This document shows positions 1-33,771 of a DNA stretch of 33,771 bases, in pieces. A program made the translations under genes and the position numbers. The stretch is from an uncultured Silvanigrella sp. (GTDB taxonomy: Bacteria > Bdellovibrionota_B > Oligoflexia > Silvanigrellales > Silvanigrellaceae), in NCBI GenBank assembly GCA_903933385.1, contig CAIZJW010000097.1, positions 1 through 33,771 of the forward strand, read 5' to 3'. The first letter of the stretch is position 1; every line of letters begins with the position of its first letter. Under the pieces are notes generated by a model. It worked only from the letters and a program-made list of their open reading frames with translations, searched no databases and was not told where the DNA came from.

Positions 1-269
1 GCCGCTGGAGCGGAAACAGACGCACCGGCTCCGGACTCATCGACCACAGCAACGATCGAATTCACCGCAATCACAGTTCCTTCGGCCGCGAGAACTTGAA
101 CCAGAACTCCGCTGACAGGCGATGGAATTTCGGTATCCACCTTGTCGGTTGAAATTTCGAAGAGAATCTCTTCTCGCTGAATTTTATCGCCAACCTTTTT
201 ATGCCACTTGGTCAGCGTTCCTTCAGTGATGGATTCTCCCATCTGAGGCATCAAAACATTGGTGGCCAT
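1..269 (-). CDS. sucB: 2-oxoacid dehydrogenase E2 (lipoyl acyltransferase), N-terminus only
   Basis: Partial gene: it starts at 269 on the minus strand and runs off the left edge, so only about 89 residues are visible. They form a complete biotinyl/lipoyl domain. The lipoylation motif TDKVDTE lies near residues 42-48, with the lysine that would carry lipoamide, and an Ala/Ser/Pro-rich linker begins near residue 80. E2 enzymes pass the acyl group from the E1 enzyme to CoA and are reoxidised by E3. The start lies 16 bases after the lpdA stop, so the two genes are probably one operon. Because sucA is about 6.5 kb away and no pyruvate dehydrogenase genes are visible, the succinyltransferase (SucB/OdhB) is the likely identity. 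The catalytic domain is outside the window, so a pyruvate or branched-chain E2 cannot be excluded. Confidence 0.8.
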
Positions 270-285
270 GAGTCTGTGTTCTCCG

Positions 286-1701
286 TCAGATGTGGATCGC
301 GTGCCCCTTAGCCGCGTGAGCAGCTTCGAGTATCGTCTCAGAGATAGTTGGATGCGGATGAATGGTGTGAGCCAATTCATCGATCGTCATCTCGAGATTG
401 TTACCCAAACTGAATTCTGCAATGAGTTCAGTTGCTTTGGCGTGCACAATATGCACACCTAGAATTTCGCCATATTTTTTGTCAGTGAGGATCTTCACAA
501 ATCCATCGGGACAATCTTCAATGCGCGCTTTGGCGATTGCTGAGAACGGGAATTTTCCAACGCTGTATTCGCGTCCTTCCTTTTTCAAATCCTGTTCACG
601 ATGACCAATGCTAGCAACCTCGGGATAGGTATAAATTGCACCCGGATTGGTGAGGTAATTGATGGGTGTGCGCTTTTTGCCGCAAATCACATCCACTGCA
701 AACATGGCTTCTGCTGAGGCCGTGTGCGCCAGCTGGGGCGTTGGAATAATATCGCCCACTGCATACACATTCGCTGCAGTGGTTTTGTAGTTCTTAAGGT
801 CAACCGGAATAAAGCCGCGGGCATCGAGTTTGATACCAACGCTCTCGAGGCCAATATCTTCGGTGACGGGAGCACGGCCCACACTGATGAGCGCTTTTTC
901 AAAAACGCGCGGAGCGTTTTCGCCTTCCACCAAAACTTCAACCTTGCCGCCTTTGGCCGTGATGCTCTTCACTTTGACACTCGTGAGCACTTCTACGTTT
1001 TGCTTCTTGAGTGCTTTGGCGAGCTCAGCTGCCGTTTCAAAATCTTCACTCGGCACGAGTTGTTCACTCATTTCAAAAATGGCGACCTTCGAACCAAAAC
1101 GCCCGAAGCATGATGCGAACTCAGACCCAACCACTCCACCGCCGAGAATCGCGAGGCTTTCCGGCACTTTGTCGATGTAGAGGATGTGGTCGGAGCTCAT
1201 GATGTCTTTGCCATCGATTTTAATATGGGGAAGCTCACGCACCTTAGAACCTGTGGCCAGAAGAATATGCTTCGCTTGAAGTTTGGTTTTGCTGCCATCG
1301 GCTGCAGTGACTTCAACTTGGCCTGCACCTGCCAACCGCCCCATGCCACGAATCACGTCGATTTTGTTCTTTTTCATCAAGAAAGCCACGCCGCCGTTGA
1401 CGTGCTTGACGATCTCGTCTTTGCGCTTGTTCACTTGAGGAAAGTCGAGTGTAATTGCGCCAGGCTTGTCAGCACCCGCAATCTTTACGCCATAAGACGC
1501 CAGCTTGCTCGCTTTGTCGTACATAGCAGCCGAATGCAACATGGCCTTCGTTGGAATACAACCCACATTTAAGCAGGTGCCTCCAAGCCATTCCTTCTTT
1601 TCAATGATGGCCGTTTTGAGGCCGTTCTGTGCAGCATGAATGGCAGCTACGTAGCCCGCAGGGCCACTTCCAATCACCACGAGATCATAAGATGTAGACA
1701 T
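286..1701 (-). CDS. lpdA: Dihydrolipoyl dehydrogenase (E3)
   Basis: This is a full-length, 471-residue flavoprotein disulfide reductase that reoxidises dihydrolipoamide on the E2 subunit, using FAD and NAD+. The sequence shows an N-terminal FAD-binding GSGPAG (residues 11-16) and the redox-active disulfide in CLNVGC (Cys43 and Cys48). A second dinucleotide-binding site (GGGVVGSE) sits mid-protein, and the C-terminal dimerisation domain carries the HPHPTISE motif with the catalytic His-Glu pair. The ATG at 1701 has AGGAGAG just upstream. It is followed after 16 bases by the lipoyl E2 gene, which fits a 2-oxoglutarate dehydrogenase operon. engB is divergent. E3 is usually shared among complexes, so it may also serve pyruvate dehydrogenase or the glycine cleavage system. 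Confidence 0.95.
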
Positions 1702-1800
1702 TTTTACTCTCCTGGGTCATAACACGCGGGCCTTTGCCGCCCGGGCTTGCTATCTAGTCCTGCCGACCAGAAAAGGCAACTCACCCGCTGGATTACAACC

Positions 1801-2454
1801 ATGAGCTATACCCCCGTTCCAGAGTCTTTCATCAACCAATTGATGCTCCGAAAAATTCCCTTGCGCATGGAATTCGTTACGTCGGCAAGCAAACTCGAGG
1901 AGCTTCCAGCGGCAGACGTTCCTGAACTTGCGATCGTCGGACGCAGTAACGTCGGCAAGAGCTCGTTGCTTAATTTTCTAGCAGGTCAAAAACAGCTTGC
2001 TCGTGTGAGTTCAACACCCGGACGAACGCAGCTGATGAACGTGTTTGCTGCCGAACGTGGTGTATTCCGACTCATCGACCTCCCCGGCTATGGCTTTGCC
2101 TTCTCACCCCGCGAAACCCAGGCTCATTGGGCCGAAGCAATGCAGTTGTTTTTTGAAAAAAGAAGTTCACTTCTCGGCCTGCTTTTCCTTATGGACGTGC
2201 GGCGTGATGTGAATGATGAAGACGTCAGTCTTGTGCAGTGGTTTTTGGAACGCGATTTGAACGTCCTGCTCGTTCTCACAAAATGCGACAAATTCACCAA
2301 AGCTCAACTTGGTGTTGTCATTCATCAGCGAAACAAACAGCTCGGACTTCCACCGGGCATGGTTGTAACTACGAGTACGCTTCAGAAGATGGGCCTGCCA
2401 GAGGTTATGAGTGGCCTTGCGGGGCTTCTCCAAAATGAACCACGGCGGGTATGA
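1801..2454 (+). CDS. engB: Ribosome-biogenesis GTPase EngB/YsxC (YihA)
   Basis: This is a small TRAFAC-class GTPase of about 217 residues, essential in many bacteria for assembling the large ribosomal subunit. It shows the G1 loop GRSNVGKS (Lys53), a G2 region with STPGRTQ, G3 DLPGYGFA and G4 TKCD, in the order and spacing of the EngB family. The reading frame stays open back to a TTG at 1747, but the ATG at 1801 gives a length close to the family norm and is preferred. Neither start has a clear Shine-Dalgarno sequence, and ATGs at 1843 and 1867 are also possible. Its stop overlaps the start of the next gene by four bases (ATGA), so translation of the two is probably coupled. No oddity is seen in the GTPase motifs. 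Confidence 0.93.
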   Translation: MSYTPVPESFINQLMLRKIPLRMEFVTSASKLEELPAADVPELAIVGRSNVGKSSLLNFLAGQKQLARVSSTPGRTQLMNVFAAERGVFRLIDLPGYGFAFSPRETQAHWAEAMQLFFEKRSSLLGLLFLMDVRRDVNDEDVSLVQWFLERDLNVLLVLTKCDKFTKAQLGVVIHQRNKQLGLPPGMVVTTSTLQKMGLPEVMSGLAGLLQNEPRRV

Positions 2455-3401
2455 GCAGTTTGAGAACTCTCAAAAAACTTCGGCGTAGGGGCAGAAACAC
2501 CGCGCGTGGCTGGCTTGCGCAAGCAATTAAAACATATGCCAAGACTCTTGAAACCACCGAACGTTCAGCACCGCGGAGCGAGCTGCACACTCAGGTCGTC
2601 GATTTCACCCGGCAAATTTTGCAAAGTTTAGAGAGCACTCCAAGGGCGGAAACTTCTGTTCATGAACTGCTTGAAGAGACCTTGGTTATGCTCTCAAAGG
2701 AGCTCGGTCTCGAGTCAGGTGAAAGCAGCGCCCAACTTGAGCGACGCAACAAAAAAACCGCGGAAAAAATTGATTCCTCTGATGAGAATAATTTCAAAGG
2801 CCTCACCCCCCTGACACGTCTCTCCCCTCTCCCGCCAAGTGCATTTTGTCCAACTTTGGAACGCGAGAGTGATGGCGGCCTCAGCCAAAAAACAGTGGAA
2901 GCATTGCGAGATTATCATCCGGAGATTGTTTTATATTCCCCGCAAATTCCGCCCAACACCGGCACAATCGCCCGACTCTGTGCCGCTTTCAGTTGTCGGC
3001 TTCATTTGATTGAGCCACTCGGTTTTGATGTCTCGGAAAAAAGCTTCCGACGCGCGGGGCTCGACTATTGGCCCTTCGTGGAGCTCTACGTTCATGATTC
3101 TTGGGAGTCCTTCTTAATAACTCGCCCTGGCCGCCGTATTGTCCTTATCGAAACAGGTGGGCAGAATTCGCCGTCTGATTTCCGCTACGAGCCAGGCGAT
3201 CTTCTTGTCTTTGGCGCAGAAACCACCGGCATTCCCCGGCACATTTTATCCGATTGCAAAGAAAACCAACGTGGGCAGCTTGTTACGATACCGATGTTTG
3301 ATCGGGGTGTGCGAAGCTTAAATCTGGCGAACAGCGTGTCGATTGTCGCACATTGTGCACTGGCAAATCTGCATGCAAGTGAAACCAAAGCTCAGTTGTA
3401 A
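2451..3401 (+). CDS. TrmL-like tRNA (Nm34) 2'-O-methyltransferase with an extra N-terminal region
   Basis: Residues 158-316 match the whole of a typical TrmL/YibK SPOUT methyltransferase. They contain an N-terminal PQIPPNTG, the SAM-site segment FGAETTGIP, and the C-terminal knot segment IPMFDRGVRSLN. TrmL methylates the wobble ribose of tRNA-Leu isoacceptors with SAM. Family members are normally about 155-160 residues long, and this one carries about 157 additional residues in front. That extension is charged and mostly helical-looking; it starts with a basic cluster (KKLRRRGR) and ends in a Ser/Pro-rich stretch. I do not recognise it. The ATG overlaps the engB stop, and no good alternative start lies close to the SPOUT domain. 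Substrate specificity is inferred from the family. Confidence 0.82.
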   Translation: MSSLRTLKKLRRRGRNTARGWLAQAIKTYAKTLETTERSAPRSELHTQVVDFTRQILQSLESTPRAETSVHELLEETLVMLSKELGLESGESSAQLERRNKKTAEKIDSSDENNFKGLTPLTRLSPLPPSAFCPTLERESDGGLSQKTVEALRDYHPEIVLYSPQIPPNTGTIARLCAAFSCRLHLIEPLGFDVSEKSFRRAGLDYWPFVELYVHDSWESFLITRPGRRIVLIETGGQNSPSDFRYEPGDLLVFGAETTGIPRHILSDCKENQRGQLVTIPMFDRGVRSLNLANSVSIVAHCALANLHASETKAQL

Positions 3402-3416
3402 ACGGAGGCACGGCCG

Positions 3417-5231
3417 ATGCGTATCGCTTCACGTCCCCTTGTGGAACGTGGCTCATACCTTGCCGCTGAACTACTCACGCTCGGCGTAGTGATCCTTGTT
3501 GGTCTTGCGCTCGCGCACTTTGTTGCCGTGGGAAGCGCACCGTTTTCCGAAACAGTACCAATTAGTTCTGATCTCACTCATCTTCCGGAGTACGCCGGGT
3601 TGTCGCTCATAAGAAGCTTAATTGCTTTGGTTATAAGTTATTCATTTGCGATCGCTTACGGCACAATTGCAGCTCGCAATGAACGCAATGAACGCCTCAT
3701 GATCCCGATGCTTGACGTTCTCCAGAGTTTGCCCGTGCTGACGTTCTTACCTGGATTTGTTCTTGCTCTCACACGACTTTTCCCCAGCAGCCGATGGGGT
3801 TTGGAAATTTCCTGCATTCTTATGATCGTCACAGGCCAGGTTTGGAATCTCGTGTTCGCATACTATGAAAGCCAGCGCGCACTGAACGCGGAGCTGAAGG
3901 AATATGCGACGATTGCGCGGTTGTCGCCTGTCGAGCGTCTCACTCGCCTCGATTTGCCGAGTGCACTCGGACCTCTGGTTTACAATGGAATGATGTCAAT
4001 GGCCGGCGGATGGTTCTTTCTCACCCTCTGCGAAGGTTTCGTGCTTGGAGATAAAAGCTATCGCCTCCCTGGGCTTGGCAGTTTTTTGAGCCTCACATTT
4101 GAAAAGCAACAATATTCATCATTTATTGCGGGGCTTGCCTGCCTGATAATTATGGTTTGGGGCGTTGATTTTCTCTTATGGCGCCCGCTCATTGCCTGGA
4201 GCGCGCAGTACAGAGAAAGTCTTGAACAAGATTCGGGTACTGGAGAGCGTTCTCTTTTTCTAAACCTGTTACGTAGATCGCAAATTACACAGATAATAAC
4301 CGAAAATTTTCATGCAGCAGTCGCCAGAGTGAAAGATTTTTTACGTAGAAAAAATCTCAAGGGCACACTTTTCATTACAACCTCTAGCAGTGAATTAGAT
4401 GGTACCGTAAGCAAATGGCACTTTATGGCCAATCCAAGTAAAATAATTGAACGAAAAACCCGTGCCCGTCTTAGCGAACAATTTCGTGCAATCGCTCGTT
4501 GGTTTTCAGGATTTCTTGTTGGTGGATTGGTTTTTCTCCTCCTGCCAACAATTCCGAATGTTGCGGCCAGCATGGCATCAGTAACGCGCTCCGACTGGCT
4601 TGAACTTACGAATGCACTCGCGCTCACTTTCCTGAAGGTCCTTGGTGTCATTGTGTTTGCAACCCTCTGGACGGTTCCCGTTGGATTGTGGATAGGAAAG
4701 TCGCCGCGTATCAGCAGACTTGTCGCTCCAGTGATTCAGAATTTGGCTGCCTTTCCCGCTCCTGTTCTTTATCCGTTAATCGCTATGTCGCTCGCGCGTT
4801 CAAATATGGATCCAATTTTTGTTGCAACACTTCTCATGACAATCGGAAATCAGTGGTACATGCTTTTCAACGTCATCTCGGGGGCAAGTCGTATCCCTCA
4901 AGAGCTTCAGACAGTTGCTAAAGTCTTCCGATTCTCTCTCAAAGATCGATTCATAAAGCTTTACCTGCCGGCAATCTTTCCATCCCTGCTCACTGGCTGG
5001 ATCACCGCTGCTGGAGGAGCTTGGAATGCGAGCATCGTGGCTGAAATTGTTGAATTTCCCGGCGGGCGCTTGCGCTCTCCTGGCATTGGTGCAGAGATAA
5101 CCGAAGCAACCACGCATGGCCATTATCAACGCCTTGTGGCGGCGATTATTGTAATAACAATTGCGTTGATTGTGCTAAACCGAACCGTTTGGCGTTCTCT
5201 TCATCATCAGGCTGAGGAGCTCAAGGCATGA
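3417..5231 (+). CDS. ABC transporter permease with two fused permease domains (NitT/TauT-like)
   Basis: This 604-residue inner-membrane protein contains two binding-protein-dependent permease domains in tandem. Each has several hydrophobic spans and an EAA-type coupling loop: ELKEYATIARLSPVERL in the first half and ELQTVAKVFRFSLKDRF in the second. A polar linker of roughly 100 residues (about 270-370) separates the halves. Fused permeases of this layout are known in the nitrate/sulfonate/bicarbonate (NitT/TauT) group, where one chain forms the full pore. GGAGG at 3404-3408 precedes the ATG by eight bases. The ATPase gene follows 31 bases after the stop. No periplasmic binding protein is encoded in the window, so the substrate cannot be named. 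It may be an importer whose binding protein lies elsewhere. Confidence 0.88.
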   Translation: MRIASRPLVERGSYLAAELLTLGVVILVGLALAHFVAVGSAPFSETVPISSDLTHLPEYAGLSLIRSLIALVISYSFAIAYGTIAARNERNERLMIPMLDVLQSLPVLTFLPGFVLALTRLFPSSRWGLEISCILMIVTGQVWNLVFAYYESQRALNAELKEYATIARLSPVERLTRLDLPSALGPLVYNGMMSMAGGWFFLTLCEGFVLGDKSYRLPGLGSFLSLTFEKQQYSSFIAGLACLIIMVWGVDFLLWRPLIAWSAQYRESLEQDSGTGERSLFLNLLRRSQITQIITENFHAAVARVKDFLRRKNLKGTLFITTSSSELDGTVSKWHFMANPSKIIERKTRARLSEQFRAIARWFSGFLVGGLVFLLLPTIPNVAASMASVTRSDWLELTNALALTFLKVLGVIVFATLWTVPVGLWIGKSPRISRLVAPVIQNLAAFPAPVLYPLIAMSLARSNMDPIFVATLLMTIGNQWYMLFNVISGASRIPQELQTVAKVFRFSLKDRFIKLYLPAIFPSLLTGWITAAGGAWNASIVAEIVEFPGGRLRSPGIGAEITEATTHGHYQRLVAAIIVITIALIVLNRTVWRSLHHQAEELKA

Positions 5232-5262
5232 CCTTATTCAAAGGAAGAGAGCGGATCAAAAA

Positions 5263-6684
5263 ATGCTAAATGCTCTGCAAATATCGCATGAACCCCGCAT
5301 AAATCGGGACGGTCGGAAAACGATTGTCTCGGTGCGCTCACTGTGCCGCGACTTTGTCAGACCGAATGGAAACATTGTCACGGTGCTCGAAGGTATTAAT
5401 CTTGACGTCTATGATGGAGAGTTTTTGGCCGTTCTGGGAACTTCTGGCTCAGGCAAATCAACGCTCTTGCGCTGCATGGCCGGACTTCTCAAACCAACGC
5501 GCGGATCCGTAACGTACACACAACCCGAAGACCCAAACGATCCATTGGTGTCCTTCGTATTTCAGAATTTTGCTCTCTTTCCCTGGATGACAGTGCGTGA
5601 AAACGTCGAAATTGCTGTTCGCCATCTTCCCAAGAACGAACGCAGTGCACGTGTCGACAGCATTTTGGAACTCGTTGGATTAGCAAGTTACGAGGGTGTT
5701 TATCCCCGCGAATTGAGCGGCGGAATGAAACAGCGGGTGTCGCTGTCACGAGCAATGGTTGGCGAACCAATGGTTTTGTTTCTTGATGAGCCCTTTAGTT
5801 CGCTCGACCCGCTCACAAGTGAATCTCTTCGTTCAGAAATTGGCCGACTTTGGATGCAGCCAGATCGCAAAATCCGTGCCGCAGTTTTCGTTACCCACAA
5901 CCTTGATGAAGCCATGCAACTGGCCGATCGAGTGGTGATTCTACAAGCGAACCCTGGCATGATTTATCGGACATTTGAGGTCCCAATCGCCCGCCCACGC
6001 AATCCGAACGCGCCAGAGTTCCGCAAATTGGAAGATGACCTCGAGCGTCTCTTTGGAGAGCTGCAGCTCGGACGAATGCTGTCAGAGCACGAGGAGGAGC
6101 ACCATCCTCCAGCCGATGTGCCCCCACAAAGTGCACAAACAGAACCCCTCACTTCGGCTCCGGCAAAAACTAGAACTTCAACGACTGGGGATGCAGAGCG
6201 GCCGCGCCGCACCAAACCGCTCATCAACACAAGCCTGGTGCTCGTGGAAGGATTGCTCACTCGTCTTGCAGAAGAAGAAATCGGCATGGATCTCTATGAT
6301 CTGGCCGATGACATGGGACAGAGCGTCGACCACGTGCTGCCTGCAGTCGCCTCGGGCGAACTCCTCGGACTCCTCTTTACCCCAGGAACTCGATTGGTTC
6401 TGACAGAGAAAGGTCGCAGCTTCGCGGAAGAGCAAGATCCGCTGCTTCGTCGAGCAATTTTACGTGATGCCTGTTTGAATCTCCCTATGGTTGCATCCAT
6501 ATACGAGCTTGTTAAAGGAACGCAGGGTGACGGATTGGAAAAAAGCATTGCGCTTGAACAGATCGTAATGATGCTTCCATTTGAAGACCCAGATCTTCAA
6601 TTCGAAGCGTTGTTGAAATGGTGCCGTCATGTGAACCTTTTGAGTTATGATGCGGCGCGAGCATGCTTATATGCTGAAGATTGA
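5263..6684 (+). CDS. ABC transporter ATPase with C-terminal AAA-associated domain
   Basis: The N-terminal ~250 residues are a NitT/TauT-type ABC ATPase. They show Walker A GTSGSGKST (Lys65), Q-loop FQNFALFPW, signature LSGGMKQR, Walker B LFLDEP (Asp175-Glu176) and the switch histidine in VTHNLDEA. A Pro-rich linker (about 275-315) leads to a C-terminal domain of about 155 residues. That domain matches my memory of the 'AAA-associated' C-terminal domain found on this ABC subclass: it has a helical DLYDLADDMG segment, a LTEKGRSFA segment and a terminal SYDAAR. This domain probably senses something or gates the pump, but its ligand is unknown. Spacing to the preceding permease gene indicates one operon. 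A weak AAGGAAGAGAG precedes the start. A hairpin without a T-run follows the stop. Confidence 0.9.
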   Translation: MLNALQISHEPRINRDGRKTIVSVRSLCRDFVRPNGNIVTVLEGINLDVYDGEFLAVLGTSGSGKSTLLRCMAGLLKPTRGSVTYTQPEDPNDPLVSFVFQNFALFPWMTVRENVEIAVRHLPKNERSARVDSILELVGLASYEGVYPRELSGGMKQRVSLSRAMVGEPMVLFLDEPFSSLDPLTSESLRSEIGRLWMQPDRKIRAAVFVTHNLDEAMQLADRVVILQANPGMIYRTFEVPIARPRNPNAPEFRKLEDDLERLFGELQLGRMLSEHEEEHHPPADVPPQSAQTEPLTSAPAKTRTSTTGDAERPRRTKPLINTSLVLVEGLLTRLAEEEIGMDLYDLADDMGQSVDHVLPAVASGELLGLLFTPGTRLVLTEKGRSFAEEQDPLLRRAILRDACLNLPMVASIYELVKGTQGDGLEKSIALEQIVMMLPFEDPDLQFEALLKWCRHVNLLSYDAARACLYAED

Positions 6685-6702
6685 CATGGACTTGAGCAAA
6701 CT

Positions 6703-6722
6703 CGGGATTTCTTTGAATCCCG
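6703..6722. other. Small hairpin between the ABC operon and sucA
   Basis: CGGGATT at 6703-6709 is an exact inverted repeat of AATCCCG at 6716-6722, leaving a six-base loop. There is no T-run after it, so it is not a classical intrinsic terminator. It could be a processing or mRNA-stability element in the short gap before sucA, or chance. Confidence 0.4.
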
Positions 6723-6773
6723 AACGGGAAGAACTAAGAGCAAATGAACCACACCCTTGGGCGGGGAAAGTGC

Positions 6774-6778
6774 GGAGG
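6774..6778 (+). promoter_or_regulatory. Ribosome binding site deciding a GTG start for sucA
   Basis: GGAGG lies eight bases upstream of GTG 6787. This favours 6787 over the in-frame TTG at 6757, which has no such site. Confidence 0.7.
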
Positions 6779-6786
6779 AAAAGACG

Positions 6787-9648
6787 GTGAACGAGAATTT
6801 TTCAACCATCTTTCAGGCAAACGCTGCTTTTGTTGAGGAGATGTTCCTTAAATACAGCGAAAATCCTATGTCTGTCAGCGAAGGTTGGCGGGCGTATTTT
6901 GAAGGCTTTCACGAAGGCTTCGAAACCGCAGTTCGTCTGAAGCCGGAAGAGCAACATCTAAACGGACATACGAACGGCAATGGTCACGCTCTCGCTGCGG
7001 CTGGAGAGGTTCCTACAACTCCCGAGCAAATGTCATTCGAGCAGCGCACTGCAGCGCTTGTGCAGGCGTATTGCACCTTTGGACATCTCCAGGCGAATTT
7101 GAATCCGCTTGGCATAGAACCATCAGCGCACCCTGCACTTTCGCTAGAAACTTATGGCTTCACCGCAAATGATCTCTCTCGATTGACAGCCGCAGGAAAT
7201 CGCCTTGGTTTATTGGCACCGATGTCGCTTGGTGCGCTTTTGGCCGAACTCACTCGCCGCTTTTGTTCAACGGTTGGCGTAGAATTTGAACACATCGCCG
7301 ACCCATGCGAACGTAATTATTTATACGAATCAATGTCGAAGTTGAGCGAACCAGTAACCACAGAAACTCAGCTCTCGCTGTTCGGCGAATTAGCAAAAGC
7401 CGATGCACTTGAAAAAACCATTGCAACAAAATTTATCGGCAAGAAGCGCTTCTCAATTGAAGGCGCCGATGCACAAGTGCCCGCGCTCGAAACCGTCTTT
7501 GAAACGGGTGCGAAATTGGGTGCAAAAGAATTTCCCGTAGCAATGGCGCACCGCGGCCGCTTGAATATTCTAGTGAACTGCATACACAAGCCAATTGAAC
7601 AACTGTTTGCAGAATTTGAGGGGTATCCTCATGAAGGACTCCAAGGCGACGGTGATGTAAAATATCATGGCGGTCATGAATCAGATCGCACAACACGTGA
7701 CGGCCAACCTATCCGAGTTTCACTGTCGTTTAATCCAAGTCATTTGGAATTCGTTGACAGTATCGTGATGGGCGAAGCGCGTGCAAAACAAATGATTCAC
7801 CACAACGGCGACACAAAAGCCGTTCTTCCTATTGTGCTTCATGGCGACGCGGCCTTTGCAGGGCAAGGTGTTGTTTATGAAACGCTGCAAATGATGAAGC
7901 TCGATGGCTACACCGTCGGCGGAACAATACATATCATCGCCAACAATCAGGTTGGGTTCACCACAAATCCCAAAGACGGACGCTCTGGTCTCACGGTTGC
8001 AGATATCGGAAAAACAGTTCAAGCACCTATTTTTCATGTGAACGCCGACGACATCGAAAAAGTTCACGCGATTATGAAAGTTGCCACTGAATATCGTCAA
8101 CGCTTCGCAAAAGATGTCGTCGTGGAAATAATTTGCTTCCGTCGGCACGGCCATAATGAAACCGATGAACCACGTTTTACTCAGCCAACACTGTACAAAC
8201 GAGTCGACTCAAAAGCATCACCCTACGAGAGCTATGCACAATTCCTCTCGCAGCAGGGCCGCGATGACCGCCTCTCACAGGAAGCTTTGATGGGTAAATA
8301 TACCTCAATCAAGGCCGAGATGAACGCTGCATACGACAAGGTTAAGAGTGAGCATATAAAGCTTGAGGGCAATGCCCCCCATCGCGGTTTTGAAGTTTTC
8401 CGTCGCTATGTCGGAAGCGAAGAAATGCTCAAGCCATTTAGTAGCAAGCTTTCCATTGAACAACTCAAGAACCTTGGTACAAAACTCACTGAAGTCCCTG
8501 AAGGCTTTACCCCCAATGCAAAACTCTCGCGCATCATTCTCGGCGAGAGAAAAGATATGGTCGACGAAAAGAAGCGCATCGACTGGGGAATGGGAGAGCT
8601 TTTAGCCTATGCAACTCTTCTCAATGAAGGTTACAGCGTTCGCCTCGCGGGCCAAGATGCGCGCCGTGGAACTTTCAGCCATCGCCATGGAACTCTCACC
8701 GATGCCGAGACAGCGCGCCATTTCACATCGCTCACCAATTGTCTCAACGGGGAAGCTCGCGTTGAAATTTGGGACAGTCTTCTTTCCGAAACTGCGGCGA
8801 TGGGCTTTGAATACGGCTATGCAACCCAACACAACAAAGCACTCGTGATCTGGGAAGCCCAATTCGGTGATTTTGGAAACGGTGCTCAGGTGATCATCGA
8901 TCAGTTTATCGTTGCGGGCGAAAGCAAGTGGGGACAAACCCAAGGGCTCGTTCTTCTTCTCCCACACGGCTATGAGGGGCAAGGACCAGAGCACTCAAGC
9001 GCTCGTCTTGAAAGATTCCTGCAAATGGCAGCAGAGGGCAACATTCAGGTTTGCTATTTCACAAATGCAAAACAACTTTTCCATGCACTGAGGCGCCAGG
9101 TCCTGCGTGATTTCCGCAAACCTATGGTGGTTATGACCCCAAAGAGTTTCCTGCGAAATCCGCGCGCAACCACAAGTTTCGCCGAACTTGCAGAGAGTCG
9201 CTTCGAAGAAGTTCTCGTTGATCCTCGCTCTGAACTCGCGTCAGAGAAGGTTTCGCGTGTTTTATTGTGCACAGGAAAAATCTCTCACGACCTGCTTGAT
9301 TCAACAGAAAAACAAGAGAACAAATCAGGATCTCAAAACACCGCAGTGGTTCGCATTGAGCAATTGCATCCGTTCCCACATGCTCAACTCGAAGCCGCCC
9401 TCAAGAGTTATCCAAAGGCAAAACACTGGTGTTGGATTCAAGAAGAGCCGCGCAACATGGGTGGTGCTTCGTTTATAATGCCAAAAATTGAGAAAGTCCT
9501 CGGGAAAATAAATTCCAAAGCCCAACTCGCATACATTGGTCGCAGCGAGCGAGCGAGTCCGGCGGTGGGATTAGAGAAGCTCCACCTTAAGGAACAAGAA
9601 AAAATTGTATCTGCGGGCTGGAATAGCGACGAATCAGTGGAAGTTTGA
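6787..9648 (+). CDS. sucA: 2-oxoglutarate dehydrogenase E1 component
   Basis: This is a full-length (about 953 residues) thiamine-diphosphate enzyme of the TCA cycle that decarboxylates 2-oxoglutarate and transfers succinyl to the lipoyl arm of E2. The N-terminal segment with FVEEMFLKYSENP is the conserved E2-binding region of SucA. The AMAHRGRLN and GDAAFAGQG segments, HIIANNQVGFTTNP and RHGHNETDEP mark the ThDP and substrate site. GQDARRGTFSHRH marks the start of the second transketolase-like half. The GTG at 6787 is chosen for its ribosome binding site. The E2 and E3 genes lie at the left edge on the opposite strand, so E1 is transcribed separately from its partners. A strong terminator follows the gene. 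Confidence 0.95.
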   Translation: MNENFSTIFQANAAFVEEMFLKYSENPMSVSEGWRAYFEGFHEGFETAVRLKPEEQHLNGHTNGNGHALAAAGEVPTTPEQMSFEQRTAALVQAYCTFGHLQANLNPLGIEPSAHPALSLETYGFTANDLSRLTAAGNRLGLLAPMSLGALLAELTRRFCSTVGVEFEHIADPCERNYLYESMSKLSEPVTTETQLSLFGELAKADALEKTIATKFIGKKRFSIEGADAQVPALETVFETGAKLGAKEFPVAMAHRGRLNILVNCIHKPIEQLFAEFEGYPHEGLQGDGDVKYHGGHESDRTTRDGQPIRVSLSFNPSHLEFVDSIVMGEARAKQMIHHNGDTKAVLPIVLHGDAAFAGQGVVYETLQMMKLDGYTVGGTIHIIANNQVGFTTNPKDGRSGLTVADIGKTVQAPIFHVNADDIEKVHAIMKVATEYRQRFAKDVVVEIICFRRHGHNETDEPRFTQPTLYKRVDSKASPYESYAQFLSQQGRDDRLSQEALMGKYTSIKAEMNAAYDKVKSEHIKLEGNAPHRGFEVFRRYVGSEEMLKPFSSKLSIEQLKNLGTKLTEVPEGFTPNAKLSRIILGERKDMVDEKKRIDWGMGELLAYATLLNEGYSVRLAGQDARRGTFSHRHGTLTDAETARHFTSLTNCLNGEARVEIWDSLLSETAAMGFEYGYATQHNKALVIWEAQFGDFGNGAQVIIDQFIVAGESKWGQTQGLVLLLPHGYEGQGPEHSSARLERFLQMAAEGNIQVCYFTNAKQLFHALRRQVLRDFRKPMVVMTPKSFLRNPRATTSFAELAESRFEEVLVDPRSELASEKVSRVLLCTGKISHDLLDSTEKQENKSGSQNTAVVRIEQLHPFPHAQLEAALKSYPKAKHWCWIQEEPRNMGGASFIMPKIEKVLGKINSKAQLAYIGRSERASPAVGLEKLHLKEQEKIVSAGWNSDESVEV

Positions 9649-9705
9649 TTGCACGCCTCAATGTCAGAGACTCTAAAAATCCCCAAAAATACATGTAGTT
9701 AAAAG

Positions 9706-9737
9706 AAGAAACACCCGAGCGATTCAGGGTGTTTCTT
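9706..9737 (+). terminator. Intrinsic terminator after sucA
   Basis: AAGAAACACCC (9706-9716) pairs perfectly with GGGTGTTTCTT (9727-9737): an 11-bp stem, ten-base loop, and a short T-rich tail. It lies about 60 bases after the sucA stop. The A-rich left arm could let it act weakly in both directions. Confidence 0.85.
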
Positions 9738-9854
9738 TCATATTCGGAAGGTTTCACCGAACAACTTGCCGGTCAGTCAATCGTTTGCGAAAGAGTAGTG
9801 CAGAAAATAAGTCAAATTCATTTCGCGAGAAACCCTCCAGCTGAGGAGAAGAAC

Positions 9855-10670
9855 ATGCAAACATCACTCACACAGCCCACTGGCCTGAAAAGTGAAATCT
9901 GCAGCGAAGAAAACATCGCTTTCCTGATGCTGTCGGAAGTATTGCGTGCTCGCAGCCAAGACATCCTCGATAATCTTAAGAACGAACAAATAGACATAGC
10001 TCGCCTCCGCAGGCTCGCTTTACACATGCGCCTTTCCGCCGACGATCTCATTCGTGGCTCAGGACTCCTGAAACGCACTCACAATTCAAAATCTTCATCT
10101 TCGCTCGACAATGGTACTGAGCCCGCCTCACTGCAAGCTATTTTCGATCTGTGCCTGATTGCAGCAAAAAACAGACTCGATGAAATGAATATTGTTCTTG
10201 AGTCTGATGAGGCGCCCTCTGATTTATTTGTGAGTGGAAATCCGTGGGAAATTGCCTACGCATTTTTCGCCACTCTTCAAAAAGCAGGCAAGGCGCAAAG
10301 ACGTTTCGATCTCGAAGGCGTTTCACCTGCTGCAGGCACAAATCCCATTTCAACTTTGAAAGTTGGGATTGAAATTGCGGACGGGTTTGTAGACGTTTGC
10401 ATCCCCTCTGATACTCCAATCGATCCTCATTTTGTCGATTCGACTTTCGGTAGCGATTCTGCAACGAACATGACCAGTCAAGAATGGTATTGTTTCCGCA
10501 GGTTACTCGAAAACAACAATGTTCACATTCATGTCCAGATCTGCGAAAAAGGAAGAGGCACACGCTATTGCGTGATTTTACGACTCCCCACATTCCAACC
10601 GGGATATGAGGAGCCCATCGATTTCCTTAAAGCGTCGTCGGGTTTTGTGGATTCTTCACAAGAGAACTGA
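9855..10670 (+). CDS. Degenerate histidine-kinase-like protein (likely catalytically inactive)
   Basis: This is a soluble protein of about 271 residues. Residues 20-75 form two predicted helices like a kinase dimerisation (DHp) domain but lack an H-box histidine. Residues 92-246 follow the pattern of a HATPase_c domain. The segment GNPWEIAYAFFATLQKAGKA (128-147) sits where the N-box should be, and GRGTRYCVILRLP (233-245) resembles the terminal GT-x-F-x-LP strand. The ATP/Mg-binding asparagines of the N-box are absent and no G1/G2 glycine boxes are visible. Spo0B or ChpT-type phosphotransferases and pseudokinases share this layout, but with no His it is more likely a scaffold or sensor. ATG 9855 has GAGGAG seven bases upstream; the longer frame from 9729 would begin inside the terminator. 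The 3' end overlaps the convergent gene by 44 bases. Confidence 0.55.
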   Translation: MQTSLTQPTGLKSEICSEENIAFLMLSEVLRARSQDILDNLKNEQIDIARLRRLALHMRLSADDLIRGSGLLKRTHNSKSSSSLDNGTEPASLQAIFDLCLIAAKNRLDEMNIVLESDEAPSDLFVSGNPWEIAYAFFATLQKAGKAQRRFDLEGVSPAAGTNPISTLKVGIEIADGFVDVCIPSDTPIDPHFVDSTFGSDSATNMTSQEWYCFRRLLENNNVHIHVQICEKGRGTRYCVILRLPTFQPGYEEPIDFLKASSGFVDSSQEN

Positions 10671-11676
10671 TGAGAGAATCCCAGGCTTCCACCGACTGAA
10701 TATCACCTTGAAACTTACGTCCATTCACAAAGACTGTCGGGGTGCCAGAAACTCCGACCCGTTCGCCTTCCTGAACATCTGCTTGAATCAATTTTTCGGT
10801 CGTGTCTGCTTTGCGACATTTCTCGAAAGAGTCGGAATTCAACGACAAGGCTTTGCTCATCTCTGCATAGATATTTTCTTGAGGAAGTTTTTCTTGTGCA
10901 TCAAAAACCCATTTCTTCGCTTCGGCAAGCTTGCCTTGCACAGACGCACAGTAAACTGCCGCCGATGCAGCCCGTGCCTGCTTATGAAAGCCAAGCGGAA
11001 AGTGACGAACTTCCCAGCTGACATTCTTTCCATGTTTACGGAGCACATCTTGTGTTACGGAAGCGAGTTTTTTACAGTAGGGGCATTGAAAGTCAGTGAA
11101 TTCAACAACTCTTACAGGAGCTTTTGAATCACCCAGGCTAACTTGTAGGCTCTTGTTAATGACAACCAAAGGAGCTTCAGGCGCCTTCATGGAGATGCGG
11201 ATTTCACCTTTTTCTATGGCTTTGTCAGTTGCCTCAGTGAGTACCTTTACTCTCTTCTGCTGACTCAAATAACGACGCATGACTTTGTTTTTTTCTTCTG
11301 CGGGCAAAGCCTGCAATTGTTTCTCGTCTTTGAAATTTTCCAAAGCTTTATCAATCTCTGGCTGATTCGGATCAAAACTTTGGTTGAGCCATTTTTCTTC
11401 CGCTGCAAAAGGCTTCTCGGCGCTCTTGAGTTTTTCGTAAGCACGAGTTTTTTCTTCCACGAATCGCTGCCTGGCGAGCGATTCGATCGTTTTGAATCTG
11501 TTCACATCAATTTCATGCAAGCGTCCCTGCTCCGAGGGAGTCAGATCTTTTTGTGAGAAGGTTTTCCCGTCAATTGTAAAGAGAGCTGATGGGTCCGCTG
11601 CGAAAGCGGAAGTGAAACAAATTGAGGCACAAAAAAAAGCATTGGCTTGAATCAAAATACGACGACCAATCAACAT
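10627..11676 (-). CDS. Periplasmic DsbA/DsbC-like thioredoxin-fold protein with SurA-like N-terminal part
   Basis: This is a secreted protein of about 349 residues. It has a signal peptide ending near SAFA|ADPS and a Lys/Glu-rich helical region (about 30-165) reminiscent of the N-terminal half of SurA/PpiC-type chaperones. A DsbA-like thioredoxin domain follows, with the active site CPYC at Cys198-Cys201 and a cis-Pro segment GVSGTPTVFVNG. Such enzymes form or transfer disulfides in exported proteins. ATG 11676 is preceded by AGGAGGAA and, further upstream, a plausible sigma70 promoter, so the longer frame from 11760 is rejected. There is no neighbouring DsbB. It is probably the last gene of a minus-strand group with a membrane protein and an acyltransferase, but it has its own promoter. 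Confidence 0.85.
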   Translation of the reverse strand: MLIGRRILIQANAFFCASICFTSAFAADPSALFTIDGKTFSQKDLTPSEQGRLHEIDVNRFKTIESLARQRFVEEKTRAYEKLKSAEKPFAAEEKWLNQSFDPNQPEIDKALENFKDEKQLQALPAEEKNKVMRRYLSQQKRVKVLTEATDKAIEKGEIRISMKAPEAPLVVINKSLQVSLGDSKAPVRVVEFTDFQCPYCKKLASVTQDVLRKHGKNVSWEVRHFPLGFHKQARAASAAVYCASVQGKLAEAKKWVFDAQEKLPQENIYAEMSKALSLNSDSFEKCRKADTTEKLIQADVQEGERVGVSGTPTVFVNGRKFQGDIQSVEAWDSLISSLVKNPQNPTTL

Positions 11677-11719
11677 AAACTTCCTCCTGAAAACATCTTC
11701 CGCAGGGAAGAATCTGCGC

Positions 11720-11748
11720 ACGATAGGTTTGATGCAGCAGGCTGACAA
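11720..11748 (-). promoter_or_regulatory. Predicted sigma70 promoter of the Dsb-like gene
   Basis: Read on the minus strand, TTGTCA (11748-11743) and TATCGT (11725-11720) are separated by exactly 17 bases, placing the transcription start about 35-40 bases before ATG 11676. The -35 matches five of six and the -10 four of six consensus bases. Confidence 0.5.
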
Positions 11749-11796
11749 GAGATGATTCATCAGAAAAAAGTAAATATTGTCAGAGGGAATAAAACT

Positions 11797-12288
11797 TCAC
11801 TCGAGATACCTTCGCCGCGCACCTCGATGAGTACGAGCGATGCGCCGCAAGAAATAGCTGTGGCGGACGCTCAACTCGGTTCTCTCCGCCTCAAATGTCA
11901 ACATTCGTGCTCGAGAAATACCAAGGCCAACTCCAGTGAGTAGTCCCAATAAGAGAGCCGCACCGCTCAATGCAAGCAAAGCAGGAAGAACAAACGACTG
12001 TGTCTCTGGACTTAGAAAATTCGTGAACCACTCAGGTTGAACCTTATAGAGTTGCCTGGCCACCGCGTGCAGCGCGATAAAGGGAGCAGCAATAGCTACG
12101 GCAGATGTGAGTGGATAAACAAAGAGCGCCCAGCGTGCTGCTCTGCGCCATGACATGACTCTTCGAAAGTGCTCGAAGTAATTGTTCTTCATATAACGCT
12201 GAAATGCCGTATCGCCCCGCGCCTTGGCTTTGCTTTTCTGCGCCTGACTTGCGGGTTTACTCGCAGAGGGCAATGCACCATCACTCAT
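11797..12288 (-). CDS. Small two-span membrane protein, unknown function
   Basis: This is a protein of about 163 residues that I do not recognise. It has a Lys/Ala-rich cytoplasmic N-terminus (1-48) and two hydrophobic spans at about 52-76 and 98-124. The C-terminal tail (125-163) is very basic and ends in an Arg-rich cluster (RRIARTHRGARRR). The positive-inside rule puts both ends in the cytoplasm. ATG 12288 is chosen because AGGAG lies about eight bases upstream; the frame itself opens at 12312. It lies 51 bases after the acyltransferase gene in the same direction, so it is probably co-transcribed with it. It may help that enzyme at the membrane, but nothing in the sequence proves this. Confidence 0.7.
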   Translation of the reverse strand: MSDGALPSASKPASQAQKSKAKARGDTAFQRYMKNNYFEHFRRVMSWRRAARWALFVYPLTSAVAIAAPFIALHAVARQLYKVQPEWFTNFLSPETQSFVLPALLALSGAALLLGLLTGVGLGISRARMLTFEAERTELSVRHSYFLRRIARTHRGARRRYLE

Positions 12289-12339
12289 TTGCTTGCTCCT
12301 TTGTTGGTGCATTCAACTCACTCCTTTGAGACGATAAAG

Positions 12340-13758
12340 TCATACCAACTGCTGCGACACGCTTGTAGCCCGGCCGTAGCGGGCACGTATTTGTCGCTCA
12401 TTTTCAATATGGCGCTGATTGACGACATCAATTTTAGAAACCACGGCCTCACTCATTCCGCGCCACTCATCGATCACTTCGCGCCAACCACGCGGAAAAA
12501 GCAAACGCAACTTAGCGAGCCGCCAGTAGCCTGGAAAGTGGTCATGACGCTCCGTAGACCAAAGTCCCATAAACAAAATCAGAGGTCCGGAAGCTAATCC
12601 AATGATAAAAGCCAATGCTTCATTTAATTCAGGCCAAATCAAAAGAAGAATTGCCTTTGCACTCAAACTTCCGAGCGCAATCCAAATTGCAAAAACGTAA
12701 ACACCGTGGGCAATTTTCATTGTCGCAAGCACGTCTCTGTCGCTCGTGCTAATATCCGCGAGGAATCCAGCAATGCGCTGCGGAATGAACCACACGAAAA
12801 AACTCAAGTACTCAATGGGCCCGGCAATAAGAAAATAAAAAAGACCCTGGGTGGTAATCAACTTGAAAAAGGAGCGCTTCTTCTCATGGGCCTCTCCCCA
12901 AATAATTTGCGCTGGTGAAATATTCATAGCCAGAAGCATGCGTCGCATTGTTTGCACGCGCGCCAGAAAGACCGGATCTTTGTCGAACTCAGGGCGATAT
13001 GTATCAACAAAAACCCGAAATTCACGCGCACTCTGCGGAGGACGGCCATAGGCTATTTCAAAAAGAAACAGCCAATTGCGTTTTTCATCCCATGTTGAGA
13101 ACTGAGCGAGCGCCTCGAGAATTGAATGCTGCAGTGCATCCATGAGGTCTTCCACAGGAGTTTCGCTGCTCGTCACCGCTATTGGTTCACAGAAATGCAC
13201 TGCGATGTCCGACCGATACTCATCTTTCTCGAAGTAATCGATGGCAACAGGTTGGAGGACAACTGTGAAGTTTTCATTTCTCGAATGTGTCATGGCCTGC
13301 AGGGCCATGCGTGCGATTCCCGTTTTGAGTTTTTGCAGATAAGGGAGGTCGTGGCTCACACCCTCTGGAAAAATCAGAATTCGATCGCCCGCAACAATTG
13401 CGTCAGACACAGCCTGAAATGCTTCAGTATTCGCATCTGCACGCCATTCTTTTTCGCTGACACCTCGCTCGAGAGCCTGCTTGTAGGCTTGAGCTTCAAT
13501 CATCATGTCCTGTGTGCGACGAACGGGAATGGATTTAGTCAGTTCAAGAAGGGGCCTCATGATGGGGTGAGCCCAAAGAGTATGCTTAGAAATTGGGCGA
13601 AGTGGAACGGGAGCAAGGGCCATCATGATGGCAGGATCGACAATTCCACTTTGGTGATTCGATGCCCAAATTGCGTGCGGACCGACATAAGGTGTTCCAG
13701 ACACCGAGATTCTTCGGAAGAAAATGCGGCTCAGCGCTTTAGCAAGAACTCTCAGCAT
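12340..13758 (-). CDS. PlsC-superfamily glycerophospholipid acyltransferase (Gat1/Gat2-like)
   Basis: This 472-residue membrane-associated acyltransferase has an N-terminal PlsC domain. Its catalytic block reads NHQSGIVDP (His35, Asp41), so five residues separate His and Asp. That spacing is, as I recall, typical of the Gat1/Gat2-like branch rather than the usual HX4D. Block II-III includes IPVRR and FPEGVSHD (about 130-137), followed by LKTGIARMAL. The C-terminal part has several hydrophobic spans (about 305-420) and a basic tail. Members esterify glycerol-3-phosphate, dihydroxyacetone-phosphate or lysophosphatidate with acyl chains in phospholipid synthesis; the exact acceptor cannot be read here. 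The ATG at 13758 has GGAG upstream. The next gene on the same strand is a small membrane protein. Confidence 0.85.
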   Translation of the reverse strand: MLRVLAKALSRIFFRRISVSGTPYVGPHAIWASNHQSGIVDPAIMMALAPVPLRPISKHTLWAHPIMRPLLELTKSIPVRRTQDMMIEAQAYKQALERGVSEKEWRADANTEAFQAVSDAIVAGDRILIFPEGVSHDLPYLQKLKTGIARMALQAMTHSRNENFTVVLQPVAIDYFEKDEYRSDIAVHFCEPIAVTSSETPVEDLMDALQHSILEALAQFSTWDEKRNWLFLFEIAYGRPPQSAREFRVFVDTYRPEFDKDPVFLARVQTMRRMLLAMNISPAQIIWGEAHEKKRSFFKLITTQGLFYFLIAGPIEYLSFFVWFIPQRIAGFLADISTSDRDVLATMKIAHGVYVFAIWIALGSLSAKAILLLIWPELNEALAFIIGLASGPLILFMGLWSTERHDHFPGYWRLAKLRLLFPRGWREVIDEWRGMSEAVVSKIDVVNQRHIENERQIRARYGRATSVSQQLV

Positions 13759-13878
13759 TCCATCTCCAGGTTTTGTTCTCCTTTGAATTTAACGTAAGAT
13801 GGGCCCTCTGAGCAGGAGTCCGCTGTCAAACCCGACACCGACTCTGAATCTCACGAAATCCGCGTCAGGAGATTGGCT

Positions 13879-14574
13879 GTGCCGAACGTGACCCTCTCAA
13901 CTTCCATGCAATGGACCTCCGATGGAGTCGTGCATTCTCTTCAATTACCCTTGGAATGCTGCGTCCGACAAAACGGCTCAAACGTGAGCCGCGTGATTGT
14001 GGCACTGCATGGATTCGGGGACAACGCTCGCAACTTTTCTTCTGTGGCTGATGAATTAAATCTCAAGGATACACTTTGGGTCATACTTCAGGCGCCTGAA
14101 ACCTTACCGTTTCCTGGTGACGGCCGTCAGTGGTACGAACTCTTTGGCAGCCCGCACGCTCAATTGCGCTCCTCATGCGGCAAAGTTAAAAATTGTCTCG
14201 AACTTATTCAAAAACAAATGAATTTGAATTGGGACAAATTCGTCCTGTTTGGCTTCTCGCAAGGGGCTTTCGTTACACTTCTTTGTGGTCTTGAGTTCCC
14301 GCATCAACTCGGTGGCGTTCTGGCTCTCAGTGGTTATCTCGCACAGGCTCACAGAATTTCGTTACCTTCACCTGAGCGCCAAAATCTTCCAGTGTTCTTG
14401 GCTCACGGAATGCACGACCAAGTTGTTTTTCCAGCCCAGCATTTTGAGACCCAAGACATACTAAATCATCTTGGCTTGACACGCATTACAGCAAAAACAT
14501 ATCCGGGAATTGCTCACAGCATTTGCGCTGAAGAACTATTCGATATCCGAAAATTCATCGAGGGTTTAAATTGA
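13879..14574 (+). CDS. Phospholipase/carboxylesterase-type alpha/beta hydrolase
   Basis: This is a serine hydrolase of about 231 residues from the carboxylesterase/YpfH group. The sequence shows the oxyanion-hole HGFGDN, the nucleophile elbow GFSQG (Ser127), the acid in HGMHDQV (Asp180) and the histidine in GIAHS (His213). No signal peptide is visible, so it should be cytoplasmic. Physiological substrates of this family are mostly short acyl esters or acylated proteins and are not predictable. The start is taken as GTG 13879 because AGGAGA (13867-13872) lies six bases upstream; a TTG at 13873 would be too close to it. Its stop overlaps the hflX TTG start, beginning a chain of overlapping genes on this strand. 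Confidence 0.88.
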   Translation: MPNVTLSTSMQWTSDGVVHSLQLPLECCVRQNGSNVSRVIVALHGFGDNARNFSSVADELNLKDTLWVILQAPETLPFPGDGRQWYELFGSPHAQLRSSCGKVKNCLELIQKQMNLNWDKFVLFGFSQGAFVTLLCGLEFPHQLGGVLALSGYLAQAHRISLPSPERQNLPVFLAHGMHDQVVFPAQHFETQDILNHLGLTRITAKTYPGIAHSICAEELFDIRKFIEGLN

Positions 14575-16037
14575 GCTACAAACTCATCCCCGACGCCAAG
14601 TCTATCAACTTGCGCACCGACGATCTTTCACAACTGTCCGAGGTCGAGCGCTCGATTGCGCTTGAACAGGCTCGCCTGCAACTCGAACAGCGTGCTCAGG
14701 GAGGCATGAATGCCTATCTCGTGAGTCTTGAACTCGTGGAAGACGATCCCCAGGAAATTCAGGAGAGCCTCGTTGAGCTTGGAAGTCTTGTGCGCTCACT
14801 GGGCGACGAGCCTGTTGGGGTCACAGTTCAGAAGCGCTCACGGGTTGTTCCTGCAACCCTCATTGGCACTGGAAAAGCAGAAGAACTTCGCAATTCAGCG
14901 CGCGAACTCAAGGTTGATTACGTTGTTTTTGACCAAGAACTCTCTCCCTCTCAGGTGCGCAACCTAGAGGTCATCATCGAGCGCCCGATACTCGATCGTG
15001 CTGGTGTCATCCTCCAAATTTTCAGAAAAAATGCGAAAACCAGAGAGGCAAAAACCCAAGTTGAAATCGCGCATCTCGAGTATCTCGCGCCGCGTATTTC
15101 AAATTCCTGGATCACTTTTGAGCGTCAGCGAGGCGGCGGATCGGGTGGTACCCGACTCAAGGGAGCCGGAGAAACCCAACTCGAACTCGATAAGCGCAGA
15201 ATCCGAGAAAAAATCGCATCTCTGAAGAAAGATTTGGAGCGCATCCAAACCGAGCGCAGCACCCAACGCAAACTCCGCGCTGAGGAGTTTAACGTTGTGC
15301 TTGTCGGCTATACCAACGCCGGAAAAACCACGTTGATGAACGCACTCACCGACAGTCACTTATCGGCCAAAGATGCTCTGTTTGAAACACTCGACTCCGC
15401 AGTGCGAACCCTGAAAGGCTCGCAAAATCCGCGGGTGCTCGTGACCGACACAGTTGGCTTTATTCGCAGTATTCCTCACGGTCTGGTTGCAAGCTTTCGC
15501 TCGACACTTCAGGAAGCTGCACGCGCCGATCTCCTGGTTCATGTTGTTGACGTCAGTCACCCTCGCTACAAAGATCACATCCGCGTCACCGACGACGTTC
15601 TCAAAGAAGTTGGTGCAGGCGAAGTCGACCGCATGTACGTTTTCAACAAAATGGATGCTCTCAAAGGTGAACCGCGGCTTGGCAAAATACTGGCTCGTGC
15701 CTATAAAAATGCGGTGTGTTTAAGCGCTCAACACCCCGATGAAATTCGCAAGTTGCGCGATGCACTTGTGCAATATTTTAGCCGCAACATGCTTGAACTC
15801 ACAATCGATGCAGCCTACGACAATTCAAGCCTGATGGCTGCTATCTATGCTCATTCAAGGGTTCTTGCCACTGAATGGACAGACGATTGCGCCCGCTTTC
15901 GTATTCGTGTTTCAAGGGCTTCCGCGCGTAGATATTTTGCTCATCTGCTCTCTGCCGAAGAACGGGCGCTACACGGATTGTCAACGGAAGACGACGAAGA
16001 TTCTCAACACTCTGCAATGGAGCTCAGCAAGCCATGA
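14571..16037 (+). CDS. hflX: GTPase HflX, ribosome rescue/splitting factor
   Basis: This 488-residue HflX-family GTPase shows the glycine-rich N-terminal HflX domain (TLIGTGKAEEL), the linker GGTRLKGAGETQLE, and a coiled-coil stretch around 205-235. The G domain follows with G1 GYTNAGKTT (Lys252), G3 DTVGFIRSIPH and G4 NKMD. HflX binds the 50S subunit and splits stalled ribosomes, for example after heat shock. The proposed start is a TTG at 14571 that overlaps the esterase stop, with GAGGG seven bases upstream; it is unusual but no better start fits the conserved N-terminus. The C-terminal ~80 residues are a variable extension. The 3' end overlaps the next gene by four bases. Confidence 0.94.
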   Translation: MSYKLIPDAKSINLRTDDLSQLSEVERSIALEQARLQLEQRAQGGMNAYLVSLELVEDDPQEIQESLVELGSLVRSLGDEPVGVTVQKRSRVVPATLIGTGKAEELRNSARELKVDYVVFDQELSPSQVRNLEVIIERPILDRAGVILQIFRKNAKTREAKTQVEIAHLEYLAPRISNSWITFERQRGGGSGGTRLKGAGETQLELDKRRIREKIASLKKDLERIQTERSTQRKLRAEEFNVVLVGYTNAGKTTLMNALTDSHLSAKDALFETLDSAVRTLKGSQNPRVLVTDTVGFIRSIPHGLVASFRSTLQEAARADLLVHVVDVSHPRYKDHIRVTDDVLKEVGAGEVDRMYVFNKMDALKGEPRLGKILARAYKNAVCLSAQHPDEIRKLRDALVQYFSRNMLELTIDAAYDNSSLMAAIYAHSRVLATEWTDDCARFRIRVSRASARRYFAHLLSAEERALHGLSTEDDEDSQHSAMELSKP

Positions 16038-16390
16038 CAACATCCAACAACCAACCGCCAGGCCCTTCCACCATCGGCGACAAAACTGTCCCTGAATCGG
16101 TGCATGGAAAGATTCTTGAGCTGAGGGACATTGAAACACGTTTGGGTCATCTGCCAGTCGAAACATTTGCTGTTTCAGATCTTCACAAGCGATTTACCGA
16201 TCCAAGCCAAATGAGCCATGTCTCATTTATGGAGCAACGCACTGAAGTTCTTTTCAGAGAAATTTCTGGGGAATTGCACGACTGCGGCTGGTCGTTGAGT
16301 GAAATTGCCCAAGCGATAAACACTCTGCTTTCTTACAGCGGTGGTCCAAAATACTGCAATGAAGACGAAGTTGCAGAGGTTCTCGGATGA
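16034..16390 (+). CDS. Hypothetical protein, 118 residues
   Basis: I do not recognise this protein. It is acidic, soluble-looking and helical, with no signal peptide or membrane span. The middle reads like a regulatory or adaptor helix bundle (LHKRFTDPSQMSHVSFMEQR) and the end contains a helix-rich segment (SLSEIAQAINTLLSYSGG). Its start overlaps the hflX stop (ATGA) and its stop overlaps the murB start by four bases, so it is very probably translated and coupled to both. That context supports it being real despite lacking a known family. The conserved-looking position between a ribosome-rescue GTPase and a cell-wall enzyme gives no clear function. Confidence 0.75.
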   Translation: MTTSNNQPPGPSTIGDKTVPESVHGKILELRDIETRLGHLPVETFAVSDLHKRFTDPSQMSHVSFMEQRTEVLFREISGELHDCGWSLSEIAQAINTLLSYSGGPKYCNEDEVAEVLG

Positions 16391-18045
16391 GAGCCGCAGG
16401 GCCGTCATGTATCGTCGAAAATCAACACATTGGCTCTACCACCTATTACTCTATTGGCGGCAGCGCAGCCTTTTACGCACGTCCGAAAAGCCTCGCTGAT
16501 CTTGCAGAGTGTTTGAATTGGGCTCGAGAAAAGTCACTTCCGATTGCCATTTTGGGCAGTGGAAGCAATGCCCTACTGGCCGACGGAACATTCAACGGAC
16601 TTGTGATCACTCTCTGCGAACTGACAGCAAGTTACTGGGAAAATGAACAGACTCTTTTTGTGGAAGCTGGAGTCACGAACACCGAGGTTGCAGAAATCTG
16701 CCTGGATGCAGGACGAGCCGGCGCCGCGTGGATGTACAGAATGCCTGGTCAGCTCGGTGCAACAGTGCGTATGAACGCGCGCTGCTATGGTGGAGAAATA
16801 TCCCAGATCGCAGTTGATATTTTTACGATGGATGTTGAAGGTCGGCTGCGTATCCGTTCGGGCAAAGAAGTTTTTCACGGCTACAAGAAAACCCTTCTCA
16901 TGGACTCTCCAGAAGTGGTTGTTGCAGCTCGTCTCTTCCTCCCAACAACAGCCTCGAGGGAAGAGCTTTTAGCCATCATGGAGAGCTGCGAATCCGACAG
17001 GCACCGCAAGCATCACTTTGACCACCCAAGCTGTGGCTCTACCTTTAAAAATAATTATGCAGTGGGACGTCCGAGTGGACAGGTTTTCGAACAATGCGGC
17101 TTAAAGGGTGCCCGACGCGGGCAATCAGAAGTGAGCCAATTTCATGCAAACTTTGTTTGGAATCTCGGCAATGCAACAGCCCACGACATGCTTTCTTTGG
17201 CCGCCCACATGCGAGAACGAGCGTTCACGCTGCAAAATGCAGATCTCGAACTTGAAGTGCAACCGATCGGTTTATTTTCTGACCAGATTATTCAAGACTG
17301 CGCGCTCGATCGCCTTGGGCCCACTGTCGCCGAAGAAGATGCCAAGTGGGTGGGTTTGCTCTGGCATGCGCGCGCTGCCTCAAGTCACAGTTCTGAGGAA
17401 TTCAAAGAAACAACTCTGCTTGAATCGCCCTACTTCGATTATTTCCGCACCCCCGGAAAAGGGCAACCTGAAATAGCTCTCCGGCTGGTGCAATTGATTT
17501 CACTCAGTGAGGCCGCAAGCAATCCAGAGCAACCTTTCCTGCGTTGGGAAACACACCTCAAGAACACAAACAAAACCTGGAATGATCTCTTCCCGCTGAA
17601 ACCTACCCAATCTGTCGGTTTCGTTGATGAGCTCTGGCTCAGCAGTGTCTCAGAACTTTTTATCGCAAACGGTGATCCGGCAAAAACCGATTACCTAGAA
17701 TTCGAATGCACTCCCGATGGCCACTGGATCGCTATTGCTTTCGACGGGCCGCGCAAACGTCGGCCTGAACATTCAACGCCCAATGCTAAATTTTGGCCCG
17801 ACTTTAAGTTCGAGCGAGAAGAGCGATGCTTCTCAGTGACATTCAACCATTCCCGACTCGCGGCTATGATTCACAATTCGCAATTGAGAATTCAAGCCTG
17901 CCTCAGTTTGGGGGGTGAAGGCTTTTACCTTGCACCGCACTGGAGCCCTTCAGGAAGCGCAGAATGCTGGGACACACAACATAAACCCGATGTCAAACCC
18001 GACTTCCATCAACCACAGCGCTTTTGGCGCGTTGCATTGCTCTAA
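16387..18045 (+). CDS. murB: MurB (UDP-N-acetylenolpyruvoylglucosamine reductase) with C-terminal DOMON-like extension
   Basis: Residues 1-296 are a MurB enzyme, which reduces UDP-GlcNAc-enolpyruvate to UDP-MurNAc with NADPH and FAD. Visible motifs are the FAD-binding YSIGGSAAFY and LGSGSNALL, then MPGQLGATVRMNARCYGGE, the CGSTFKN block with the likely catalytic serine (Ser218), and a Glu near 288-290. MurB is normally about 300-350 residues. Here roughly 255 more residues follow. Residues about 415-552 look like a beta-rich DOMON/CBM9-like ligand-binding fold (LWLSSVSELF, YLEFECTPDGHW, and an FWRVALL end strand). I recall that such a domain has been catalogued on some MurB-like proteins, but cannot check. 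There is no signal peptide. The start overlaps the previous gene by four bases. Confidence 0.87.
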   Translation: MRAAGPSCIVENQHIGSTTYYSIGGSAAFYARPKSLADLAECLNWAREKSLPIAILGSGSNALLADGTFNGLVITLCELTASYWENEQTLFVEAGVTNTEVAEICLDAGRAGAAWMYRMPGQLGATVRMNARCYGGEISQIAVDIFTMDVEGRLRIRSGKEVFHGYKKTLLMDSPEVVVAARLFLPTTASREELLAIMESCESDRHRKHHFDHPSCGSTFKNNYAVGRPSGQVFEQCGLKGARRGQSEVSQFHANFVWNLGNATAHDMLSLAAHMRERAFTLQNADLELEVQPIGLFSDQIIQDCALDRLGPTVAEEDAKWVGLLWHARAASSHSSEEFKETTLLESPYFDYFRTPGKGQPEIALRLVQLISLSEAASNPEQPFLRWETHLKNTNKTWNDLFPLKPTQSVGFVDELWLSSVSELFIANGDPAKTDYLEFECTPDGHWIAIAFDGPRKRRPEHSTPNAKFWPDFKFEREERCFSVTFNHSRLAAMIHNSQLRIQACLSLGGEGFYLAPHWSPSGSAECWDTQHKPDVKPDFHQPQRFWRVALL

Positions 18046-18063
18046 CAGGCAGTTCACAATATC

Positions 18064-18082
18064 AGCTTAGAATAAGCTTTTC
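18064..18082 (+). terminator. Weak terminator-like hairpin after murB
   Basis: AGCTTA (18064-18069) and TAAGCT (18073-18078) can pair over a three-base loop, followed by TTTC. The stem is short and AT-rich, so it would at most attenuate transcription into the next gene. Confidence 0.35.
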
Positions 18083-18103
18083 TTGCCAAGGATGGGTTGG
18101 GAC

Positions 18104-19591
18104 ATGGACCACCGTTCAGTTGCATCATCTAGAGTTCATCGTTTTTGCTTGCCGTTTGTTTTCCTTTTGGGGGCTCAAGCGTGCAAGCCGCGTGTTTTCA
18201 ATGACTCAATGGAATCTTCAACCGCACGGTCTGCAAGGCATGGAAACGAAGCTTTGGCCGCCGCACTGACTCCCCTTTGGCCAATCCCGAAATCGGCTGC
18301 AGACGTTGCTGCACTACCGGCTGTCACCAGCACGGGAATCTCAACGCTTCTTTGGCAACGAATTCTTGCCGAATCCTTTGTCGACAACAGCACTGGGCGG
18401 CCTTTGACACTGTCGAGCCCGGAATGTGCACGTTCTGTTGATGCGTGGCGAATTTCCGCTGCTCGACTTTCGCTTTATGAAGTTGATTTGCCAGGCAACG
18501 TCACCAGCTGGCAAACACTCGCCTTACAACGTGAAAGCGACCTGGCTCAAAGGATACAGCTGCACATCACAGTTCAACCCTGGTGCAGTAGCACACGTCT
18601 GGAACGCAGCGACTTTGTCCACACGCTCGATCACGCTGTCCAATTAACGTTTGATCTGAGTTTGCCATTCCTCTCAAAACACAATCAAGCTTGGCTGGAA
18701 GAGCTCTCAGCTAAAAGTCGTTCAGAGAGTCAGTTAGTCGTTAAGTCGGAAAACAAAATTCTGCCCTACGCAAGAGCTTTGCTCGACATCAATTCGAGCC
18801 AAAATGGCCGCGCTGCGATCGTGGCAGCATGGAACGACTCACTGCAAACGCAGAGCCTCGCCAGAGCGAACAGATTCCCCAATGCTGAGTGGCTGGGTCT
18901 GAAACAATCGCTCGGCGCAAATCGTAATTTGAAAATTGTTGGAAAAGGAGTGCTAGCACACCCTACCCTGCAATCAAATTCATCCGCGCTTGCGCCTTTT
19001 TTTGCTAAGTTCATTTCTGAAAAGAATCTCGTCCGTATCCGCGCGCACATCACTGAAGGACTCGGAACCTCCCAGCACTTCTACCGCTGGGAGAAGCAGG
19101 CTGGAAAAATGGCACGCGTGGCGCTGCAAACAACTTCAGCCTCGTGGGACAGAGGAGCTAATACAGTGACTCTCAGCCCACTCTTGGTGAATCCGCAACT
19201 ATCTAGCAGATTGGGAGTTGAGCAACCTGCATCTGAAGCCCATCGGCCACTTCTACGCGACGTCGATCTCGAGTCAACGCCTATGGCTAACGACATTGAA
19301 CCTCAGGAACTGATTTCATTAAATGAAAAAATCATCGACCATGAGCGCACGTCCGTTCATTCAACTCGCTGCGTGAGCTGTCACGCACTCGATGACGCGC
19401 AAAATTTTGCGCGGGAAGGTCGCCCCGTTGCACAACGTGGAATCACCCCAGCGCAATTGACACTCATTGGAGTCAGCGCTGATGGCCGTCCGGTTGTGAA
19501 TTTGCGCTCGCTCCGCACCGCAGATTCAGACGCTGCGCGCTTTGAAGAGGAATTTCACAATGTCCACCAACCCCGATCCGCAAAGCAATAA
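18104..19591 (+). CDS. Putative lipoprotein with a single C-terminal haem-binding CxxCH motif
   Basis: This is an exported protein of about 495 residues that I do not recognise. The N-terminus has a hydrophobic signal core (FCLPFVFLLGAQAC) with an atypical lipobox-like Cys, so it may be a lipoprotein; ordinary signal peptidase cleavage is also possible. Near the C-terminus the sequence CVSCH (about residues 425-430) is the covalent haem motif of c-type cytochromes, but only one copy is seen and no axial methionine can be assigned. The remaining ~400 residues have no family I can name. ATG 18104 is picked over TTG 18083 and ATG 18092 because AAGGA lies ten bases before it. Its 3' end overlaps the next gene by 32 bases in another frame. 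Confidence 0.72.
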   Translation: MDHRSVASSRVHRFCLPFVFLLGAQACKPRVFNDSMESSTARSARHGNEALAAALTPLWPIPKSAADVAALPAVTSTGISTLLWQRILAESFVDNSTGRPLTLSSPECARSVDAWRISAARLSLYEVDLPGNVTSWQTLALQRESDLAQRIQLHITVQPWCSSTRLERSDFVHTLDHAVQLTFDLSLPFLSKHNQAWLEELSAKSRSESQLVVKSENKILPYARALLDINSSQNGRAAIVAAWNDSLQTQSLARANRFPNAEWLGLKQSLGANRNLKIVGKGVLAHPTLQSNSSALAPFFAKFISEKNLVRIRAHITEGLGTSQHFYRWEKQAGKMARVALQTTSASWDRGANTVTLSPLLVNPQLSSRLGVEQPASEAHRPLLRDVDLESTPMANDIEPQELISLNEKIIDHERTSVHSTRCVSCHALDDAQNFAREGRPVAQRGITPAQLTLIGVSADGRPVVNLRSLRTADSDAARFEEEFHNVHQPRSAKQ

Positions 19592-19802
19592 TTCACAAAT
19601 TTTGCAAAAACTCTCGGATGAGCAAAAGCATGACCTCATGGCCGCACTTCTTTCTGTAAAATGGGCTGCCGATATGCTTCAACCTTCCGACGGTTCCGAG
19701 CCTCCCTGCGCGTTGATTGCTGCGCATCTGCTAAAATCGCACCAGCATTTAACTCCATTTATTGAAGCTATTTTAGCACAAAGCGAAGGCTCAATTTCAT
19801 GA
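19560..19802 (+). CDS. 80-residue H-box protein, stand-alone DHp-like phosphotransfer candidate
   Basis: This small protein of about 80 residues looks like a bare histidine-kinase dimerisation domain. Residues 24-40, HDLMAALLSVKWAADML, fit the H-box pattern (His24-Asp25-Leu, then Leu, Ser-Val-Lys, Ala-Ala, Leu). A Pro-containing turn (about 42-49) and a second helix (50-72) complete a two-helix hairpin. No ATPase domain follows. The canonical Pro of the H-box is missing, so it departs from the textbook motif. The ATG has GAAGAGGAA seven bases upstream, begins inside the preceding lipoprotein gene, and ends overlapping the response regulator start by four bases. This coupling suggests it serves that regulator as a phosphotransfer or docking partner. 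The kinase that would phosphorylate it is not in view; a simple helical protein of other function remains possible. Confidence 0.6.
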   Translation: MSTNPDPQSNNSQILQKLSDEQKHDLMAALLSVKWAADMLQPSDGSEPPCALIAAHLLKSHQHLTPFIEAILAQSEGSIS

Positions 19803-21262
19803 TAAACGTTTTGCATCTCGATGACGACGCATTGTTTCTACACCGTTGTTCAATTTCGTTTAAAACATCACCCCATGTCGCTCACATCAATTACTCCACA
19901 GCAAATAGCGCCGAGGAATTTAAAAGCAAACTGGCAAGCCAACAACCACAAGGCGTTCTGCTCGACCTGAGCTTTGGTGGTAAAGCCCTCAAAGGGCTTG
20001 AAGTGTTGCGCGAAATCAGGGAGCAAGGCTACCAGGGTTCTGTTATGGTCATGTCAGCGCTCAGCACCTCCGACATTATTCTCGAATGCATGCGCGCCGG
20101 AGCGAACGATTTTCTCTCAAAAGGCGTCGATGAAAGTGAACTCACATTCCGAGTCTCGAGGCTGCTGCAAAGCGTCAATCCACAGCTTCCGTTTCGTGGA
20201 ACAACTCGCAATCTACCAGCGCATATCACAGGCCGAGCTATGCGGGATATTCAACAACGGCTTGCTCGAGTGCTCAACTCCTCGGTGCGCTCGCTGCTCG
20301 TTTCAGGAGAGAGCGGTTCAGGCAAGGAAATGGTTGCAGACACGTTGCGATCACTCCTCCCAGCGGGGAGCCCATTTATCTCAATCAACTGTGCTGCTCT
20401 CGCCACGAATCTTATTGAAGGTGAAATATTCGGCCACGAAAAAGGAGCTTTTACAGGCGCAACACACTCGAAAATTGGCTTGTATGAAGCTGCCGATGGA
20501 GGCTGGTTCTTTCTCGATGAAGTGGCGCGACTCAGCCTTCCGGCACAAGCCTCTCTGTTGCGTGCTCTTGAGAATGGTGAAGTGAGGCCTGTGGGTGGAA
20601 CGCGTTCAAAAAAGGTCAATGTAAAAGTCATTGCTGCCACCAATGAATCCCTCGATAAAATGGTTGAAAACGGAGAATTTCGCGCTGATCTGCTCTCACG
20701 ATTGCGTGGGTACGAGATCGCTTTGCCTCCGCTGCGAGCGAGAAGTCATCTTGAACGCCAAGAGATTGTTGAAGCTTTATTAGATCGACTCAATGTCTCA
20801 GTGCCCGTGGACAGCAGCGAATTCCGCATCACCAACAGTTGTATGGCTGTTCTTTGCGGTTTGCCGTGGGATCAGGGAAATATCCGCGAACTTTGGCAAA
20901 CAATTTTGGCCATGAGCGTCGATGCCAGCGACGGAGTTTTGAGTCTTGAGTCTCTGCCGCCGCGGCTCTTGCAGAAAAAGAAAGCGGAGAGCCAATCAAC
21001 CGAGGCAGTTCAGCAAATCAACGAAACACCGCTCTGTCCAGCACCTGAAATTCTTCCGGAAGGATTGAAATCAATCCTCACTCCAGCATTTCCATTGAAT
21101 TTCGAGAACCTCGTTGACTCTCTTTTTGAACATCTACTCGATTCGTTGCGCAGAATCGCTGGTGAAGAATTCCCAAGCCAACGCGTGGTCGCACAAATGT
21201 TTAGCATGACCCGCCATGAGGCAACGCAACGCATGGCACGCACCGGGAAAAGCCATCAATAA
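19799..21262 (+). CDS. NtrC-type sigma54-dependent response regulator
   Basis: This 487-residue transcriptional activator has three parts. The first is a receiver domain with acidic residues near 8-10, the phosphoacceptor Asp56 in LLDLS and conserved Lys108. The second is an AAA+ sigma54-activation domain with Walker A GESGSGKE (170-177), the sigma54-contacting GAFTGA (216-221) and Walker B FFLDE. The third is a Fis-like helix-turn-helix at the C-terminus (VVAQMFSMTRHEATQRM). The intact GAFTGA and Asp56 imply a working activator. Its ATG overlaps the stop of the 80-residue H-box gene, and no canonical histidine kinase is adjacent. It ends in a 7-base overlap with the convergent lipoprotein gene. 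Target promoters are not identifiable by eye. Confidence 0.92.
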   Translation: MINVLHLDDDALFLHRCSISFKTSPHVAHINYSTANSAEEFKSKLASQQPQGVLLDLSFGGKALKGLEVLREIREQGYQGSVMVMSALSTSDIILECMRAGANDFLSKGVDESELTFRVSRLLQSVNPQLPFRGTTRNLPAHITGRAMRDIQQRLARVLNSSVRSLLVSGESGSGKEMVADTLRSLLPAGSPFISINCAALATNLIEGEIFGHEKGAFTGATHSKIGLYEAADGGWFFLDEVARLSLPAQASLLRALENGEVRPVGGTRSKKVNVKVIAATNESLDKMVENGEFRADLLSRLRGYEIALPPLRARSHLERQEIVEALLDRLNVSVPVDSSEFRITNSCMAVLCGLPWDQGNIRELWQTILAMSVDASDGVLSLESLPPRLLQKKKAESQSTEAVQQINETPLCPAPEILPEGLKSILTPAFPLNFENLVDSLFEHLLDSLRRIAGEEFPSQRVVAQMFSMTRHEATQRMARTGKSHQ

Positions 21263-22038
21263 CGCGGATAAGTTTCAATTCCTTTGGCTCGCAAAAAACT
21301 CTCAACCTGAGTCAGCCTACGGCGCTGATCTGCACGAATGCGTGATTCATCGTTGTCGAATCGTGCTACATCTTCAAATCGATTGCTGTCAGGATCTCGA
21401 TATGAATCAACCGAAACCTGAATAAGGTTTTCTAAGGTAATGCCCAGCATTTTTAAGCCAGACATTCTCTCCAAAAAACCCTTTCTGTCGGTTGCAGCCT
21501 CCGGACTTTGTGTCAGCAACGTAAAAAAGGCCGCAGCGAGCATGGGATGATTCGCAGGCAAAAGAGCACCTCGGGCCGCATCTTCAAAGCGTAAACGCAT
21601 GGGCTTTATCTTGCTCTCGAGATAATAAGAATCAGCCTCTTCGGGCGAGCGACTTCCGCAGGCAATACAACTAAAAACTCCTACATTCCTGAATCCAGAA
21701 TCCCCATGCCCGTAGTATGCTTGAGTTGGACTCCCATCTCGATTGATGGTTCCCTCAGCGTGTCCAATAGCAAGAATCAAATTCGACTTCGGAGTTTGAA
21801 TGGCATCTTGGAGATTGAAGTTAATTTCAGTAGGTGCCTGAATCGGCGCTGCAGGCCGCTCAATTACCCTATCAACGACAACAGGCCCTGAACCAATACG
21901 AATTCGGTTCTGACATCCAATCAGCGCAAATGAAAGAACGGGCGCAAACATTTTTAATGCTTTTGAGAAAGAAGCTCGATGCAAAATCGTTGTCGACTTT
22001 CTGCTGGTGTTGAACCCATCATTCTTAACCACAATCAT
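21256..22038 (-). CDS. Lipoprotein of unknown family, possibly lysozyme-like
   Basis: This is a protein of about 260 residues with a lipoprotein signal: a positively charged stretch, a hydrophobic core and the lipobox LIGC, whose Cys is about residue 42. After a short Pro-rich linker comes AIGHAEGT with nearby YYGHGDSG, a combination I associate with uncharacterised cyanobacterial and other proteins suspected to have a lysozyme-like fold, in which the AEG glutamate could be catalytic. That link is from memory and unverified. The frame is open back to 22131, inside the upstream gene, but ATG 22038 has a GAGG nearby. A TTG at about 21984, closer to the hydrophobic core, would give a shorter, more normal signal peptide. 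It is the last gene of the vWA-OmpA operon. Confidence 0.65.
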   Translation of the reverse strand: MIVVKNDGFNTSRKSTTILHRASFSKALKMFAPVLSFALIGCQNRIRIGSGPVVVDRVIERPAAPIQAPTEINFNLQDAIQTPKSNLILAIGHAEGTINRDGSPTQAYYGHGDSGFRNVGVFSCIACGSRSPEEADSYYLESKIKPMRLRFEDAARGALLPANHPMLAAAFFTLLTQSPEAATDRKGFLERMSGLKMLGITLENLIQVSVDSYRDPDSNRFEDVARFDNDESRIRADQRRRLTQVESFLRAKGIETYPRY

Positions 22039-22091
22039 CTGCCTCAAATTTGAATTCACTCGGTTGTCATGGAAAATAAACTTCGAGTGCT

Positions 22092-23696
22092 TCAATCGCG
22101 TGTGGGACGTCTTCCGCCCGGAGCAATCCACTCCTGAAATTTCTTCAACTCAGCAGGCGTAAAACTCGACTTTCTAAATGAAGAGTCATCCAACGAAACT
22201 TCAATGCGGCGGTTAGCTGCACGGCCCTGCTTGGTTGCGTTGCTCGCCACTGGATAGCGAAATCCAGCACCCGAGGTTGTCACAATATTTCCCTCGAGAC
22301 CCCTGTTCATCAAAGCCTTCTTTACTGCGTCAGCCCTTCGCTTCGACAATGCAGCATTGTAATCAATGGCACCCACAGAATCGGTGTGACCTTCAATACG
22401 AACCTTGTTCGGTTTTTCAACCAACAGGCGCTGCATGAGGGCGCTAATCGCTTTGCTAGCTTCTGGAGAAAGATCAGCACTGTTGAATTTGAAGCGCACA
22501 TAACCAATATCAACAACCTGCCCTTCAACCATCAAACGGAGCAGACTTTCATCGCTGGCCAGTTGTCGTGGCTGTTCTTCAGCTCGGCTTTCAACCAAAA
22601 TCCGATCAAGCTCGACATCTGAATACGCTTTACCCACATCACGCAAATCGAAACTCTCTTCGCTCTCCACTTCTTTCACGCCGCCACCCGACCATCGCAC
22701 GCCAGCCATGACACGCATCAGAGGCGAACCTACTCCTCGGCCAAAGCCAGTTCCTGCCGAGCCGTGCAAGCTCAAATTTTCATCCCATTGATAGCGTGCC
22801 CCAACGGCCCATTCCCAAGGATTTCCGGCACTGTTGAGAGCGATGTAGCCTTGGCTAAATTCAGTTTTTATTCCTGCCTCAAGGCCAAGATGCTGCGGAC
22901 GCCTCGACGTTCCAGACAAAGTCCAACGCACACTGCTGTCCCAGCTCGCTGCCCAGCTGCGCGCCAAAAGAGTTCTTCGCCCTCCTGCGAATCCGGTATC
23001 GCCAACAACTCTTTCGCGATCACCCCAAATGATTATTCCAGGAGTGAGGCTGATTTCCCAGTCACCTGCTGTCGAAAACAGGGAACTCGGAACGGTCAAT
23101 TTTGTCCGCGCGGTGCCATCGGAGAGCATCGCTTCAGTGTTGCCCGATGGAACACGAAGATCAGCGGCAATGGAATGAGTTCCAGCAAACGAGGTTCCCC
23201 ACTCGAGAATTTTGAATTTGAGCCCAGCTCGCAAATCAGAGAGCAAAAAATAATCACGCGTCGAACCAACCTGAAGAAGGTAGTTTGATGGATTTTCATG
23301 CGCACTGACAAATGCAAACGGAAGCACACCATAAAAATCGATATTCTCTGTGAGTCCATATCCAGCGGAAAGATGTGTCATCCAGAGATGGTCGACAACT
23401 CCAACACGTTCCTCTTTACCATCACCTAGCTCTACAGGACGCAGCGCATAGTCAGATGTCAAACCCAACATCCAAGATTTGTTTGGCAACGTGTAGGGCG
23501 TTTCACTGAGCAATGCAGAGTCATTTGCTGCACTGGGTGCATAGTTTTCTGCATTTACTCCCAATGCAGAAGCATTTTTCGACATGAGTGCTGCAACGAC
23601 AAAGAAACAAGAAGAAATGGAACAAAGAAATTGAGCTTTGTTCTTGATTCCTAAACAGACTCTTTTTTCCGATTGTCTTTTTAAATTTAAATTCAT
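22092..23696 (-). CDS. OmpA-family outer-membrane protein
   Basis: This 534-residue exported protein has a signal peptide in about the first 45 residues and a long beta-rich domain (about 60-340) that reads as an outer-membrane barrel, with alternating hydrophobic/aromatic strands. The C-terminal OmpA peptidoglycan-binding domain contains VRFKFNSADL, the core VRIEGHTDSVG, and a closing NRRIEVSL. OmpA-like domains bind the diaminopimelate of peptidoglycan. It is translationally coupled to the upstream vWA gene (ATGA overlap) with GGAGG upstream of the start. The following gene is a lipoprotein. Together the three suggest a surface or envelope assembly. Function could be structural anchoring or adhesion. 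Confidence 0.88.
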   Translation of the reverse strand: MNLNLKRQSEKRVCLGIKNKAQFLCSISSCFFVVAALMSKNASALGVNAENYAPSAANDSALLSETPYTLPNKSWMLGLTSDYALRPVELGDGKEERVGVVDHLWMTHLSAGYGLTENIDFYGVLPFAFVSAHENPSNYLLQVGSTRDYFLLSDLRAGLKFKILEWGTSFAGTHSIAADLRVPSGNTEAMLSDGTARTKLTVPSSLFSTAGDWEISLTPGIIIWGDRERVVGDTGFAGGRRTLLARSWAASWDSSVRWTLSGTSRRPQHLGLEAGIKTEFSQGYIALNSAGNPWEWAVGARYQWDENLSLHGSAGTGFGRGVGSPLMRVMAGVRWSGGGVKEVESEESFDLRDVGKAYSDVELDRILVESRAEEQPRQLASDESLLRLMVEGQVVDIGYVRFKFNSADLSPEASKAISALMQRLLVEKPNKVRIEGHTDSVGAIDYNAALSKRRADAVKKALMNRGLEGNIVTTSGAGFRYPVASNATKQGRAANRRIEVSLDDSSFRKSSFTPAELKKFQEWIAPGGRRPTRD

Positions 23697-25504
23697 TTCA
23701 GACGCCTCCTGGAACGACGAGTCAACAGGTGCGCTGCAGCAGCTGGAAGCGCAAGTAAGAATAAGACAAACAGCGGTGCGCTAGAGGAATTCCGCGGCCA
23801 TAAAGCAGCAAGAGAACCACAGTTTCCTGTGCCGCCTTGGAGCCTTAATTTTGAGAGATCAGCTGTCGCCTGATCGTCGCCGACAACTGCAAATTCATTC
23901 TCTGACAAACTATTTGCCTCATCTGAATTGCGATAGTCTCTGAAGTCGCCATTGTTGTTGGGGCGATTGTAGAAACCATCGCCTTTGGGCTCTTTCGCGC
24001 CCTTGAGGTCGCCGTCAACGGTTCTGTCGTCACCCGCCGGTTCGCACTTCAATCCGGATGTTGTTACCGCAGCCACTGTGACGGTAAATACTTGACTGAC
24101 CGAGGTGCCATCTTGATACACAGGAGTGACCGTCACTGTGTTCACTCCAGCCTTGAGACCAATGAACTTAATTGAAAACTCACCCTGCGGAGCTCCCGGC
24201 GACACCGCATTGTAGTTAAACTCACCCCCACCAGCAGGTTGTACACGCACAGTGACGTATTGGAGTGCATTTTCATCCATGACATCGAACATTTTATTGA
24301 GATCTGATTCGAGGTCATTTTCTTCTTTCGCGTAGGAGAATTTTACTTTTCCATTGCCTGTGCGAGCGCTATTCTCAATCAAAAAATCGGCTGGGTTGAG
24401 TGTTGGATTGCCATTGTTGTCGTAATCGAAATATGCTCTCTGGCTCGCCGTATAGAGAACGTGATGGAAATTAAATTTGCTATAGGCGGAGTTGAGCGCC
24501 TCAGTATGAGCCGCGGCTATCGCTTGAACAGCCTGCCTATCGACACAATAATCACGTTGCTGCCCGAGCAATATGCCTGAAACAATGCCCTCATTTTTCA
24601 ACCGAGCTGTGTTTTTGCAGGTTGAAGCAGCAACATTTTTGGGAATATTCGGCAAACCATCTGTGACGAGCAACACATGCCGGCCCACATTCGCAGCGTT
24701 TGCTCCCTGATAAACTGTTGCAGCGCTTTTAAAGAAGTATGTGAAATCAGTTGAACCACGTGGCGCTTGCGCAGCGAAACTCGCAAACTGCTGGAGTGGG
24801 CTCACCTCAATGAGAGAATCAGCAACTCGCAGTGGCAAAAACTCACAGATGGAAAGCTTATTTCCCAACTCAGTTTCGTTCCATCGCGCGATCGCCTGTG
24901 AATCGGGAAAGCTTGGCGCTTGGGAAGAGCAATAGCTCGGGGTAAATGATGGATTGTAATCATCAACTCGATTGTTGGGATCAACAATTCCAGCCCGACC
25001 GTTGTAATTTATAAGCGCAAGCTGCGGATATCCGGCTTGATTGTCTGCGACTCCAGAAGAAAGCGATTTTTCCGCGTACCGTTCCATAAATCTATTCAAC
25101 ACACCCGCCCGCGTTGAAGACGGATCGGTGGTTGCAGCACTTTTGGAGTTATCGAGAATCAATGCCAATTGCCCGCGCAGACGGTTTTGTTTGGTTTTGC
25201 AGTTTTTCACCTTCCAATTGAACACTGTGTCCAAGTTCGCACTAGGATCTGCTTGCAGAGTGAAAGAGTCGGGAAGAGCTTTGTTTCCACTTCCGGGAAG
25301 GCAATCCAGAGCGGTTGTGGCGACTTGTTCACAGCGAGTGTACGTGTCGGCAACAGCAACTGCAGAGAAACTCGCAAAGGGAACAGATGACAACGCCACA
25401 CAGGTCATTAGGCCTTGCGGGCACAGCGGCAATTTATTCCTCACAGCCAGGGGCTCCTTCTCTGCTGAGGTCATTTCCATCAGGTTATTGAGAAATATTG
25501 CCAT
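23693..25504 (-). CDS. Secreted von Willebrand factor A-like protein with C-terminal membrane anchor
   Basis: A large exported protein of about 603 residues. The signal-peptide region near the N-terminus ends around SAVAVA|DTY. The middle domain is vWA-like, with the MIDAS-type segment LDNSKSA (a DxSxS match) and LLVTDGLPN later. The domain is interrupted by Cys- and Asn-rich loops. The region near residues 440-500 is Ig-like. The last 40 residues contain a Cys, a hydrophobic span and an Arg cluster (RRSRRR), which resembles C-terminal sorting signals such as MYXO-CTERM/GlyGly-CTERM, though I cannot say which. No start has a clear ribosome binding site; ATG 25504 is used, but GTG 25525 and ATGs at 25480/25474 are possible. 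It is first in an operon with OmpA and a lipoprotein. Confidence 0.78.
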   Translation of the reverse strand: MAIFLNNLMEMTSAEKEPLAVRNKLPLCPQGLMTCVALSSVPFASFSAVAVADTYTRCEQVATTALDCLPGSGNKALPDSFTLQADPSANLDTVFNWKVKNCKTKQNRLRGQLALILDNSKSAATTDPSSTRAGVLNRFMERYAEKSLSSGVADNQAGYPQLALINYNGRAGIVDPNNRVDDYNPSFTPSYCSSQAPSFPDSQAIARWNETELGNKLSICEFLPLRVADSLIEVSPLQQFASFAAQAPRGSTDFTYFFKSAATVYQGANAANVGRHVLLVTDGLPNIPKNVAASTCKNTARLKNEGIVSGILLGQQRDYCVDRQAVQAIAAAHTEALNSAYSKFNFHHVLYTASQRAYFDYDNNGNPTLNPADFLIENSARTGNGKVKFSYAKEENDLESDLNKMFDVMDENALQYVTVRVQPAGGGEFNYNAVSPGAPQGEFSIKFIGLKAGVNTVTVTPVYQDGTSVSQVFTVTVAAVTTSGLKCEPAGDDRTVDGDLKGAKEPKGDGFYNRPNNNGDFRDYRNSDEANSLSENEFAVVGDDQATADLSKLRLQGGTGNCGSLAALWPRNSSSAPLFVLFLLALPAAAAHLLTRRSRRRLK

Positions 25505-25562
25505 GTTTGAGGCAAAAACGACCACCCTAAAGATAGCTTCGAATAATCCTAGGGTTGGATAA

Positions 25563-25591
25563 TTGACACACCCCCCTCGGCTGAGTGAATT
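25563..25591 (+). promoter_or_regulatory. Possible promoter of the desulfurase gene
   Basis: TTGACA, a perfect -35 box, is at 25563-25568, and 17 bases later comes TGAATT, a poor -10 (three of six). If used, transcription would start after GTG 25585, supporting the ATG at 25666 as the real start of the next gene. Confidence 0.35.
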
Positions 25592-25665
25592 TGCTGTCAG
25601 TGCAACAGCAGATAGTTCCTTTTGTCCCTGAACCGTTAACCGAATGTCTTGAAGCGGAATTCAAA

Positions 25666-27891
25666 ATGACCTCTGCCGACCGCAGTTCTCCCCAAAACCG
25701 AAAATCGCAGCGCACCATTTACCTTGATTGCAATGCAACGACGCTGACACACCCTGTCGCTCTGCGGGCTGCCCGTGAGGCCATGGAACTTTGCTACGGC
25801 AATCCGAGCTCAACACACATCACAGGGCTACATGCAAAATCTTTCCTCGAAAGCGCGCGCGATGCAGCGATGGTTGCGGTAGGTGCAGGATCGAACGAAG
25901 AAATTATCTTCAATAGTGGCGCCACTGAGGGAATTCAAACCACGATTTTTTCTGTGTTGAATCATTTAGCACAAGAAAATCGTGCACGAGGCTCACTGCA
26001 AAGATTCCGCATTCTTTTTGGCTCTACTGAGCACAAGGCAGTGCCTACTGCGCTTTCACATTGGGCCGAAATTCTCGGTGCACCGGTCATTATTGAAGCC
26101 ATTCCCGTTGATTCAAAAGGTATTTTCGATTTTAAATTCATTGAATCTCGATTACAGGAAACCGCACTGCTCTGCACCATGGCAGTCAACAATGAAACAG
26201 GTGTTATTCAACCTCTCCAACCATTGGCTGACCTTTTGGGCACTCAAGAGGGAAGTGGATGCCTCTGGTTTGTCGATGGAGTTCAAGCCCTCGGAAAGTT
26301 TCCCCTCCAGCTGAACAAACTCGGCGCTCATTATGCCTGTTTTTCTGGTCACAAGATTAATGCTCCCAAGGGTATTGGATTTCTTTATGTGCGCAGTGGT
26401 GCCCCCTACACTCCACTGATTGTTGGTGGCGGACAAGAGCGTGGAATGCGTTCCGGAACTGAAAATCTTCCAGGAGCAGCTGCTTTTGGAAGAATCCTGC
26501 GCGAGCTGAATGAAGCATCATCGAATGTTTTTTTGAGTCATTCCGACCTCCTCAACTGCCAACAAAAACTGATTCAAACACTCAGCAGCTGTTTTCCGAC
26601 CCTCGCCTGGAACGTCGACCTCGATCATTGCGTTCCGACGACTTTAAATTTCTCCGTGGAGGGTGTCTCAAGCAGAGAGTTGATGAATGCTTTTGATGCC
26701 GCAGGTGTGCGAGTGTCAGGAGGATCTGCATGCAGTTCGGGCAAAGCTAGTGAAAGCCACGTTCTTGCAGCAATGCATCTCCACAAGTGGCGGGCACAAA
26801 ATGCAATTCGCTTGTCGTTTGGTCCGGGCAATTCACTCGAGGACATCGATGAAGCTTGCCGTGCGATTCAAGCAGCAGGAGAGGCTCTTCAGGCAAGCTG
26901 CATGATTCCAAACCTTCCAGCACGCGCGGAACAATTGTCGCAACTCATGCAAGTGACTGGCCCAGGAATTTCTGAACTTCGCTCCTCCCAAGGCACTCGT
27001 GCCTGGCTGATTTGCCAAGAAGAAAACAACTCCAGCAAGAACTTCCTTGTCGCAGACTGCAGCCGCGCTCTGTGCGAACTTCAAAACAAATTAGCTTGCC
27101 GCGGCCTCACAAGCACGCAAATTCTCGTACTCGATGAAAAGCATGAGTCCCAAGCCCTTCCGGAGGGATGGCATCAATTCGAAACCGGCTCAGGAACGTC
27201 ACTCCTCCTCAAAAACACCTCGGGCTCGAATGGAGCTCCCACTCTATTTTGTCCGACAAGAAATTGTCTCGTTGAAACGCTCAATGATGCAAAAGCAAAT
27301 CAGCTCCTCTCTGGACAAAATGTTCTAATTTGCCTTGCCGACGAAGCCACTCCACTCTCGGCCTACGATGTCATCGCCTGGTCAGATTCAGCACATCAAG
27401 GCTCGACAACGCGTCTTGCAAACGTTTCCTCTGAACAACCTTCGGGCGAGTGCCCACAACCGCTAGACGTCGGGAAAATTGAATGCAGTCGCGAGGAATT
27501 AGCGGCACAACTTAAACACAAACGTTTCATGGTTCTCGATGTGCGAGAGCCCTTTGAATCCGCAACCAGTCATCTCGACGAAATTCTTATTGAACTCCTG
27601 GGAGCGAAGGCCTCAAAGAAGCTTGCCCAAGAACGCAAATCACACCTCGATTTCCATGTTCTTCCCCTTTCGCGCTTGCCCCAGTTTTTGCTCGATTGTC
27701 TTGAACAAAAATCTCCGGAGCATATTTTATGTGTGTGCCGAAGTGGTCAGCGCAGTTTGCAGGCTGCCCAGCTACTGCGCAGAGTTGTTCACTGCCAGGC
27801 TCTCAGCTTAAAAGGAGGCCTCGCAGCACTCTTGGCACCCGCGGTTTCGCTCTCACCACGTCAGGCCTCAAGCCCACCTCATGCAAAATGA
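25666..27891 (+). CDS. Cysteine desulfurase fused to a C-terminal rhodanese domain
   Basis: Residues about 16-395 form an IscS/NifS-type PLP cysteine desulfurase. They include YLDCNATT, NPSSTH, the PLP lysine in SGHKINAPKG (Lys230), RSGTENLPG, and the active cysteine in GSACSSG (Cys356). Residues about 400-605 are unrecognised. Residues about 610-741 are a rhodanese domain with VLDVREPFE and the persulfide cysteine in CRSGQRS (Cys691). This layout suggests sulfur relay within one chain: the persulfide made on the desulfurase would be passed to the rhodanese and then to a thiolation enzyme. The frame opens at GTG 25585, but ATG 25666 is preferred since the upstream part is unlike the family and overlaps a possible promoter. 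The last 11 bases overlap the MnmC-like gene, so they are probably coupled. Confidence 0.85.
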   Translation: MTSADRSSPQNRKSQRTIYLDCNATTLTHPVALRAAREAMELCYGNPSSTHITGLHAKSFLESARDAAMVAVGAGSNEEIIFNSGATEGIQTTIFSVLNHLAQENRARGSLQRFRILFGSTEHKAVPTALSHWAEILGAPVIIEAIPVDSKGIFDFKFIESRLQETALLCTMAVNNETGVIQPLQPLADLLGTQEGSGCLWFVDGVQALGKFPLQLNKLGAHYACFSGHKINAPKGIGFLYVRSGAPYTPLIVGGGQERGMRSGTENLPGAAAFGRILRELNEASSNVFLSHSDLLNCQQKLIQTLSSCFPTLAWNVDLDHCVPTTLNFSVEGVSSRELMNAFDAAGVRVSGGSACSSGKASESHVLAAMHLHKWRAQNAIRLSFGPGNSLEDIDEACRAIQAAGEALQASCMIPNLPARAEQLSQLMQVTGPGISELRSSQGTRAWLICQEENNSSKNFLVADCSRALCELQNKLACRGLTSTQILVLDEKHESQALPEGWHQFETGSGTSLLLKNTSGSNGAPTLFCPTRNCLVETLNDAKANQLLSGQNVLICLADEATPLSAYDVIAWSDSAHQGSTTRLANVSSEQPSGECPQPLDVGKIECSREELAAQLKHKRFMVLDVREPFESATSHLDEILIELLGAKASKKLAQERKSHLDFHVLPLSRLPQFLLDCLEQKSPEHILCVCRSGQRSLQAAQLLRRVVHCQALSLKGGLAALLAPAVSLSPRQASSPPHAK

Positions 27892-28699
27892 CGAACGCCT
27901 TCAAACTCCGGAATCCATTCGCGCCCGTTTTACAATGGATGATTTGGAATGCTGCCTGATTGAAACAGCCGACGGCAGTGACTCGCTTCTCTATAGAACA
28001 ATTGGCACAAGCGAATGGACCGAACCTATGCACAGTTCAAAGGGTGCATGGTCGGAAACGCTGTTTGTTTATGAACCTGCTCTGCGGCAATCGCTCGAAC
28101 TCATCAAAAATGACGAAACATGGTGTGTGGCATCCATTGGGCTTGGACTTGGATACAACGAACTCATTTGCGCAGCTCTCGCGCTGAAAGCGAATCTTCC
28201 ATCACGTCAGCTCAAACTCACGTCCTTCGAAAGCCAAATGGCCTTTCGTAAATCCTTTGTTGAAGTGTTCGGGCATCATCACTCACAAACTTGTCCAGAG
28301 GCTTTGCGCGGCGCCTACGAGAGAACGACAGCCCTGATTTGCGACTTTATTGGAGTTTCAACCAACAGCTTTCGGACATACGTCGGCGAGCTCTTGACTC
28401 ACAATTCACTTGAGCTTCACGGAGCGTTTGAAGGTGTAGAAAATTCTCCTGAGACTCATGTTGAAAACTTGCACAGCTGCGTCCTATTCGATGCTTTCAG
28501 CCCGGAATCGAGCCCTGACCTTTGGACTCCAGATGTTCTGACCAACCTGGTGGACAACCTCTGTGGCCAAAGCTGTATTTTTGCGAGCTATGCGAGCCGC
28601 ACTGTATTGAAGAAGATTTTGAAAGAAAGGGGGTTCACCCTCGAAAAGCTCCCAGGATTTGCGGGAAAACGAGAGCGAACTTACGCGCGGCGGTTCTAA
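27881..28699 (+). CDS. MnmC-like SAM-dependent methyltransferase
   Basis: This 272-residue protein resembles the methyltransferase half of MnmC, the enzyme that makes mnm5U34 in tRNA. Visible features are an N-terminal SLLYRTIGTSEWTEPMHSS segment, a SAM-binding glycine-rich loop (SIGLGLGYNEL), LFDAFSPESSPDLWTPDVL in the position of the MnmC DA-FSP/NPEMWT motif, and a C-terminal LPGFAGKRERTYA matching the PGFGxKRE block. The oxidoreductase half of bifunctional MnmC is absent. The ATG overlaps the desulfurase stop by 11 bases. Since 2-thiolation and 5-methylaminomethylation occur on the same wobble uridine, the pairing is chemically sensible. It could alternatively be another tRNA methyltransferase of the same superfamily. 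Confidence 0.78.
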   Translation: MQNDERLQTPESIRARFTMDDLECCLIETADGSDSLLYRTIGTSEWTEPMHSSKGAWSETLFVYEPALRQSLELIKNDETWCVASIGLGLGYNELICAALALKANLPSRQLKLTSFESQMAFRKSFVEVFGHHHSQTCPEALRGAYERTTALICDFIGVSTNSFRTYVGELLTHNSLELHGAFEGVENSPETHVENLHSCVLFDAFSPESSPDLWTPDVLTNLVDNLCGQSCIFASYASRTVLKKILKERGFTLEKLPGFAGKRERTYARRF

Positions 28700-28759
28700 A
28701 ATGAGGGCGGTGTAGATCAAAACTGACGTGCGAAGAAAATGAATCCAATCAACAACAAA

Positions 28760-28784
28760 AAAAACCGGGCATAGCCCGGTTTTT
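28760..28784. terminator. Bidirectional intrinsic terminator
   Basis: AAAAACCGGGC (28760-28770) pairs with GCCCGGTTTTT (28774-28784) around the loop ATA. T-runs flank it on both strands, so it can stop the plus-strand MnmC-like operon and the minus-strand Ala/Lys-rich gene. Confidence 0.93.
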
Positions 28785-28830
28785 CTTCGCCACTCTCAGC
28801 GCAGAGCACCGAGAGTTCACTCTACTCAAA

Positions 28831-29118
28831 TTACTGAGCAGGAGCAGCAGCAGGAGCTTCAGTTGCAGGAGCTGCAGCAGGAGCTTCAGTTGCAGGAGCG
28901 GCAGCCTTCTTAGCAGCCTTCTTCTTAGCCTTCTTAGCTGTCTTCTTAGCCTTCTTCTCTACCTTCTTTTCGACGGCAGGAGCAGCTTCAGCAGCAGGAG
29001 CAGCTGCAGGAGCAGCAGCTTCAGCGGCAGGAGCAGCTGCAGCAGGAGCAGCAGCTTCGTTAGCCAGAGCAGTTGAGAATGCGAAAACGGAAGCGATAGC
29101 AACAAGAGCGAGCTTCAT
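28831..29118 (-). CDS. Secreted Ala/Pro/Lys-rich low-complexity small protein
   Basis: This is a protein of about 95 residues. It has a clear signal peptide, KLALVAIASVFAFSTALA, then an Ala/Pro stretch and a block of Lys-Ala repeats (KKAKKTAKKAKKKAAKK) like histone H1 tails. It ends in two 9-residue PATEAPAAA-type repeats encoded by a 27-base tandem repeat. Low complexity makes family assignment impossible. The ATG at 29118 has a perfect GGAGGT and a predicted promoter, so it is well placed for strong expression. The basic repeats could bind lipopolysaccharide, peptidoglycan or nucleic acid outside the cytoplasm; this is inference. The frame stays open to 29220 but the extra part is not credible. 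Confidence 0.8.
   Translation of the reverse strand: MKLALVAIASVFAFSTALANEAAAPAAAAPAAEAAAPAAAPAAEAAPAVEKKVEKKAKKTAKKAKKKAAKKAAAPATEAPAAAPATEAPAAAPAQ
28847..28900. repeat. 27-base tandem repeat, two copies
   Basis: Two adjacent, nearly identical 27-base units lie within the Ala/Pro/Lys-rich gene and encode its PATEAPAAA repeats. Coordinates are approximate. Slippage here could change the protein length in multiples of nine residues. Confidence 0.8.
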
Positions 29119-29130
29119 GAGAACCTCCAG

Positions 29131-29144
29131 TGAACAATTGTTCA
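29131..29144. promoter_or_regulatory. 14-bp perfect palindrome in the 5' leader
   Basis: TGAACAATTGTTCA is an exact palindrome lying between the predicted promoter and the ribosome binding site of the Ala/Pro/Lys-rich gene, about six bases upstream of GGAGGT. It could be an operator for a dimeric repressor or form a small hairpin near the start. No regulator is identified. Confidence 0.45.
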
Positions 29145-29223
29145 AAGCTGAACGGGATACTTCGACTCCATGCCTGAAGGTCCCAGGGTCAACTTCTGCA
29201 GGGAATACGACCCAGCACATTCA

Positions 29224-29252
29224 TTTATTCCGCAATCACATTTTTTTTTCAA
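29224..29252 (-). promoter_or_regulatory. Predicted sigma70 promoter of the Ala/Pro/Lys-rich gene
   Basis: On the minus strand, TTGAAA (29252-29247) and AATAAA (29229-29224) are separated by 17 bases. The -35 fits five and the -10 four of six consensus bases. The leader would be about 100 bases. Confidence 0.5.
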
Positions 29253-29508
29253 CAAAAGCAGGAAGGAATCCTCAAGCTCAGTCCAATCAACCACAGCGAG
29301 AGGTACCCGAGAAAAACGACGAACCTGATAATTAATCACACAGTGCGCGGATCTTTCATAATTGCTAGTGCGCACAGGCGCACATTTCAAGAAATAAACT
29401 GGACGATTGGCCAAGATATTTTTCTACAATTGCTGACACTGCGAACTTTGAAGAAGTGATCTCAAACAACCATTCAGACACGACTCTTGACTCGCAAATG
29501 ACAAAAAC
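29253..29508. other. Intergenic stretch with no recognised gene
   Basis: This gap lies between the predicted promoter of the small secreted-protein gene and the trigger factor terminator. It holds only short unconvincing frames, and I see no tRNA, small RNA signature or repeat in it. Confidence 0.5.
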
Positions 29509-29542
29509 AAAAAAGCCATCCCAACAAAGGGATGGCTTTTTT
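29509..29542. terminator. Intrinsic terminator after trigger factor
   Basis: AAAAAAGCCATCCC (29509-29522) pairs perfectly with GGGATGGCTTTTTT (29529-29542), with loop AACAAA. It lies about 20 bases beyond the tig stop on the minus strand, and T-runs on both sides would let it work in both directions. Confidence 0.93.
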
Positions 29543-29563
29543 GCCTAGCAAAAAACGAGCACC

Positions 29564-30844
29564 TTACGCCTTAGCTTCGACTTCTATTTTAGCATGGCCA
29601 ACAAGGTGTTTGAGCACTTTATCAACAAGCACTTTTCCACGGAATTCTTCGATAACTTGCTGCCCGTAGTTCTTGATAAGATCCTGCGGCCGCATTCCGG
29701 TCTGCATTGCAAAGTTGGTGATCTCCTGACCCACTTCCTGGTCATCCACTGTGAGTCCTTCTTGGCGAGCAATGTGACCGAGAGCCAAAACGCCCTTCAC
29801 TTCACTCAGAGCCCAATCACGATACTCGTTACGCACTTTCTCATCGTTTGAATCGAGCTGATTACCCTTGTCGCGACGGCTGTTAGCATCCGCAACAGCG
29901 CGATCGATTGTACCTTCAACAAGACTCTCTGGAACTTCAAAGCTGTTCTTTTCGAGAATCATCTTGATGATTTGATCTTTGAACTTTGCAACCTTGTTTC
30001 GATCGTTCATGTTGGTGATCGAATTCTTCATATTCGCCCGCAGAGCGTCGAGATTTTCTGCACCGAAACGTTGCGCAAAATCATCTTTCAGCGTGGTGAA
30101 GTCGAGGACGTGAATAGAATTCAAGGTCAGGTTGAACTCCGCTGATTTACCCTTCAAATTCTCATCACCAATAGTCTCGGGATAGGTCACTTTGATTTTT
30201 TTGACTTCACCCGTTTTCATGCCAACGATGCCGGCTTCAAGCTCAGGCAATGTGCTGCCGTCGAGATGAAGCGTAATGCCCTTCGCAGCGCGTTCTGTGA
30301 GTTCCTTGCCATCAACAGCAATCGTATAATCGACTTTGACAACATCTTGCTTAGCAGCTGCGCGGCCAGAGGATTCCAGATTGAGTGCATCAGCATCAGA
30401 TGCCAACTGGCGCAGAGCGCGTGCCAATTGATCGTCAATGCTTGGCTCTGCTTCGCTCGTTTTGAGATTGAGCTCTTTGTAGCCCTGAATGTCGACCTTA
30501 GGATTGATATCGACAGTCGCTGTATAAATAAATTGCTTGCCTTCTTCGAATTGGCCTTCAACGTCGATCATAGGAAAGCTGACGATTTGGAAGTCAATGC
30601 CTTTAATAGCTTCACCGTATGATTCGTTCACGGCCTTTTCATAGGCTTTCTTTACAACGTCCTGAGCAAAGAATTTCTTCACGAGAGCAGGAGGAACTTT
30701 GCCCTTGCGGAATCCTTTGATTTCAGCCGACTGCTGGATTTCGGTCACGGCGACATCGAACGCAGTCTTGACGGAATTAGAGGGCACCTCGATGCGGAAC
30801 TTGCGGCGAGTGCTGTTGATTTCTTCAATCTGAGCTGTCGTCAT
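29564..30844 (-). CDS. tig: Trigger factor chaperone
   Basis: This 426-residue protein has the three-part layout of trigger factor. The N-terminal ribosome-binding domain (about 1-115) has the signature GFRKGKVP (about residues 44-51), which docks to ribosomal protein L23. An FKBP-type prolyl isomerase domain (about 150-240) contains DVVKVDYTIAVDG and MKTGEVKKI. The C-terminal helical arms (about 245-420) carry the SFEVPESLV stretch. It meets nascent chains as they leave the ribosome. Length matches the family. The ATG has a weak GAGAG. The gene stands alone here rather than with clpP/clpX, which are not in the window. A strong terminator follows. Confidence 0.96.
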   Translation of the reverse strand: MTTAQIEEINSTRRKFRIEVPSNSVKTAFDVAVTEIQQSAEIKGFRKGKVPPALVKKFFAQDVVKKAYEKAVNESYGEAIKGIDFQIVSFPMIDVEGQFEEGKQFIYTATVDINPKVDIQGYKELNLKTSEAEPSIDDQLARALRQLASDADALNLESSGRAAAKQDVVKVDYTIAVDGKELTERAAKGITLHLDGSTLPELEAGIVGMKTGEVKKIKVTYPETIGDENLKGKSAEFNLTLNSIHVLDFTTLKDDFAQRFGAENLDALRANMKNSITNMNDRNKVAKFKDQIIKMILEKNSFEVPESLVEGTIDRAVADANSRRDKGNQLDSNDEKVRNEYRDWALSEVKGVLALGHIARQEGLTVDDQEVGQEITNFAMQTGMRPQDLIKNYGQQVIEEFRGKVLVDKVLKHLVGHAKIEVEAKA

Positions 30845-30881
30845 GGTTAGTCTCTCACTTCAATCGATTAATAAAGCCAGC

Positions 30882-30900
30882 AAAACCGCACAGGCTGCGG
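30882..30900 (-). terminator. Possible weak terminator or attenuator upstream of tig
   Basis: On the minus strand, CCGCA and TGCGG pair over a five-base loop and are followed by TTTT. It lies between the 191-residue gene and tig, leaving only about 40 bases before tig, so it may attenuate rather than end transcription. Confidence 0.4.
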
Positions 30901-30952
30901 GCATCCTACACAAGTACAAACGTCATTGCTTAAACCAGCTTCCAACCATTGG

Positions 30953-31528
30953 TCAACGCGCAGGCCCAAAGGCCAGTAGGCTTTCCCAAACTCGTGCTCG
31001 CCACTCCGGAAATGCCTCAAGTTCGCGCACATCGGGGAGGACAAGGATTTCAAAACGCCCTACCCCTTCAACTTCACAAACAAGAGGATCATAGGCTTCG
31101 GCAGGAATGGCAAAAGGAATTCCCAGACCAACGGCACAGACCTGAGCAGCGCGCCAGCCAAAACACACACACCTCCCAACTCCAGACTCCAGAAGCGCGT
31201 GACGAGCGGAGTCGACGACTCGCTCTTCAAGGGGGTGGAGCTGCGGCGATTTAGGCTGTGCACTAAACACCGTATGCAATGCCACACTTTCTCTCCAAGG
31301 CAGTCGATCGAGAAGGCGTTTTAGAATTGGAGGCGGAAGCATGGGCTCTGAATCGCCTTGAGCACTTGAAGCCTGGGCCGACGTGAAATCGATGAGAAAC
31401 AAACATCGCGATGTGCGCTCGGAAGGAGCAGCAGATACGGACAGTGGCTTTGGAAAGCGTTGCACACCTTGCGCTCTCAAGGCATAGTAAATATCCAAGA
31501 TTTGCTTCAACGAAGGTTTTTCTGCCAT
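30953..31528 (-). CDS. Hypothetical protein, weakly uracil-DNA-glycosylase-like
   Basis: This 191-residue soluble protein shows a faint overall pattern of the uracil-DNA glycosylase superfamily. There is a helix-strand arrangement around VVDSARHALLESGVGRCVCFGWRAAQ, resembling the strand after which the glycosylase active site is formed, and a terminal VLPDVRELEAFPEWRARVWESL, resembling the family's PSxxL-P-xxK-xxxWxDL end. The conserved early GEAPG-type motif is not found, so if homologous it is diverged or inactive. No Fe-S cysteine set is apparent. GGGAGGG lies about a dozen bases before the ATG. It is divergent from the aldehyde dehydrogenase gene 37 bases away. Confidence 0.45.
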   Translation of the reverse strand: MAEKPSLKQILDIYYALRAQGVQRFPKPLSVSAAPSERTSRCLFLIDFTSAQASSAQGDSEPMLPPPILKRLLDRLPWRESVALHTVFSAQPKSPQLHPLEERVVDSARHALLESGVGRCVCFGWRAAQVCAVGLGIPFAIPAEAYDPLVCEVEGVGRFEILVLPDVRELEAFPEWRARVWESLLAFGPAR

Positions 31529-31565
31529 TGTTTTCGCGTCCCTCCCGGTAGCGCAGGATGTACAT

Positions 31566-32993
31566 ATGCTTTTGAATGGCCTGAATCTTACAGATGATGA
31601 AAAGCTCTTCCAGAAAACCTTAGATACTCTCCGTGGTGTTCTGGGGCGGCCCTCTCACCATCCTGTATCGTCGCAGCGAGTGACACGCAACTCTGTCATC
31701 CTCGAGAGCTTGGCTCAGAAAATCCGAGCCAACGAAAGCAAGTTAGCGCACATGATGGTTGAGCAAACGCATCGCCCACTTGCGAGCTGTCTGACAGAAG
31801 TGAGGCGCTCGGTGCAAACGCTGGAAAAAACCCGAGACGCAGCCCATAAACTTTGCGAACCCCGTGCCTACGATTTCTCTGATGCTCTCCAGGGAGGGCA
31901 CACATCACTTTCGCAGCGATTCACATATGCACCTCTTTTTGCAATCACCCCTTTTAATTTTCCTTTGAATCTAACACTTCATAAAATTGCACCCGCAATT
32001 GCTCTGGGTGTGCCCTTCATCTGCAAGCCACCCTTGCAGAGCCTTGAGTTGTTCTCACTTATCAACGATTGGCTCGTCGAATGTGGCCTCGAGTCAGATT
32101 CTTTTGCGTTTTATTTCGCTTCGAACGAGGGAGTCTCAAGGGCGCTGGATCGCCTCCCAGCACCTCTCATTAGCTTTACCGGCAGCCGGCAGGTGGGCTT
32201 CCAGCTCAAACAAAAATACTGGGACCGCCGCCTCATTCTTGAACTTGGTTCTACTGCGACAAGCATTGTCTGCAACGATGTCCCAAAGTGGGAGCTTGAA
32301 AGACTCAGCCAGGACCTCGCCAAAAGTGCATTCGGAAACTCGGGTCAATCTTGTATCTCGCTGCAACACCTGTTGCTCGAAAACGATATTGCCGACGATC
32401 TCATCGCTCATCTTAAATACACGGCATCCACTCTGGCTCGAGAACGCGACCCCAACTCACCTGAAACGGTTGCAGGACCGCTGGTGGGTCGCGCTGCATT
32501 CGACAAGGCTTTGAATTTGCTCAATCAGGCTCTCGAATGCGGTGCACAGGTTTGGAGTGCGGGGGAACACAATCCCGTAGAACATCATTTGGCGCCCACA
32601 ATTGTGGTTTACCCAAACACCCAGGCACGCACCCTCGATCAAATTCGTCTCACCCGCGAAGAGGCTTTTGCACCCATCGTCTGTGTTCACAGGGTTCCAC
32701 AGAACACGAACGTCGAAAAGCTTGCAGATTTAGTGCAACGCTTCGACGCCAATATCCATGCCTCGATATTCACCTATCAAAGCAAAAGGGCTCGGCAATT
32801 CTATGAAACCCTGCCAAGCCGCACGGTTCTATGGAACGAGGTTCCGAGTTGGCGTGCCGATGAGATGCCCTATGGCGGCATTCAATTCAGTTGGAATGAG
32901 GGGCGCTTGCAAAATGCAGGACTTCTGGGTGATGAAGGCCCTTACCAGACCATGCTCGAGCTCACGGTCGAACGCCTGTTCGTTCTGCCCTGA
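31566..32993 (+). CDS. Aldehyde dehydrogenase family protein
   Basis: This 475-residue NAD(P)+-dependent aldehyde dehydrogenase has the usual elements in order. TPFNFPLN and IAPAIALG lie in the Rossmann region, and FTGSRQVG is at the nucleotide-binding turn. LELGS holds the general base (Glu226), FGNSGQSC the catalytic cysteine (Cys263), and REEAFAPIV is near the C-terminus. The N-terminal ~60 residues are shorter and less conserved than usual. The substrate is not deducible; succinate semialdehyde-type enzymes and others share this pattern. It starts at ATG 31566 with AGGA ten bases upstream, and argS follows after about 57 bases in the same direction. Nothing suggests inactivation. Confidence 0.88.
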   Translation: MLLNGLNLTDDEKLFQKTLDTLRGVLGRPSHHPVSSQRVTRNSVILESLAQKIRANESKLAHMMVEQTHRPLASCLTEVRRSVQTLEKTRDAAHKLCEPRAYDFSDALQGGHTSLSQRFTYAPLFAITPFNFPLNLTLHKIAPAIALGVPFICKPPLQSLELFSLINDWLVECGLESDSFAFYFASNEGVSRALDRLPAPLISFTGSRQVGFQLKQKYWDRRLILELGSTATSIVCNDVPKWELERLSQDLAKSAFGNSGQSCISLQHLLLENDIADDLIAHLKYTASTLARERDPNSPETVAGPLVGRAAFDKALNLLNQALECGAQVWSAGEHNPVEHHLAPTIVVYPNTQARTLDQIRLTREEAFAPIVCVHRVPQNTNVEKLADLVQRFDANIHASIFTYQSKRARQFYETLPSRTVLWNEVPSWRADEMPYGGIQFSWNEGRLQNAGLLGDEGPYQTMLELTVERLFVLP

Positions 32994-33050
32994 TTTAAAT
33001 GGTCAACGCAAAACCGAAGCATCTTAATCTGTATCAGGAGAGAAACCCTC

Positions 33051-33771
33051 ATGTCCGAAGGCATCTGGAGACACGATCCGTTCCGAAAAGAAATCGTCAC
33101 ACTCATTGGCGAAACTTTTGTGGATTTGTGTCGTGAATGGGGAGTCGAGCACGCGTTGGATGCCAACCAAGTTGCAGCACTTCTAACGATTCCGCCAGAC
33201 TTTAATTTGGGACAGGCAGCATTTCCGTGCTTTAGTTTTGCCAAAGCTCTTCGAAAAGGCCCACCTGTGATTGCTCAGGAACTGGCAACACGCATAGCGC
33301 AGAAAAACCGAACGACTGTTTCAAAAGTTGATGCTGTGCAGGGTTATCTAAATTTCCATCAAGCTTCAGCGGCAGTTGGCTCCGCGCTGTTCGATAGAAT
33401 CTCCTCATCTGCTTTCTTCATCAACGAGAAAATTCCATCGACAAACAAAGAAAAAGTTGTGATAGAATACTCACAACCGAACACTCACAAGGCAATGCAC
33501 GTTGGACACTTGCGCTGCCTCGTTTTAGGTGACGCTGTAAGCCGAATCATGCAATACGCGGGTCATGATGTGGTAAAAGCCACCTACCCTGGAGATCTCG
33601 GAGCTCACATTGCAAAAACCCTGTGGTACTTGCAAAATCGCTACTCTGGCACAGTACCCGAACATGGGCGTGCCGATTGGCTCGGTGATATCTATGCACA
33701 AGCCGATGACGCCATCAAACAAGACACTGGAACTGAAAAAGAAGCCAACAATCGAGCACAAATTGCGGACA
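33051..33771 (+). CDS. argS: Arginyl-tRNA synthetase, N-terminal part (runs off window)
   Basis: About 240 residues of a class I arginyl-tRNA synthetase are visible before the right edge. The class signature HIGH appears as HVGH in the segment IEYSQPNTHKAMHVGHLR, preceded by an N-terminal additional domain of about 135 residues that recognises the tRNA D-loop region. PGDLGAHIAKT follows, typical of ArgRS. The KMSKS motif and anticodon-binding domain lie outside the window. AGGAG ten bases upstream supports the ATG. It is probably a downstream gene after the aldehyde dehydrogenase, but no terminator is visible between them. Confidence 0.92.
   Translation, partial: MSEGIWRHDPFRKEIVTLIGETFVDLCREWGVEHALDANQVAALLTIPPDFNLGQAAFPCFSFAKALRKGPPVIAQELATRIAQKNRTTVSKVDAVQGYLNFHQASAAVGSALFDRISSSAFFINEKIPSTNKEKVVIEYSQPNTHKAMHVGHLRCLVLGDAVSRIMQYAGHDVVKATYPGDLGAHIAKTLWYLQNRYSGTVPEHGRADWLGDIYAQADDAIKQDTGTEKEANNRAQIAD

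Follow-up and report, generated by a model that had tools for sequence, protein, structure and literature searches.

A stand-alone DHp-like hairpin protein in Silvanigrella is genetically coupled to a sigma54 response regulator, belongs to a class-wide family and is a probable minimal phosphorelay element

The window analyzed here is the whole 33,771-nucleotide stretch of contig CAIZJW010000097.1 from an uncultured Silvanigrella sp. It contains three overlapping genes on the same strand, which encode a lipoprotein, a protein of 80 residues (referred to here as mini-DHp) and a sigma54-type response regulator (RR). The features discussed in the text are as follows.

18083 to 19591, + strand: lipoprotein gene with one CVSCH motif, overlapping the mini-DHp gene; found as its neighbor in this genus only
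19560 to 19802, + strand: mini-DHp gene (80 aa), encoding a stand-alone H-box hairpin protein; based on the ORF, its conservation, AlphaFold2 (AF2) and the family profile
19617 to 19679, + strand: helix 1 (residues 20-40), H-box-like QKHDLMAALLSVKWAADML; based on AF2 and aligned with HisKA helix 1
19629 to 19631, + strand: codon of His24, the predicted phospho-accepting histidine
19680 to 19706, + strand: inter-helix loop (residues 41-49), with DGSEPP in it, running into Cys50
19707 to 19784, + strand: helix 2 (residues 50-75); based on AF2 and aligned with HisKA helix 2
19799 to 21262, + strand: sigma54-type RR gene (receiver and sigma54 AAA+ domain), the predicted phosphate acceptor
19964 to 19966, + strand: codon of RR Asp56, the predicted phosphorylation site, invariant in 15 aligned RR orthologues

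The ORF at 19560-19802, whose translation is MSTNPDPQSNNSQILQKLSDEQKHDLMAALLSVKWAADMLQPSDGSEPPCALIAAHLLKSHQHLTPFIEAILAQSEGSIS, is a real gene. Orthologues with 50-54% identity are found in two more genomes of the genus, and within the conserved core most changes between orthologues affect the third codon position (for example, 8/4/23 changes at positions 1/2/3), which indicates that the ORF is translated. The gene shares 32 bp with the upstream lipoprotein gene, which ends at 19591, and 4 bp (ATGA) with the start of the RR gene at 19799. Both of the other genomes in the genus that have the mini-DHp gene show the same order, lipoprotein/mini-DHp/RR, and the single CVSCH haem motif of the adjoining lipoprotein is conserved in all three; the lipoprotein had no Pfam match. 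A tblastn search of plasmids gave no match. The window also encodes a MurB-like protein of 552 aa (16387-18045), in which the MurB domains of Pfam account for residues 28-292 and the C-terminal ~260 residues are left unassigned.

The RR matches Response_reg (1.8e-15) and Sigma54_activat (3.3e-53) in Pfam. It contains GAFTGA, and D8, D9, D56, S86 and K108 are invariant among the 15 aligned orthologues. With the DD/D/S-T/K residues of a receiver, an AAA+ domain carrying GAFTGA, and a full-length rpoN on contig C31 of the same genome, it is an NtrC-type sigma54 RR. A histidine, residue 6, comes just ahead of the acidic residues (HLDDD); all of the 15 orthologues aligned first share it, as do most of the wider set. 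Besides this rpoN, the window's genome has another sequence that matches the sigma54 DNA-binding domain (G000:C326:1-246), truncated where its contig ends. Sigma54-like promoter sites in the window numbered 26 against 24.9 expected, no excess over chance.

AF2 predicts that monomeric mini-DHp forms a two-helix hairpin of residues 20-40 and 50-75, with a mean pLDDT of 93-95 over the central helical blocks (94-95 in the helix 1 block), from an input alignment of three rows, one of which (A1) came from genome-search locus L003; further family members, available from loci of that sort alone, were left out of the modelling. The protein stops just past helix 2, and the 80-aa ORF has no match to HATPase_c or another ATPase domain in Pfam, that is, no CA domain of a histidine kinase. 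His24 and Asp25 are invariant across the three genus orthologues. So is the loop DGSEPPC, which is not conserved in the wider family described below. These results agree with the sequence-only reading, which had described an H-box-like helix followed by a second helix, the lack of an ATPase domain and overlaps with both neighboring genes, and had named conservation of His24 and a helical hairpin (the one predicted here resembles DHp domains such as that of CpxA) among its checks. Kinase activity of HisKA proteins depends on the acidic residue that follows the histidine, and their phosphatase activity on the T/N located four residues after the histidine (PMC3510030). In the three orthologues the D is kept and the T/N position is A, A and S, which argues for phosphotransfer over phosphatase action.

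mini-DHp is a member of a hitherto undescribed family that occurs across the class; its proteins stand alone, are 61-143 aa long and share the helix motif H-D-[LIV]-[KR]-[AG]-[AS]. A search across the class with the three genus orthologues alone gave no further clear orthologue, and the family was discovered by examining the best RR match in each relative for neighboring small ORFs. Small ORFs adjoining or overlapping the RR gene were found in other families in G016, G041, G035, G052 and G046, then in G042, and then in G034, G045 and G050; the first five were picked by adjacency, and their common H-D-[ILA]-x-A was seen afterwards. When the small RR-adjoining proteins were aligned with MAFFT, H and D formed one invariant column pair. 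A profile of nine proteins found more small proteins outside its build set of genomes or loci, at E values of 1e-20 to 2e-7 (for example, KRRHDVKAALRTLGF from the f6 family), and a second profile round brought in the remaining lineages. Among 29 aligned members, whose identity falls as low as 9-15%, the H is present in 28 and the following D in all 29. The hydrophobic positions +2, +6, +9, +13 and +16 after the histidine fit a buried helical face, and the position four after it is A or G in most members. The exception among the 29 is an unlinked paralogue (G052:C36) with QD; a G003 member outside the 29, divergent from the RR gene, has HQ in place of HD. The unusual bare protein that the sequence-only reading had placed next to its regulator is real; it is not a one-off and has counterparts across the class. 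No earlier description of a DHp-only phosphotransferase was found in the open-licence papers searched. A second mini-DHp-like subfamily, with the motif KQR[HQ]D and not linked to the RR, occurs in G041, G042 and G052 (L087 1483-1785, - strand; L140 321-551, - strand; L141 1209-1466, + strand), with Q for H in one member.

Weak but convergent evidence relates mini-DHp to HisKA-type DHp domains rather than to HPt domains, each single homology signal being weak. HisKA (PF00512) did not match mini-DHp even at an E value of 10, no histidine-kinase model of Pfam or NCBIfam reached its cutoff, and scans of Pfam, NCBIfam and PDB gave scattered subthreshold matches, including DUF5071 at E 0.063. Because no curated HisKA model reaches threshold, we place mini-DHp outside PF00512 and regard it as a remote relative of DHp domains. 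The top PDB match in Foldseek was the DHp-containing HDC fragment of CpxA (weak, E 1.1). With a three-member profile, the DHp of EnvZ was the best of 177,635 PDB sequences (E 0.085), His24 being placed on the phospho-His; the full-family profile did no better, with a DARPin first and EnvZ second. Against a HisKA profile of twelve domains, eleven of them from the same genome, the three-member profile aligned His on His through both helices at P 3.4e-4, with a score of 23.1 versus 9.3 +/- 2.1 for shuffles, and none of 200 column shuffles was as good. The family-wide profile gave P 1.4e-4 against HisKA (0 of 100 shuffles as good). mini-DHp is recognized here as a remote DHp by three features, namely the hairpin, the placement of the histidine early in helix 1, and the His-on-His alignment over both helices.

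Membership in HPt (PF01627) was rejected, as Pfam Hpt gave no match and hhalign of the family-wide profile with Hpt domains of the same genomes gave P 0.03 with the histidine unaligned. Only this profile-profile comparison separated the two classes; the full-family HMM gave no separation when individual HisKA and Hpt sequences were scored with it. These genomes contain many Hpt domains, yet none was noticed among the family-profile matches inspected. When 58 genomes were searched with the nine-member profile, the long proteins that ranked next after the family members were overwhelmingly histidine kinases aligned at their H-boxes (SHELKTPL, THELKTPL, SHDLRAPL, LHDIRSPL, IHDIKTWI and others); all seven such matches scanned had HATPase_c, and five had HisKA. 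The other long matches include a probable CHAD-type helical protein, judging by its sequence, and one that resembles a coiled coil.

Our results show that mini-DHp is coupled genetically to a phosphorylatable RR and is inherited together with it. A family gene adjoins the orthologous RR gene on the same strand in 12 genomes over four families, lying upstream in G000-G002, G016, G035, G041, G042 and G052 and downstream in G034, G045, G050 and G046. Among 56 genomes, 31 have both RR and family member, 3 the RR only, 2 the family only and 20 neither (Fisher, 4e-10), with at least 220 bits demanded for the RR and E 1e-3 or better for the family, a threshold chosen after the fact. All 29 genomes whose inspected RR orthologue has an intact receiver (DD/D/S/K) contain a family member, the RR of G046 being counted as intact although its N terminus is cut. 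By contrast, none of the five with a degenerate receiver does (G013, which is only 72% complete, G017, G027, G032 and G038; intact versus degenerate, P = 3.6e-6). These statistics are confounded by shared ancestry, though the degenerate-receiver cases span three families. Retention of mini-DHp only together with a phosphorylatable receiver is the pattern expected of a phosphodonor. In G046, a ricin-type beta-trefoil lectin-domain protein adjoins the RR/mini-DHp pair (L105 4462-5076, - strand).

Candidate phosphate donors are found in several relatives. The order is RR, mini-DHp and hybrid kinase in G034 and G045, and mini-DHp, RR and hybrid kinase in G035 and G042. These four linked kinases all carry an H-box of their own, reading HDVKKPF or HDVRKPF, together with a HATPase and one or more REC domains. 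The cluster in G050 runs into a homologous, partial kinase N terminus at the contig end, and in G048 a mini-DHp gene away from the RR overlaps the start of a gene resembling the kinase N terminus of G035 and G042. A kinase of ~1,100 aa lies nearby in G003. The kinases of G050, G048 and G003 count as partial or probable cases. In the genus of the window, the putative donor is unlinked to the mini-DHp gene. The window's genome has two unlinked HDVRKPF-family kinases, on contigs C49 and C91, which we infer to be candidate donors; the former has a divergent C-terminal receiver-like segment without Pfam recognition, and the latter is cut by the contig end. HDVRKPF hybrid kinases were rejected as a universal donor, since this type was not detected at E 1e-30 in G001, G041, G052 or the four genomes of the g20 genus, so that other donors would be needed if the relay is general. 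Linked hybrid kinases of ~930 aa are encoded at L156 5287-8076 (- strand) and L107 6498-9317 (+ strand); the former has an N-terminal match to SBP_bac_5, a solute-binding-protein domain that is unusual as the sensor of a hybrid kinase. Kinases of the HD[VI][RK]KPF type are strongly expanded in G004 and G034, with at least 20 matches in each.

We consider it likely that mini-DHp is a dimeric, DHp-only histidine phosphotransferase that passes phosphate on to the sigma54 RR. In the relay that we infer, the hairpins of two copies would come together as a four-helix bundle. Phosphate would pass from the histidine of a hybrid kinase, putatively one of the two candidates in the window's genome, to the aspartate of the kinase receiver and from there to His24 of mini-DHp. 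Transfer from His24 to Asp56 of the RR encoded directly downstream would complete a His-Asp-His-Asp relay, and the AAA+ domain of the phosphorylated RR (GAFTGA) would activate RpoN-dependent promoters. The receiver-to-receiver step has indirect support, from synteny and co-occurrence. Because the family is present exactly where the RR can accept phosphate, mini-DHp is probably a minimal relay part. The idea of a minimal relay element, raised in the sequence-only reading, is strengthened by synteny and by the strict co-occurrence with a phosphorylatable RR, phosphotransfer itself being predicted from these patterns.

Other explanations assign a different role to the hairpin. The CA domain of another protein might phosphorylate His24 in trans, the hairpin then phosphorylating the RR directly as one part of a split kinase. 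The aspartate next to the histidine, a residue needed for HisKA autokinase activity (PMC3510030), is kept, and the window's genome has many HATPase_c proteins. We nevertheless regard a split kinase as unlikely, since the hybrid kinases clustered with the family in relatives have their own H-box and would not need mini-DHp, and no CA-only partner gene lies beside the RR-linked family members in the neighborhoods listed. It is similarly improbable that mini-DHp acts as a noncatalytic docking protein or sink, one that binds the receiver and keeps the RR inactive or modulates its dimerization without passing phosphate via His24. Translational overlap suggests coupled production, and one unlinked paralogue lacks the histidine; yet the histidine is otherwise retained throughout so divergent a family, which is missing precisely in those genomes whose receiver no longer has its phosphorylation residues.

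Isolated DHp domains of the EnvZ type can act as phosphatases, and mini-DHp could by analogy be a dedicated RR phosphatase. We think this very unlikely, as the T/N required for this action (PMC3510030) is replaced in the orthologues and in most of the family. It is hardly credible that mini-DHp is a helical hairpin protein of unrelated origin whose likeness to an H-box is accidental. Although no curated family model matches and the Foldseek E values are above 1, the shuffle controls, the family-wide H-D conservation, the kinases found as next-best matches, the synteny and the co-occurrence with intact receivers all speak against chance.

The relay reading also raises the possibility, which we put forward tentatively and with more doubt than confidence, that the DHp-only hairpins are a new class of histidine phosphotransferase and act as a funnel through which a set of HD[VI][RK]KPF-type kinases, expanded in certain lineages, would signal to a single sigma54 RR. 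The copy numbers, usually one or two of mini-DHp and one to two dozen of the kinases in some genomes, might be read in this way. If the relay itself is right, a bare DHp hairpin is sufficient for specific receiver recognition and relay, and the family provides the phosphodonor that was lacking for these sigma54 regulators, which would otherwise be orphans, across a whole bacterial class. To our knowledge, its members would then be the smallest DHp-type phosphotransfer proteins. Their size makes them easy targets for work on structure, phosphotransfer and specificity.

mini-DHp resembles the HisKA DHp domains of EnvZ and CpxA in its hairpin, the histidine at the start of helix 1, the acidic neighbor and a similar hydrophobic spacing. 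It differs from HisKA kinases in having no CA domain and no sensor, in falling below Pfam detection and in having small residues in place of the T/N and P found four and five residues after the histidine. HPt domains (PF01627) do an equivalent relay job and share the letters H-x-L-K-[GA]-[SA]; they are monomeric four-helix bundles, whereas mini-DHp is a hairpin only and its profile does not align with theirs at the histidine. Spo0B has an RHD-type H-box like that of mini-DHp; it differs in having a C-terminal domain and in its partners, which are Spo0F and Spo0A and not a sigma54 RR. mini-DHp is like this phosphotransferase of the Bacillus sporulation relay in its hairpin, two of which, from two subunits, form a four-helix bundle in Spo0B, as is also known for ChpT (PMC3433190). 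In the Caulobacter CckA-ChpT-CtrA relay, ChpT is a dimeric DHp hairpin whose histidine relays phosphate between the receiver of a hybrid kinase and a DNA-binding RR (PMC3433190, PMC9981736), as proposed here for mini-DHp. A pseudo-kinase may stand in for an HPt in relays (PMC9981736). ChpT has retained a Bergerat ATPase domain, though a degenerate one, whereas mini-DHp has no C-terminal domain, kinase-like as in ChpT and Spo0B or otherwise; the catalytic lobe, still present in degenerate form in ChpT, would be wholly gone if our reading is correct. The RR proposed for mini-DHp is a sigma54 activator, unlike that of ChpT.
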